DNA from: Astropecten irregularis
Taxonomy: Eukaryota; Echinodermata; Asteroidea; Paxillosida; Astropectinidae
Assembly (NCBI GenBank): GCA_963971285.1
Contig: OZ020252.1
Location: 11,693,662-11,757,661, forward strand
DNA length: 64,000 nt
Direction: 5' to 3'
Within the stretch, counting starts at the first letter, position 1. Every line of letters begins with the position of its first letter. A program made the position numbers and the translations under genes. This document shows, one piece after another, positions 1 to 64,000 of this stretch. A model generated the notes under the pieces. That model was not told the DNA's origin. It made no database searches and saw only the letters and a list, made by a program, of their open reading frames with translations.

Positions 1-502
1 AAAAAACGTTGCGGTGCTCCAACCGTGTTTTTGCACGCTATTTTCGATGTCTCTAATCCAAACCTTAACCGAGTTTGCGCTTAAGTTTTCCTTGGCCTAT
101 CGCAAGAGTCGGAAATATTAGATTTGTTAAATGGTATCTTTCATGAATCATTCGCTCAATTTTGAGTCAGACATCACGCTAATTGGTTACAGTTGCTGCC
201 TCGCATGCTTTTACTTGGCACGGCACAATGATCACAACCCACATTCATGAGACCGCCAGCGGAATGTACCCATGTATACGACGCACCCCAACTTTTAATT
301 TTTGCCGAGGTGAAAAAAATTGCGCTGCATACATGGAACTTTACGGTAGATGTCTTGCCTGGTCTCCTTGTTATGCCAGGGAGTACCTTTAATAGTTACA
401 GTGCCCCTTTCTGTATAGCATCTCGCATACCCAACGCCTAATGCCGTTGCCAGTCTATTCATACATGTATGTTGTGGCTCTACAGGTATTGAGTGAAGTA
501 GA
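1..502. other. No gene recognised
   Basis: I see no exon, transposon end or RNA gene in this AT-rich stretch. The short open frames have no recognisable motif. It lies upstream of the first SLC4 exon found, so it is probably intron of that gene or 5' flank. Confidence 0.4.
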
Positions 503-777
503 CTCCCTCCACAGAAGTGTGGTAGGGGTCTACGAACGAATACTTAACTCCCTCCTCCCCACTATCCTCGATGTATGGGCATTCCGCCCTGAGTTCAACC
601 GAGAAAAGAGGACGCTTACATGCATACATGCCGTGGGGCACTGTGGGTAGGTCAATAGGGGGCGCTGTTGTATTCAATTCTTAGCGTGAATACCTGACGG
701 TCTAGGGAAATAATCATAAGTAGTGGCTCTACAGGTAAGTATTCGTTCGTAGACCCCTACCACACTTCTGTGAGGGG
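503..777. repeat. Inverted repeat, ~43-bp arms, 190-bp spacer
   Basis: The left arm (503-546) contains GAAGTGTGGTAGGGGTCTAC and is repeated in reverse complement at 736-777. The phrase GGCTCTACAGGTA also occurs in direct orientation beside each arm (about 476 and 724). This could be the ends of a small MITE-like element or an inverted local duplication. No target-site duplication is clear. Confidence 0.6.
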
Positions 778-1917
778 GAATTTCCAGTCATTATAGCAGT
801 GTGTGTATATATTTAATTAACATATCTTAAAAGGGATATGCGCTTCACGGGCAGAGAGCAGCAGAGTTTATACCTGTGGTTCATGTGCAAGGGACGGCAA
901 TAAAATAAGCATATAATTATGTCAATAAATAACCATTGATGGGCTTAATAAATGCTAGTGCGAGATTTTAGCACAAATACTGGAATTGCAGTAATCTTTA
1001 ATTACATGTATAATCATTTGGTGAGTTAAAGTTGAATAAATGGAGATAGGTTACACCCTTCTTTGCATTATTTTGGTTATTAAACCATAATGTGATACCC
1101 CCCCCCCCCCTTGAATTTAGGTCAAAGCCCTCTAATGCAACCAAATAAAAAATTCGAAGACACCGGAAGAACACTGGTGAAGAAAATCACCCCGACTTGA
1201 CTAACATTTGGTGGGCCCAGATTTCCCCATCAATGACAGCCCAATATCTGCTTGGGTGTGCCTGTTGCCTCAGTCTAAACTGTCGGTCATATTCGAGCCA
1301 GTCACAATAAACAACATGAACTCACCTGAGGTACCGTAGATATATGGGGCTGATCCAGTATGGGATGCTGGTGTTGGCCAAATGTTGTAAGGCGAGGAGG
1401 CAGTTGTCTTGCAGTTGGCCTGCAGATCCGAGAGGTCTGCCAGATGTGGTGTGGAGCGGAGTTGGATCATGGCCCTAGGAAAGGTTGATGGCGGGTAGTG
1501 CATGGAAGTTACCTAAGGCACAGTGGATGTAGGTCGGTGAGCCTCAGCATGACCAGGAGGCTGGGTGGCATAGGTGGGTTAAAGGAACACGCCTGCCGGT
1601 CGTTTGGCAGTGGAGCTGGAAGCTTCAATGGAGGCTGTTACCGCCAACGGTCACAGAGTGGTACTAATAGCACTTACCATGTGAATTAGCTATCCTAGGC
1701 CCTGGAGAGGTAGTGCTGGATGTCATGCCGGCTGGTGAAGACAGTGAAAGTTGGAGGCGGGGTTTTCAGCCTTGCCCAATAGTGCAAGAATTTGAATACC
1801 CAAATTTATGTTTGTATTATAGGCAAGTATATAGGAAGTAGGTAAAAGTTGAGGACCCTTCAAAAATTTGTTTTTTTATTAGGTTGGGAAGGTGAGGTCA
1901 GACCCCCCCCCCCCCCC
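778..1917. other. No gene recognised; C homopolymers
   Basis: No coding or mobile-element feature is recognised. It contains poly-C runs near 1099-1111 and 1902-1916. The second run abuts the left end of the MITE that follows. Confidence 0.4.
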
Positions 1918-2141
1918 ACCCCCACCCCGCCAAAAAAGAAGAAATAGATTAGCAACCCTAGGTCGACCCAATTCAGATTTGGGTTTCAGACAAGCGAATT
2001 TAATACATTGGAGTACTAGAAGGCGTACAAACAAAACGAACAATACGGCTATAGCAACAACTCTGTAGAAGACTTTTTGAGGTTGTTTACGTTTCAGATC
2101 GTACATTGTTCATAATTGTCGACTTTGTTGTTGCGAGGACT

Positions 2142-2530
2142 GTAATCCAAACTCATGTGAAGTTGAATACATCTGCATTGTTATAAAACTCAACATGTCT
2201 ATCATTGTTTGTGCTAAAAAATATTGTATAAAAAAAGGAGGTATTTCAGACCCATAATTTAGCACCCCAACATTGCTTACATCACATGCAGAACACCACA
2301 CAGAATACTGTGGTGCGAGCCTATACTAGTTCTGTAGGTGACGTCACTTGCTATTGTTGTGTAGATCAGTTCCAAGGGGGGACTTTTTTTAAGGGCGGGG
2401 CATACATGTACTGACTTTTGGGTCAAAAGTAAGCACTTACATAAACATTTACATTTATATAGTAATTAATTATGTATTAAGCAATCATTTTAAAGCACTT
2501 TCACCCCTTTCCAAATTACAGTAAACCTTT
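2142..2530. repeat. Dispersed ~0.4-0.5 kb repeat, copy 1
   Basis: This block aligns with 40283-40797 in the same orientation. Shared pieces include AAACTCAACATGTCTATCAT, AAAAAAGGAGGTATTT, CCATAATTTAGCACCCC and TAATTATGTATTAAGCAAT. It interrupts the MITE around it. The copy at 40 kb is longer in the middle, so this one has an internal deletion. No coding is seen. Confidence 0.7.
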
Positions 2531-2945
2531 AAGCATAGTGTGCTTCTTGACTGTTGTCATCATACACAACCGTCACGACTGGCATCATAATTTTTTTTAA
2601 TATTCAGGCCTACCCCATCTTTGACTTTGCCTTCAAAATCATTCATTTGTTGTCTTTTTGTATTCCTGGGCAAAGGTCTAATGAAAAGTGCACCCTATGA
2701 TGTATCACTGGCAGGCGTCTATAGTCATTATTTTCAGGCCAAAAAGTTTTGTATCAGTGCATTGTGGGATATGTTTGCAGTTCGCTGCTTATTTGCACCA
2801 TTTGCATACATTTGCATTGAGTTGCATGACTAGAGTGACATCTGTAACGATGTCGCTCTAGTGCAATTCTGAATGACCTAGAGCGTCGATCTTTCGGCAT
2901 TAGACGTAAAACTTTCTATGTACTTATTTCAAATTTTGTCTTTCA

Positions 2946-3488
2946 ATGGGAGACTTTTGACTGACCATTGTTAACCTTAAGAGGGCGCTATTCACTGTTC
3001 TCGGGAAATGTGTGTCGTGTTGTTTTGTGCACGAATACTTGTCGTAAACATCACCGCCGTAAAATAAGTACATGGAAATGCTGGGTACATACTGTGCACT
3101 TTGTGCAGTGCCCGGTTGTGATGGCAGGGGAGGACATGAGTTCCCCAAGAACAAACAAATGCAGAATCTGTGGATATTGGCCATCAAAAGGGCGAGTTAC
3201 AAACGATCATGGTGGCTGACGTCAAACATCATATTGTTTTGTGCACAAAGTTTTTACTTTGGCAAGCGAGACCTAGCACATTATTCCTTGCCAAACATAA
3301 GAATTTCACCTCACTTTGTGTTTTTGGACATTAAAATTGGGGTGGGCGGCAATGAGAAGCTAAAAGTTAATTGTAAATGTCCTGAATTCAATGTTCACAG
3401 CATTTTCCTGCTAGAGCGTGTACAAAAGTTGTCAGGATAACGGTAGTTTGCTGCCCTCTATGGACAGCCTGCTCCAAAAGTCTCCCAT
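2946..3488 (+). mobile_element. 543-bp element with ATGGGAGACTTTTG inverted ends
   Basis: The ends are ATGGGAGACTTTTG (2946) and its reverse complement (to 3488). The complete MITE copy at 56.6 kb reads straight through the insertion point (CTTTTAATTGGTTC near 57330), so the boundaries rest on a paralogous empty site, with AT as the only possible duplicated target. A 149-bp relative with the same ends lies at 31434-31582. The element holds a THAP-like frame, which suggests it derives from a THAP-transposase family (P-like or another). That assignment is inference. Confidence 0.7.
3072..3440 (+). pseudogene. Partial THAP-type zinc finger frame
   Basis: The frame opens MEMLGTYCALCAVPGC and continues with HEFPKN, then a Trp and AIKRASYK. 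That is the first half of a THAP C2CH finger: the C-x4-C with AVPGC, the FP motif, then W and IKR. The second half (Cys-x2-His followed by Phe) is not visible. After about residue 45 the frame reads into sequence with no resemblance to the family. THAP domains bind DNA and occur in several transposases, where they recognise element ends. I read this as a captured or decayed transposase N-terminus and not a host THAP gene. Confidence 0.6.
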
Positions 3489-3794
3489 TGGTTCATCACG
3501 ATGCTGGAACGCCTGTCTGAAATGGTGGTTAGCGAATTAAAACATTTCTCACAAGCATTCCCACACGTGCTTACATGTGCTAAAGGTTTTTAAATATTGC
3601 CTCGCTCCATATAATTATTAGGGGTGGGACCTACCAGTTTTTGATAACCATTGTTATTGTAACGTTCACAAGTTTGGTCCAATGATACCTTTGTGCAAGG
3701 TGATACGTACAGCAGAGTGATAAATTGACACGGAACATTGCAGGTAGCTTGCTAGTGGTATTTACTAGGTTTCAGGTGTACTCAGTCCGTAACT

Positions 3795-3975
3795 AACTCG
3801 GTCCCAGTCAACTCGGTCCGTGACCAACTCGGTCCCAGTCAACTAGGTCTGTGATCAACTCGGACAATTTACCTATAGGGACCGAGTTGGTCACGGACCA
3901 AGTTGGCCTCGGACCGAGTTGGTTATGGACCAAGTTGACTCGGACCAGGTTGGATACGGACTGAGTTGACTGGCA
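3795..3975. repeat. Degenerate palindromic array of ACTCGGTCC
   Basis: Units of about 20 bp based on CCAACTCGGTCC run to about 3865. They then turn into the reverse complement (GGACCGAGTTGG) until about 3975, so the array can fold on itself around 3875-3880. This is non-coding low-complexity sequence. An open frame on the minus strand here is a by-product of the repeat. Confidence 0.75.
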
Positions 3976-3995
3976 CCCATTTACTAACGAGTCCT

Positions 3996-4823
3996 GGGGG
4001 TGTTTCATAAAACTCAAATATTAATCTTATCTCCAGAATTTCAATCTTATCTCCAAAATAATTAATTTTTGGTCATTGGTTTTACTCTTTTCTGGAAAAA
4101 TTTTATCGGTATCTTTCTATCATCACCACCTTTTTACCCTGTAATTTTTTAGAATTTTTTTTTGGAGATTTCTAATTTTTCCATTTTTAAATGGTATTTC
4201 AAATCTGTTTTTATGGAACGCCATAGCTACCTTTTATTAGATTGTTTGCTTCGGTAATTCGATTTGCCAAATTGAATGATGGAATTTGTGAACAGAATGA
4301 CAAACTGAATGATGGAATTGCCAAACAGAATGACAAAATGGCAAATAAAATGATGAAATTGGCGAATTAAATGATGGACAAACGATCTAAGCCACCGAAT
4401 ATAGCTACAGCTGTTTCTGGTGCATCGCGTACTGCGTATCCCGTAACGGCCCGGCTTGCGCGATCGTTATAAGCGCATGAGCGCAGAGGGGCGGTATAAC
4501 ATAGCTATCATCATGACGTATGTAACACCCATTCGTTAATACACGGGTGCGCCATCTAGTTTTTTTATGTCTATGGTATGCAGTGCATGCAATTAATTGC
4601 AGCTTACAACCAAGTTTGAGGTCAAAGGTTGCTTCATCCTCTTCCACTAACTTTAAATTTATGAACATTGATCTTAAGTAAAAGGCAATCAATCTTAATA
4701 AGCTACAGTATTAAGTCGATTTTATGAAATACAGTTTCACAATCAATTGTGGTATAAGATTGATTCAGACTTAAGGTTGAAAGATAAGATTGATTGTTTG
4801 GAAATGTTTATGAAACACCCCCC
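3996..4823. mobile_element. MITE with GGGGGTGTTTCATAAA inverted ends
   Basis: The left end GGGGGTGTTTCATAAA (about 3996) is mirrored by TTTATGAAACACCCCCC near 4810-4823. Both ends are followed inward by AATCTTATCT motifs. The interior has no recognisable coding, but includes a GAATGATGGAATT-type short tandem stretch (4270-4380). The superfamily is not determined. Confidence 0.7.
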
Positions 4824-5181
4824 TGCTGGGTAGTCTGAGTATCACCCATTCTACTCTGTGTCACTACGTACGAACGTCTGATACGTACGTGCATGCAAAT
4901 TTTATGCAACGCGGCACATCTACCAATCAGATCTGTTTTGAGAACATTTCCGTCAGGATCGTGATGGAGGATGTTGATTGGTCAATTTCGCTCGTCCGCG
5001 CGGCAGCAGCTATCTTCGTGATAGACGCGCTCGCCAAATGGTATGATTGTAGATGCCCCCTGATTGGTCAAAACTTAGAGCGGTCAGTGCTGGGTTGGCT
5101 TGCATAATTAATCAGGAAATCTGCATGCATGTGATAGACGCTTGCACGCTATACGGTGAGTGCATCTATTACATACACTAC
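4824..5181. other. No gene recognised
   Basis: No exon, RNA gene or repeat family is recognised between the two MITEs. The open frames here have no family motif. Confidence 0.35.
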
Positions 5182-5335
5182 CTGCTGGGCTGGATTTCAC
5201 AAAACTTTAAGATAAATCTTAAGATGAGTTGTTATTATCACCATGATGATTTGCATTGTGACATCACACTTTGCTTAGCAATTAAGATTGGGTCGTGATT
5301 TAAGATTGAACTTGTACTTGGTAAAATCGACCCCA
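5182..5335. mobile_element. Short MITE with CTGGG...CCCAG ends
   Basis: The left end CTGGGCTGGATTTCACAAAA is roughly mirrored by the right end GGTAAAATCGACCCCAG. AAGATAAATCTTAAG and AAGATTG motifs near both ends recall the element at 3996-4823. It is about 150 bp and non-coding. Confidence 0.5.
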
Positions 5336-5351
5336 GGGTCAACATCAATTT

Positions 5352-5430
5352 AATAATAATAATAATAATAATACACTTGTATAGCGCCAAATCTATTTAA
5401 GAAAATGCTCTGAGGCGCTTTACAGAATAC
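5352..5430 (+). repeat. (AAT)n microsatellite with SINE-like AGCGCC...GGCGCTTTACA tail
   Basis: About eight AAT units are followed by TTGTATAGCGCC and GAGGCGCTTTACAG. Similar tails adjoin microsatellites at 15845-15937 and 43616-43700. The combination is widespread as the 3' end of short interspersed repeats in marine animals. No A/B boxes are seen here, so this is probably a truncated copy. Confidence 0.6.
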
Positions 5431-6177
5431 ACATATCAACAATTTATACACTTTAGAATACAACAAAAATAAAAACTGACTACGAGATAAAAAGAAGAAG
5501 AAAAAAAGAGAAATATCTTTAAAAAGTAGGCACAATCAACTTAGAATGAATGTCCAATTTGTTTAAAAAAAAAAAAAGATATTACAAATCGATTGCAGTC
5601 ATGCGCATAATGGTATGTAATAATCACTGAAATATATCTTTAAAATTCTGTTTAGCGATGAATTTAGGTTCTATCGATGATTGCAATTAGTGAAAGATGC
5701 CCCAGGAATATTGGCTGTGCACCATGTACAGTATATTGCAACTTCCTTAATCAAAGCATGCATATGGCAGACCTTTGTACCTGGGCACCAAGCACTGTAC
5801 GTTAGCTCCAGGTAAGAAAAATAGGCGATTTTGCTGGTTTTGGACTGAGCCGTTAAGAAAATCGAAAAAAAAAGGGAAAAAAAGTCTAATTCCTCCAGCA
5901 CTGTTGGGCACTCAAGGATATCTTGCTTGAATTATCTAATGTCTATGCTCTTTGAGACGTTTTCAGAAAGTAATGTCTCTTTGGATTTTGTGGGCCATTG
6001 AGCTTGTGATGTAAGTTATTCCTATTTGAATTAAGTTAAAATATGCAGAGCCACAATTTTTTTCCAGGGTTGTTATTTTTCATTTTTATTTATATTTTGA
6101 TTAAAAATAGCCAATAGAATTTAAAGTCACTAAACAACATTAATTATTTCAAAGAAACAATACTGAGACTAGGGGCC
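5431..6177. other. No gene recognised
   Basis: This is AT-rich intron or upstream sequence with no recognised element or exon. Confidence 0.35.
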
Positions 6178-6306
6178 TGGTTGTTTATGACGAATCCTGC
6201 GGATCCGGATCCCATTTACGGATCCACGTCCTATGCAGGGTACGCTAAATTGGGATCCGGATCAGTAGAATCCGCGATCCTGTGCATTAATCAAACAGGC
6301 CCTAAG
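6178..6306. mobile_element. ~130-bp GGATCC-rich MITE, copy 1
   Basis: The ends GGCCTGGTTGTTTATG and ATTAATCAAACAGGCCC form imperfect inverted repeats, and the interior is a string of GGATCC palindromes (GCGGATCCGGATCCCATTT). A better preserved sister copy lies at 30589-30718. It is non-coding and ends 288 bp before the first SLC4 exon found. Confidence 0.75.
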
Positions 6307-6594
6307 TCACCGAAATTGCAAAAATTGCAGATTTGTAAACTGGAAAAAAGGTATCATTTTTTAAAGCCTGTCTTCAAGTTACGGTATTTTGAAATATGTG
6401 CCTTTGAAATAATAACTCTCACAACTAGTGGTCATACTATTAAATTATCAGAAAATCCTTATTCTGTCATGCGAAACAGCCCTAGGCAACCTCATCCGAA
6501 CCCCACCCTACCTCCGCCCCCCTCTGTACTCCTCCCTGCCACTGTTTTAAGGAAAAATGATTAATAGAATTATAATTCTTTTATCTATTTGCAG

Positions 6595-6831
6595 TTCTTG
6601 AAAAAACTACCTGCTGGAGCAGAAGCCTCTAATGTTCTTGTTGGTGAGGTGGACTTCCTAGACAAGCCAATCATTGCATTTGTCCGTTTATCCAATGGTG
6701 TTCTTCTACCAGACATGACTGAAGTGCCTATTCCAACAAGGTTTTTGTTCGTTCTTCTCGGCCCCCCAACTGGAGATAAGGTGAAATATCGAGAAATTGG
6801 AAGGTGTGTAGCTACTCTCTTTTCAGATGAG
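6595..6831 (+). CDS. SLC4 bicarbonate transporter, internal exon 1 of 6 seen
   Basis: This 237-nt exon (79 codons, phase 0 at both ends) is bounded by TTTGCAG and GTGAGT. It begins [20 protein letters not shown] and includes [32 protein letters not shown] and [13 protein letters not shown]. This is the hallmark of the N-terminal cytoplasmic domain (Band3_cyto) of Na+-coupled SLC4 transporters. These proteins move bicarbonate/carbonate with sodium across the plasma membrane and control cell pH; the cytoplasmic domain dimerises and regulates transport. Earlier exons are not found in 1-6594 and must lie outside the window or be too diverged to see. Reading continues in phase into the exon at 15581. 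Confidence 0.95.
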
Positions 6832-7298
6832 GTGAGTGCTTATTTTGAACAAGATGATTTGCATATATTCATTAATACATGTAGTTATAATTTTTGCTAA
6901 GCAGCTACAAAAAAAGGAATCTGTTAGCTGAGACACTTAAAGTGCATTTCAGAATTTAGGGCACTTATTAAGCCACTAAAAAGGTTTTGATTATTTAACT
7001 GCTTAATGCCAACTGATGAGTACATGCTGGATCTCCCCTTGATCTCTGAACAATCTCTTCTCAATTTCCACTTGCCTCTCTTTGAAAGATGCTACATGTG
7101 TAGTCAATTTTTGCAAAGTCAACTGTGAAAAGTAATTCCTTTTCTCAATAGGCTTAAAACATTTCGAAAATGTATGTCCTCTAGAATCCGCAACAAATAG
7201 CAATCTAATCATCATACTGCCCATGTTCAGTGTCAGGGTCACAAATTTTAGTGATAAAGATTTGATTAACTTGGAAATCCCTATCCCTGTATCAAATC

Positions 7299-8185
7299 AT
7301 GGGCAATCCAATGGTAACGAGTGAGGCACTGCTCCATTGGGAAGAATACAGGATACTATGCTAATCATGGGCAATCCAATGGTAACGAATGAGGCACTGC
7401 TCCATTGGGAAGAATACAGGATACTATGCTAATCATGGGCAATCCAATGGTAACGAGTGAGGCACTGCTCCATTGGGAAGAATACAGGATACTATGCTAA
7501 TCATGGGCAATCCAATGGTAACGAATGAGGCACTGCACCATTGGGAAGAATACAGGATACTATGCTAATCATGGGCAATCCAATGGTAACGAATGAGGCA
7601 CTGCACCATTGGGAAGTGTCCGGGGCACTATGCTAAACATGGGCAATCCAATGGTAACGAATGAGGCACTGCACCATTGGGAAGTATACAGGATACTATG
7701 CTAATCATGGGCAATCCAATGGTAACGAATGAGGCACTGCACCATTGGGAAGTATACAGGATACTATGTTAATCATGAGCAATCCAATGGTAACGAATGA
7801 GGCACTGCACCATTGGGAAGTGTCCGGGGCACTATGCTAAACATGGGCAATCCAATGGTAACGAATGAGGCAGCTGCACCATTGGGAAGTATACAGGATA
7901 CTATGCTAATCATGGGCAATCCAATGGTAACGAATGAGGCACTGCACCATTGGGAAGTGTCGGGGGCACTATGCTAAACATGGGCAATCCAATGGTAACG
8001 AATGAGGCACTTCACCATTGGGAAGTATACAGGATACTATGCTAATCATGGGCAATCCAATGGTAACGAATGAGGCACTGCTCCATTGGGAAGTGTCCGG
8101 GGCACTATGCTAAACATGGGCAATCCAATGGTAACGAATGAGGCACTGCACCATTTGGAATTATACGGGATACTATGCTAATCAA
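7299..8185. repeat. 68-bp minisatellite, ~13 copies, with alternating unit types
   Basis: The unit begins CATGGGCAATCCAATGGTAA and contains GAGGCACTGC and CCATTGGGAA. The CCAATGG and CCATTGG within one unit are self-complementary. The first four to five units end in AATACAGGATACTATG. Later units largely alternate between GTATACAGGATACTATG and GTGTCCGGGGCACTATG, giving a higher-order dimer pattern. The array starts about 470 bp downstream of the SLC4 exon and is intronic and non-coding. Confidence 0.9.
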
Positions 8186-8189
8186 TCTC

Positions 8190-9360
8190 GAGATACGAGA
8201 TTTTTGTTACAAAATTGACTAATGAAATATGCAAATGAGCTGTCATGTGCTTAATTAATTAAGAATTTAACTCTTCTAAGTCATAACAACGTCATCACTA
8301 AAAATTCTTGGGGTAGCACAGACGTCGCACCTAGTTTCATGACGATCAGACATTCTTTACGATATGAAATAAAATTTAGCTTTTTTATGACGTAATTATG
8401 ACATCACACTTATTTTCACAGTCGCATGCACATCTTCAGGATCTAACAAAGCTTTTGCAAAAAGAATCATTACCATATAATAGCACTTGTCATTCTCGAG
8501 ATATGCTCCAAACAAAATTCAGCCTTTTCATGACGTCATGATGACGTCACGGTCAATTTCATGGAACGGAGACCTCCTCAACAGATTCGGCCGGATGCAG
8601 CCTCTGTCACTTGTCACAATTTAAGTTATAATGCTTGGTGGCGCTATTGCTGTGCTTCTATTGACCCTGATCTACGTGTATCTTCGAAACTCAAGCCATG
8701 GTCACGAGACGTCACACAAAGCGGGAGTTTATTCTTTCTTTTTGAGGTATAAGGCCTAAAAGGTGTATTTTAACAATCAGTTTTTAATGTTTCACGTAGC
8801 AATTCCATCAGTAACTCCAATCTCAATGTAACATTCTCCGACAAATTATTTTTAGTAAATTTTAAAATTAACCGTAGAAAAAATCTACAAATTACTTATC
8901 TTTAAATAGGAAACACACATTTCGACTTCGATGACGTCCTGATGACTTCATCATGACGTCACGGTCATTTTCGTGGCAGCATGCACAACTACATGATATA
9001 ACCAAGCTTTTGCAAAAAGAATCATGTCCGTAGCATTTGTCGTTCTCGAGATATGCTGCGAACAAAATTTACTAATTAAATATTCAAATGACTGTAACTT
9101 GGCTTATTAATTAAGAATTTGTACAACTCTGTGACAGAATGATCCTTAGCTTATGAGCTTTCAGAAGATACCTCATCTAAGCTGATCGGAAGAAGCTTAT
9201 AAGAGATAAACTGTAAACAAAATCAGGATGATAAAGAATAATAATAGTGAAAAATTCTAACGAAAACAATACCTGTTCCGACATCGGCAATGTCGGAACA
9301 GCTAATAATAAAAATCAGAACAAAAACAAAACCTGTTCCGACATCAGAAATGTCGGAACA
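8190..9360 (+). mobile_element. Helentron-like non-autonomous element, GTTCCGAC type (5' end lost)
   Basis: The body is built of diverged ~150-200 bp units containing TTCTCGAGATATGCTGC, GATGACGTCATGATGACGTC and GCAAAAAGAATCATTACC. It ends with two hairpins, 9273-9300 and 9333-9360, each with arms CTGTTCCGACAT/ATGTCGGAACAG and preceded by AAAACAATACC or AAAACAAAACC. No ACTAGA start is seen, so the 5' end is missing or replaced at the minisatellite. No protein is encoded. The Helentron-like assignment rests on end structure only. Confidence 0.6.
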
Positions 9361-9372
9361 TTGATAATAAAG

Positions 9373-10290
9373 ACTAGACATTTCAGTGTTCGTGAACGAA
9401 CACGGAGCTGTTCCGACTTATTTGATCAACTTTAAAAGCTCTGATGACGTCATGACGATTAATTTCATGGCAGCATACTCATCAACATGATGTAAAAAGC
9501 TTTACAAGTAGAATCATTACCATAGCATTTGTCGTTCTTGAGATATGCTGCAAACAAAACAAACAGCTTTTTAATGACGTCATCCAGAAGTCACGGTCAT
9601 TTTCATAGCAACATGCATATCTAAAGGAACTAACAAACCTTTTGCAAAAAGAATCATTTCCATAGCATTTGTCGTTCTCGAGCTATGCTGCAAACAAAAA
9701 TCAGCTTTTTTGATGACGTCATGATGACGTACGTCACGGTAAATTTCACGGCAGCATACTCATGTACATGGTGTAACAAAGCTTTTACGAAAAGAATCAT
9801 TACCATAGCATTTGTCTTTCTCGAGATATGCTTTAAAGACAAAATCAGCCTTTTTGATGACGTAATGATGACGTCACTGTACATTTCGTGGCAGCATGCA
9901 CAACTATGATGTAATAAAGCTTTTGCAAAAAGAATCATTTCCCTAGCATTTGTGGTTCTCGAGATACGCTGCGAACAAAATTTACTAATTAAATATTCAA
10001 ATGACTGTCACGTGACTAATTAATTATGTATTTTTATAACTTAGTGTCAGAATGATCCTTAGCTTATAAGCTTTCATATGATACCTCATGTAAGCTGATC
10101 AGATGAAGCTCAGAAGAGATAAACAATAAACAAACTTTACTGCACAAAGCTATGGGAGCAAAAAGTTTGAAGGAATAATAATAATGTAAAATCCGAACGA
10201 AAACAATACCTTTTCCGACATCGGAATGTCGGAACAGCTAATCAGAACAAAAACAAAACCTGTTCCGACATCAGAAATGTCGGAACAGTC
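9373..10290 (+). mobile_element. Helentron-like element, GTTCCGAC type, both ends present
   Basis: The start ACTAGACATTTCAG is followed by a hairpin GTGTTCG-TGAA-CGAACAC and the tag GCTGTTCCGAC. The 3' end has two hairpins (10212-10237 and 10261-10289) built on TTCCGACAT/ATGTCGGAA, so the 5' tag is the reverse complement of the hairpin's second arm. The body again carries TGACGTCA palindromes and CTCGAGATATGCT units. It begins 12 bp after the terminal hairpin of the previous element, head to tail. There is no coding capacity, so mobilisation would have to be in trans. Confidence 0.65.
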
Positions 10291-10292
10291 AC

Positions 10293-11937
10293 GTAGTCAC
10301 GTGACAGTCATTTGAATATTTAATTAGTAAATATTGTGAACAGCGTATCTCGAGAACGACAAGTGGTACGAAAATAATTCTTTTTGCACAAGCTTAGTTA
10401 CATCATGTAGATGTGCATGCTGCCATAAAATTTGTGACACGACGTCATGATGACGTCATGACCGGAAGTTGAAGTTTGACGCGAAATAACTCGAAAACGG
10501 ATGGATTTGGGCACTTAAAACTTAAAAAACTTAAAACCAACAGCCTAAAGGATAGAGACGTACTAGGGCTTCCAGAAAATATAAATGATGACGTCATATG
10601 GGCGACACAGCGTCCTCTATGGTTGATTAAAGATATACAGTGATTACGTAATCCGAAAGTAAACAACGGATTTACGCCAAATTTAATTAGTGTCAAGCAT
10701 TAGAGCACCTCGTCATGTTTGTGAAGTTTGAATGTGATTACTTCATTCAACAGGAAGTTATGTGCCTTTAATTGAATAACACTATTTACTCGGAAACATC
10801 ATATTTGCTACTAAAATAAGTCTTTTTCTAAAAACTTGGTTACACTGTACATGCTGTAGTTGTGCATGCTGGCACAAAAATGGCCGCTACGTCATCATGA
10901 CGTCATAAAATTGGCTGTTTTTAAGCCCTAGGTCAGGGAATGGGCCCATATGTATACGTGTGTGTGTGTGTGTAGTGTGTACACGTACTAGGTCACATGG
11001 GTCCATATGTATATGTGTGCAGTGTACACTGCAGTTACATGTAACCCCATATGCAGCAGGCTGGGATCGTTTATTAAAAGTGGTCAAAGTCTGAGGAATA
11101 TGCTGTTATGTAAGAGGTAGGCCAGCAAGTGCACAAGGCACTGTTGCCATGGTAACAAGGTGTGTTACTATTCATAGGCATAAAAGCATATGAAGTACGA
11201 TGTTGAAAGTACTGTAAAGTCCATCGTCTAGCAGGAGGTTGTGTTATCAGGCTTAATACTTTCATGACCCCAGTTACATACTTATTTCCTTTGAATGATT
11301 AATCAGTTCATGGTTAAATGGATATAAAGCTTAACTCTTCTAAGCTTCTTCTGATCAGCTTAGATTAGGTATCATATGAAAGCTTATATGCTAAGGATCA
11401 CACTGACACTGAGCTGTAAAATATTTCTTCATTAATTAGGCACGTGACTGCTCGTTTAAATTTTTAATTAGTAATTTTTGTTACAAGCGCAAGCGTATCT
11501 CGAGAATGGCAAATGCTATGGAAAATATTCTTTTTGCAAAAGCTTTGCTACATCATGTAGTTGGGCATGCTGCTACGAAAATGACCATGACATTATCATT
11601 CATAACGTCATCAAAAAGACTGATGTTTTGTTAACAGCTCTTGAGAACGACAAATGCTATGGTAATGATTCTTTTTGTAAAAGCTTTGTTACATCATGCA
11701 CTTGAGTATGCTGCCAGGAATTGGACCGTGATGACGTCATAAAAAAGGATGATTTTTTGTTTGCAGCACATCTCGAGAACGACAAATGCTATGGTAATGA
11801 TTCTTTTTTTAAAGCATTGTTACATGCATGCTGCCATGAAATTGACCGTGACGTCATAATGACGTCATCAGAGCTTTAATCTTATCAAATAAGTCGGAAC
11901 AGCTTCGTGTTCGTCCACGAACACTTAAATGTCTAGT
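10293..11937 (-). mobile_element. Helentron-like element, GTTCCGAC type, minus strand, 3' end missing
   Basis: Reading the minus strand, it starts at 11937 with ACTAGACATTTAAG, a hairpin GTGTTCG...CGAACAC and the tag GCTGTTCCGACTTATTTGAT. The body mirrors the plus-strand copies (CTCGAGAACGACAAATGCTA, TGACGTCATCA). It runs to 10293, where it meets the terminal hairpin of the plus-strand element without a terminal hairpin of its own. It was inserted into a Harbinger-type Myb/SANT frame (see 11938-12260). A block at 10480-10740 recurs inverted at 14270-14600. Confidence 0.6.
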
Positions 11938-12260
11938 TGTTTCTTGTTGTTCGTCTAGTTGAGTTTGTACTTCTGGCTCCAACCAAATGGATAACAAAGC
12001 CTCAAGCTCTTCTTCTTTCCAAATTGGCCTTTCCATTGGCTTTTCTGCCTTTTTTGGACGCATTTTCCTAATTTGATGGCGAGAGTAACTTAATGTACAG
12101 TACGTGTGCACAGATCCACGCAGTACAATTATACTCGGCTCCCAGCTGGCCATGATTGTTTATTGCCCGTGCAAGTCGAACTGGAGTGAACTAAAATCAG
12201 GGCCATTCACATTATCATTTTTGACAATGAATCTGAGTCTGCACGAGTCCGGCACAATGT
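11938..12260 (-). pseudogene. Harbinger-type Myb/SANT-like protein, fragment
   Basis: The minus-strand frame contains MRPKKAEKPMERPIWKEEEL, then IWLEPEVQTQLDEQQE. This parallels MGPKKTEKAAERPSW...IWSEGKIQSQLDG in the complete Harbinger-type element at 36090-37082. Such trihelix/Myb-SANT proteins are the DNA-binding partners of PIF/Harbinger transposases. Only the first ~45 residues remain; then the frame runs into the Helentron-like element at 11937. Flanking sequence (CCACGCAGTACA, CCCAGCTGGCCA) also matches the 36-kb element. Confidence 0.7.
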
Positions 12261-13671
12261 ACATAATCGATCAAAATCACACACATCTTCACACACACCA
12301 AGTTTGAATATAACAACTACAGTTGTTCAAATTAAAACAGCTTAAAATTAGTAGAGAGATCTGAAACTTACGTATTGGAAAGTGGAAACAGAGTGTTCAT
12401 TTAATAAGTGCTCTCATTTACAATAATTCTAGTTTATTTGACTCGTAAAGTAAAAGCGCAATTGAAGGATCCTTCACTTGAAAAACTTTGGGTAAAGAAT
12501 GTTGGGTTTTATACTATTATTGCTCACAAACGTTGGGTAAAAGTGGTTAAATTGTTACCATTTTAAGAGTGTTGCTGTAACTAAATAATTCAATTCAATT
12601 TACCATAGTTGAGATTCTCATGGAGAAAATGGAAAAAGCTGAAAGATGCGAGTGTGCAGCACAAAGCCCTTCACTGCTTGCACCTGGAAACATGTTGTAA
12701 CAAGTCTACCTGAAAACCTAGCCTTTGTATTTGTTCACTTGATGATTATAAAAACCCATCTCTATTAAGTGGTGTTTATAGTGTTGTTTAAATTCGGCAC
12801 TCTCAAAACTTTTCAAATTTGCTGGTCTCAAGCCAGACTCGACTGCAAGTCATTGAATTACAGAGCCCTAGTCCAAGACAAAGTCCAAGTCATGAACCTC
12901 CGAGTCCGGGTCCGAGTCCGGGTCCGAGACCAAGTCCAGCAAAAACAGTCTTGAGTCCGAGACAGCACTCGAGTCTCACAGCACTGATTCTGTTGGTTCC
13001 ACCTTTAGGTGATATGTTTCTTAAGAGCTGTCTTTAATTTGGGGCCTCCTGTAACTAAATACAAATACAATGCTCACCAAATTGTGGTGTATATTTCTAG
13101 TTAAATATTGTCTGTCAAAGACATTTTTACTCTTGTCACCTCCTGTTAGCAGCAAGAAACACACATTTTAATGCATTATCATGCATACATGATCAGGCAA
13201 ATGCTACACAGTACAACTTGGCACGTACACAGCACACAATGTGTGATCAGCGGCAGCAACAAGACTATCCACAGTGTGGAGTTCCACTGGATAATATCAT
13301 GAACATGAGTTGTGTGTCTACATTTGCTAGGCCTATAACAAGAAAATCAAACTAACAAACAGTATGGCAGAGGGCATTCTCCATCGTTGCAGTTAGATCA
13401 CATTTTTTCCAACCTTTATTAAACTCTTTGTAAAAACTGTGGGCATACACTGTTTGTTGTATTTATATTTCTGGATAACAGAGTTATTAAAGGTCTTGGA
13501 ACTGTTTGAAAAGTAAAATTTGTAGTTGTGTGTACTGTCATATGTTCGTGAATTTCTTTTAATATATAGAGGACCTTACTCCATAGATCTGTTAATCTGT
13601 TAGGTCCATGGACCCGATTCATTAGCATTGAAGTCCCATGTACATTATTATTAATAATGATAATAATAATA
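12261..13671. other. No gene recognised; short GAGTCCGGGTCC repeats
   Basis: This is intronic sequence between SLC4 exons. A degenerate 6-12 bp tandem stretch based on GAGTCCGGGTCC lies at about 12860-12975. The frames across it (rich in S/P/R) follow from the repeat and are not considered coding. Nothing else is recognised. Confidence 0.4.
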
Positions 13672-15028
13672 ACTAGACATTGTGGTTGTGGGAACAACCA
13701 CTAGGTGTTCGGGGTCTCATTTCGTAGTGGAACTGTTATGTGAACATGTTGGAACGTATGTGATCAATCGTCCCTCATATAATGGCATATCGAAATACAT
13801 GTACACTTAAACTGCGTGACTGAACAAATACTGATCATACTGATTGCTGTATTCGTACACTGACTGATAGAGTATAGAAAATTGCGTCACCTTTAAATAT
13901 ACATAACATTGGCTGGACAATTTCATAGAGTTGCTTAAGCGCAAAATTTGCTTAAGCATGAAAAGTCTTCCTTGATCAAACAGGATTCCCAACCAAATGT
14001 TCATGTGATGTTTACTGTTTTTGACTTGTATTCGGCCATTGTTTGCTTAGCATAACATTCACGAGGAGTTTTGGCTGGCATACTGATTTTATTTACCAAG
14101 GTTTTTGGTGCTTAAGCAAATTGTGGTGCTTAAGCAGCTCTATGAAATTGGCCCCTGGTCAGTTCATCACAGCTAACTGAATATTGACAAAAGTCATTGA
14201 ATGCATACGATGTATATATTTTACAATTTTCACCGATGTACGTCACAGTAAACAGTATTTGAATAATTACATAATTTTCCCTTTAAATGAGCATAACTTC
14301 CGGTTAAATGACGTCACAGATTTGAAACTACACAAACATGTCAGGGTGCAATAGAGCTTCACACCTACAAAATTTGGCGGAAATTTATTGTTCACTTTCG
14401 GATTACGTAATCACTGTATATCTTTAATCAACCGTAGAGGGCGCTATATAGCCCGTATGACGTCATCGTTTATGTTTTCTGAAAGCCCAAGACCTTCTCT
14501 ATCTTTTACCCATTGAGGTTTTTTGTGCCCAAATCCTTCCGTTTTCAAGTTATTTTTAGTCAAACTTCAACTTCCGGTAACACCGGAAGTGGAGGTCATT
14601 TGTACACAGCACTGAATATATTAATTGTTGAGATTTATGTGTTAAGTAACATATGTTAATATCAAAATCATAGGTCATGTGGCTCTTAAGTTATAGAGCA
14701 CCAAAGTTTTTCCTAAAAACGCGTGTAATTTGATACCCGATGACGTCATCATGACGTCAATCTTCTAGGTACAACTAGGCATCATGTCCGAAGTTCCCAC
14801 CAAGTTTCATGTCGATATCCTGTACCTGTGACCAAGAAGTCCTGCTGACAAGTTTGGGATGAAAAAAACTAAAAAATAAAATTCGTACAATAACAATAGG
14901 TGTTCGGCTGAACCCGAACACCTAATAAAACTCGAACAATAACAGTAGGTGTTTGGCTTGAACCCGAACACCTAAAAAAAAAATTCGAACAATTACAATA
15001 GGTGTTCGGCTTGAATCCGAACACCTAA
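13672..15028 (+). mobile_element. Helentron-like element, AGGTGTTCGG type, both ends present
   Basis: It starts ACTAGACATT, then a hairpin GTGGTTGT-GGGA-ACAACCAC, then TAGGTGTTCGG. It ends with three tandem hairpins at 14896-14924, 14946-14974 and 14999-15028, with arms TAGGTGTTCGG/CCGAACACCTA separated by A-rich linkers containing AACAATA or AACAGTA. The interior block 14270-14600 is the inverted counterpart of 10480-10740 inside a GTTCCGAC-type element. The two types therefore share body sequence but not end tags. No coding. Confidence 0.65.
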
Positions 15029-15386
15029 TAATGGTGATTACTTATAAAGCGCGCGTTCCATCTTACTCTACAGAGGGCAGTATAAAACCGATAAACTAAA
15101 CAAGATTTGTTTTGAAGTATTGTTCTATACTGCTCAAAATATGTGCCGATTACCCCTCCCTGTAGAGAATTGATGTGATCACAGTCTTTTGCATATAATA
15201 ATATAATTACCTTGGGAGATATGGACTTTGTTTAAGTCTGACCTGGCACATGCACAACCTATACCCACATAATTCCCAATATAATCCCAGGTAATCCCCA
15301 GAGAGCAGTATACAACTGCAATCAAACTTTAGCTTCCAAGCAAGTCTTGTCTTATTTAAAAACACTAATATTGCAAATTTAAAAAA

Positions 15387-15477
15387 TGATGTATAGCAGA
15401 TAACCCTTCTTTCTGACACTTCTTTTCATGAACAGAAACGTGACCTTCATTGATATTAAATATCTAAATAATCCAAG
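15387..15477. repeat. 91-bp direct duplicate, copy 1
   Basis: The segment from GATGTATAGCAGATAACCC to ATCTAAATAATCCA recurs, apparently without change, at 16163-16252. This copy lies just upstream of the SLC4 exon at 15581. Confidence 0.9.
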
Positions 15478-15580
15478 ATTTTATTGTTGCTATTTGTTTT
15501 AGCTGAGGTTTTTTAAATTAATATAAAAAAATAATTGTCCTGAGTTTGTTGGAATTTTAATTTTTTTCAAACTTGTGCAG

Positions 15581-15674
15581 GTATTCCATGATGTAGCTTA
15601 CAGGGCAAGAGATCGAAATGACTTACTTGCAGGAATTGATGAGTTCATGGATCAAGTCACAGTACTTCCCCCAG
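15581..15674 (+). CDS. SLC4 bicarbonate transporter, internal exon 2 of 6 seen
   Basis: This 94-nt exon begins after TTGTGCAG and ends before GTAATT; it starts in phase 0 and leaves one extra base. It encodes [20 protein letters not shown] followed by [12 protein letters not shown]. This is one of the most conserved blocks of the SLC4 cytoplasmic domain (vertebrate members read VFHDVAYKAKDRNDL...[13 protein letters not shown]). It lies directly after the exon at 6595 in protein order; the intron between them is 8.7 kb and filled by a minisatellite and Helentron-like elements. Confidence 0.95.
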
Positions 15675-15844
15675 GTAATTATACTAATATGTTTGAAGTT
15701 TTAATGAAAAAAAGAGACAAAACAATTGTCATGGCAGTTTTTATTTCATCATTACCTTTTAAGCCTTTTAATTGTTCTTAAAATTTTTAGAATTTTTGTA
15801 CGTAACTAAATTTCTCTAAATTTTTTAATGTAATTGTATCCATT

Positions 15845-15895
15845 TGTAAAGAGCTTTGAGATTGTGTTTACAATGTGAAGCGCTATTTAAGAATG

Positions 15896-15935
<40 letters not shown>

Positions 15936-15937
15936 AA
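15845..15937 (+). repeat. SINE-like tail with (ATT)n microsatellite
   Basis: AGAGCTTTGAG and GAAGCGCTATTTAAGAATG are followed by about eleven ATT units. This is the same class of tail as at 5352-5430, here in the opposite arrangement. The body is not recognisable. Confidence 0.6.
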
Positions 15938-16162
15938 TGACGTAATTTACGTGCAAAAAGCAGGGCCTTGGAAGGATTTCTCAGCATGTGCATTGTGGCA
16001 GGTTTGGACAAAATTGATGTTTAATTTCATGTTTAATTAATATTTTACGCCAATTTTTTTTGTGTCAAATTTTTAAACCCATTTTTCAGAATGGTATTCT
16101 ATTACAGAAAATATTTCACCTTGGATACCTACAAATGCATTTCCAAATGTGCATGCGCACAT

Positions 16163-16252
16163 GATGTATAGCAGATAACCCTTCTTTCTGACACTTCTTT
16201 TCATGAACAGAAACGTGACCTTCATTGATATTAAATATCTAAATAATCCAAT
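16163..16252. repeat. 91-bp direct duplicate, copy 2, between two DIRS terminal-repeat copies
   Basis: This is the same sequence as 15387-15477. It sits exactly between two copies of a ~55-bp DIRS-terminal-repeat segment (16107-16161 and 16254-16309). That arrangement points to templated repair or gene-conversion filler and not to transposition. Confidence 0.85.
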
Positions 16253-16502
16253 GGAAAATATTTCACCTTGGATACCTACAAATGCATTTCCAAATGTGCA
16301 TGCGCACATTTAAATAACAAAGGGCCATGACGTCACCCCACCCCCACTCACGCATGATTGTTTTAACATTCCTTTGTTCTCATGTACTGACCAAATGGAC
16401 AACTTGAAACCATTGGTATTTGAACTGTACCCATTTTTTCATGATGAAATTTGGACCGAATATCCCTTGAATGATAAACTTCAATTTGCAGCAGATAAAG
16501 AC

Positions 16503-16535
16503 CATAGAGCTATATTATTTTAATATAGCTCTATG
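16503..16535. repeat. Perfect 15-bp palindrome, 3-base loop
   Basis: The arms CATAGAGCTATATTA and TAATATAGCTCTATG are separated by TTT. They could form a hairpin or cruciform. No other feature overlaps it. Confidence 0.9.
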
Positions 16536-17072
16536 ATAAAGACACATTGAAAATGTCTCCTTTTGGCATTTTCGTTGGCATCAAAACATTATGTGGACGT
16601 GTGCGAGTCCACATAGCGTCTTGGGATACTGCATTATGTGGACGTCCTTTGTCATGAGATCCGTAGTGTGTATGCTACACAGAGACACACTGGTTGGATC
16701 TTGGCTCTATTCTTGTGTAGTTATCTATGCACCCTCTAATCGACCCAGGTCTTCTCTTCACAACCTTCAAGTCATATCGGCCCCTCTTACTGTTGGCCTC
16801 CATAGCATGTCGTGCTAGTGAACTTCATGCCCTTTCCATTGAAAAGGGCCATCCCTGGCGGGAACCAGGAGGAATACTCCTCTCTCTCCCCTGAGGCTAA
16901 ATTCCTGTCCCAAAACCAGTCACTCAGTTTTTTTGCCCACAGACACCTTTGTTACAATCCCGACACGTTTCTCTGGTGTGCAGATCTACAGGAGGATAAG
17001 TTATGTGCCCGGCTAGAGTCCTGAAATTCTTCATTACATTGCACCAAAGATCTGCGAGGTGGCTCCAATCAA

Positions 17073-17240
17073 CTGTTCATTACATCAGTTTTTCCACATC
17101 ATCCAGCCTCAGGCTCTACTATTACAAGATGGATTGTGGAAGCTGTGTCGATCACTCCCATCTCATACTTGCCAGAAACAGGCTCTACATTTGCAAGATG
17201 GATTTCGGAAGCTATAATGTCATTCCCATCTCATACTTGC
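17073..17240 (+). pseudogene. DIRS-type tyrosine recombinase fragment
   Basis: The frame starting CTGTTCATTACATCAG reads LFITSVFPHHPASGSTITRW then IVEAVS. This is the DIRS recombinase block in which LFI is followed by a Ser-x-Thr-Ile-x-Arg-Trp motif. It is followed at once by a near repeat, GSTFARWISEAIMS, so ~70 bp have been tandemly duplicated. In the intact family this enzyme inserts the circular cDNA without a target-site duplication. Only this piece is readable; the catalytic Tyr region is not identified. Confidence 0.6.
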
Positions 17241-17751
17241 CAGAAACAGCCTTGTGGGTCATGGTCTGCTACAAGTTACAGCTCCAGTGAATCACCAATG
17301 CTGAACAATCCTTCTCAGGCAGCTCTTCAACTTCTGACCCACCTAAGCCCTAGAACCAGCTTGAGGCAGATGAGGCTCATCATAAACAGCCTCAGATGTA
17401 TTACATCTCGTGCCCAAATTCAAGTCCACCAGCCACAAAGTATGACCACTTCTTGAGCTTATCTTCAAGGAATGGCTGTTCCAGATATGCAGGTGGCTAT
17501 TGGAAAAATCTTTTTTCATCATGGTACCTAAGGGATGTGATCCGAGCTGAGAGACAGAAGTACAGACAAGTTCTCCTTCAGCCAGACAGCAGCCAGGAGA
17601 CCCACACGAGCAGCTGCTACATCATCATAAGTTCCTAGACGTTCTGCTCTCTGTTAAGTTCATTATAGACAGGCCTAGTCATTACTATTCTCCTGACTGC
17701 ACACACTGCATTCTCCCAACCACTCTCTTTCCAGTGCTACTCTGCATTTGT

Positions 17752-17845
17752 AGGTTATCGATGGTGATGTATTTTCTGTAATAGAATATCCTCAAATCCA
17801 AGGAGATTTTATATTCTATTAGGAAAATACTCGCCTTCGATACCA
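17752..17845. repeat. DIRS-type inverted terminal repeat pair
   Basis: TATTTTCTGTAATAGAATAT (17769-17788) faces ATATTCTATTAGGAAAATAC (17811-17830). The flanking ATCGATGGTGA mirrors TCGCCTTCGAT. The arms are about 34 bp around a 22-bp loop. One arm matches the terminal motifs at 16093 and 26832. Confidence 0.75.
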
Positions 17846-18117
17846 TCCCTCCCTAACTGCTTGACTCTTCAAAGATAAGAGGAAAAGGGGCGATCTAGGA
17901 CTTGGGCTCTTTGTCTGAGAGCTAGCTACATGTACATAAGATTCCGACCCATTCCATCCAGAAGGTTTGACCCCTTAAAGTTGCTTTTCCTTCTTCCATG
18001 GGTTGTCCATGCAATTCAAATAAAGTTGGTCAGCCTGCCCCCAGAGGTTGGACCTTTACCCCGGACCCCCTTGAAAATGCCCCTAGGGCGGGTTATTTCA
18101 ACCCATCCACCCATGTA

Positions 18118-18446
18118 CAGGGCTCGAATTTCATGAAAAAAAGCTCTGGACAACAGGTCTAGTAATTGAAGCATTTTACTAGACTGGAATTTTTTTCACT
18201 AGACCTGTGGCATTCATGTACATAGGAAAACCGTAATTGTATGCAATATTGTCAAAAATCATTTAGGCACCATTTTAATTGTGCAAGGAAAACAAAATCA
18301 CTAGACAGCTGGACTAGTGCAGTACACACTTTACTAGACTGACACTGAAATTACTAGACAGCTGGACTAGTGCAGTACACACTTTACTAGACTGACTCTG
18401 AAATCACTAGACTCGGTCCATGGTCTAGTGGATATTTCGAGCCCTG
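18118..18446. mobile_element. hAT-like MITE with CAGGGCTCGAA ends and 5-bp target duplication
   Basis: The left end CAGGGCTCGAATTTC and right end ATATTTCGAGCCCTG are inverted, and both are flanked by ATGTA (18113-18117 and 18447-18451). The interior contains two tandem 62-bp units starting CACTAGACAGCTGGACTAGT. The end sequence suggests a hAT-like family, but the target duplication is 5 bp and not the usual 8, so the superfamily is tentative. Confidence 0.75.
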
Positions 18447-18451
18447 ATGTA

Positions 18452-19004
18452 CCAAACTTTGTCAAAACAAAGTATTGTACATAGTATGATAGCACATCAC
18501 AAATAAACAAAAACTGACAAAGTATCTGGTTGGGAAGGTGAAGTCACCTTCACGTAAAAAACGGGACATTTACAGATAAAATACAGTGTACTCAAACTTT
18601 CAAGCATGCAATCCTTTTGTTTCCATATTACTCCGCTAAATAATACATAATCAGGATAACTCTCTACATAAGACATGTCTATCAAACTGTTTGCTTTATG
18701 GCCATACTCACTTTGTTTTGTCTTTACTCCTGATTGTTTTCTGCAGCTAAATGTATGATTTTGCTTTTCCCGTTACACACACTAGTTTGCCATTGACAAC
18801 AAAAAGTAAAATCATTGTTATAAACAAAGACATTTTTATTTATTTGAGTTGTAAATTCACATTTTAACTGAGAAAATGCTGGATCTAATGGTGGAAATAT
18901 TTAAACTAAGGGTTTGTACCTAAGTAACTGCATAATTTTAAGTTCATTCTTTATTAACAGAATCTGGCTGTATAATTATGACTGTGTTTTTTTGGCAAGC
19001 TGCG
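18452..19004. other. No gene recognised
   Basis: AT-rich intronic sequence. I see no exon, transposon end or RNA gene. Confidence 0.35.
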
Positions 19005-19009
19005 AAGCT

Positions 19010-19420
19010 GCGGATGTTCTGGCAATATATAAGACCTACATGTACCAGAGTGAAAAAAAAAATAAAAACATTTTTGCCTAACCCTAAAAATGGATTGAAA
19101 ATTCTGTTAAAAAGTCCTGAGTCATGGTGAGTATTAAAGCGTTTTATTATTTTTTTTAAGTGAAAAAAATTGAAAGTATTGCCCAAAGTCACCTTGCTGT
19201 AATTTCAAAAGGAAAATCATAGAAAACTCAACCGGAAATGAAACTTTGATTGAAAACCTAAAAAAACAATAAAACGCTGACTCACCATGACTCAGCACTT
19301 TTTAACAATTTTTTTTCACTCTGGTAGGTCTTATATATTGCCAGAACATCCTTTTAGCCTATTCAGAACTTCAAATACAAATTTTTTGTGAAATTCACTA
19401 CACCCTTCTGTACTGCAGTT
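19010..19420. mobile_element. Foldback remnant of the long-inverted-repeat family
   Basis: GGATGTTCTGGCAATATATA (19013) and its reverse complement (about 19330-19351) flank two inner arms that both contain CTGAGTCATGGTGAGT. It is therefore nearly a pure foldback. The same arms form the outer repeats of the 34.6-39.0 kb element. Its right junction reads CTTATATATTGCCAGAACAT without interruption, the uninserted counterpart of the mariner-type insertion at 37837. Sequence to 19420 continues to match 38885-38955. Confidence 0.75.
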
Positions 19421-20029
19421 AACTTCACATTGCGTAATGCATTGATTCTTACAAGTTTCAACAGCAATCAGTTCCTTTTTCCGCGAGACATTGAGCACTG
19501 CCATTTTTTTCTGACAAGGTAGCCTATTATGCAAAATTCATGAAACTAATATCATCCATAATTATTAAGTATTCCTTCAGTAAAGTAGGGTAATTTCATG
19601 GAGTGTTGGCCGACAAGGCAGTTACTGCCACACGTACATACACCCAGAAGTATTCTCATACATGCACGTACAGGTCAACGATAGTACACGATGACTACAT
19701 GTACATCATGTACACCCCATGTAGGCTGAACACGATTATTATACAGTTCACGATTACTACACACATTGCGATTATTTTAAAGTTCACGATTACTACACAT
19801 GTTCACTTCATGATTATCATACGATACGATACAATACTGTAATCGAGTAGAGTCCATATTTGAGTAGTTGAATGCGCCATTGCGCCAAGTCTCGCTGGGC
19901 ATGGTCGGTCGGCCATGGTAGCCGAATCCATTGTAAACACGTTGGGACTAGATTGAGAAAACCTTTGTTGTCAGCTGTCAGCTAACTTCATATAGATTTC
20001 TTGCATAAAAATTCATCCTGACACGCAAG

Positions 20030-20330
20030 GTACAATACATGATTGGTAAAGGTCACAGGACAGCACTCATACTTTGTCTGATCAAACATGTACATGAAAT
20101 AATAAACCTGTGGACATTTGAGCTCAATCGGACATCTGAGTCACGAGAAAATAGCGAAAACCCATCTCAATTTTTCTTATAAAACATGAAGAATGGTTTT
20201 GATCTTACCCCGAGATCAAAACTGTTTTCGGTCTTTGTTTTACTAATTTCTGGATATGTACAGCATTTAAGGTGGAAATATTTTAACGGTATGTTTCTAC
20301 CAGCACCATCGTCATACCTTGAGTGAAAGG
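20030..20330 (-). repeat. Dispersed repeat family (TTTCACAGGTTTATTATTTC), copy 1
   Basis: The minus strand reads TTTATAAGAAAAATTGAG, TTTTCGCTATTTTCT, GAGCTCAAAT and a TTATTATTTCATGTACATG-type stretch. Plus-strand relatives lie at 27060-27390 and 53605-53785, and a fragment (ACGGTATGTTTCTACCAGC) at 46445-46500. It is non-coding. The family resembles abundant MITEs I associate with echinoderms, from memory. Confidence 0.65.
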
Positions 20331-20339
20331 GGATATAAC

Positions 20340-20560
20340 TAAAACAAGTGAGGGTTTCCTTTATGTTTGTTCCAAAAATCGTTTGGACGAACGATCTTTG
20401 GAAAATACACTAAATCTTGATTTCCTTGAAAATCTCAGCATCTGATGAACCAAGATTTCCCATGGTGACTATTTGCACTGTTTACGAACTGTTGAGTCCA
20501 TTTTCTGTCTCAAACTCAGTAATTTTGTTTTGGAGGCCTTGCAAATCCTATATATGGTCC
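20340..20560. repeat. Dispersed repeat, inverted copy at 50780-50985
   Basis: TTCCAAAAATCGTTTGGACG, GAACCAAGATTTCCCATGGT and TTTTGGAGGCCTTGCAAATC all recur in reverse complement at 50780-50985. Frames on either strand appear in both copies but have stops and no family motif, so I treat it as a repeat. Confidence 0.75.
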
Positions 20561-20810
20561 CTTTTAACTGTATGTATCCAATACATGTTAATAAATTTTG
20601 TCTGCGGCAACCTTTCATTTTATTTCTATGTGAGGAAAATAGTATTTATTCTCAGACGACACCCAAATAAAAATGAATCAAAACAGTTAATTGACTTTTG
20701 GCACAGCTTTTACTGTTTTTATTACCAACAAGATCATGGACACTTACCAGTTTGGCAAATCAGAAATAAGTGACAAATATCTGACCAATACAAGGGCAAA
20801 TGCCCTAGGG

Positions 20811-21057
20811 CAGCTTGCCCGACACCATTTTGCTGGCAGCTTGCCATAACAATGGGGGCAGCATGCCCAGCCTAAAAACAACAATAATAGAGGGGGCAGC
20901 TTGCCCAGCCTGAAAACAACAATAATAGAGGGGGCAGCTTGCCCAGCCCGAAAACAATAATAGAGGGGGCAGCTTGCCCAGCCTGAAAACAGTAATAGAG
21001 GGGCAGCTTGCCCAGCCTGAAAACAATAATAGAGGGGGCAGCTTGCCCAGCCTCGAT
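20811..21057 (-). repeat. ~34-bp GC-box minisatellite in the 3' region of the Ngaro-like element
   Basis: Seven to eight units of GGGGGCAGCTTGCCCAGCC plus AAAACAATAATAGA. Each unit holds the palindrome GGCAGCTTGCC. It lies between the SGNH frame and the 3' end of the element. The minus-strand frame repeating GQAAP/GWASCP is a by-product. Confidence 0.9.
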
Positions 21058-21528
21058 CGAAACACAGAAACCGCATTGATTTAAACAAAAATTGCCAAAA
21101 AGGCCTACAAAGACTACGTAATTGTGAAAGATACTAAAGGGAGCTTGAAAACTCATCAAAACTTAACAGGAGTATATTGTTTCTAACACCTTAATAAAAC
21201 ATTACAGTAAGCATACAATGTCTGAAATGATTCTACCACCTGCACATGTGGTCAGCTTACATAAACTAGCCGCTCCTGTACAAGAGGGTGCTGTTGTCAA
21301 TGTTATCAAATAAAACATTATAAACTTAACATTTACGACGAATTCCCCCTTCATTTGATCGACCCAAGGCAGTGGCAGTCCACTTTCCTAGCAATTGATG
21401 CCATACGCGTGAAGCACGCCCCATAGGAAGGACAGCCACGGCTTGGGGCACTATTGCATCCCAACCTCACACTCCCACAAATCCGCGAACCAGTTATTCG
21501 GTAGGCAAATAATTAAGCGGAGGCATCT

Positions 21529-21850
21529 CTATGTAGAAAAGACTTCCGCTGTACAAGATCGTAAATTATGATTGAAAATCTCATTCCCCAACTGGGACAA
21601 ATGAACACCGTCAAAACGAAACAGCAGGAAATTTGACCAGGTAAATGGCGGATGGTGTAAGATAGAAGCCCCAATGCGCCGGCTAAATGACCGTGCCCAC
21701 CGATTGATGGAGGGTCTCTTCATTTCCATTGTTCGTTGAGAAAACGCACCAAAATAACAAGCACGGTGGAGTATATCGGACCAAACGACAATAGTGTTGG
21801 GAAACCGTGCGCAGCATTCCGCCATGAACAGAGAAATACTTTGCCATACG
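21529..21850 (-). pseudogene. SGNH hydrolase, C-terminal half
   Basis: The minus-strand frame reads SISLFMAECCARFPNTIVVW, SDILHR, then WARSFSRRIGA and FRFDGVHLSQLGNEIF. DGVHLS is the last SGNH block, containing the catalytic Asp and His (D-x-x-H). The W-S-x-I-x-x-R pattern is typical of the SGNH proteins encoded by Ngaro-type elements. The N-terminal half is at 23005-23216, and the 1.1-kb element at 21851-22994 separates them. Presumed role: an esterase/acetylhydrolase-like activity whose function in the retroelement is unknown. Confidence 0.8.
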
Positions 21851-22994
21851 CCTCGTTCGCACTGGATAAACATTTAGGGTAATTTAACTGAGACGATGGG
21901 TAACATTCCAATGGGTTTAGCTTCCCACTGTCCGCACTTGGATTTATTGACGCGGTAAGAATTACCGAGACGATGGGTAAACTAACCGAGCTGCCCCAAA
22001 AAGCTGCTCGAAGTTTACGCACTCCATTATTTTCTTCGCTTCTGTGTAGTGCTATAGGTCAACAAAATGAACTAGTTTGGTGACCAAAAAAAGAAGAAGA
22101 AAAACAGAGAATTCCGACGTACCGAACACCGATGTCGAACACATTATGCAGAAACACAGTTGGACCATGGAGGTATACCTCCATGGTTGGACTGAGTGTC
22201 CAGTGTACATCACACCGGCGATCTACCGATGTGTATGCATTGTAATTTTGGTTGCGAGATCCCTGTAAAATATTCCTTCCAAACTACCATAATTGCATTT
22301 TCCCAATGAGCTAAATCTTACTTGAATTTCACTCAGTTATTATGTCCAATTGGCCAAGTAGAAACATCGTGAAATCCTTCTGAAATCAACGATCGCATTG
22401 TGACTCTGGAAGTAAACGATCACGCACGCCATTCTCGAATTGTCCATGCCATGCGAAACCACGTGTTTCGGCAGGAAGCTTTCACGTACATGTATACATG
22501 TACACCAACATGTGTACAGTACTCAATGTATGTACATGTACAATGACATGTGTGTATGTGGCATGCATGCTGGTGAAGTAGCGCTCGGACGGACCGAAAT
22601 ATTTCGCATCAGGACTAGACGTGTTGTCGGGGAAGAACGGATTGTTTTCGGGTTTTTTTCGTGTTCGTTGTCTGCGTGCAATGATATTAAATGTAAACTG
22701 TACAGCTGTATTGACAACACACACAATCGACACCAGTTTCATGTGCGTAATAACAGGCCTGGGAAATGTCACTGACGTAACATGCACGGTCATTGGGAGA
22801 TTTAACCGAGACGACGTGTCCGCACGGGATTTTCTGGCTCGGTTAAACTGACCTGGTCAATCTTCCTGGCCACCTTTGGCTCAGTTAAACTACCCACGCG
22901 GCTCGGTTAAGTTACCTGTCAGGTAAGTTACCCAGGCTGTCCGCACTGGACTTGATCGGTTAGTTTACCCAAAATAAGTCCAATGCGAACAGGG
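21851..22994. mobile_element. 1.14-kb element inserted in the SGNH gene
   Basis: The ends are CGTTCGCACTGGATAAAC (21854) and, reversed, CTGTTCGCATTGGACTTA (22993). Both continue inward with diverged copies of GGGTAAACTAACCGA/GGTTAAACTGA. Motifs such as CTCGGTTAAACTACC recur several times near both ends. About 200 bp of the interior (22250-22440) match 32745-32945. A perfect palindrome with arms CCATGGAGGTA lies at 22165-22186. No transposase is recognised. No clean target duplication is seen. Confidence 0.7.
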
Positions 22995-23004
22995 CTTTAG
23001 GCAA

Positions 23005-23216
23005 AAGGAATCAGTGCCCACTAAGTTGTTAGTGCCTAAATGTACGATCAACAGCCTGGGAGCCGGCCACCTCTCGTGGAGGGTGTTTAGCAGCCTATGG
23101 ACATCCGAATAACGAGCGCCACCACATCCGTTCCAGTGTACTTCCGGCCGGCATCCAAGTGTTCGGGACGCTCTGTGAACAATAGAATCCCCCACTATCC
23201 AGACATCACCTGTCAA
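23005..23216 (-). pseudogene. SGNH hydrolase, N-terminal half
   Basis: The minus-strand frame reads MTGDVWIVGDSIVHRA, then VHWNGCGGARYSDV and LLIVHLGTNNLVGTDSF. It contains SGNH block I (G-D-S, nucleophile Ser), block II (Gly in GCGG) and block III (G-T-N-N). It breaks at the insertion boundary, after which the frame reads transposon sequence. The residues needed for catalysis are present across the two halves, which indicates the gene was functional in the ancestor. It follows the RNase H region on the same strand after ~270 bp with nothing recognisable. Confidence 0.8.
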
Positions 23217-23486
23217 AAAAACGTATACCTTAGATTAAGAGGTAGCAACACATTCGCGTCACCCGAAAAACAGTGAACACACATGGATAACCCATGAAGA
23301 AATAAGACACATGGAGAAATAAGACATACTGCCGTATGTCTTGAGCCGAGGCCGCGGGGGAAACCGCACGGCCTGTGCCACGCGGTAGCCGAAATTTTAC
23401 ATACAAAAAGGCAACCGACTTGATATGTTTAATCAGTATCAGTATAGGGCGACAATGTATAAATAACAACTGTGCACTATCATCTT

Positions 23487-24271
23487 CTACCACATTGGCG
23501 GCAGGTTTGGCAAAGGTGTCATATCTGATTCTGCCCGTGGAGCTTCCGTACGAAAGCGGTGAATTTGGTATCTAGAAAGCGAATCAGCGATAATATTTTG
23601 AACGCCGGGCACGTGTATTGCCCTGAAAGCAATATTGTGCTGCAGACATCGACACACAAATAACCGAACCAAGTGCATAATTATATCACAGCGGAAAGAC
23701 TGAGTGTTATTGATGTGCACCACAGCTGTGTTGTCGCAGCGAAATTGAACCTTGTGATTTTGAAGCAGATTGCCCCAGCAATACACAGCAACTACCAATG
23801 GTAAAACTCTAGGAATGCAATGGATGGTGACAACTCTTAACAATTCCGGTTCCCACTTTAATAGCACGGAACCATTTGCCCTGAAAATAACCTCCAAAAC
23901 CAATGCTAGCAGCGGCATCAGTAAACAATGATGTCATTCGATTGCCATTGAAGGTGCAGAAAGGGTGAAACGCCATTAAAATTGTCTAAAAATTCAAGCC
24001 ACATCATCAAGTCCATTTTTGCACCAGCTGAGATGTGGACCTTATGATGAGGTTTGCGCAAACCTCTGGTAAGTCCAATTAAACAGCGAGTGAACGCTCT
24101 CCCGGGGGCAACCTCCCTACATACGAAGTTGAGGCTCCCTATCAGAGACTGAATTTCCTTCAGCGTCATTTTACGCTTTCCCAAGATCAAATTGATTTGC
24201 TGTCGTAGTGCCTCAACCTTATTAGCAGGCACACGGACGAGCCGTTGTACGGAGTCTAATTCCAGACCTAA
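23487..24271 (-). pseudogene. RT connection and RNase H domain, broken
   Basis: After an in-frame TAA at the end of the RT frame, reading continues LGLELDSVQRLVRVPANK, then TLKEIQSLIGSLNFVCREVA. A frameshift near 23915 leads to TDAAASIGFGGYF, then LPLVVAVYCWGNL. The next pieces are RCDNTAVVHINN and HVPGVQNIIADSLSRYQ. These are the RNase H blocks of DIRS/Ngaro polyproteins, with acidic residues at TDAAA, CDNTA and ADSLSR. In the intact family the enzyme degrades the RNA strand during reverse transcription. At least two frameshifts are needed to read it. The frame stops at PPMW, where a recombinase domain would normally begin. Confidence 0.8.
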
Positions 24272-25009
24272 TTAAGTGATAACCTGGCTTGGACCCATTG
24301 TTTTCTCTTCTGCAATAGGCACTCCCAACTGTTCACAAACACGCCAAAATGTCTGCAACAAAGCAGCACAACCGGCCCGAGTCTCGCCCACGAACAAAAA
24401 ATCATCTAAATAGTGGGTAATAAAGACCGACTGTGTAACTCGTTTAACCTGATATTCCAGGAAAGTACTAAAAGCCTCAAATAATGAACATGACACGGAA
24501 CAACCCATCGGCAAGCATTTATCGTAATAAAAATCCCCTTGAAATTCGAACCCAAGAAGCTCGTAATCAGAGGGGGCCAACGGAAGAAGCCGAAAGGCTG
24601 ATTTTATGTCAGATTTAGCCATCCATGAGTGCTCGCCCAATGACATAACTAGATCAACGGCTGAATCAAAGGAATTATAATGTACTGCACAATTATCCTT
24701 ATCAATATAATCATTAATAGAGTTACCGAACGGGAATGAAAGATGATGAATTAGGCGGAATTCGCCTGGGTCATGCTTTGGAACAAGGCCGATAGGTGAA
24801 CACTGTAAATTAGGAAATGGTTTGTCCTTAAATGGCCCCGCAATCCTACTCAACATCAATTCCTTATTTAGTTTTGCTAAAACTACATCCGGTCGCACAG
24901 CAGCAGAACTGAGGCAATCAGAATCCCTACTCACGCGTGGCCCACTGTAGCTGAGTTGAAACCCATTAGAAAAACCTTCACTTAACAAACGAGCCTTTGG
25001 TCTGTCCAA
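24272..25009 (-). pseudogene. Reverse transcriptase of Ngaro/DIRS type
   Basis: A 245-codon open frame. Motifs in order: NLQCSPIGLVPKHDPGEFRL and IHHLSFPFGNSINDYI (fingers), KSDIKSAFRLLPLAPSDYEL (palm Asp), CLPMGCSVSCSLFEAFS, THYLDDFLFVG (catalytic YxDD box), and VPIAEEKT. All catalytic elements are intact, making this the best preserved enzyme in the window. It ends at VIT followed by TAA, where homologues continue with an aromatic residue and LGLELDS. The same stop is present in the second copy. Confidence 0.85.
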
Positions 25010-25138
25010 ATAAAAGGAAAGCCAATGCTGCAGAATGTGTACTTTAATTGGAGTGGGAAGGACGAAAATTAGCAGCAGAGATTGCCCGAGTCTCCGGCAC
25101 GGAGGCTGGCAGTGAACTGGCAGAAGAGCCAGAGCGCA

Positions 25139-25618
25139 TCAAGGTGGGACCCCCGCCAGCTTCCATGCTGCCGGAGATAGCTTGGACCCCTGAACCAAAG
25201 CTCTAGTAGTGGTCCCGCCATTGGCAGCCGATTCAGATCGCTTGCCTTTACCCACGCGACAGCTGGCGGCCCCGTGCCCAAAGCGTGTACAATTACTGCA
25301 TCTATGGGGATATTTGCAAGGGTTCCACCTGCAGATCCCCGTATTATATGCGTGGGAAGCAGACAAACCGTTATTAGAGGGGAATGTTTTCCCCATGGAA
25401 TTAACTGCTGCAACAGGCATAAAACTGGTAGCCGGCGCCACTGGCACCCACAGCTCTGTATCCAAAGTTGCCCACGAGCGGGACGGGTCAGCCTCCTGCC
25501 GTAAGCAGAATTGCTCGTCATAACTTCGCCAACCCAACCCGGGGAACTGCGCGGCAGCCAGCCGAACAGTTTCGTCGACAAACGTATGGTCGACAAACAG
25601 CAGATAGACTAATTCCAA
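25139..25618 (-). pseudogene. Gag-like protein with CCHC knuckle, internally deleted
   Basis: The 159-codon frame keeps the C-terminal half of gag: RLAAAQFPGLGWRSYDEQF, then CRWNPCKYPHRCSNC and TRFGHGAASC. These form a C-x2-C-x4-H-x4-C zinc knuckle at about residues 106-119, which would bind nucleic acid. Compared with the copy at 61861-63158, about 0.8 kb encoding the N-terminal half is missing. The junction lies where GTCGACAAAC occurs twice, 15 bp apart (about 25573-25597), so the deletion probably used that microhomology. Confidence 0.75.
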
Positions 25619-26156
25619 GTTCGAATCTCCGAATTGAAGGCGGCCGCCAAAGAATTTTAGCTCACAAAGTCAATAAATGACAATGTAGATTCAACAACTG
25701 TATTCGTTGTCAATCCAAACGAAGGCAGGAGTTTGACCGAAAAAGTAAAGATTTGCAACGTTATTTTATAACGAAACAGAATAGTTGTTCTGTGATCACG
25801 TATTTCAAAATTAGTTGATGTTAACCCGAAGGAAAGCTGAACCGAAGTGATCTTTCCCACTAAAATTGGTATTAGATAAGGCATTAAGCGAAACGTTTGT
25901 CTTACGTCTTGCCGGCAACACATTATGTCACCATGACTTGGCAAAAACAAAGACCTTAATTGAGAGAAATTGTCGTCTTACGTTCTACCAGCAGCGCACC
26001 ATTGAGTGACGACACCCATGTTAATCACCCTAAGGGCGCCGTTACGAACAGACTGTCAGAGCCTTTTACTGATCGTGTACTTTGGCTCTGCAGTCTGCAG
26101 GGGGTCCTCTGCAGCGAAGAATGGATTTTATCGTGTTAGCGATAAAATGAATTATT

Positions 26157-26825
26157 GAAAATGCAACATAACTAAATGTACCTCAATAAACAGCGTAATG
26201 GTATAGCCCTCATTCATGCCTTATCCACGTTGACCATATAAGGCAATAATATTGGAAGGGCTATTGGCCAATTGCAGTGCAGTCTCAAAATGTTGTCATG
26301 GCGCTGTCAAAACTGGGCGGGCATCTGGTGCATGCACGTGCAGCAGGCAGACTTGATATCAAGTCGGTAATTTTTTTTGCGCCTGTCGCGCCCTGCCACA
26401 CGCTATACCAGGGGTACTTTGTATGTGTACACATTACACTGTGTACGTCCTGCATTATGACCAAGATGCGGGGACACAACCGCGGTACGTATGCACCCTT
26501 GACCCCTATTGAATCTATTGATGCACAATGATTGCTCCCAACTTGCGGCGTTTGATGGACAAAACACGAAGGTCTATCGACTTGTCATCAAGTCTATGCA
26601 GCTGCAACACAGTCCTGCTCCACACAACACACACACAGGGCAAGGTTTGTGACTGGGAATAGTAGAAACTTGTAGAAATAATCGCAACTCGTAGGCACTA
26701 ATCGTGCTGGCACGATTAAACGAGTAGTTGAGAATGAACTAATCGAGTAATCGACACGGAATATAATCGCGATTAATCGCCCAGGTCTAGTCATGGTCCT
26801 TTTGTTATTTTCAGGGGTTATGAAT
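26157..26825. other. No gene recognised
   Basis: Intronic sequence between the Ngaro-like element and a solo DIRS terminal repeat. Short AATCGNGATTAATCG-like motifs occur at 26690-26785. No coding motif is found. Confidence 0.35.
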
Positions 26826-26827
26826 GC

Positions 26828-26878
26828 ATTTGTAGGTATCTAAGGTGAGTATTTTCCTAATAGAATATAAAAAACCCT
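26828..26878. repeat. Solo DIRS-type terminal repeat
   Basis: GCATTTGTAGGTATCTAAGG and TGAGTATTTTCCTAATAGAA match the terminal motifs at 16093-16161 and 17752-17845. No DIRS coding sequence lies beside it. Confidence 0.65.
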
Positions 26879-27059
26879 TGGATTTGGCGAGACTCACGAC
26901 TCATAATTTCAGGTCACTGCACCAGTAGTGCAAATTGTTTGGTTTGCTTTTTACTTTTAGTATCTCAGATTTTTTTGATTTTTTATTTGTAACCAGTATT
27001 TTTAAAGGGCATGTACAACATTGGAAACAAACCAAAACAGACAAGTTCACAGATTTACG

Positions 27060-27390
27060 TATCACTTTCAAGGTATGAAGATGGTACTAGTAGAAACATA
27101 TTGTTAAAATAAAACAATTTCAGCCTGAAATGGTGTATCTAACCAAAAAGAGTCAACCAAACACCAACAACATTTTTGATCATGGCAAGATCAAAAATCC
27201 TTCTTTATGTTTTATAAGAAAAATTGAGTTGGGTTTTCGCTATTTTCTTGGGAATTAGATGTCTGATTGAGAGCTGTCTGATCTTAATTTTCACATGCTT
27301 ATTATTTCATGTACATGCTGGATCAGACAAACTGTTAGTGCTGTTCTCTCACCTTTACCAATGTTGTACGTGCGCCCTTTTATACCTTCA
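27060..27390 (+). repeat. Dispersed repeat family (TTTCACAGGTTTATTATTTC), copy 2
   Basis: TTTTATAAGAAAAATTGAGT, TTTTCGCTATTTTCTTGGGA and TTATTATTTCATGTACATGC match 53605-53785 directly and 20030-20330 in reverse. It ends about 120 bp before the SLC4 exon at 27514. Confidence 0.65.
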
Positions 27391-27513
27391 CGAAACATGA
27401 TTGCATGACTTATCGTTTAAATCTCATCTTACATGAAAATTTAGACAAACACAAACATTGCATCTTCAATAACTTAATTTTATTCTAAAAGCGTCATGAA
27501 TTGTATTTCTTAG

Positions 27514-27661
27514 GAAGTTGGGATCCAAGCATTAGAATTGAACCTCCCAAGTCAACTCCTTCACAGGAAAAGCGACGGCAGTCAGAGCATTTTGTTCATC
27601 CTATACCTCTCAGTATTCACCAAGAAGAGGATGCTAAATTTGAATTAGCACGTACAGGGAG
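27514..27661 (+). CDS. SLC4 bicarbonate transporter, internal exon 3 of 6 seen
   Basis: This 148-nt exon lies between TATTTCTTAG and GTAGGT. Joined to the preceding exon it completes a Gly codon and reads SWDPSIRIEPPKSTPSQEKR, then HFVHPIPLSIHQEEDAKFEL and ARTGR. WDPSIRIEPPK is the signature at the end of the SLC4 cytoplasmic domain. The following segment is the variable linker to the membrane domain, shorter here than in many vertebrate NBC/NDCBE proteins. The closing RTGR resembles the R-TGR-(L/I)FGGL joint of the electroneutral Na+-coupled group. The intron before it is 11.8 kb. Confidence 0.95.
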
Positions 27662-30122
27662 GTAGGTTTTTTTAATTTGCTGTTATGACACTTGGAACAA
27701 TGTACCTCTTTGGCAAAACACTAAAGCAGCATAGAACTTGTTTCTAAAATTTGTAAAGATTGTAGCTGTAATTGATGTGCTTATTCCATATCTGCGGTGT
27801 CTGGCATTTAAGCTAGTGAAATTCTCATCTATTGGCTAGTAATGTAACAACTGGCAGATTACGGTGTCATTACATTAAGCATCCTACTGTACCATACCGA
27901 TGGATGCAAAATACACTTCAGTTAATGATAAAAGCATGAAATTTGGCACATTTATGCTTGAGCCTATAGTGTGGTTTCGTATCTAGTGCAAGATGCGGTG
28001 GTCGCCATGACACTTGGGGTGCGCAATATTCACAGTGTAAAATTAACTATGCATGTCATGCACAAGACGGCAAAGAATGGTGGCGCAGGAGGGTCATCGA
28101 ACATCACTATAAATGTCTTCGCACATATCTGTGATGTTTGATACATCGTACATCACAAGTTCACAAATATCTGGGCATTTTGTTATGCAATGTTTGCACA
28201 TGCATTATAATGACTTATAACGATACATCGTACATCACAAATCTGCGCACATTTTTCTTTACATGTTTTTATAGTGGCCAGATTTTTTTCTGAATAATCT
28301 TTGTTTGCTTTATTTTACGATAATTAGAAATCAAGTAAAATGAACATAAAAAAATCAAAACAGCTAGTGGTCAACTGCTGCAAAAAGCACAATAACGGCA
28401 TGCAGTTAGTCGTTGTGATTCGCCCATAATGACATGCGTCATGACGGCCACAAAAATGCGTAAGGACACTATACTGAATATTTTCAAAGGTGGAGAAGGT
28501 GCAGCCAATGGATACATGGTCCACTTTTGGGACTCTCTTACCTGTTAAACCTTACATTTGCATTTTTCTCTAGCCTAAGGCCCCAATTTGCTAGTGTTTT
28601 ATACCAACGTAGATAGGGCCCTTAGCACTCGCAATTTTCTGGTACCATCGTCCTCTGTCTCTAGGGCTCGTTCGAACAACACACAACAATTTTTACACTA
28701 CCGAAAGGCCTGTATTTCTTTCTTTATCGCTATACCATGTTTTGTTTTCTAAATTTCATTTACAACCAATTAGAGCGTGTTGTCGTTATTTTTGTTATTT
28801 GTGGACAATAACCACTGTGTTGTTATTTTCTTTCATTTCTATTTTCTTTCTCACTAGAAAGTGGTTTCATTTTAGGTTCAACATGGCAGAGTCACACATG
28901 AATAAAAGTCGCATTATGCCACCAAATTTTGTAACATGCGGCATATATATGCCACCATATTAAACCTATGGCACACACTTAGACCTACATTGATTTGTGC
29001 CCACAATGCAGTGCCCCTTAAAATACTTGTGATATCTGTTGTACATGGGGAGATAAAGAAAGGGAAGCACCCTACCATTAATCCATCTGCAATATCCTGT
29101 GGTCTACTGCAGTCAACCTACTAGTGCTGTGCATTCAAGACCTAGTATTCAAGGAAAAGAGAAATATGGATTTTTCCTCCTGAATGACTATATAGTTTTC
29201 CTCTACTTACATAATAAAAAAAGAATTTGCTATCCCGGAAAAAGGACCACGGCGCCAAAGACATTTTTGTAAAAATGTGATCACGTGATTACCTAATTTG
29301 CATTGATGATGACGTGTGAAGGGGACTCGCCGGCTATCACGCATACGGCGACTACCCCTTTGCACGTCATCAGTTTACGCAGGTAAACTGCGTTCACGCA
29401 TTGTATCAATATATTGGACAGGGTATCACCGATGCATGCAGCACATGTGTAGCGCCCTCAGCGAGAGAATTACACAAATGTGATCAAACCATCCAGAAAT
29501 GGTCGATTTTTATTTTTAAAAAGAAAACACTTAAAGTTAGGCCTGACACGTTTCGATCCTAGCAGGATCTTTCTCAAAGGCTATTTGATGAACTAAAAGA
29601 ACATGCAAGTGAAAGAAAAATACATGAATAGATCAGAGGATATGGACAAAGGGAAGGGGTGGTATGAGAGTCAGGGTGGGTAAGATAGGTCAGACAAAGG
29701 GTGGGGGTCAGATAGGCAAGATCAAAGGTAACAGACTACTACAAAATGGTTGGAAAGAATGGTGTTGGGGGGGATTAACAAAGGAGTTAATTAGAGGATT
29801 AGAGATCAAGATAGGCAAGAGAGAGAAGTCAAATGCAAAAAGCAGGAGGGATTAGAGAGTACCTGATGAATGAAAAGGAGATATAACCAAACAAGAATAT
29901 TAGTCATTGCCTTCCTGGAGGTTTAGTCCGTTCGGCTGAATAGTTCGTAATTTCTTAATCCCCGAATCGGGGACATTTTTGGGGACAATTTGTCATCGGG
30001 CACGGCACTGTCAAATCGGGGACTGTCCCCGGAAATCGGGGACGTCTGGTCACCTTAAAATACAGGTCACAAGCAATAAATATCAAGGAAGACATTTCAT
30101 GATATAAAGCAAATTATTGTGC
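27662..30122. other. Intron; no gene recognised
   Basis: 2.5 kb of intron. Noted but unassigned: a hairpin-forming stretch around 29315-29400, and TTTCGATCCTAGCAGGATCT near 29550, which resembles tails of a retroelement family I cannot name with confidence. A purine-rich tract (GGGTGGGTAAGATAGG type) spans 29640-29870. No exon is seen. Confidence 0.4.
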
Positions 30123-30126
30123 TTAA

Positions 30127-30502
30127 AGGGATTGCATACGTTTGGTAATTTGAGCCTATTGTTTGTTTCAAACCAATATAATTGTATATATATACCATAA
30201 AACTAACCTGTGAAAGTTTCAATTCAAAAGGTGGTAGCGTTTTTGAGATTTTGGCGAAAAACTAGAGCGGTTATTTCACGCCAGAGAACAGTAAGTCAAT
30301 GGCTGAGAAGCGTTACGGCCATAACGCTTCTCAGATTCATAATTTTTGGAGATAAAAAGTGACATATTTTACCATAACCGCGGTACTTCGAATTGAACGT
30401 TTCTCAATATGCATTAAACTATCCAAAGCAGCTGTACTTCTCACCAAGTAAGTTTTTATTGCCATAAATTTTCAGAGTCATTACCAAACGTATGCAATGC
30501 CT
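30127..30502. mobile_element. TTAA-flanked MITE with AAGGGATTGCATACGTTTGG ends
   Basis: TTAA occurs on both sides (30123-30126 and 30503-30506). The terminal inverted repeats are AAGGGATTGCATACGTTTGG and, on the other side, CAAACGTATGCAATGCCTT. The centre holds a palindrome CTGAGAAGCGTTA/TAACGCTTCTCAG (about 30302-30335). TTAA targets are used by piggyBac and Kolobok transposons; I cannot choose between them. It is about 376 bp and non-coding. Confidence 0.85.
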
Positions 30503-30588
30503 TTAACTATGATAAGGAGATGTATAAAATTGGCCCCTGGCCAGTATGTCATTGAGATTCAAACATTGTGGTGTGAACCTAACTATGG

Positions 30589-30718
30589 GCCTGTTTGTTT
30601 CGGAGGAATCTGCGGAGCCGGATCCCATTTTTCGGATCCTTCTCCTATGCAGGGTACGCTAAAATGGGATCCGGATCCGAAGGATTCATGATCCTTTGCG
30701 TGAAACAAACAGGCCCTA
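30589..30718. mobile_element. ~130-bp GGATCC-rich MITE, copy 2
   Basis: The inverted ends GGGCCTGTTTGTTTC and GAAACAAACAGGCCC are nearly perfect and flanked by CTAT-like sequence on both sides. The interior (CCGGATCCCATTTTTCGGAT, ATGGGATCCGGATCCGAAGG) matches 6178-6306. Open frames on both strands through it are by-products. Confidence 0.85.
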
Positions 30719-30964
30719 TATGTCACACTGGGTTGGATCCAGTGAGACATCAATGCATGGGAGCTGCCATGGCAGGGGGCCATCACAGCAGGGGCCATAA
30801 TGCATTATATGCTTAATGAGTGCATTCTACATGCACAAGTGCTTTTTTATTAATTGTGCACAAATTATTACAGGTAACACACCCCTTAATGTAGTAAACA
30901 AAACATTGGTGAGCAACTAGTGTCCCTCATGTGATGGCTGCCCTCTAGAAGCCTTGGCAATTGC

Positions 30965-31226
30965 AACATCTAAAAAATCAACAAAAAATAATCGATTTGA
31001 GATATTAAGTTGATTCTTTCACCAAAAGTCAATGTTGGGCAATTGGTCTTTCTTTGTGGCACAAACATGGTCAAGTCACATGACTTAAGATTAAAGGTGC
31101 ACTTTTCAAAAGTATAAACCAAGGTCTTAATCAAATGTCTTTGTGTATAAGGTTATGAAGATATTTTTTTAGTATCATAAAACGGAAAAGCCTTGTGTTC
31201 TGTTTTCAACAGACACAACCTCTAGT
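30965..31226 (-). mobile_element. Helentron-like element, CTTTTCCG type, 5' fragment on minus strand
   Basis: The minus strand starts ACTAGAGGTTGTGTCTGTTG, with the hairpin closing as AACAGAACACAA, then GGCTTTTCCGTTTTATGATA. This matches the starts at 50664, 50983, 52067 and 54484. About 260 bp are kept and no terminal hairpins are found. Family body sequence with TGACGTCA motifs lies at 31370-31920. Confidence 0.65.
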
Positions 31227-31433
31227 TTCTTCCTCTTCCTCTACTTGTCGCCAGAATTTCCTTAGACTTGGCAAAGGGGCATTCTTTACCCCACTTTTGT
31301 CACTTTCAAACAACTGATCTTAACTTAACTTGCTCCAAACAAAGTCCCTAGAGCGTAGATGTATGCCGAACATTGACGTCATTATGACGTCATCATGTGT
31401 CATCACACCCTAAAGGGGGAAACTTTACACATC

Positions 31434-31582
31434 AATGGGAGACTTTTGGAGAGTCAGTCTTGAGTCAACAGCGCACGCGCACGCACGCGCAATACAACAC
31501 GTGCATGCTCACAATTGCGCAAGTATGGTTTGCGCGTGATGTGCTGTTGACTCAAGACCGACTCTCCAAAAGTCTCCCATTA
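31434..31582. mobile_element. 149-bp MITE with ATGGGAGACTTTTGGAGAGT ends
   Basis: The ends ATGGGAGACTTTTGGAGAGT and ACTCTCCAAAAGTCTCCCAT are perfect inverted repeats, continuing as CTTGAGTCAACAGC/GCTGTTGACTCAAG. AT is the only possible target duplication. This is the small relative of the THAP-bearing element at 2946-3488. It sits inside Helentron-like body sequence. Confidence 0.85.
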
Positions 31583-31589
31583 TGAAGGA

Positions 31590-31920
31590 ACCCTAGGTCT
31601 GATTGGGTTGAAACTTGGTATGTATCTTAGTTGGGAAGTGTTATTTTGAAAAATTGCAATGATGTCATCATGATGTCATCAGGAGTCCCGGTACAACGCC
31701 TTAAAGTGGCACACATCAATTTTGAACAAACCCCTTGGTCCGATTGGGTTAAAACTTGGTATACTAAGTCTGGTAGTGGTACATTAAAAAATTGCAATGG
31801 CATCACCATGACGTCATCCTTTGATTTTTATGATTGAAATTTTGGGTCATTAAAGTTCTTTTAACAACATTGATGAACACTGTATAAACAAAATACTGTG
31901 ACGTACGTCATCATGACATC
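31590..31920 (-). repeat. Helentron-like body sequence, minus strand
   Basis: GGTCTGATTGGGTTGAAACT, GGGAAGTGTTATTTTG and TGATGTCATCATGATG are the reverse complement of 53160-53260. ATTGGGTTAAAACTTGGTAT repeats the unit once more at about 31745. No ends are present. Confidence 0.6.
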
Positions 31921-32249
31921 TTAAAAAATGACATCAAAAACAAACAACGTTCAACATTTGTACCCTGGCGGTCTTGCGTCACTTGTATGTAAGTCACTGT
32001 ATGTTTTGACTGTTGTTTTTATGATTTTTTAAATCTTATTGTCAGTAAGCCCCATTGTCTTTGTACAGAGTTTTGTACTTGGCAAGTAGTGTTCGTTACC
32101 ACACTAATCTGTGTACATGCCCACCTAAGCTATCATTTATAAATTGCATGCTTCAGTGCTGATGGGATAACAGCAGTACTAGAGACCCTATACAGTATAT
32201 ACCAGCTGGTGGGGGGGGGGGGCTATTACCTGCTTCATAAGTTATGTTC

Positions 32250-33228
32250 ACATGAGCTGCTAACTTCGCTGCTAACTTGGCAGTGAAAATTTGTGGCCGT
32301 TGGAACGCAATTTTAGCCAACTTCGCTGTCAACTTTGCTGCTAACTTCGCTGCTAAGTCCGAAAGTTAACAGTTGAAATTTGTGCTGATCCTCTTAGTTA
32401 ACAGCGAAATGTGATACTTGAGCAGCACTGCTAACCATAGAGTAAGGAAGAGTGCTAACTGACCTGTGAGAGAAAACATGACTTCCGCTTGATGTTTATT
32501 GCCGACCTCTCACGCATTTTGCGCCATGTTCTTGTGCTAGCTGGTACTTCGTCGTTCCTTGCAGACCTCAAATTTTAATGATTTTAATTAGGCACTGCCA
32601 TTTTGGCCTCAAGTAAGTGGACATTTTAGGGGCACTGGGGCCAAAAGCATGGGCAAAGAGGTCATTTTTTTTTTATGAAGGAAAGGCATCGTGGCCAAAA
32701 ACACCATTGAGGTGTAGGCCTACAAAATGTATGCATTGTTATTTGCGAGATCTCCGTAAAAATATTCTGACCGTCCTTCCAAAGTATCGTAAATTGCATT
32801 TTTCTGATCAACTAAAACTTACTTTAATTTCAGTCGGTTATTTTGGCCTTTTGGCCAAGTAGCTACACTTTTCACATACTTGATCTAAAAAAATTGTGCA
32901 AAAGTCTTCTGAAAGCGACGATCATAAAACCCATCACGCACGCCACGTGCACACTGCACAGTGAAGTCAGCACGGCATCTCGAAATTTCCACTGTCAAGT
33001 GCAGTCAAGTATCGCTCGGTACCACATGGATCAGTGGCCGACGTTCGGTCAGTACAGACTTTGCAGTGAGAAATCAAATTAAGTGGGACACCACGGCCGA
33101 GAAGAAAGGGGGCACAGTCCAGCACACGGCGATTTTTGGCCGCGGACAGAGTGGGCATTACGGCTTTATCAGAGAGTGTAATTTTCGCTATCGTATTTGT
33201 AACATTTTGCTGTCGTTTTTGCATGATT
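32250..33228. repeat. Repeat region related to the SGNH-interrupting element
   Basis: It starts with degenerate 12-bp units of GCTGCTAACTTC (32255-32370). Within it 32745-32945 align with 22250-22440: shared pieces include GCGAGATC, TAAATTGCATTTT(C) and GATCAC/CATCACGCACGCCA. The ends are not identified. No transposase frame is recognised. Confidence 0.5.
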
Positions 33229-33897
33229 AGGCTTGCCCTTCACCGACGTGGATGAGCACTGTATACTCGATCAGTGCTTGTGAGAGCACGTGAGAAAAAA
33301 TCACATGCTTGCTCAGGTGGGATTCGAACCCACGACCTCCTGCTTACTAGTGCAGATGCCTTACCTGCTAGGCCACCGAGCTAGCTGGGGTCTGCAGGGT
33401 GAATCGAATCCAATATCGCGGCGGGTACCGCAGTAAATCATGAATATTAATTGATTTTGGTCGGGAAATAGATAATATGCAAATTAGGCTTGCCCTTCAC
33501 CGACGTGGATGAGCACTGTATACTCAGTGCTTGTGAGAGCACGTGAGAAAAAATCACATGCTTGCTCAGGTGGGATTTGAACCCAAGACCTCCTGCTTAC
33601 TAGTGCAGATGCCTTACCTGCTAGGCCACCGAGCTAGCTGGGGTCTGCAGGGTGAATCAAATCCAATATCGCGGTGGGTACCGCAGTAAACATGAATATT
33701 AATTGATTTCGGTCGGGAAATAGATAATATGCAAATTAGGCTTGCCCTTCACCGACGTGGATGAGCACTGTATACTCAGTGCTTGTGAGAGCACATGAGA
33801 AAAAATCACATGCTTGCTCAGGTGGGATTCGAACCCACGACCTCCTGCTTACTAGTGCAGATGCCTTACCTGCTAGGCCACCGAGCTAGCTGGGGTC
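33229..33897 (-). repeat. tRNA-derived SINE, three tandem copies
   Basis: Three consecutive units start GGCTTGCCCTTCACCGACGT at about 33229, 33486 and 33738. On the minus strand each contains a tRNA-like head: AGCTCGGTGGCCTAGCAGG (A-box-like), GCACTAGTAAGCAGGAGGTC, and GTGGGTTCGAATCCCACC (B box and T-arm). The tail with CATGAATATTAATTGAT and ATATGCAAATTA links units. It would be transcribed by RNA polymerase III if active. The copies are very similar, so the tandem is young. The last copy lacks the tail. Confidence 0.85.
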
Positions 33898-34237
33898 TTG
33901 CTATTGTTATCGCTGTTGTATTCGCTGCCGTAATACCCGGGTTTTTTTTTCAAACAACTGCTGTGTACGGTCAAAGCGCGCGTCAGCCCCTATAATCGGA
34001 AGTAGCTGGGATAGATCAGCGATGTTATAACCAATGACGTAATGGTTTTGTGACCTCTGCACACGCTGATTGTGCAGTTTGCAGTCGTGAACACAGCGTG
34101 TGAACACTCGGTGAATTTTACCTTTTGGGAATGGCATATTTACAATGGCTCAGAAAATATTTTATGAGCAAAATTGTGTTTGTAATTATTTTAAATTGTG
34201 ATTGTTAATGATGTACTTGTTTATGGTATTTTTATAG

Positions 34238-34412
34238 GCTCTTTGGTGGACTGATCAATGATGTTAAGACAAAGATGCCCTTCTACTTGAGCGATTTCAC
34301 GGATGCCCTCAGTATACAGTGCATAGCATCTTTCATTTTTATGTACATTGCTTGCATTACACCCATTATTACATTTGGTGGATTGCTTGGAGGTGCAACG
34401 GATGACTATATT
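34238..34412 (+). CDS. SLC4 bicarbonate transporter, internal exon 4 of 6 seen
   Basis: This 175-nt exon lies between TTTTATAG and GTAAAT. With two bases from the previous exon it reads R, then LFGGLINDVKTKMPFYLSDF. The frame continues TDALSIQCIASFIFMYIACI and TPIITFGGLLGGATDDYI. It holds the start of the membrane domain: the conserved LFGGL-ND joint, the amphipathic DFTDAL segment, and transmembrane helix 1 with the invariant ITFGGLLG. The sequence around IACITPIITFGG is closer to the SLC4A7/8/10 group than to anion exchangers. It ends in phase 0. Confidence 0.95.
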
Positions 34413-34515
34413 GTAAATATGCATTTTCACTGTATTTGAATTGTTTTACATGTAATAAGTCATTATTTACCCATAAATTCTTAAACTGGTTGGATACCAA
34501 CACATTCTACATGAT

Positions 34516-34612
34516 ATGCAAATTAGACTTGCCCTTCAACGACGTGGATGAGCACTGCTCAGTGCTTGTGAGAGCATGTGAAAAAATCACATGCTAGCTC
34601 AGGTGGGATTCT
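34516..34612 (-). repeat. SINE fragment abutting the long-inverted-repeat element
   Basis: ATGCAAATTAGACTTGCCC through GCTCAGGTGGGATTC matches the SINE trimer at 33229. It breaks off exactly where the arm GCAATATATAAGAC begins. A SINE fragment in opposite orientation abuts the other side (38956-39020). Confidence 0.75.
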
Positions 34613-36089
34613 AGCAATATATAAGACATACCAGACTGAAATAAAAAATATCTAACAATTTTTGCCAAACCTAAAAATGGATTGAAAATTCTGTTAAAAA
34701 GTGCTGAGTCATGGTGAGTCAGCGTTTTATTGTTTTTTAGGTTTTCAATCAAAGTTTCATTTCCGGTCGTGTTTTATCTGATTTTCCTTTTGTATTTGCA
34801 AGGAGGTGACTTTGGGCAATACTTTTAACTTGTTTCACTAATGATTTTAATAAATTGATTTGAATTAAAGAAAATGTGTTAAATATCAATTGAAGTCCTG
34901 GTGCATAGCACATGTGCATACTTTAAAGGACATGTAAGCATCAATGTTCTACTTGAGGATTTTTTTTTCATCTACAGTGATGCTAGTCCATATCTACTCT
35001 GTTCTAATAATTATAGTGTAAACATATGCCTCCTATCCTTGGCAAATGTTGGGTACTGGTAGGGATATCTGGTCCAGGCTTGGAAAGAGTAAGCTCTGTT
35101 AAAGTGAAACAAATCAGCTAAGTTGTGAAAATATATACAGAACAAGTTGAGTCTTTATGCTTAGTACACACTTCATAAGTATCAAAGTCCTGATTTGAAG
35201 AAAATGTTTTTATCCCTATTCTCGATGCTAGTCTCTGTCTAATAAATCTATCTCGTTGATCCACTCCATACTGTGGCTGCCTAGCATCTTATAATTTAAC
35301 ATCCACGCTCCACTGGTTGAATGTGACATGGGTACTCTGGGCCGACAAGGGGTTCTGTCTGTACTTGTTTTATTTCCCCATTTGATTCGTTTTTGATCAG
35401 TGGTGGTTCTGTCAGTACATGTACTTCTTTCTTTCAGTCAATTATTTGATCGTCAATTATTTGAGGTTGCATGGAATTGTACAGTTGGCACTTTGAAGGG
35501 CCAAATAGATTTATCCTAAGAAAATGACCCATCATCTACCACATCTCCACTCTCATCATCATCACTGCATCCTTTGATCTCCACATCATCAAGGTTTTCC
35601 AAGCATAGAACTTGACCACAATATGTACTAATCATCTACGAGCATCATTGGGATGTTTGGTGCAGACATACAGAGACAAACTTCTCTGTGCCAATGTTAA
35701 CCACTATGAATGGCAGACAGGGCCTGATTCCAAGAGGCCAAGATCATCTTGATGACTACCTGACAAAGTATATAGCAAGTGTTGATTCCAACTCAGATCT
35801 TCAACAACTGCTTCAGGCAGACATGGTATTAAAAGGAGGAGATGGCAGGCCTATAGCATCAACCGAGTACAGAGCTGCTCTTTCAATTTTGTTCCAACCC
35901 TCCAGTAAATGACTGACTGTGGACCTGTATATAGTATACTTACATCGTATAAAAACTTATCCTAACTTTCAGGAACTTTGTTTTCCTGACAGTTACAGCT
36001 TAAATGAACAAGATCACAGTTTTGTTTGCAGCTTTTCCTGTGATGAACGATGTTCCAGTCATCCTGACAGTCAGGGAGATGTAGACTTA

Positions 36090-37082
36090 AGGCCTTTTCA
36101 CACTATCTCCTTTTCGATCCGTGTTGAAACCAACCCGGATCTGCTCCGGTTCAGCCTGGGAAGTTTTGAACCGGTTCGAAAAGACGCAATGATTCACACT
36201 ACGTTTTTGGTGAACCGGCTCATACGTGAACCGTCTAACTTTCAACCCGGCTATTGCGCCCGTGTTTTCACACTGTGGAATCTCTACACGGATCGAGAAT
36301 CTGCCCTTCGATAGTCGACCTGCCACCGATGACTTCATCGAGTTGGCTGAAGTAAAGTAAGGGCATGTCTTTCGTTTCCCCTCAGACTGGTGTCGATTGT
36401 GATCTTTAACCTTCTTGTAATCTGGCTTGAGATTTTTGAGTTTATTTCTGCATTGACTGGCCGATTTGTCTTCAATTCCTTGTGCAGCAAGTGCTTCAGA
36501 TATTTTCTGAAACACTTTATTGTTGCTCGTTGTCCCGTCAAGTTGGCTCTGGATTTTTCCCTCCGACCAAATCGCTAGCTTCACTTCATCTTCTCGCCAT
36601 GATGGCCTTTCAGCTGCCTTTTCTGTTTTTTTCGGCCCCATTTTCCGAGGGAAATATGATTAAATATCGTTAGGATGGTGAGAGGTTTTAACCAGCGAGA
36701 GTAACGTATTCGTTAATGTGCACAGTTCCACGCAGTACAGATTCACTCAACGCGCCCAGCTGGCCACGATTGTTTATTGACCTTTGTACCGCATTATGTC
36801 ACATTTCCGGTAGCGCATCGTGCAATTCATGAACCGGAGCGAACTCAACTCGGGGCCATTTCACACTATCATTTTCGACACGGATCGCGTCAAAAAATGC
36901 AGTTTGGAACCGGGTTGAGATTTTCAACCCTGCTCCCTACCAGGGTTGATTTCGATCCAGCTAGGCCGTCCTACCCGGTTTGGCTCGGGGTTGAAACTTT
37001 TCAATTGTGAAAAGGGTTGAAAAAAAATCTCGGGGTTCGATCCGGTTCCAACCCCAAGATTTTGGATAGTGTGAAAAGGCCT
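36090..37082 (-). mobile_element. PIF/Harbinger-type element (993 bp) with TTA target duplication
   Basis: The ends AGGCCTTTTCACACTATC and GATAGTGTGAAAAGGCCT are perfect inverted repeats. TTA flanks both sides (36087-36089 and 37083-37085), the Harbinger-style three-base target. Subterminal motifs of GAACCGG/CCGGTTC type repeat near both ends. It carries only a Myb/SANT-like frame and no DDE transposase, so it is non-autonomous. Removing it with one TTA restores an uninterrupted frame in the host element. Confidence 0.88.
36335..36641 (-). CDS. Harbinger-associated Myb/SANT-like DNA-binding protein (partial)
   Basis: The minus-strand frame starts MGPKKTEKAAERPSWREDEV, followed by KLAIWSEGKIQSQLDG, FQKISEALAAQGI, SASQCRNKLKNLKPDYKKVK and a DHNRHQSEGKRK tail. 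The spaced Trp (PSW, AIW) and QCRNKLKNLK helix are typical of trihelix/Myb-SANT domains that help PIF/Harbinger transposases find their ends. The open frame continues to 36087 through the terminal repeat, where it no longer looks like protein. A degraded relative is at 11938-12260. Confidence 0.75.
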
Positions 37083-37836
37083 TTAGAGCTTTACACTTGT
37101 ACAGATGTCCAGAAGATTATGAAGATCAGACTCATAGGCCATGTGTGTAAATCTCTTATTCATGTATTTCTCAACCTCACAGCACCAAACATGTGGCTGA
37201 ATTGCATTCCCTGTTCGTACCAATTCTCATTGTTCTTTGAAACTGCTTATGAATTGGACATTTTTAGAGAAGCGTAGTTCCAAGTCTCTATCACTTCAGC
37301 TGTGACATGAGAATAAATCTCATTCGAAAAGCTGATTTTTTTTCAATTTACCAGAGCTTACTCTTACAAGCCTGGACAAGACAACCCTATTAGTACCAAA
37401 TATTTGCCAAGTATAGGAGGCATATGTTTACATTATATGAGAACAGAGTAGACAGGGATCAAGAACATTGTAGATGAAAACATTTTCCTCAAGCAGAATA
37501 TTGATGCTTACATGTCCTTTTAAAGTATGCACATGTGCTATGCACCAGGACTTCAATTGATATTTAACATTTTCTTTGATTCAAATCAATTAAAATGTTT
37601 AGTTAATTAAATCATTAGTGAAACAGTTAAGGGTATTGCCCAAAGTCACCTTCTTGCAAATTTAAAAGGAAAATCTGAGAAAACACGATCAGAAACGAAA
37701 CTTTGATTGAAAACCTAAAAAAACAGTAAAACGCTGACTCACCATGACTCAGCACTTTTTAACAGAATGTTCAATCCATTTTTAGGTTGGGCAAAACAAA
37801 TTTGATAATTTTTTTTTCAGTCTGGTAGGTCTTATA

Positions 37837-38882
37837 CAGGGTGTCTAAAAAAACACTATACACTTTTGAAATGGCTGCCAAATAACAAATGATATGATTT
37901 TTGGTGGAAAGTTTTATATGTATGGAAAGCTCAGACACTAAACTTTCATATGACATCAACAAATTCCGAAAATGATTCATGCTTGGGTGAGCACCGCTCA
38001 CTTTTTTAAGGGTATGGAAATTAGGTTGGGCAGGAATGGTCCTTTCAATTTGTGAGAGGAAAGTCCTTTGGAGCTTACGGAATAGTAGATGATTAAACAC
38101 AATTAGAATCAATTGTGTTGGGCTTGGGTCTGCTGAGTGAAATATGTGTTTTATGGGATTAACATTTTATGCATGAGTAAATATTGTATTTATTATTGTA
38201 GCATTGTAACTTTCCATGGTACTCAGTGGGTGTGAGTCAGGATGGGGTTATGCTAGAGAATGCAGTGGATGTAAGATAGTGTAGGACTTTGTTGGTTGGG
38301 TGGGATAAGGGTCAAGAGGACATTTGCCCCCTCCTCCCTCTGTCTCTCCCCCTTCCTGGGTGTGATTGTGCAAATCTTGATGATTCATATGCATTGATCT
38401 CCACTGCAAAATATACAGACCAGCAGCTTCCCTTATTCCAAATTCTTTCATTTCCCAAATTTGGACTTGTTGCTATCACCATGTTCTGAAGAATAAGTAG
38501 CCAACATCTGTGACTTTCCTTTTTTCACCAAACTGTATTTAAAGATTCAATAATCGGCACCTGGATATTAAGTTATGCAATGAGATGTTCAACAAATCTT
38601 AGGAGACTTGAATTGGAGAGGGGGAGGGGGTAATTCCTCATTATCCATTGAAGGTTTTTTTATCACAAATTGAAAGGACAATTCCTGTGCAACCTAATTT
38701 CCATACCCTTTACAAAAGTGAGCGGTGCTCACCCAAGCATGAATCATTTTCGGAATTTTTTTGATGTCATATGATAGTTGAGTGTCTGAGCTTTCCATAC
38801 ATATAAAACTTTCCACCAAAAATCATATAATTTGATATTTGGCGGCCATTTCAAAAGTGAATATTTTTTTTTAGACACCCTG
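37837..38882. mobile_element. Mariner-type non-autonomous element with ~230-bp inverted repeats
   Basis: The ends CAGGGTGTCTAAAAAAA and TTTTTTTTTAGACACCCTG are flanked by TA (37835-37836 and 38883-38884). The long inverted arms share ATTTTTGGTGGAAAGTTTTA-type and GGTGAGCACCGCTCACTTTT-type sequence. The site without insertion is visible in the paralogue at about 19333-19345 (CTTATATATTGCC), confirming a TA target. The interior 38080-38640 shows no transposase. Confidence 0.88.
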
Positions 38883-38955
38883 TATATTGCCAGAACATCC
38901 TTTTAGCCTATTCAGAACTTCAAATTCAAAATTTTTTGTAATTCACTACACCCTA

Positions 38956-39020
38956 CTGAGTATACAGTGCTCATCCACGTCGGTGAAGGGCAAGTCTAAT
39001 TTGCATATTATCTATTTCCC
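38956..39020 (+). repeat. SINE fragment, opposite orientation
   Basis: GAGTATACAGTGCTCATCCA, CGTCGGTGAAGGGCAAG and TAATTTGCATATTATC are the reverse complement of the head of the SINE at 33229. It abuts the right end of the long-inverted-repeat element. Confidence 0.75.
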
Positions 39021-39599
39021 AACCAAAAACATCATTTAACATTCATGACATTCTACATGCTCAAGAATTTATAAATAAGTTTATTGAAGATTGATATCAA
39101 TATGTCTAGCCAAGTAAGACTTATTTTAATATTTACTCTTTCCCATCTGCTCCTAGAAAAGGAGAGTGAAACTGTTATATTCACGTTATTCTTCATCCAT
39201 CCCTATGATATTTATTAATTTGGATGACAATTATAAAGTAGCTATGGCTCAGATTTTCTTTGTTTAACCATTTAACAGTTAATTCAGGAATTTTTAACCC
39301 TCATTTGGCCTTGTTGAATAAGTTATTCATGTTGTATACACAAAATCAAATAACTGCTAGCATTTCCCCCAAATTTATGGCTTCCACATGCATCATTTTG
39401 TTAAAATTGTTGAAACAAACTATTATACGATACCATTCGGTAATGGCATTTTATTGCATCAGATGTGTTTGGCATACTGCACCTCCAAATTTATGTTTGA
39501 TATCTCATAATTCAGGACATTTATAATTTCATATTTTATATATTTTATATTTTGTTAGGTCCATTTTATTTCATTTTTGTTGTGTGTGTGTGTTTACAG
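39021..39599. other. Intron; no feature recognised
   Basis: AT-rich intron leading to a TG-rich tract and the acceptor GTTTACAG before the next SLC4 exon. Confidence 0.4.
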
Positions 39600-39733
39600 G
39601 CAGCCTTTGAGAGTCTGATAGGAGGAGCAATATGTGGTGTTGTATATCATCTTTTTTCCGGTCAGCCTTTAACCATCATCGGAAGTACAGGTCCCATTTT
39701 GATCTTTGAGACCATCATGTTTCAGCTATGCAC
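39600..39733 (+). CDS. SLC4 bicarbonate transporter, internal exon 5 of 6 seen
   Basis: This 134-nt exon lies between GTTTACAG and GTAAGT; it starts in phase 0 and leaves two extra bases. It reads AAFESLIGGAICGVVYHLFS, then GQPLTIIGSTGPILIFETIM and FQLC. It covers transmembrane helix 2 (IGGAICGVVYHLF) and helix 3, with the near-invariant GQPL and GSTGPILIFE. In SLC4 structures the start of helix 3 helps form the central anion-binding site. GQPLTI-GSTGP matches the Na+-coupled SLC4A7/8/10 group better than AE proteins, which read GAQPLLVVGFSGP. Confidence 0.95.
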
Positions 39734-40282
39734 GTAAGTGTTGTAGACATCGGTGTACATACAGTTAGTGTAGTGTGCTAGCCAGTATTACCTTTGTTGT
39801 TGCATAATATAAATCAAACCAAATCGTTCCGTCTGCAATTAAGACCAAGTGGAGATGAGGTTTCTCATCATATGGATGATTACTGCCTGAATGAGGCATT
39901 TTGGAGACAAGATATAAACGCGTATTTTGTCTGTCAGGGCTCAGCTGAATGACGAGTGACCATAATATTTCATACACCCCTCTTTTGCGAAAAGAGTGAT
40001 TTTCCTATTGCGCCTATGTACAATAATTAGCGGTCCATAATATCCATATTCACTTCAGCGTTTTGAACGCGTAACTTCAACGCGCGTTACGCGTTCAACG
40101 CGTAACTTCGTGTTGAATGGGTTGAAACCAAAAGATAGCGGAAGAATAATTATTTTATTTTTTTCCCTCACTAGACCCATATTGCCCTCGTCTTCGACTC
40201 AGGGCAATATGAGACTAGTTTGGGAAATATATGTGGTATCTCCCTCAAGGCCAGTCAATATTATTTAAATATCATTATTAAA
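39734..40282. other. Intron; short ACGCGTTACGCG palindromes
   Basis: Nothing is recognised apart from a palindrome-rich stretch at about 40062-40110 (AACGCGTAACTTCAACGCG and its reverse complement). Around 40165-40215 ACTAGACCCATATTGCCCTC faces AGGGCAATATGAGACTAGT, a small inverted repeat. Confidence 0.45.
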
Positions 40283-40797
40283 GTTTACCTGAAATCAAAA
40301 CTCATATGAAGTTAAATACATCTGAATTGTCATAAAACTCAACATGTCTATCATTGATTCATTGTTCCTGCTAAAAAAATATTGTACATAAAAAAGGAGG
40401 TATTTTATACCCATAATTTAGCACCCCACTTTTCGCGACGAAAAACCTTGATACGTCACCGGCAGAACGCCACACAGTAAAAAAGTCGCAAACCTGCCGA
40501 CCCCGCATTTTTGTTCAAATCGGAGAGCAAAATCCTACATGCAATGTGCGCGAGCCAGCAAGAGCAACTGCGGTGCAAGCCTACTACTGCCGATGACGTC
40601 ACATGCATTGTTGCATGGAGCGGGTCCGAGGTGGATTTTTTGGGAGCGGGGCATACATGTACTGATTTTTAAACTTTGGGGTCAAAATTAAGCACTTAAA
40701 TAAACGTTTAAATTTATATAGTCATTAATTATGCATTAAGCAATAATCTGAAAGCATTCTCATCCCTTTTCCAAATTCGATTACAGGTAACCTTTAA
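40283..40797. repeat. Dispersed ~0.4-0.5 kb repeat, copy 2
   Basis: This aligns with 2142-2530 but is ~130 bp longer in its middle, with extra GAAAAACCTTGATACGTCAC...CGATGACGTCACATGC sequence. It is non-coding. The ends are not defined by clear inverted repeats. Confidence 0.7.
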
Positions 40798-42702
40798 CCC
40801 ATCACATATACATTTTTTTTCCAAATCATGTCATTTGGTATACTGTATTTGTCAACACCTCACACATACTTTCTGTCTTGGGATTTGGATTCTGGATTTC
40901 CAGTAGTTTTCTATTTCAATGTATTCAATGCATTCAGTTGATTGTGTTATCAAAGGAGTTGTGTAGAAACAGAACACTAATAACCCTGCAAAATAATGCA
41001 TGAACAATATAGTATATAATATCTTTTTAATAAGCAAGCTTGTTTAGAGCTTGGCCACAAAATATGTTATCCTTTGTCAAAACATGTCCCAACACTTTCA
41101 TCACAACTTTTATATCTTTTGCATCTTTTTGCACCCGAAAATGCAGTCTCTCAGTGTCATTCATGCATGTGACAGATCTTGAACACAAGGTATATTGTAA
41201 TGATTGCAAGTGTAATAAGCAGACAAATAAGGAAGACACAGTAACACATTATTATCTTATTTGAGACTACACATGTTAGGCAGAAAGTTTTATTTCCACA
41301 AATTGTGCAGCAATCATTTCATTGTACAATTTTTAAGTGACCCACATTTCACAGGTCACTTTACCCCCCCCCCCCCTGCCAACAGGTGCATACAACTAAA
41401 GACCCACATTTTATGAATTTAATTGCCTTCAGGAAAAATCAAAACAATCACTTTTGCAGCCTAGGGCCACACAGTCATGTAGAAAATGGCGTGACCTATG
41501 CTAGCGACTGCACATGTTTCACCATTGCATGAAAGCAACGTAATGTTGCAGTCCACTTCGGGCCCTCACTTTAATACCTGCTAATTCCTACATTTGCACA
41601 TTTCCCCCTAGGCCGAAGGCTTAATTCGCTAGATTTTACGTATACCACAGTGCCCTCTGGGGCCCATACCCAGTACCCATGATACCAAGCAGCATATCGT
41701 CCTCTTTTCTTCTAGCGCCAATCAGGTGTAGTCATATTCTATTGTAGCTCCTGCTATATGTAGGAGTGGTTCCTGCTCCTGTTACGTGTGGTCCTGTGGG
41801 GTGAGTGTTATTCCTCAGAACTTAGACACCACTGTCACCATCACAAGCACAGACGTCCCCATTCTAGTTTGAGTTCCGGTTCAAATTCTTCCGGTCAGTC
41901 CTTGTCCGGTGTCCATGGATCAATAATGCATCCACCCCTATGACCCGGCCTTGTGGAGCGGAAAGGCTATGGGATTCCCCGTAAACAGCTTCACCGCCGA
42001 ATGACCACACCAGCCCGTACTGTGCTGCCGGGGTCGGCTTGCCCCCGCATGCGATCACCGGCCATCAATGCATGTACACATACAGCAATCGACAACATTT
42101 ACACCAATAATCATGCGCATGGTTACATCACATCACTCACTGATTGGGACATGCGCTATACAGGTCGTATATAGTAAATAGAAACGGCTTGGTGTTATTA
42201 CAATCACTGCCACTATCGTCGACACTACCGGAACGGAAAACTGCAAGGGTCCCCACACACATCGCTACACTTCCAGGCACAGCGCACTACTGTCTGCACT
42301 ACCACCTATCCAAGGCAGTCCCCCGGGACAAAGACAGGACTCTATAGAGGATAACGGTGACCGGGCCCCATCAGGTCACATTATCCTGGTATGCGAAGTA
42401 AACTCATCCGCAACACTTGGCTTCTCGGCCTGGGCCCTCGACGAAGGACTGAACCACGTGTTCAAGAGGTCCACTTGGAGCATTCACTGGACATCACCCT
42501 CTTGGCGAACCAACGCACGGGACGTCAGACACATCCCCAATGTAGGCGTGAAGGCCTGACTACAAGAACTCCAACCCTACAACGAGGATTAACTCGCGGA
42601 AATGGTTTCTGGTGAGGTTTGAACCCGGGTTGACTGGACTGGCGCCATGAGTAGGCCGCCACTCCATACCAGTCTGGAGTAGGTTGAATGCAGTAGACTC
42701 TC
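40798..42702. other. Intron; GC-richer stretch 41600-42620 unassigned
   Basis: A poly-C run lies at 41364-41376. From about 41600 to 42620 the sequence is GC-richer than its surroundings, with a fragmentary frame (plus strand near 42385-42555: VCEVNSSATLGFSAWALDEG) that may be retroelement debris. I cannot assign a family. Confidence 0.35.
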
Positions 42703-42971
42703 CCCTCTTGTTGTGGGTTGGGTCCACTAGTTCATACCTACCCCAGATGGTTGCGTCCCGCCCGTCCTCCCCACTTTTGGTCGCGAGCCTCCTGGCTTCG
42801 AAAAGTAGGGCGATCATGGCGGCTATGTCGGTATGCATTATGGGAGGTCAGGATGCACCTAAGTTGATCAAGTCTTTTCAGCGGATTAGCAAATTGGCGC
42901 AGGGGAATTTGAATATAGTAGTAACCGTCTGGGGTAGGTATGGTAGACCCAATCCACAACAGGTGGGGAGA
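42703..42971. mobile_element. MITE-like element with ~50-bp inverted ends
   Basis: TTGTTGTGGGTTGGGTCCAC and CATACCTACCCCAGATGG (left) correspond to the reverse complement of TAACCGTCTGGGGTAGGTAT and AGACCCAATCCACAACA (right, to 42971). It is about 270 bp and not coding. Confidence 0.7.
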
Positions 42972-43615
42972 TTTTGAGATAAGTTATTGACTTTCTTGAT
43001 ATACACCATCAAGACAACTACAAAAATCTACCACGAAATATGACCCATAATATTTTCATCACAATTCTAGTCCTAAATTTCTACGGTTATAAAAGTTTGT
43101 ATATAATTGCGAGGATGTAGTTGTATTGGTGTGGGAGTCTCATGCCAAGCCGAGTGGTACTGTATTTCAGTTGCGGAGGCGGACATTTTGAACGAGTGTA
43201 AATATTGCCTCTGCAGTACCCACAACTTGAAGCCAGAGAGCGGAGCATAATTTGATTTGCACTTTTGTTTATTTAATCATTTCTGCGGTCGTAAAAGTAC
43301 TTGCAGTGTCCATCTCTGCTCCCTTTCGATCCGAGTCCTTGCTTTAATACTCCTTGTGTTTAATAGGTCCGTGATTACAGGGACCACTCTGGTCTGGCCA
43401 AGATCAATCTTGTCCCTTAAAAAGATGCACTACTCCAAGACCACAAGTCTCCCACGCATCGATGCCAGCTGAGCCTCGTGTCCATTTAGAGTCCAGCAGT
43501 TCCTTGCTACCCTCAGCACAGCACTGGTTAATGGCTGCATAGATGCCATCACTGCAGAGCAGACTCAAAATTGAACCAAATACGTACTTTTCTGTACCAA
43601 ATGGAATGGTTTGAC

Positions 43616-43700
43616 AATAATAATAATAATAATAATAATAATTTGGGCATTTATATAGCATTTTTACACACAAGAAGGGTATCACAACGCTTTATACATT
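43616..43700 (+). repeat. (AAT)n microsatellite with SINE-like tail
   Basis: About nine AAT units are followed by TTTATATAGCATTTTTACAC and CAACGCTTTATACATTATTA. The same class as 5352-5430. Confidence 0.6.
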
Positions 43701-43959
43701 ATTATTATCTCTGGTCATCGGGCCCATTTACATTCCTGAAACAATCTCAGCTCCCTGGGGAGTATACAGCACGCAGCTGCCTGCAAAGTGCACAGGGCTA
43801 ATCAAACAAACAAACAAAGCCATCTCTACCCTAACAGGTACCCATTTACATCTGGGTGAAGAGGAGCAATGTGTGATAAAGCGTCTTGCCCAAGGACGCG
43901 GGTAGGCATGAAATGAAGCTGGTAATAGAGTCCAAGTGGGCTGCGTGCCTAACATATGA

Positions 43960-44335
43960 GATTATATAACACCTTAGTAGATCCTTGTCATTTGATTGGA
44001 GGATTGTATGTCACGTGATATTTGATAAATAGACCAATTCATGGCTTACGTCACAACCGTTGAAATTTGTACCATCCACCGTGCATTTTTGGTGCCATCC
44101 GATTTGTACCATTGCACGCCAGGAACTCTAATACGTGATTGGTCAAGCGGCGTTCCATTTATTTGTCACTGCGTGCGCGCGTACGCGTTGGTGTGCAACG
44201 CGCGTTACTGTAATAAGAGCATAAAGTTTGCTAAGATTTTAAGCTTTTTTTGTCTCGCTAACTCTTAAAATGTTATCCTCCAATCAAAATCAAATGACAA
44301 AGATCTACTTAGATGTTATATAAAACAAATAATGA
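43960..44335. mobile_element. MITE with ~45-bp inverted ends
   Basis: GATTATATAACACCTTAGTA and CCTTGTCATTTGATTGGAGG (left) mirror TCCAATCAAAATCAAATGAC and ATCTACTTAGATGTTATATA (right). It is non-coding and adjoins a second foldback on its right. Confidence 0.7.
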
Positions 44336-44478
44336 ATGTTTCACATTCGTAGAATGGTAAAAATAATTTCATTCGGTGACAGATGGACTGTTCCATTCCA
44401 CTCGGCTTCGCCTCGTGAAATGGAACAGTCCATCTGTCACCTCATGAAATTATTTTTACCATTCCACTCATAAACATT
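44336..44478. repeat. Foldback with ~65-bp arms
   Basis: GAATGGTAAAAATAATTTCA and GACAGATGGACTGTTCCATT are repeated in reverse complement after a short loop (TCGGCTTCGCCTCG). Flanks ATAATGAATGTTT and AAACATTAGTTAT extend the symmetry. It could form a long hairpin. Confidence 0.85.
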
Positions 44479-44878
44479 AGTTATTTGTATAATAACCCAT
44501 GCCAAGTCAGAAGGGATGCCCGCAGCAAATAAATGCATGTAGACAGCCCAACACTGTGCCAACAACTACTGGCTTAAAAAGGATGTTCAACACTCGACAA
44601 ACCTCGCTTTATTTGTTAGAACTATAATCCTTAAATTCTTGACATGAGAAAAAAAAAAATTACCTCACACTGAACACAGAAAGAGAGTCTTTTTTGATGA
44701 TATTTCTCTCAACATGCTCAACCCGCAAGCTCCCCAAAATTCAGATTCTCTGAATTTCGTTAATTGGGGCAGCAGACAAATCTGTGTGATTTTGTGACGT
44801 TAGATATTGGAGCATGTGTTCCAATTTAGCCAATTTGTATCCACTTGTAATTAGTCTTTACTTATTAGTCTGTTGCTG
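44479..44878. other. No gene recognised
   Basis: AT-rich sequence between the foldback and the hAT relic. No hAT terminal repeat was found here. Confidence 0.35.
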
Positions 44879-46295
44879 GTTGTTTGTGCCACTTGGTTCA
44901 TATAGCGGCAGAGAAGGCTGCTGGAAAATTGCCTGTAGCAGTTGACGAACTGCTTGTAGATGTTTATTACTATCTTGACAAAAGCAGTAAATAGAAGAAA
45001 AACTTGCACGACAAGTAGATTCAGTGTGGTTCTGAGCCACTAAAAATGCTTAAGCATTGCAACACCAGGTGGTTATCTCTTGGGATTTGCATCAAGCGGC
45101 TTCTTGCCCTGTATGAACCATTGACTGATTTCTTCAAAGAAGAGTGCAAAGGAATTACATCTAAAACTGAAAAACTGCCGGTACCACCTGTCAGAAGCGG
45201 AAGGCTCAAGTTTCAAAGAATCCACCCTGTGCTGCAAATAAAGTACAAGTACTGTCATCAAGTATCTCATTATGCCATGTAAGAGATGCCAATTCTGTGG
45301 GTACAACAACCCAGGGAGGGTCTACTCAAGCAAAACCTGGTCGAGCCAAGCCTACTCCCAGTACCAGTTCAGCTTGAAATAAACCATCAGAGCCAAAGTC
45401 TACCCCCAGTACCAGTTCAGCTGCCAAGAAACCATCAGGGCTAAAGCCCATTGAGGCATCAAAGCAGATGACAGAATCTCGTCCTCAGCGGGTTAAGAGA
45501 CTTTTGGTTTAACCTCAAACCAAACTTTATTGCTACTTCCTCGATGAAATACTTCCTGTATATGATGGATTAAATACCTAACTTCAAAACGAAGCCCCTC
45601 TCATTCACAGATAACAAAGAAAACCGGTCAGTCTGTTAAAAAAATTACTGGTCCGGTTTGTCAAGCCAGCAGTTATCAGGTACAGTGAAAATGTGTGTGA
45701 GGTGAATTTCACTCTGAAATTCAATCAGAAAGAAGATGCTGGAGCTCAGGTGAGGAAATTCATTGAAGCAGAACAAAAAACAGAGGAGAATCCCTCTGGA
45801 TGGCTGACTGACAGTGAGTGGCTGCATTTTACTCAGCTGTGCGCCTCTATTATGAGACGGCATGTCAGTACAAAGCGACAAAATTCCCTTTAAATGATGA
45901 ACTTTTGTTGTGGATGTACAAATGAGAGATGAAAATACGTATGCATCACTTGCCTACTTCATTAACAGGTTCAGCTGCCTGACACATCTCAATTGAGCCT
46001 ACTCGAACAAGAGTATGCATACTTTCAGGCGGACACCTGCGGCAAAGTCACTTCATCTAATGGAAATTTTGTGTATGGTGTATTAGCTCCTGTGATGTTA
46101 GGAATATTGGTACTTCCACACTCAAATGCATCCTGTGAGCAAATCTTCAGCATGGTGAGAAAGAACCAGACAGATTTTCGTCCAAACCTGCAAGTAACAA
46201 CGCTGGAAGCACTCCTTGTGCAAAAAAGTGCAATGAGCGAACCTTGTCATAAATTCAAGCCAAACAACCAAATACTTTTAACCAAAATATTTTAA
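44879..46295 (+). pseudogene. hAT-type transposase relic
   Basis: Pieces in order are CHLVHIAAEKAAGKLPVAVD and ELLVDVYYYLDKSS (about 44886-44990), LKHCNTRWLSLGICIKRLLA (45046 on), YETACQYKATKFPLND (about 45850) and FVYGVLAPVMLGILVLPHSN. The last is followed by ASCEQIFSMVRKNQTDFRPN and TLEALLVQKS (45993-46295). The closing block is the hAT C-terminal dimerisation domain (LPHSN-x-x-CE-x-x-FSM). H-C-x-TRWLSL is the block typical of hAT proteins related to ZBED-type genes. Several stops and at least two frame changes show it is dead. The N-terminal zinc finger and the terminal repeats were not found. Confidence 0.8.
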
Positions 46296-46444
46296 TTTTC
46301 AACACATTCACTGAGCCCTTGCTTGGCGTCAGTCATTCACAAAATGGCCCCAACAAAATAATGTTTCATAACTAAAACATTCCTTTAAATATTCAACTTG
46401 AATTTGAACCGTGGTGCGGTTGATCAAGTCTTTTCAGATTTTTA

Positions 46445-46500
46445 ACGGTTTTAACGGTATGTTTCTACCAGCGCCATCTTCATACCCTATAAGTTATACA
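46445..46500 (-). repeat. Fragment of dispersed repeat family seen at 20030
   Basis: ACGGTATGTTTCTACCAGC and CCATCTTCATACC match 20280-20320. This is a short remnant. Confidence 0.6.
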
Positions 46501-46650
46501 TAAATCTGTGAACATTTCTGTTTTGGTAAGCTATCAAAGTATGATACTACCTTTAAACAAAGTATAAATTCACTGCGAAGACAACAAAAATAAAAAAGCA
46601 TCATGTAATATTTCTATACAATAAACTTGAATGACATTCAACCCCAAAAT

Positions 46651-46709
46651 ATTGGGGGGGGGGGGGGGGTGATAATACACGCCATTCCCCCCCCCCCCCC
46701 CCCCCCCCC
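46651..46709. repeat. G homopolymer facing C homopolymer
   Basis: A run of about 18 G is followed after ~17 bases by a run of about 23 C. The two runs are complementary and could form a very stable hairpin; the G-run could also form a quadruplex. Run lengths in assemblies are unreliable. It lies 19 bp left of the mariner-type foldback. Confidence 0.8.
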
Positions 46710-46727
46710 TTCAAATACTGGGATATA

Positions 46728-47611
46728 CAGTGTGTATAAAAAAAAAACGCAACAGGATTTAAATTCAAATTTGTGAAGATTGTGTTAACTGTACAGCAAA
46801 GTGAGTAGTATCGTGTTAAAGCCACATTTCTCCTCTTTCCAATGATATGGCTTTTCATTCATACAGGGTCACGGATGGCTGAGTAATCATTATTTTTCTA
46901 CAATGGGTCAGAATGGACTTGGGACCAAGTTTTACACACGGCTTAATTAGAGCATCAAACACAAAAGTCATCAATGATTCTTTGTCGGAGAGTTGCAAAA
47001 TCAGGTGGAGGAGTAATAAACACTTTGCCAAAGAAACAAGTTACAAGTCAGATACGGAAATGGATACTTACAGATTTTAAATGAAAATGTGATTGGGATT
47101 CCTGAATTAATGGAAAACTTGCCTATGCAACAAAGGGGTGTGTTCAGACGCCTGAACAGGGGCAAAGGATGGTGCACCAGCCCATCGACTAGTTGCAGTA
47201 AGAAACAGATTGGCTGAGGTTTTTGGACATCGAGTGATTGCCTTGTATCATGATGTGGAGTGGCCATCGCGGTCACCGGATCTGACTTGTTGTGACTTTT
47301 TCATCTGGGGGTTATCTCAAGAGCAAAGTGTTTATTACCCCTCCACCTGATATTGCAACTCTCCAACAAAGAATCATTGATGTGTTTGATGCTCTAAGCC
47401 GTGTGTAAAACTTGGTCCCAAGTCCATTCTGACCCATTGTGGAAAAAGAATGATTACTCAGCCATCCGTGACCGTGTATGAATAAAAAACCATACCATTG
47501 GAAAGAGGAGAAATGTGGCTTTAACATGATACTACTCACTTTGCTGTAAAGCTAACACAATCTTCACAAATATGAATTTAAATCCTGTTGCGGTTTTTTT
47601 GATACACACTG
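46728..47611 (+). mobile_element. Tc1/mariner-type foldback element, TA flanked
   Basis: The ends CAGTGTGTATAAAAAAAAA and TTTTTTTGATACACACTG are flanked by TA on both sides. About 300 bp at the left (46728-47030) are an inverted copy of the right end, including the 3' part of the transposase gene. The element is therefore the C-terminal transposase end plus a flipped duplicate of itself. It must once have been a normal element that lost its 5' half and gained an inverted copy of its 3' half. Confidence 0.85.
47055..47407 (+). pseudogene. Tc1/mariner-type transposase, C-terminal part
   Basis: The frames read NGYLQILNENVI, a small break, then DGAPAHRLVAVRNRLAEVF and WPSRSPDLTCCDFFIWG. After a one-base shift come YLKSKVFITPPPDIATL and a stop near 47407. 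D-G-A-P-A-H and the SPDLT-x-x-DFF-x-W block are the catalytic-core hallmarks of the IS630/Tc1/mariner DDE/D family. The N-terminal DNA-binding domain and first catalytic Asp are absent. Dead copy. Confidence 0.8.
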
Positions 47612-48659
47612 TATATTCCCCCGGGATCGACACCCATATTTTTGTGCATCCTGCAGGTACCACCTTTTAAACTGTCATCGCGGTACCCTTTTCTCCCAGG
47701 AGATGCTGGGTGTACACAGCCGGCTCTGTACGTTACGATGAAAGGCCTAAATGCAAGTTAGGGGGATGGATGAGTGTATGTGAGATGACCCCTCATTACC
47801 CGCCTGCGGTACTGCAAAAACGGAATGGCTGAGTTGGGTGCTGTCCCCTCATTCCGGGCTTGCTGGTACTAATGCCAGACGGACGATCCCGGGCAGTTAG
47901 ATGCTAGGCATGCCTTGAAGGCTACGTTTCTAACCTGACCCGAAGAGGCCTTCGCCGGGGGTAGCTCAATACCACGGTCGCTACCAGAGCGTGGGGAGAA
48001 CGCTCACTACCGGAGGAGACGTGACATGCCCCTTTTATAGGCCCCGTGTTATGACTCGCTGAACAGAGGCCTGGTTGGGCCTGCCGAGCACACCCCGACC
48101 GTCTGTGGGTAAGAGCGGTGATGCCCTGCCACTGCTCCACCTTTTTCCCGAGCCCGATTGCGGATGTCAGAGAAACCACAGTGTAGGGCCGTCCATGGTC
48201 ACCGTGAACCCCAAGCCGGAGGTCGCGGAGCCACTCGCCTTTCTTCTCGGTATTATGCGTAGGAATGCGCCTCCATATGCCCGCTATTGTCCGTCTGGCG
48301 ATTACATGGTGGTTTACAGACAACTACACGTATACCGCTGACGGCCACAACACTCTGTTCATTCCTACTGAACACGACATGTTTTTCCATTGCCAGTGAA
48401 TTTTCACAGCTACCATGGCTCATAGAACGCGGGAAGACAACTCCGAAGTTCCCCTGCTGTCCTTGGTGTGCGCGCCCCGCCGTTAATTCTCTGTTGCAGG
48501 CTCGTCTGACGGCGACACCAAGGCTCCCCGCACACTACTACCGGGATCGGTGGAGCCACCCAGGGTGCCATGCCCCGGATGTAGTTACGGCTTCGCTTCC
48601 GTCTGGCGCTCCCCAACCGTCATGGTCGGCTGCCCAGGAGAACACAAGGCAGGATGCAG

Positions 48660-49188
48660 CAGCTCCAGAGGCCGAGCCCCCAACATCATTGGAGGAAAAG
48701 ATTGAATCGGCCCGCGACCTCACTCCCTCTGAGAGCCGCTTACATCTGCTACAACGGGATATGAAACAGATCCTTGGTCTCCCAATAGATGCTGCGCCCC
48801 TGGAGGACTCCGGACCCACCTCCTTCAAGAGACATCCTCCACGCCTCAAGACCTCCGGACATACCTTCCCGGAGACTGTTCCTGCGTGGAGATGTTCAAG
48901 ATTGTTGCCACGACTAAGGTATGGCACCCTGCCCCCAGGAGGGCGTCCAAATACTACAACTTCCCAGCCGAGGACTACAAAAATTTCTTCTCCACCCCGT
49001 CCATACCAGAACCAGCCAAGGACAAGATAGCTGCCGACTCTGGCAAACCTGCACTCAAGACGGTCTTTCACAATAAGGACAAGGCACTGATTGAATCGAG
49101 CCTGACTAAGCTCGACAAAGCCTCCTGCCAGGGTCTCAAAGGTACAGCTCCTCCTCCTCCTGTCCTAGTACATTGCCCGGGCCTGTGA
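48660..49188 (+). pseudogene. DIRS gag-like region, frame-shifted
   Basis: One frame reads SLEEKIESARDLTPSESRLH, then LQRDMKQILGLPID. After a shift near 48890 another frame reads KVWHPAPRRASKYYNFPAED and YKNFFSTPSIPEPAKDKIA. Domain identity rests on position before the RT and general likeness to DIRS ORF1 (short peptide motifs between Pro-rich segments). No zinc knuckle is seen. Low certainty about boundaries. Confidence 0.5.
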
Positions 49189-49436
49189 AGAAATCTCCCT
49201 CGTTACTCCGGACTTTAGCGGCTCCTTCCGCCCTCAGGATCCTCCAACCCAGCAACGATAGGCATGCCAGTCCTTTCGCCCCCCACTACAACGTCAGAAC
49301 CAGCGACGAGCAGCTCCACCAGCCAGATCCGACGAGACACTCCAGAGACGTGGATCCTCATCGTGCGCCCCTAGCTCCTTCGGGGGGTGGCGTCGGTGAC
49401 TCCCCCGCTTCACCTTCTACAACTGCTGATCCCTGA

Positions 49437-49998
49437 CCCGTTGGCGGCCATCTGCAAAGTTTCATAGGGCTCTGGCGGGAGATTACCAAGGACGGATGGG
49501 TCCTCTTTACCCTGACGTATGGATACTCCCTCGAGTTCACGAGCACCCCTCCGCCCAAGGCTATCCCACGACAGACTCCAGTGCCACACGACAGAGTCCA
49601 ACGCATGGCACTGGAATCAGAGATTAGACGGCCTCCTTCACAAGCATGCCATCCTCCCTGTACCACCCAACGAGACAGAGGACGGGTTTATATCCACCTT
49701 CTTCCTGACACCAAAGAAGGAACCCAGTAAGTGGCATCCTATCATCAATTCCAAACCACTGAACAGGTTTATTCGCCCCAGACGCTCCCGGATGGAGACC
49801 CTCAAGACAGTGCTACGCTCCCTACCGACTCCATGCTGGGGGACGTCCATTGACTTCAGAGACGCATACCTGCACGTGCCCATTCACGCGCAAGACCGGA
49901 GGTTCCTTCGATTCACATACAGAGACCAGACCTATGAGTTCCGGTCGCTCCCCTTCGGCCTCTCCACTTCGCTGCGGGTCTTCACCCAGGTGGTCTGA
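49437..49998 (+). pseudogene. DIRS reverse transcriptase, lacks the YxDD box
   Basis: It reads PVGGHLQSFIGLWREITKDG and LEFTSTPPPKAIPRQTPVP. After a frameshift near 49620 come LLHKHAILPVP, GFISTFFLTPKKEPSKWHPI, INSKPLNRFI, TSIDFRDAYLHVPIHAQDRR and FRSLPFGLSTSLRVFTQVV, then a TGA. The first catalytic Asp (IDFRDAY) and the LPFGL block are present. The frame then passes almost directly into the RNase H region, so the segment with the YxDD catalytic box is deleted. Confidence 0.8.
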
Positions 49999-50079
49999 GC
50001 GGTTGCAGCCTACCTGTGGCTGGACGTGATGATTTTCCAGTACCCGTCCAGGACCTGGGACCAGGCCTTCCAGCGCAAC

Positions 50080-50652
50080 CACATCAACGTGCTCGAGCTA
50101 TAGGCTGTCTTCAATGCCCTGCGGCACTTCTACGAGTGCTTCAAGGGAAGACGAATACTAGTCCACTCCGACAGCTTGACAACGGTAGCGTACACCAACC
50201 ATCAAGGGGGCACACGCTCCCCTCAGCTGTGTGTACTGTCTTGGCAGATCCTTCAGTGGACAAAGGACATTGGGGCCCACCTACAGGCCATCCACATTGC
50301 CGGTCAGGACAACGTGACAGCTGATGCTCTCTCCCGAGGGTCGATAAAACCGACAGAATGGACCCTCCACTCTGGTGTCACAAGGACGATCTTCCTCCGT
50401 CTGGAAAGGCCTCACGTCGACCTGTTCGCCTCAGCCGACAATGCCCAGCTTCAAACGTTCTGCATTAGGTACCCCCATCCATGTGCCTGGGCGACGGATG
50501 CCCTTCAGATCAACTGGATGGGCCTCCTTGGGTACGCCTTCCCTCTGATCTCCCTAATACCCCGCATCCTCGACAAGCTAGAGCAGGAACTATGCCACGT
50601 TCTCCTGATCGCCCCGTTCTGGCCATGCCAACCCTGGTTCACCAGACCATAA
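50080..50652 (+). pseudogene. DIRS RNase H and C-terminal extension
   Basis: It reads INVLEL (then TAG), AVFNALRHFYECFKGRRILV, HSDSLTTVAYTNHQGG and AGQDNVTADALSRG. After that comes the DIRS-specific tail VDLFASADNAQLQTF, WATDALQINWMGLLGYAFP and LLIAPFWPCQPWF. HSDS and ADALSR carry the expected acidic residues. The VDLFA and W-P-x-QPWF blocks are characteristic of DIRS elements. The following recombinase is missing. Confidence 0.8.
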
Positions 50653-50663
50653 TAATGATAATA

Positions 50664-50777
50664 ACTAGAGATTGTGTCTGTTGATAACAGAACACAAGGC
50701 TTTTCCGTTTTATGATATTAAAATAAATCGTCAAAACCTTTCACACACAAAGACATTTCATATTAAGTCTACTCTTA
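50664..50777 (+). mobile_element. Helentron-like start, CTTTTCCG type, truncated
   Basis: ACTAGAGATTGTGTCTGTTG, a hairpin closing with AACAGAACACAA, GGCTTTTCCGTTTTATGATA. After ~110 bp it breaks into a different dispersed repeat (50780-50985). Confidence 0.7.
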
Positions 50778-50779
50778 AA

Positions 50780-50985
50780 GGGAGCATATAGGATTTGCAA
50801 GGCCTCCAAAAAAATTTATTGAGTGTGAGACAGAAAATGGACTCAACAGTTCGTAAACAGTGCAAACAGTCACCATGGGAAATCTTGGTTCTTCAGATGC
50901 TGGGTTTTTCAAGCAAATCAAGATTTTGTGTCTTTTCCAAAGATCGTTTGTCCGAACGATTTTTGGAACAAACATAAAGTAAACT
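50780..50985. repeat. Dispersed repeat, inverted copy of 20340-20560
   Basis: GGATTTGCAAGGCCTCCAAA, ACCATGGGAAATCTTGGTTC and AACGATTTTTGGAACAAACA are the reverse complement of the 20.3-kb copy. It lies between two Helentron-like starts. Confidence 0.75.
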
Positions 50986-52066
50986 AGAGATTGTGTCTCT
51001 TGAAAACAGAACACAAGGCTTTTCCGTTTTATGATATTCAAATAAATTGTCAAAACCTTTTACACACAAAGACATTTGATTAAGATATTAAGCCTACTTT
51101 AAATATACTTGGTCATGTTTGTGTCAAAAAGAAAGACCTTGCCAAATATTAACTTTTGGTGAAAGAATCATGATCATAGCTCTTACCACTTTAAAATGAG
51201 GAGCTACTTCAGGTTTGACCGGAAGTAGAGGTCACATTGGTCAACCAATGTATCACAAAGAAAGGCCTTATAGGTAACATTCACTTTTTGTGAAAGAATC
51301 ATGATCCTAGCTCTTACAACTTTTAAATGAGGAGCTACTTCCTGTTTGACCAGAAGTAGAGGTCACAGAGGTCTAGCAATGTGACACAAATGAAAGACCT
51401 TGCCTAACATTGACCTTTGGTGAAAGAATCATGATCAAAGCTCTTACCACTTTTAAATTAGGATCTACTTCCTGTTTGACCGGAAGTAGAGGTCACAGGG
51501 GTCAACCAATGTATCACAAAGAAAGACCTTGCCTAACATTCACTTTTGGTGAAAGAATCATGATCCTAGCTCTTACCACTTTTAAATTAGGAGCTACTTC
51601 CTGTTTGACCAGAAGTAGAGGTCACAGAGGTCAAGCAATGTGTCACAAAGAAAGACCCTGCCTAACAATCACTTTTGGTGAAAGAATCATGATCCTAGCT
51701 CTTACCACTTTTAAATGAGGAGCTACTTCCTGTTTGACCGGAAGTAGAGGTCACAGAGGTCAAGCAATGTGTCACAAAGAAAGACCCTGCCTAACAATCA
51801 CTTTTGGTGAAAGAATCAACTTAATATCTCAAACTGTTGAATTGTTGTTGATTTTTAAAGATTTTGATGATTAAATTCAAATCGCTTGTCACATGACCTC
51901 TGATGACGTCATGATGATAAAAAGTTTCGGGAGACAACTACCCTATATGGACTTCCTTCACACCAAGTTTGGTTAAAATCGGCTGCTAAAAAATGACCAA
52001 AGTGCCGCAGACAAAATTTGTGTACAAAGTCAATACAAATTGAGGAGAAGAAGAAGAAGAAGAAGA
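50983..52066 (+). mobile_element. Helentron-like element, CTTTTCCG type
   Basis: It starts ACTAGAGATTGTGTCTCTTG and GGCTTTTCCG. Its body holds about five and a half 128-bp tandem units (51145-51830). It then shows ACATGACCTCTGATGACGTC-type sequence and ends at a (GAAGAA)n stretch where the next element starts. The terminal hairpins expected after the GAAGAA tract are replaced by the next element's start. Confidence 0.65.
51145..51830. repeat. 128-bp tandem repeat inside the Helentron-like element
   Basis: The unit includes TTTTGGTGAAAGAATCATGA, AGCTCTTACCACTTTTAAAT, GAGCTACTTCCTGTTTGACC, GGAAGTAGAGGTCACAGAGG and GTGTCACAAAGAAAGACC. Related units are at 52260-52545, 53845-54235 and 54720-54830. 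Many units are 129 bp (43 codons), so long open frames appear, but no protein family is recognised. Confidence 0.85.
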
Positions 52067-53603
52067 ACTAGAGATTGTGTCTGTTGAAAACAGAACACAA
52101 GGCTTTTCCGTATCCGCTGTTATTGAAAAAATTGTCATAACCTTATATTCACACAAAGACAGTTGATTATGATATTATGTTTTATACATTTGAGGTGTGC
52201 ACCTTTAATCATAAACTCACATGTATTGGTCATATTTGTGACACAAAGAAAGACCTTGCCTAACATCGACTTTTGACTAAAGAATCATGATCACAGCTCT
52301 TACCCCTTTTAAATGAGGAGCTACTTCCTGTTTGACCGGAAGTAGAGGTCACAGAGGTCAAGCAATGTGTCACAAAGAAAGACCTTGCCTAACATTGTCT
52401 ATTGGTGAAAGAATCATGATCATAGCTCTTACCACTTTTAAATGAGAAGCTACTTCCTGTTTGACCGGAAGTAGAGGTCACAGAGGTCAAGCAATGTGTC
52501 ACAAAGAAAGACCCTGCCCAACAATCACGTTTTGGTGAAAGAAGCAACTTAGTATCTCAAACTGTTGATTTTTTGTTGATTTTCAAATAACATACTGACA
52601 CCACCGCAGTTTCTTGTTTTAATCAAAAGAGGGCGCCATTCAAAACCGTGTGCTCGATTCATGCATTCCTTGAAAGGTAGATTGTTACGCATGCGTAGTT
52701 GTCTTGTCAAAACAGTATACGCTGGCAACTATGATAAGGAAATGAAGGAGAATACGGCATATATAACACAGGCAATCAACCACATGCCCGCGCCTTGCAT
52801 TTATTGACCAATATTTTTACGTACAAGTCAATGGGGAAGCGTGAAAAATATTTTTAAAAATCATAAAAAATAAACAAATGACGCTGTCTTGACGTAACTT
52901 CATAATTACGATCCCGAACCTCCCTTTTACCAACCTACCAATTTTCAAGGTGATTGGCTGTTCCTGCTATGCGTTATAAAAATCGCATTTTTTATGACGT
53001 CATGATGACGTCACCGATTTTTTGTCTATGCAGTGTTCATCTATGGTGCTGTACTGCATGCTGAAGAATTATCAAAAAGAAATTCAAAGATATCTTGTTT
53101 CGTTTACTAGATATCGTTAAAAGAACTTTAATGACCCAAAATTTCAATAAATCATAAAAAATCAGGGAATGACGTCATGATGACGTCATTGCAATTTTTC
53201 GATATAACACTTCCCGACTTAGATACATACCAAGTTTCAACTCAATCGGACTTAGGGTTCATTCATAATTGATGTCTGAAGTTTGCCCCTTTAAGACACT
53301 GTCACGTGACACCTGATGACGTCATGATGACGTAAATGTTGCGCATACAACTACCCTATAGGGACTTTGTTTTGACCTAGTTTGATCAAAATCGGCAATT
53401 TAAAAGTGGCCAAAGTGGCCAAGAAGAAGAAGAAGAAAAAAAAAAAAAAAATCAGAACAAAAACAATACCTTTTCCATTGAACATGGAAAAGCCAAAAAA
53501 TCAGAACAAAAACAATACCTTTTCCGATTGAAATCGAAAAAGCCAAAAAAGAAAAAAACAAAAACAAAAGTATTACCTTTTCCGATCACAATCGGAAAAG
53601 CCA
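52067..53603 (+). mobile_element. Helentron-like element, CTTTTCCG type, with three terminal hairpins
   Basis: It starts ACTAGAGATTGTGTCTGTTG after a GAAGAA tract and has the tag GGCTTTTCCG. It contains two 128-bp units, TGACGTCATGATGACGTCA palindromes and a GAAGAAGAAG tract. It ends with three hairpins (53469-53494, 53518-53543 and 53576-53602) of form CCTTTTCC...GGAAAAGCC, each preceded by AACAATACC or GTATTACC. The 5' tag GGCTTTTCC is the reverse complement of the closing arm. Confidence 0.7.
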
Positions 53604-53604
53604 A

Positions 53605-53785
53605 TTATTCTTCATGTTTTATAAGAAAAATCAAGTCAGGTTTTCGCTATTTTCTCATGACTCGTGACTCAGATGTCCGATTGAGCTCAAATTTTCACAG
53701 GTTTATTATTTCATGTACATGTTTGATCAGACAAAGTATGAGTGCAGTCCTGTGACCTTTACCAATCATGTATTGTACCTTTAAT
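53605..53785 (+). repeat. Dispersed repeat family (TTTCACAGGTTTATTATTTC), copy 3
   Basis: TTTTATAAGAAAAATCAAGT, GATTGAGCTCAAATTTTCAC and GGTTTATTATTTCATGTACA match 27185-27390 directly and 20030-20200 in reverse. Confidence 0.65.
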
Positions 53786-53829
53786 ATGTACTTTTTCAAT
53801 GTTCATGTTTGTCACTGAAGAAGGAAATT

Positions 53830-54483
53830 GCCTTACATTAACTTTTGGTAAAAGAATCATGATCATAGCTCTTACCGCTTTTAAATGGGAAGCTACTTCC
53901 TGTTTGACCAGAAGTAGAGGTCACAGAGGTCAAGCAATGTGTCAAAAAAAGACATACTGCCTAACATTGACTTTTGGTAAAAGAATCATGATCATAGCTC
54001 TTACCACTTTTAAATGGGAAGCTACTTCCTGTTTGACCAGAAGTAGAGGTCACAGAGGTCAAGCAATGTGTCAAAAAAAGACATACTGCCTAACATTGAC
54101 TTTTGGTGAAAGAATCATGATCATAGCTCTTACCACTTTTAAATGAGGAGCTACTTCCGGTTTGACCAGAAGTAGAGGTCGAAGAGGTCAAGCAATGTGT
54201 CACAAATGAAGGACCTGCCTAACAATCACTTTTGGTGAAAGAATGAACTTAATATCTCAAACCGTTGATTTTTTGTTGATTTTTAAAGATTTTTATTATT
54301 AAATTCAAATTGCTTGTTACATGACACCTGATGCCGTCATGATGACAAAACGTTTTGGGAGACAACTACCCTATATGGATTTCCTTCACACCAAGTTTGG
54401 TTAAAATCGGCTGTTTAAAAGTGACCAAGTGCCGCAGACAAAATTTGTTTACAAATTCCCATAGACTTGAGGAGAAGAAGAAG
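53830..54483 (+). mobile_element. Helentron-like body sequence (128-bp units), 5' end missing
   Basis: Three to four 128-bp units (53845-54235) are followed by the same downstream body as at 51830-52060 (ACATGACACCTGATGCCGTC, CCAAGTTTGGTTAAAATCGG) and a GAAGAAGAAGAA tract that joins the next start. No ACTAGA start is present. Confidence 0.6.
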
Positions 54484-55012
54484 AACGAGAGATTGTGTCT
54501 GTTGAAAACAAAACACATGGCTTTTCCGCATATGATACATAAAACATTTCTCAAATTAATACACATCAATTATTTTGTTTGATTAAGACATATGGTTTAA
54601 AGGTATTCATATTTCAATGTAGAAAACTAAAGTTTAACCCATTTGTTGCAGGGTTTATGCAACACATTGCTTGTCAATGAGAATTGTGTCACAAAGAATA
54701 AACTTGCCTAACATTGACTTTTGGTGAAAGAACATGATTATAGCTCTTACCACTTTTAAATGATGAACTACTTCCTGCTTGACCAAAAGTAGAGGTCACA
54801 GAGGTCAAGCAATGTAACACAAATGAAAGATTGATTGATTGCTTAAAAGTAACCAAAGTGGCTTGTAGAACGTCCTAGTGCATTGTATATGGGAAATTTG
54901 GCAACAAGAAGAGGAAGAAGAAGAAGAACAAAAACAGAACAAAAACAAAGCGGAAAGCCAAAAAAAAACAGAACAAAAGCAATACCTTTTCCGTTGAACA
55001 CGGAAAAGCCGA
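54484..55012 (+). mobile_element. Short Helentron-like element, CTTTTCCG type, both ends present
   Basis: It starts ACGAGAGATTGTGTCTGTTG (one change from ACTAGAG), then GGCTTTTCCGCATATG. It has one 128-bp unit (54720-54830), a GAAGAAGAAG tract, a damaged hairpin near 54948 and a good one at 54986-55010 (CCTTTTCCG...CGGAAAAGCC). At about 530 bp it is the smallest copy with both ends and shows the minimal architecture. Confidence 0.7.
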
Positions 55013-55530
55013 CGAAGATGATGATAGCCATAAATATTACGTTTTACCAAGTGGCTGCAGCTAACATTCTATAGAAGAAGATGTAGAGTGTGAAAAGTTA
55101 ATATTTGTAAACATGGCATAAAGCGTATTATACCATGCCTTTATTTTATACTGGAAGCCAACCTAATTTCTCAGAACTGGACTTCATGATATTTTTGTAA
55201 TTTTTCTGGCAAGAATCACAACGTTTAGGAAAACAGTGTAAAACAAAATGTGTGGCTCTCCTAATGCCAAGCATAAAACAAAACTGAGAAAATTGGTTGA
55301 ATATTGGTCAGTAGATTATACATGACTAATCTTAAATTGCATGGTCGTCTCTGGTTAAAAAACATTTTTAATCTTAAGCAATTTGTTTAGCAGTATTTTT
55401 TTATTAAATAAATGCATACCCCGGTAATATCATTGTCTGAGCATACCTTTATAAAAATCCTCTGATGCTTTCAACCAAATACAATATCTACCTTTTGCTT
55501 ATTAACAGTATTCATTATATTTTTATACAG
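55013..55530. other. Intron; no feature recognised
   Basis: AT-rich intron ending in the polypyrimidine/AG acceptor TTTTATACAG of the next SLC4 exon. Confidence 0.45.
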
Positions 55531-55743
55531 GTCTGCAGGACTCAACTATTTATCATTTCGTGTTTGGATTGGTTTCTGGACTTGTGTCATCTGTATCATT
55601 TTAGTGGCAACAGATGCAAGTGCTTTAGTACGATATATCACTCGATTTACTGAGGAGGCATTTGCAGCCCTGATAGCATTCATCTTCATTGTAGAGGCTT
55701 TTGAGAATCTTTTAGAGATCAACCATAGCTACCCGCTTGAAAC
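55531..55743 (+). CDS. SLC4 bicarbonate transporter, internal exon 6 of 6 seen
   Basis: This 213-nt exon lies between TTTTATACAG and GTAAGT and completes a Thr codon with the previous exon. It reads SAGLNYLSFRVWIGFWTCVI, then CIILVATDASALVRYITRFT and EEAFAALIAFIFIVEAFENL. It covers transmembrane helix 5 (VWIGFWTCVICIILV), the invariant ATDAS motif, the RYITRFTEEAFA loop/helix-6 start and helix 6. SLC4 proteins of the Na+-coupled group read LVATDASSLVCYITRFTEEA here. The 15.8-kb intron before it holds the hAT, mariner, DIRS and Helentron-like elements. The next exon lies beyond the window or was not detected. Confidence 0.95.
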
Positions 55744-55796
55744 GTAAGTTTTGTTTGAATATCTTATGAAGTAATAGTAAGACTAATCTTTATGAA

Positions 55797-56135
55797 ATAA
55801 GCAAATTAGGCTTGCCCTTCACCTACGTGGATAATACTGCGTACTCGGTGCTTGTTTGAAAAAGCATGTGCTGGCTCAGATTGCATTTAAACCCACGCCT
55901 CCTGCGGTATGGCATCTGCGCTAGCAAGCAGGAGGTCGTGGGTTAGAATCCCACATGTGCCAACGTCATCAACATCGTTGAAGGGAAAGCCTAATTTGCA
56001 TATTATCTCCCGACCCAAAATCAGTAATATTCATGATTAGTTGCGGCATTTGCCGCGATATTGGAATTGATTCACCCTGCTGACCCCAGGTAGCTCAGTG
56101 GTCTAGCGGTAGTGCATCTGCACTAGTAGGCAGGA
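55797..56135. repeat. Diverged SINE fragments in inverted arrangement
   Basis: GCAAATTAGGCTTGCCCTTC opens one copy. AAGCAGGAGGTCGTGGGTTAG and GGGAAAGCCTAATTTGCATA form a second in opposite orientation. A third tRNA-like head (GGTAGCTCAGTGGTCTAGCG, GCACTAGTAGGCAGGAGGTC) lies at 56090-56135. They are more decayed than the trimer at 33229, followed by a CACACA microsatellite at 56140-56170. Confidence 0.7.
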
Positions 56136-56603
56136 GGTCACCCCACACACACACACCACCACACACACTGCATGACACAGAGCTCAAACACCAGGTCACC
56201 CCCTTTTTTCTAGTGCTCGCTCCGCTGAGTACTCACGTTTTCTTTGTAGCTGTTTATCATTGTACAGTGCTAACCCATCGGACTGTTATTTCCGAAAAAA
56301 GATCTCTCAAGAGTCATTTACATTTATTTGATTTTTCTGGATGAACATTACACGGAAAACAATAACAAAATGTTTACCAGTGGGACAACACGGTGTAGTT
56401 GATTCGTCAAATGGCTTGATTAGCTGATTTATTTTACGCCATCATCATCATCAACAAATGAACAGGGATAGATTATGTGATTCCCACAGACACCATGATG
56501 CACACGTCCTTACTCTCCCACGTCCCAAGCTGCAGTCCCTGCGAAAGCGTGGGAAGGATTGCCAAAAACCTCTTCTGACCCGCCAAAATGTATAAAAGTA
56601 CTG

Positions 56604-57373
56604 TTACCCCCGTTTCAGACAGGCGTGCCAGGGTCGCGCCGAACTAAATAGATAAGGAGCGACCCTAGGTCGACCCAATTCAGATTTTGGTTTCAGACAG
56701 GCGAACCTAATACATTGGAGTAGCCCTAAAACTAGGGCTACAAACAAACGGACAACTTGGGGCCATAGCAACAGCTCCGTAGAAGACTTTTCGGGTGGTG
56801 TTGTTTACGATGCAGACCGTACGTTGTCGACTTGGTTGTTGCGAGGAGGAAATTGACATTAAGCTTAATGTACTTCGATTGTGACTGTTGTTGTCGTCGT
56901 ATACAACTGACACGACTGGCATTGTGGCCATCATATTTTGTTTTTTACTATAAGGCCTACCCCATCTTTGACTTTGCCTTCAAAATAATTAATTTTGTTG
57001 TTTTTGTATAGCCTACCTTGGCAAAGGTCTATTGAAAAAAACACCCAATGATGTACGACCGGCAGACGATTTCCATGCCAAAAAGTTTTGTATGTATGCA
57101 TTGTGGGATATCACTGCAGTTTTCTGCTCATTTGCATACATTTGCATTGAGTTCGGCTCATTACTAGAGCGACGTCTGAAACGATGTCGCTCTAGCGTCG
57201 TTCTGAACGACCCAGACCGTCGTTCTGAACGACCCAGACCGTCGATCTTTCGGCATCAGGCGCGCCTGGTCGCTCCTAATTGTTTCAGACGTCGAACTTT
57301 CTATGTACTTAATTCAAATCTTGCCTTTTAATTGGTTCGGCGCGACGCTAGAACGCCTGTCTGAAATGGGGGT
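56604..57373. mobile_element. Complete MITE with CCCCCGTTTCAGACAGGCGT ends
   Basis: The left end CCCCCGTTTCAGACAGGCGT then GCCAGGGTCGCGCCGAAC mirrors the right end GTTCGGCGCGACGCTAGAAC then GCCTGTCTGAAATGGGGG. The interior carries a second TTTCAGACAGGCGAACC-type motif and CATTTGCATACATTTGCATT. It provides the uninterrupted reference for the copy at 1918-3530. The superfamily is not assigned and it is non-coding. Confidence 0.85.
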
Positions 57374-60235
57374 CAGCCACTTCGGGCCAAAAGAGCGTGT
57401 GACCCAGAGCAACACTCAGTGCACGCATCACGCAATGCACCATACATGACCATGCACTGTTCACATGCACCGGAAGGGAACCTTTGTGCCTCAGAATTTG
57501 TACATCATTTCCAGCCTTTGGGGCCCCACTTCCCTGGGCCCAGATTCCTGGGGGAATTTACTCCCATGTTGATCGGATATATCCTACTTTGACCACGGAG
57601 GAGTACTGACGGGTAACAACACATCGTCATGATCATCATATACTCGGCAGCGTGCACTTCCTGTATTTAGATATATTGCCCGAGGAGCCCAGCCTATGCT
57701 ACAGGAGTCTCATCTGCGCGATTAAAGCTGTCTCCCTGCATTCTTCACTAGGTTTCTCCCCTTGTTGTCACCACTCCTAGGATGAATTGTGTTCACCTTT
57801 GTCAGCCGAGTGTTTCCAAGGTTCTTTACCCACTTGGAACAGGACAACATTCCCTGACAGTCAGCATTCATACCTAAAAGAGTAGAACTTGACTTTTTCC
57901 TCTCCAAGATCATCTCTTTGTGACCATCTCTGTAATGTTAGACAGGTTCGTTCTGTTCACTTATTATGGAAGGAATTTTTCCCTTGGCAGAGGATTTTAT
58001 CCACAGTCCAGGGTCCTTCTCCCTCTCTCTTTCCGCAAGTATCTGAAAATGTCTCTCGTCTCGTCTCAGTGCCCTCTGCTTCTGCCAAGGCCTAGGTTTG
58101 TCTCTCACGTGGCTCTTCTCCTAAAAGAGAAGAGCATTTTTCCCTCCTCAGAGTAGGATGTTCTTTCTTTTTCCTCCTTCCTTCCTTTGTCAGTTGGGCC
58201 TTGTCTTCTGCTTATCATGTTCCTCTCCGGAGTCTAATGGAGAGTTTGCTTGCCATCGAGGGAGGGGCCTTCTGGGATGTTCGGCTGGCTGACCGCTTTC
58301 ACTAGTTGTCCGTTGGGTTGAGTCTTGGAGTATGTTCCTACACTTCCCTATACTAGCCGTCTTCTGTATCCAGGGTACGCATGGAGGTCCTCCCCCGATG
58401 TGGGAGTGACCTCCTTGCAGTAAGTTTTCCCTAATTCATATGTTCCTAGAGATTTCACATCTCGAGTCAGCCGCAAAGTTTATCCTATGGTGCTGCCCAA
58501 TCTCTCAGACTACCGGGATCCATTTTGTCGCCCTCAAACTTCCCTCTCTCAATTGCCCAGAGTCTCCCTTATCGGAACCTCTCCAAAGTCTGCCCGTTTC
58601 CTTGCCACTGCTTCTTCAGTTAGACTTATGGTCGATTTCACAAGGCACTTGGATTGATTTTCTTCGCCTACCATTATTTTCGTTTTGCCGTGTTGTCACT
58701 TTACTTTTCCCTATTGTGTTTATTGCCTTCCCAAGTTTAGATTTATCTTGCCGTTCCAAGACATCCCACTCCTCACAACCTAGCTGCATCCTAGCTGCAT
58801 TTTCTTAATTCAGCCTGGTAGCTGGTGTCTGATCGTCTACCGAGGGATGCGAGAATTCAGATTTGTATCTGATTTCAGTATTTCAGCCTCTTCGTACACT
58901 TGCTCTGTACTAAGTATAGGCTCCTTTATTATTATATATCTCCAGTCCTTTTCTTGTTGTGAGATTTTTGTGCTTGTTTGCTGCCATTCACATTGCTGCC
59001 AACCATCGTCTGAATGGATACACTGACTACAGGCCTACATTCTCTTCCACAGTGCAAGTGGTCCTCACCCTGACCGAAAGGATACTAACCTCCTACACTC
59101 AGCAGTTCAGGTTCTTATAAGGTATTAACCATTACCATTTGTTGCCAGCACATTCAGGTATATTTGTTTTCCTGGTCAACTGTCTGATAGTAGGCCCTCT
59201 TCATCTGGTGACCACCGGGTGACCACCGCAGCGTCCCTTGGACCTAGACTTAGGCCTCGCCATCTTCATTTCCCTAGCCCTTCCTCGATATGCATGCCGG
59301 CAGAGTATCTCCCTCTTCAGAGCGCAACTCAGCCCCGTAGCGTGCACTCAACTCTCTTTGGGCATTTTTGGCTTTAAGGCTAGTCTTGGTTCAAGACGTT
59401 ATTACGTCCTTGTGGTTGTTCAATAGATCACACTTGTCAATACAGCATCTACGCCACAGATACACACAAGCCTGTAATAACGTCTTCTCACTTTACTCCA
59501 AACTGCCCCCCACGTTGTCGGCGCATCATGACGTAGCCTTATTTGCATTAATGTATTTTGGAAATTTGGATGGGAATGAAGTCTAGTACCACAAGGACAT
59601 CGCACGCATTATATGCAATACGTATACACACATGTAGTCCCTACTGTACATGTACACTGTACACGATATCGTACCATGTGGCTGCTGATGGTATTGAACT
59701 TGGAGGCCTTGGATTTTGCAACACAAAAATTGGGATTTGAGAACAGCAAGCTGCGGCTCTTATACAACTTGGGAATGGAATAATTTACTAACCGTGCCCC
59801 TTAAAATCATTTTGTGTCTTCATGGAGCAAGGAACAGACTCCATGGTTTCATAATTCAGTGAAATTATTTCATGCCCTCGAATTTCTCGAAATCTTTTTG
59901 TGCTGCATGGCAGGCGATCAAAGTATAAGCCTTGCCTTGGGTATTTATGACGTTTTCTAAGAATTTACATGTATATGATATGCACTGGTATTACGCAATA
60001 CATACCACATGCGTGGATAGGACGCTGACCAAAAAGCTCATTATGCACTCTGTTGTTGACCCCAATGAATACGCAAATTTTACCCGCAGATGTCACGCTC
60101 AGTCTTTGTCACGTGACACCAGAGTTAACTGACAAGACGTTATTTTTCGTCAGGCGATGGACTGTTCCACTTTGTTCTCATGTGAACACAGGAAGACACA
60201 CCATTGTAAAATTCTTAAGAACTTTGCACGAATGT
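57374..60235. other. Pyrimidine-rich stretch, no gene recognised
   Basis: 57640-59430 is strongly T/C-rich on the plus strand, with fragmentary frames (e.g. 58440-58808) lacking family motifs. The composition resembles the decayed DIRS region at 16560-17740, so it may be old retroelement sequence; this is a guess. 59430-60235 shows no recognised feature apart from a TGTACATGTACA-type palindrome near 59645. Confidence 0.4.
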
Positions 60236-60774
60236 GCACATTATTTTTTCTCCCAAGAATTTATTCCCCACTCCCCAGCTTGGAATATAGGTCAATCCTA
60301 CACATATATACATATTTTAGCCCAATGTCCAAGCAGGGAATATGTTTTTCAGCCTGCGACTTGGTACCAATTTCTTTGCTGCATTGTTTTCTTAATACCC
60401 AAACAATTAATTCCCCTGGTTGGAATATATATTTTTTAGGGACTTGGCCGACCATTTTTTCTGCGACCTGCATTATTTTTCTCCCCCAAATATTTATTCC
60501 CGGCTGGGAATATATTTTCTCAGGGTCTTGGCCGTGCAATTTTTCTGCAACCCGCATTATTTTTGAGCCTGGGACTTGGTACTATTTTTTCTGTGATGTG
60601 CATAATTTCTTCCCATTAATTCCCCAGCTGTGATTATTTTCTAGTTTAGGATTTTGTACTGTGTTCTTTACGATCTGCATTATTTTTCTTCCCCACTACC
60701 AATTAATTTCCGGTCGAAAATATATCGGTTGTTTCATGTTGGCCGACCATGTTATTTTTTCTGTTACCTGCATT
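60236..60774 (+). repeat. Degenerate ~75-90 bp tandem repeat
   Basis: Five to six units share TTGGCCGACCATTTTTTCTG, GACCTGCATTATTTTTCTCC, AATATTTATTCCC and CTGGGAATATATTTT. The array ends exactly at the left boundary of the second Ngaro-like copy. The frames through it are repeat artefacts. Confidence 0.75.
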
Positions 60775-61002
60775 ATTCTCAGACGACACCCAAATAAAAA
60801 TGAATCAAAACAGTTAATTGACTTTTGGCACAGCTTTTACCATTTTTATTACCAACAAGATCATGGTCACTTACCAGTTTGGCAAATCAGAAATAAGTGA
60901 CAAATCAAATTGATCAAAGATCAAATTGATTTGCTGTCGTAGTGCCTCAACCTTATTATATACACGGACGAGCTGTTGTACGGAGTCTAATTCCAGACCT
61001 AA

Positions 61003-61730
61003 TTAAGTGATAACCTGGCTTGGACCCATTGTTTTCTCTTCTGCAATAGGCACTCCCAACTGGTCACAAACATGCCGGAATGTCTGCAACAAAGCAGCAC
61101 AACCGGCCCGAGTCTCGCCCATGAACAAAAAATCATCTAAATAGTGGGTAATAAAGACCGACTGTGTAACTCGTTTAACCTGATATTCCAGGAAAGTACT
61201 AAAAGCCTCAAATAATGAACATGACACGGAACAACCCATCGGCAAGCATTTATCGTAATAAAAATCCCCTTGAAATTCGAACCCAAGAAGCTCGTAATCA
61301 GAGGGGGCCACCGGAAGAAGCCGAAAGGCTGATTTGATGTCAGATTCAGCCATCCATGAGTGCTCGCCCAATGACATAACTAGATCAACGGCTGAATCAA
61401 AGGAATTATAATGTACTGCACAATTATCCTTATCATTAATAGAGTTACCGAACGGGAATGAAAGATGATGAATTAGGCGGAATTCACCTGGGTCATGCTT
61501 TGGAACAAGGCCAACAGGTGAACACTGTAAATTAGGAAATGGTTTGTCCTTAAATGGCCCCGCAATCCTACCTTACATCAATTCCTTATTTAGTTTTGCT
61601 AAAACTACATCCGGTCGCTCAGCAGCAGAACTGAGGCAATCATAATCCCTACTCACGCGTGGCCCACTGTAGCTGAGTTGAAACCCATTAGAAAAAACCC
61701 TCACTTAACAAACGAGCCTTCTGTTTGTCC
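61003..61730 (-). pseudogene. Reverse transcriptase of copy 2, broken
   Basis: It keeps MSLGEHSWMAESDIKSAFRL, LPMGCSVSCSLFEAF, THYLDDFLFMG and VPIAEEKT, ending VIT then TAA exactly as in copy 1. Upstream it has a 9-nt in-frame deletion near 61433 and an in-frame TAA at about 61573-61575. Catalytic residues in the retained part are intact. Confidence 0.8.
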
Positions 61731-61860
61731 GAATAAAAGGAAAGCCAATGCTGCAGAATGTGTACTTTAATTGGAGTGGGAAGGACAGAATTAGCAGCAG
61801 AGATTGCCCGAGTCTCCGGCACGGAGGCTGGCAGTGAACTGGCAGAAGAGCCAGAGTGCA

Positions 61861-63158
61861 TCAAGGTGGGACCCCTGCCGGCTTCCGTGCTGCCGGAGAT
61901 AGCTTGGACCCCTGAACCAAAGCTCTAGTAGTGGTCCCGCCATTGGCAGCTGATTCAGATCGCTTGCCTTTACCCACGCGACAGCTGGCGGCCCCGTGCC
62001 CAAAGCGTGTACAATTACTGCATCTATGGGGATATTTGCAAGGGTTCCACCTGCAGATCCCCGTATTATATGCGTGGGAAGCAGACAAACCGTTATTAGA
62101 GGGGAATGTTTTCCCCATGGAATTAACTGCTGCAACAGGCATAAAACTGGTAGCCGGCGCCACTGTCACCCACAGCTCTGTATCCAAAGTTGCCCATGAG
62201 TGGGACAGGTAAGCCTCCTGCTGCAAGCGGAATTGTTCATCATAACTTCGCCAACCCAACCCGGGGAACTGCGCGGCAGCCAATCGAATAGTTTCAGCAT
62301 ATTTTAGCATTTCACAAAAACAGGAAGGGTGACGTGCAGTGAAAATGGCCATAAATGTATGGAACGCGCTGGTCCAATGATTAAGTGATTGCAGCCGAAG
62401 TGTCGGAGCTGAGGCCGGGCGAAATACCACCCGACCATCTTCAACTACCATGGACAGTGCCGGAAATAACAATGACATGTCAATATATTGCGATTGCCAT
62501 ATCTTCTCCTTTACCGCTTGTGACACATGTAGTCCTAAACTGGTGGCCTGTGCCGATGGAAACGGGGTGGGTCTCTCAAACCCTGTCACCTTAGGAGCAA
62601 CAATCCCCTGAACCTGCTGACAGGGTTGAGGTAGGCTGAGCCCCACAATACTTGAAATGCCATTGCTATTATTACGATTAACAACGCAAGAACTACATGT
62701 AGTACAAAAATTAGGATTACTACTACTAGAACTATGATTACCGTCACAACCACTACTAACGGTAGCAAGAAAATTGGACGTACCAACTGGAGGCGCATTG
62801 TCGGGTGGCGACGGCACTGTCGCACTGTCTGCTCCACGGTGTCGTCCTTCAACGGTAGTGTGTGCGAGTCCAGCAGCAGGGTCCTCTTGAATAGTAACTT
62901 GGACGGCCGGGGCAGAGCTGGCCAAAGGCACAATTACAGGCTCCGCGTGCTGAGGAGGCTGCACTACACCCTGGTCAACGGGCGGATCAGGGTAGCTAGC
63001 AGCACGCCTCCGCTTCCACGTCCACGTCCTCCGCGCCCCCGTACAGTGGGTATGGACGGAGAATTCAAATGCGCCGGACGCTTCCTTTGCCGGCTTGGGC
63101 GAGGCATAGCTCCGTAGAAGAAAGTGTGGTCGACAAACAGCAGATAGACTAATTCCAA
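61861..63158 (-). pseudogene. Gag-like protein of the Ngaro-like element
   Basis: The main frame (61861-62964) is 367 codons. A central block reads LGLHVSQAVKEKIWQSQYID, MSLLFPALSM, LNHWTSAFHTFMAIFTARHP and RLAAAQFPGLGWRSYDEQF, followed by CKYPHRCSNCTRFGHGAASC, a CCHC knuckle at about residues 314-327. Upstream, a second frame (62964-63158) contains MPRPSRQRKRPAHLNS and a GRGGRGRGSGG stretch, probably the true N-terminus. One frameshift near 62965 separates the two. The first half of gag is known in this window only from this copy. Confidence 0.75.
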
Positions 63159-63844
63159 GTTCGAATCTCCGAATTGAAAGCGGCCGCCAAAGAATCTTAG
63201 CTCACAAAGTCAATAAATGACAATGTAGATCTACATTAATGTAGAATCTATTCAACAACTGTATTCGTTGTCAATCCAAACGAAGGCAGGAGTTTGACCG
63301 AAATGATGAAACAGAATATTTTATAACGAAACAGAATAGACTTTCTGTGATCACGGATTTCAAAATTAGATGATGTTAACCCGAAGGAAAGCTGAACCGA
63401 AGTGATCTTTCCCGCTAAAATTGGTATTAGATAAGGCATTAAGCGAAACGTTTGTCTTACGTCTTGCCGGCAACACATTACATCACCATGACTTGGCAAA
63501 AACAAAGACCTTGAGAGAAACGTTCGTCTTACATTCTACCAGCAGCGCACCATTGAGTGACGACGCCCATGTTCAATCACCCTAAGGGCGCTGTTACGAA
63601 CAGACTGTCAGAGCCTTATACTGATCGTGTACTTCGGCTCTGCAGTCTGCAGGGGATCCTCTGCGGTGAAGAATGGATTTTATCGTGTTAGCGATAAAAT
63701 TAATTATTTTCTTCGCCCTGTGATCACGGTATTTTTTACTTTGAGCATGGGACTTTGTAGCATTTTCTGATATTGCTAAATATTTGTGTATATTATCCCG
63801 CCGGGTATCTTTTATACAAAAATGGCATTACTATCGTGGCCCTG

Positions 63845-64000
63845 AAGGGACATTTTTTTCACGACTCGTCGTGAATTTTTTTGTGACTAGTCGTGAATTT
63901 TTTGCAACTAGTCGTGAATTTTTTGCGACTAGTCGTGAATTTTTGCGACTTGTTGTGAATTTTTTGCGACTAGTCGTGAATTTTTTTGCGACTAGTCGTG
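63845..64000. repeat. ~22-bp tandem repeat with GACTAGTC palindrome, runs off the window
   Basis: At least seven units of GCGACTAGTCGTGAATTTTT; the early units are diverged (GACTCGTCGTGAA, CAACTAGTCGTGAA). Each contains the 8-bp palindrome GACTAGTC. The array continues past the window end. Confidence 0.9.

Follow-up and report, generated by a model that had tools for sequence, protein, structure and literature searches.

The 64,000-nucleotide stretch of the Astropecten irregularis genome analyzed here (the window) contains three families of non-autonomous, HINE-like rolling-circle transposons, each distinguished by a short tag: T1 (CTTTTCCG), T2 (CTGTTCCGAC), and T3 (AGGTGTTCGG). In each family the elements begin with ACTAGA followed by a hairpin and the tag, and end with hairpins having the tag as their arms. 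Starts composed of ACTAGA or ACGAGA, the hairpin, and the tag were found at positions 9373, 13672, 50664, 50983, 52067, and 54485 on the forward strand and at 31226 and 11937 on the reverse strand. Tag-arm hairpins were located at 9273, 9333, 10210, and 10260 (T2), at 14898, 14947, and 15000 (T3), and at 53470, 53519, 53577, and 54986 (T1), with a further, decayed T1 hairpin at about 54950. An A-rich motif of the GAACAAAAACAATA type precedes every tag-arm hairpin in the window.

Two serial T2 hairpins (9258 to 9361, forward strand) close a 5'-incomplete T2 element having a body from about 8185. A second T2 element (9373 to 10288, forward strand) comprises the start, tag, 138-bp repeats, and the hairpins at 10210 and 10260, and a T2 start lies on the reverse strand at 10293 to 11937, together with repeats of the T2 type and a body block resembling that of T3 (10461 to 10771). 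The T3 element at 13672 to 15027 (forward strand) ends in the hairpins at 14898, 14947, and 15000, so that one start is followed by three serial hairpins here and by two at 9373. At 30970 to 31226 (reverse strand), a T1 start adjoins the AGG/AAG microsatellite of another T1-like body. The initial annotation held that the tags at the two ends match in each element, but the reverse-strand starts 31226 and 11937 could not be assigned any 3' hairpin, and hairpin 10210 combines a T1-like left arm with a T2 right arm, such that the match is not always perfect.

The region from 50664 to 55012 was examined by self-BLAST, and a single 4.3-kb element at 50.66 to 55.01 kb was rejected in favor of a nest of several T1 copies and a repeat, X, that does not belong to the Helentron. 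We infer that the start and tag at 50664 to 50710, a right body from 53782, and the last hairpin at 54986 to 55010 belong to one outer T1 element, alpha (50664 to 55010, forward strand), interrupted by X, which carries two nested T1 elements, and by a T1 copy starting at 54485. On the forward strand, X has a left part at 50777 to 50982, 92% identical to 20354 to 20564 on the reverse strand, and a right part at 53606 to 53781, 91% identical to 20027 to 20194 on that strand, the homology spanning 20027 to 20564. In the copies of X at 20 kb and 27 kb, the two parts are separated by further sequence, amounting to about 159 bp at 20 kb, which the nest copy lacks; a clean empty site for the X insertion was sought and not obtained.

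The elements contained in X start at 50983 and 52067. The first, beta (50983 to 52066, forward strand), has a start, tag, 129-bp tandem repeats, and a GAA microsatellite, in which lies the inner T1 element gamma (52067 to 53495, forward strand; first hairpin from 53470). Three serial T1 hairpins, each preceded by the A-rich motif, occupy 53455 to 53604 on the same strand, and the 3' hairpin of beta probably lies within 53504 to 53604. A small T1 element, epsilon (54485 to 54965, forward strand), is likewise set in GAA microsatellite and has a decayed hairpin (about 54937 to 54965); the terminal T1 hairpin and its A-rich motif follow at 54971 to 55010, also on the forward strand. Rfam gave no match in 50500 to 55200, and a T1 start was sought in viral contigs without any being found.

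The starts and hairpins were then compared with randomized sequence. A family-blind detector, which overlooks imperfect copies (starts 50983 and 54485 and several hairpins), found eight hairpins and six starts in the window, compared to one hairpin and two starts in total in 20 dinucleotide shuffles. DNA folding gave z-scores of -1.8 to -7.7 for eight hairpins and -0.4 to -3.3 for seven starts. Hairpins are therefore present at both ends, including the palindrome near the 3' end that is a feature of Helentrons and HINEs, with the start hairpins the weaker feature (z of -1.7 and -1.3 for T2 starts, and -0.4 for the weak hairpin at 54485). In the 3' stem, 93.9% of cells were paired, compared to 31-52% in slid controls and 76.4% in shuffles, and five of nine pairs had changed on both sides, these being few independent changes that fall mostly among the three families. 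The architecture and the three tags described in the initial annotation are confirmed.

Matching of tags between the two ends was estimated with the window and 33 fetched loci, every one from contig C1 and chosen through a T1 start or a T2/T3 hairpin; loci L001-L008 were left out of this count and of the count of bases preceding ACTAGA. A hairpin array was found downstream of 34 of 60 tagged starts, and the tag of the first hairpin was that of the start in 30 of the 34, against a shuffle mean of 12.1 and maximum of 23, a contrast inflated by uneven sampling and family clustering. One of the mismatches counted, at window position 6788, is a start-like site unlisted by the hairpin-requiring detector. 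Start-to-hairpin lengths recur (1001, 1008, and 1016 bp for T3; 844 and 845, and 1024 and 1025 bp for T2). The predicted excess of matched ends was thus observed, and the starts and arrays bound one unit rather than behaving as independent repeats. T4 hairpins, too, are found paired with T1 starts; their arms are one base off the tag with self-complementarity kept.

Alignment of the ends showed those of the three families to be diverged homologues, with tags separated by a few bases. In direct orientation, the 5' block (right arm of the 5' hairpin plus tag) is similar to the 3' block (A-rich motif plus left hairpin arm), and the right arm of the 3' hairpin is the reverse complement of the tag; aligned in direct orientation, the T2 5' end scores 13.0 to the T3 3' end and 12.0 to its own. 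There is in addition an imperfect subterminal inverted repeat, of ATTGT..TTGTT type at the 5' end, where it takes part in the hairpin, and of AACAA..ACAAT type before the 3' hairpin. It is clear in T1 and T3 and weak in T2, where the hairpin, and not the A-rich motif, gives the best inverted match. In these alignments the subterminal repeat alone falls short of the 11 identical bp set as the published minimum; T1 and T3 have the imperfect repeat plus the tag.

The genome contains 149 matches to Helitron Rep, many in open frames of over 3,000 aa, and 147 PIF1 matches, many of them about 2.2 kb downstream of a Rep match with the same open-frame length. In all three frames sampled, Pfam searches, which covered chosen ORFs, revealed matches to OTU, DUF6570, and a tegument-type protease upstream of Rep. 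A fused endonuclease is a defining feature of Helentrons; among the 150 of 534 candidates scored for PF14529, no match lies in a Rep-sized frame. Three Rep subtypes were recognized, defined only by the profile start in the HMM match, and 1000-aa pieces of these are 38-41% identical.

On contig C1, exact tagged starts 8-11 kb upstream of Reps were matched to subtype by tag in eight cases and mismatched in none (two of the eight, in L019 and L027, were known before that test), and exact hairpins 8-13 kb downstream were matched in seven and mismatched in none, the seven including four Rep-hairpin pairs from which the subtype scheme was proposed. Both tests employed 22 of the 42 C1 Rep rows, the 20 partial profile matches having been dropped, and pattern matches among the first 100 places listed, largely on C1; for T1 these supplied 74 hairpins and 50 starts on C1 among the 100 listed for each, and for T3 the start test ran as far as C1:35.1 Mb, which excluded 16 of the 100 listed start places. 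Within the tested distances, 14 of the 22 Reps had no exact start and 15 no exact hairpin. The link was weakest for T1: of the 11 subtype-2 Reps, one has an exact start upstream and three have an exact hairpin downstream. One of the two subtype-2 Reps on C8 (C8:2460829) and one of the two on C7 (C7:40926) likewise have T1 hairpins downstream. An exception is the subtype-3 Rep at C1:7607099, followed downstream by a T1 hairpin after 16.5 kb and a T3 hairpin after 20.9 kb. Autonomous partners that share these ends and in which Rep is fused to a PIF1-type helicase, the search for which had been proposed at the outset, are therefore found, albeit with few links for T1. On C1 each tag goes with its Rep subtype, which supports paired lineage-specific ends.

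The base before ACTAGA was A in 56 of 61 starts, compared to an A frequency of 0.307 in the sample, and such A-rich targets mask any target duplication. A paralogous empty site was found for the T1 element in L018: this element splits the A-rich sequence that joins a T3 body to the T3 hairpins, and the corresponding stretch is unbroken in L031. A nested start cannot account for each serial hairpin, an origin rejected on the basis of the single start at 13672. We consider it a serious possibility, if somewhat the less probable one, that serial hairpins are plain tandem duplications of the last unit by slippage, having no role for nested insertion or read-through. Same-tag arrays indeed consist of near-identical units, many 48-63 bp apart, and the later units of T2 arrays are more alike among themselves (0.977) than are first and later units (0.925). 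Arguing against slippage, 7 of 53 arrays are of mixed tag, and the two mixed T1/T3 arrays inspected (L012 and L018) are T1 copies inside T3 elements. T2 arrays, moreover, keep a recurring first-unit type: in five of the nine multi-unit T2 arrays of the fetched loci (two of the five being neighboring copies in L035), a distinct unit (CCGAACGAAAACAATA or CCGTACGAAAACAATA) comes first and is not seen at later positions, save for a partly similar third unit in L040. The T2 hairpin pairs of the window have the same unit order.

It is unlikely that what is conserved in the 3' stems is their structure alone, any hairpin sufficing to terminate, with the identity of tags between ends inherited without function. 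The terminator stem of reconstructed Helraiser is exchangeable, a stem swap (StemX) retaining about 90% of wild-type activity in the assay described in PMC4778049, and T4 hairpins stay self-complementary though one base off the 5' tag. However, the same tag also stands at the 5' end, beyond the hairpin there, in all three families, and their presumed partner proteins share 38-41% identity over the pieces compared; a functionless copy should have drifted from the stem.

The initial annotation proposed that families evolve by swapping matched end modules; on this view, as developed here, matched end pairs would move onto shared bodies and one Rep would read several tags. The body block in question is common to T3 elements (6 of 6 T3-selected loci) and a minority of T2, for which it was found in 1 of 7 selected loci and the reverse-strand copy in the window and is therefore a minority mark; the 6 of 20 T1-selected loci that carry it have T3 right-end sequence too. 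Against such exchange, the block is missing from 6 of 7 T2-selected loci, the tags are diverged homologues each with its own Rep subtype, and the T1/T3 mixtures in L012 and L018 are one element within another. Swapping is therefore not supported, and we regard exchangeable modules as very improbable; the few-base differences between tags, with a separate Rep subtype for each, fit co-divergence. That starts and hairpins are independent repeats meeting by chance is scarcely credible given the recurrent unit lengths, the matched tags, and their presence on both sides of Rep matches, even though, for 26 of 60 tagged starts, a span of up to 6 kb holds no array ahead of the following start.

The anatomy, tag matching, co-segregation with Rep subtype, nesting, and recurrent T2 hairpin order observed here are together very probably best explained as those of Helentron/Helitron2-type, HINE-like elements moved in trans by resident Rep-helicase elements, with one Rep lineage per tag. 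The matching Rep would bind the 5' block and nick at the 5' end, its helicase would unwind the element, and the tag hairpin would be recognized as terminator by that same Rep, tag and Rep having presumably co-diverged. Insertion appears to take place beside A residues, with T on the opposite strand, commonly in A-rich or trinucleotide runs that directly precede or follow the hairpins of resident copies, and 3' hairpins pile up as a result. Read-through to a later hairpin may fix multi-hairpin ends, which would then be inherited. More tentatively, and rather less likely than not, the tag could serve as an address peculiar to each lineage that Rep reads in three positions, namely behind the 5' hairpin and in the left and right arms of each 3' hairpin, allowing several highly diverged Rep lineages to share a genome without cross-mobilizing; serial hairpins would be reiterated terminators limiting read-through, and their A-rich spacers landing sites for further copies.

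Canonical Helitrons (Helitron1) were rejected, as 5'-TC and CTRR-3' termini with a hairpin 10-12 nt upstream were not found; the 5' end is of ACTAGA type, and the bases directly after the hairpin are CTAA-like (T2 and most T3) or CCAA-like (T1). The Helentron-like classification given initially is supported. In the sections compared, HINE/DINE-1 elements (PMC4067079, PMC2374699) are marked by subterminal inverted repeats, here imperfect and weak in T2, and by insertion into TT, probably paralleled here by the A before ACTAGA; they share with our elements a 3' stem-loop, a microsatellite, tandem repeats in the center, repeat-defined families, ends common to an autonomous partner, and compensated 3' stem differences among species, and DINE-1 has an IR adjoining the 5' repeat; those sections describe one 3' palindrome, whereas here the hairpin-arm sequence recurs behind the 5' hairpin and the 3' hairpins form inherited series of up to five. 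Helitron2, in the portions of PMC3627910 concerned, has asymmetric terminal inverted repeats, a 5' hairpin formed with the 5' repeat, a 3' repeat directly before the 3' hairpin, and compensatory changes between two elements, but our elements have in addition a tag that repeats the 3' stem sequence, hairpins in series, and accessory protease-like domains in frame. The Fusarium Helitron2-like FoHeli, as excerpted from PMC5148889, has an inverted repeat in hairpins at both ends that differs in sequence between subgroups, and multiple termini attributed to self-insertion, but these are 5' rather than serial 3' termini. Cg_HINE of Crassostrea gigas (parts of PMC7492417) resembles ours in its subTIR, IR, microsatellite, satellite-like tandem repeats, 3' palindrome, and related flanks with unrelated repeats, but has its microsatellite in the left flank and one palindrome, the microsatellite here lying before the 3' hairpins. 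The VTD/OTU-bearing Helentrons, in the text of PMC9741609 compared, also have a tegument-type deubiquitinase domain and OTU in Helitron frames, and carry a C-terminal AP endonuclease, for which no match in a Rep-sized frame was found here among the candidates scored.

Matched hairpin-associated repeats at both ends are thus known for Helitron2/Helentrons. The suggestion that co-varying tags with serial hairpins are undescribed holds in part: subterminal repeats defining families (in the relevant part of PMC4067079) and repeats forming hairpins at both ends with match-preserving changes (likewise in PMC3627910 and PMC5148889) are already published, while no description of serial 3' hairpins turned up in the literature searched. 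The tag behind the 5' hairpin and the inherited serial 3' hairpins seem less described. The elements bear on the question of how a rolling-circle transposase discriminates between its own ends and those of a relative residing in the same genome. Three Rep subtypes, with many copies having long open frames, and three tags in one genome constitute a natural set for finding which Rep residues read which tag, and also for asking whether multiple terminators lower read-through and gene capture.

The sequence under study (contig G000:C16, 11693662-11757661, in an assembly of 475.7 Mb) holds eight starts, each ACTAGA (once ACGAGA) followed by a hairpin and a tag, and 11 hairpins with a tag as their arms, plus one decayed hairpin. 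The tags CTTTTCCG, CTGTTCCGAC and AGGTGTTCGG mark three families of short non-autonomous Helentron-like elements, T1, T2 and T3, respectively. A detector blind to the tags recovered 8 hairpins and 6 starts in the window, and 1 hairpin and 2 starts in total from 20 dinucleotide shuffles. Two tandem arrays were also observed. One, of 68 bp in ~13 copies (7295-8184), lies directly before a T2-like body and could represent the central repeat of a T2 element that has lost its start; the other, of 252 bp (33226-33898), carries three tRNA-like predictions, and related sequence is found at 34.5, 39.0 and 55.8-56.1 kb.

The interval 50664-55012, initially annotated as elements with matching ends, does contain T1 elements on the forward strand, and by self-comparison it is a nest. 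A repeat, X, occurs there in two parts (50777-50982 and 53606-53781), with other copies at 20027-20564 on the reverse strand and, partially, at 27068-27368; the ~159 bp separating the parts in the 20-kb copy is absent from the nest. X encloses the T1 elements that start at 50983 and 52067, and we infer that X itself was inserted within the T1 element starting at 50664. A further T1 copy in the nest starts at 54485. Three T1 starts (52067, 54485 and, on the reverse strand, 31226) come immediately after a GAA/AGG-type microsatellite that belongs to a resident T1 body. Upstream, a reverse-transcriptase ORF (RVT_1, 49516-49998, +) and a second ORF without a Pfam match (50104-50652, +) run up to the edge of the nest. 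The HCO3- transporter domain (PF00955) has an exon-like match 0.5 kb downstream (55508-55738, +; E 1.3e-27), and therefore the nest may be intronic or just upstream of a gene.

Sequence was fetched for 33 loci, 20 of them chosen around T1 starts (10 kb each) and 13 around T3 or T2 hairpins (4 kb each), and each start was paired with a hairpin array no more than 6 kb downstream and before the next start. Together with the window, these held 60 starts with a recognized tag, 34 of which had an array. Tags matched within elements more often than chance, as the initial annotation had anticipated: the first hairpin carried the start's tag in 30 of 34 pairs, compared with a mean of 12.1 and a maximum of 23 in 10,000 shuffles, a contrast inflated because the loci were picked by family. 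Three of the four misses were T1 starts paired with hairpins of a further type, T4, whose arms are one base off the tag, and the fourth was a start-like site at 6788, missing from the list of the tag-blind detector. The recurrence of near-identical start-to-hairpin lengths gives independent support for the claim that starts and hairpin arrays are the two limits of a single unit. Of 61 starts, at least 13 follow a hairpin by no more than 40 nt, and in all 13 the two share a lineage when T4 is grouped with T1; such a pattern would be expected of head-to-tail copies, or if elements land beside their own ends. On contig C9 (6252153-6263800), four successive T1 starts are spaced exactly 3,876 bp apart and probably reflect whole units arranged in tandem. 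T4 hairpins (arms GGGTTTTC/GAAAACCC) often follow a T1 hairpin or stand alone in T1 elements; these and a T5 type (AGCTGTTCCGC) occur in loci L009, L011, L013, L017, L022, L026, L027 and L036.

Pfam Helitron_like_N gave 149 genome matches, many within open frames of 3,000-3,714 aa, and PIF1 gave 147, many ~2.2 kb downstream of a Rep match with equal frame length. The upstream parts of three large frames matched OTU, DUF6570 and a tegument-type protease, with a PHD match in two of the three sampled, one below its cut-off. OTU and herpes-tegument-type protease matches are both present in the large frames (loci L042-L049), as they are together in some Helentrons in the accessible part of PMC9741609. 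Pieces of 1000 aa adjoining Rep are 38-41% identical between lineages. Rep-bearing frames also cluster at C11:16.2-16.4 Mb, C20:6.83-6.90 Mb and C14:10.48-10.65 Mb, with equal or similar lengths (C11, for example, has three of 3,714 aa and C20 three of 3,326 aa), suggesting recent or segmental amplification.

The rule that Rep subtype, classed by where in the profile a Rep match begins, goes with the tag was guessed from four Rep-hairpin pairs and recorded before T1 hairpins, T2 starts and T3 starts were searched. It was tested on 22 near-complete Reps of contig C1, with 20 partial rows left out. Among the matches listed, exact same-strand hairpins at a distance of 8-13 kb downstream gave 7 matched and 0 mismatched links, the four founding pairs included (2,000 null draws: means 0.39 and 0.30, maximum 3 matched). 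Exact starts 8-11 kb upstream gave 8 matched and 0 mismatched, two of them known beforehand from L019 and L027 (5,000 draws: means 0.30 and 0.15, maximum 4 matched). The search for a Rep-helicase element with matching ends, proposed initially, was thus borne out, the T1 link being the weakest of the three: a matching start, among the matches listed, was found for 4/5 Reps of subtype 1 (T2), 3/4 of subtype 3 (T3), 1/11 of subtype 2 (T1) and 0/2 of subtype 4. Over ~20 kb of C1, read in parts, a T3 start (4886240) is followed by an open frame of 3,258 aa that includes both Rep and PIF1, and then by T3 hairpins (4866385).

Across tags, the 5′ end reads ACTAGA[C/G]ATT or close, then hairpin, then tag, and the 3′ end an A-rich GAACAAAAACAATA-type motif, then hairpin; alignment of the ends indicates that those of T1, T2 and T3 are homologous. 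In T1 and T3 the A-rich motif recurs, inverted and imperfect, as the left arm of the 5′ hairpin, which recalls the subterminal inverted repeat of Helitron2 and Helentrons; the likeness is weak in T2. In direct orientation, the right arm plus tag resembles the 3′ motif plus left hairpin arm, the own lineage scoring highest for T1 (16.0) and T3 (14.5), and T2 scoring 12.0 against its own 3′ end versus 13.0 against T3. In the 3′ stem 93.9% of cells are paired (31-52% with the partner slid, 76.4% in shuffles) and 5/9 pairs changed on both sides, representing few independent events because changes are mostly between families. The hairpin at 10210, with a T1-like left and a T2 right arm, illustrates drift through point changes. 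The exchange of end modules between families that was initially proposed is unsupported, the ends being apparently homologous across tags, lineage-specific and in step with Rep subtype.

Two to five hairpins occur in 30 of 53 arrays in the fetched loci and window, which is not a genome rate because T2 and T3 loci were picked from hairpin places. Seven of the 53 mix tags, each with T1 first, and two of these trace to nesting: in both L012 and L018 the A-rich stretch between T3 body and T3 hairpins contains an inserted T1 element, and L031, where that stretch is uninterrupted, provides the paralogous empty site. A distinct unit comes first in 5 of 9 multi-unit T2 arrays of the fetched loci (L035 supplies two of these, side by side) and at no later position in the nine, bar a partly similar third unit in L040; homogeneous arrays therefore seem to be copied as whole arrays. 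Five T2 hairpins lie 9.4 kb downstream of a subtype-1 Rep, and two T3 hairpins 10.4 kb downstream of a subtype-3 Rep. Inherited multi-hairpin arrays would arise from nested insertion if read-through then extended to a later hairpin. In the accessible part of PMC4778049, Helraiser captured flanking DNA in ~11.7% of events with its hairpin intact and in at least 36% with it deleted.

Much of this anatomy is in print, as far as the accessible parts of the sources go: the use of subterminal repeats with 11 or more identical bp to define families, TT insertion and, in mite HINEs, palindromic repeats (PMC4067079), compensatory changes with hairpins at both ends (PMC3627910), repeats forming part of hairpins at both ends and self-insertion giving multiple 5′ termini (PMC5148889), and compensated interspecies stem differences (PMC2374699). 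Similar ends are described, with no series of 3′ hairpins mentioned, in the parts seen of PMC4344730 and PMC3630058. The open-access text searched held no description of serial 3′ hairpins in Helitrons, which is weak evidence of absence, figures and subscription papers lying outside it.

By analogy with the Helraiser model, as available in part (PMC4778049), a nick by Rep at the 5′ end would be followed by unwinding by the helicase, with the hairpin acting as terminator. The Helraiser stem is exchangeable, with ~90% activity kept; in the present elements, by contrast, the stem sequence recurs at the 5′ end and goes with Rep subtype, and to judge from sequence, it may be read by Rep. Paired, lineage-specific ends that follow Rep subtype are thus real, in a transposon of a known kind; what merits specialist attention is the inherited series of 3′ hairpins, together with the tag that comes after the 5′ hairpin.
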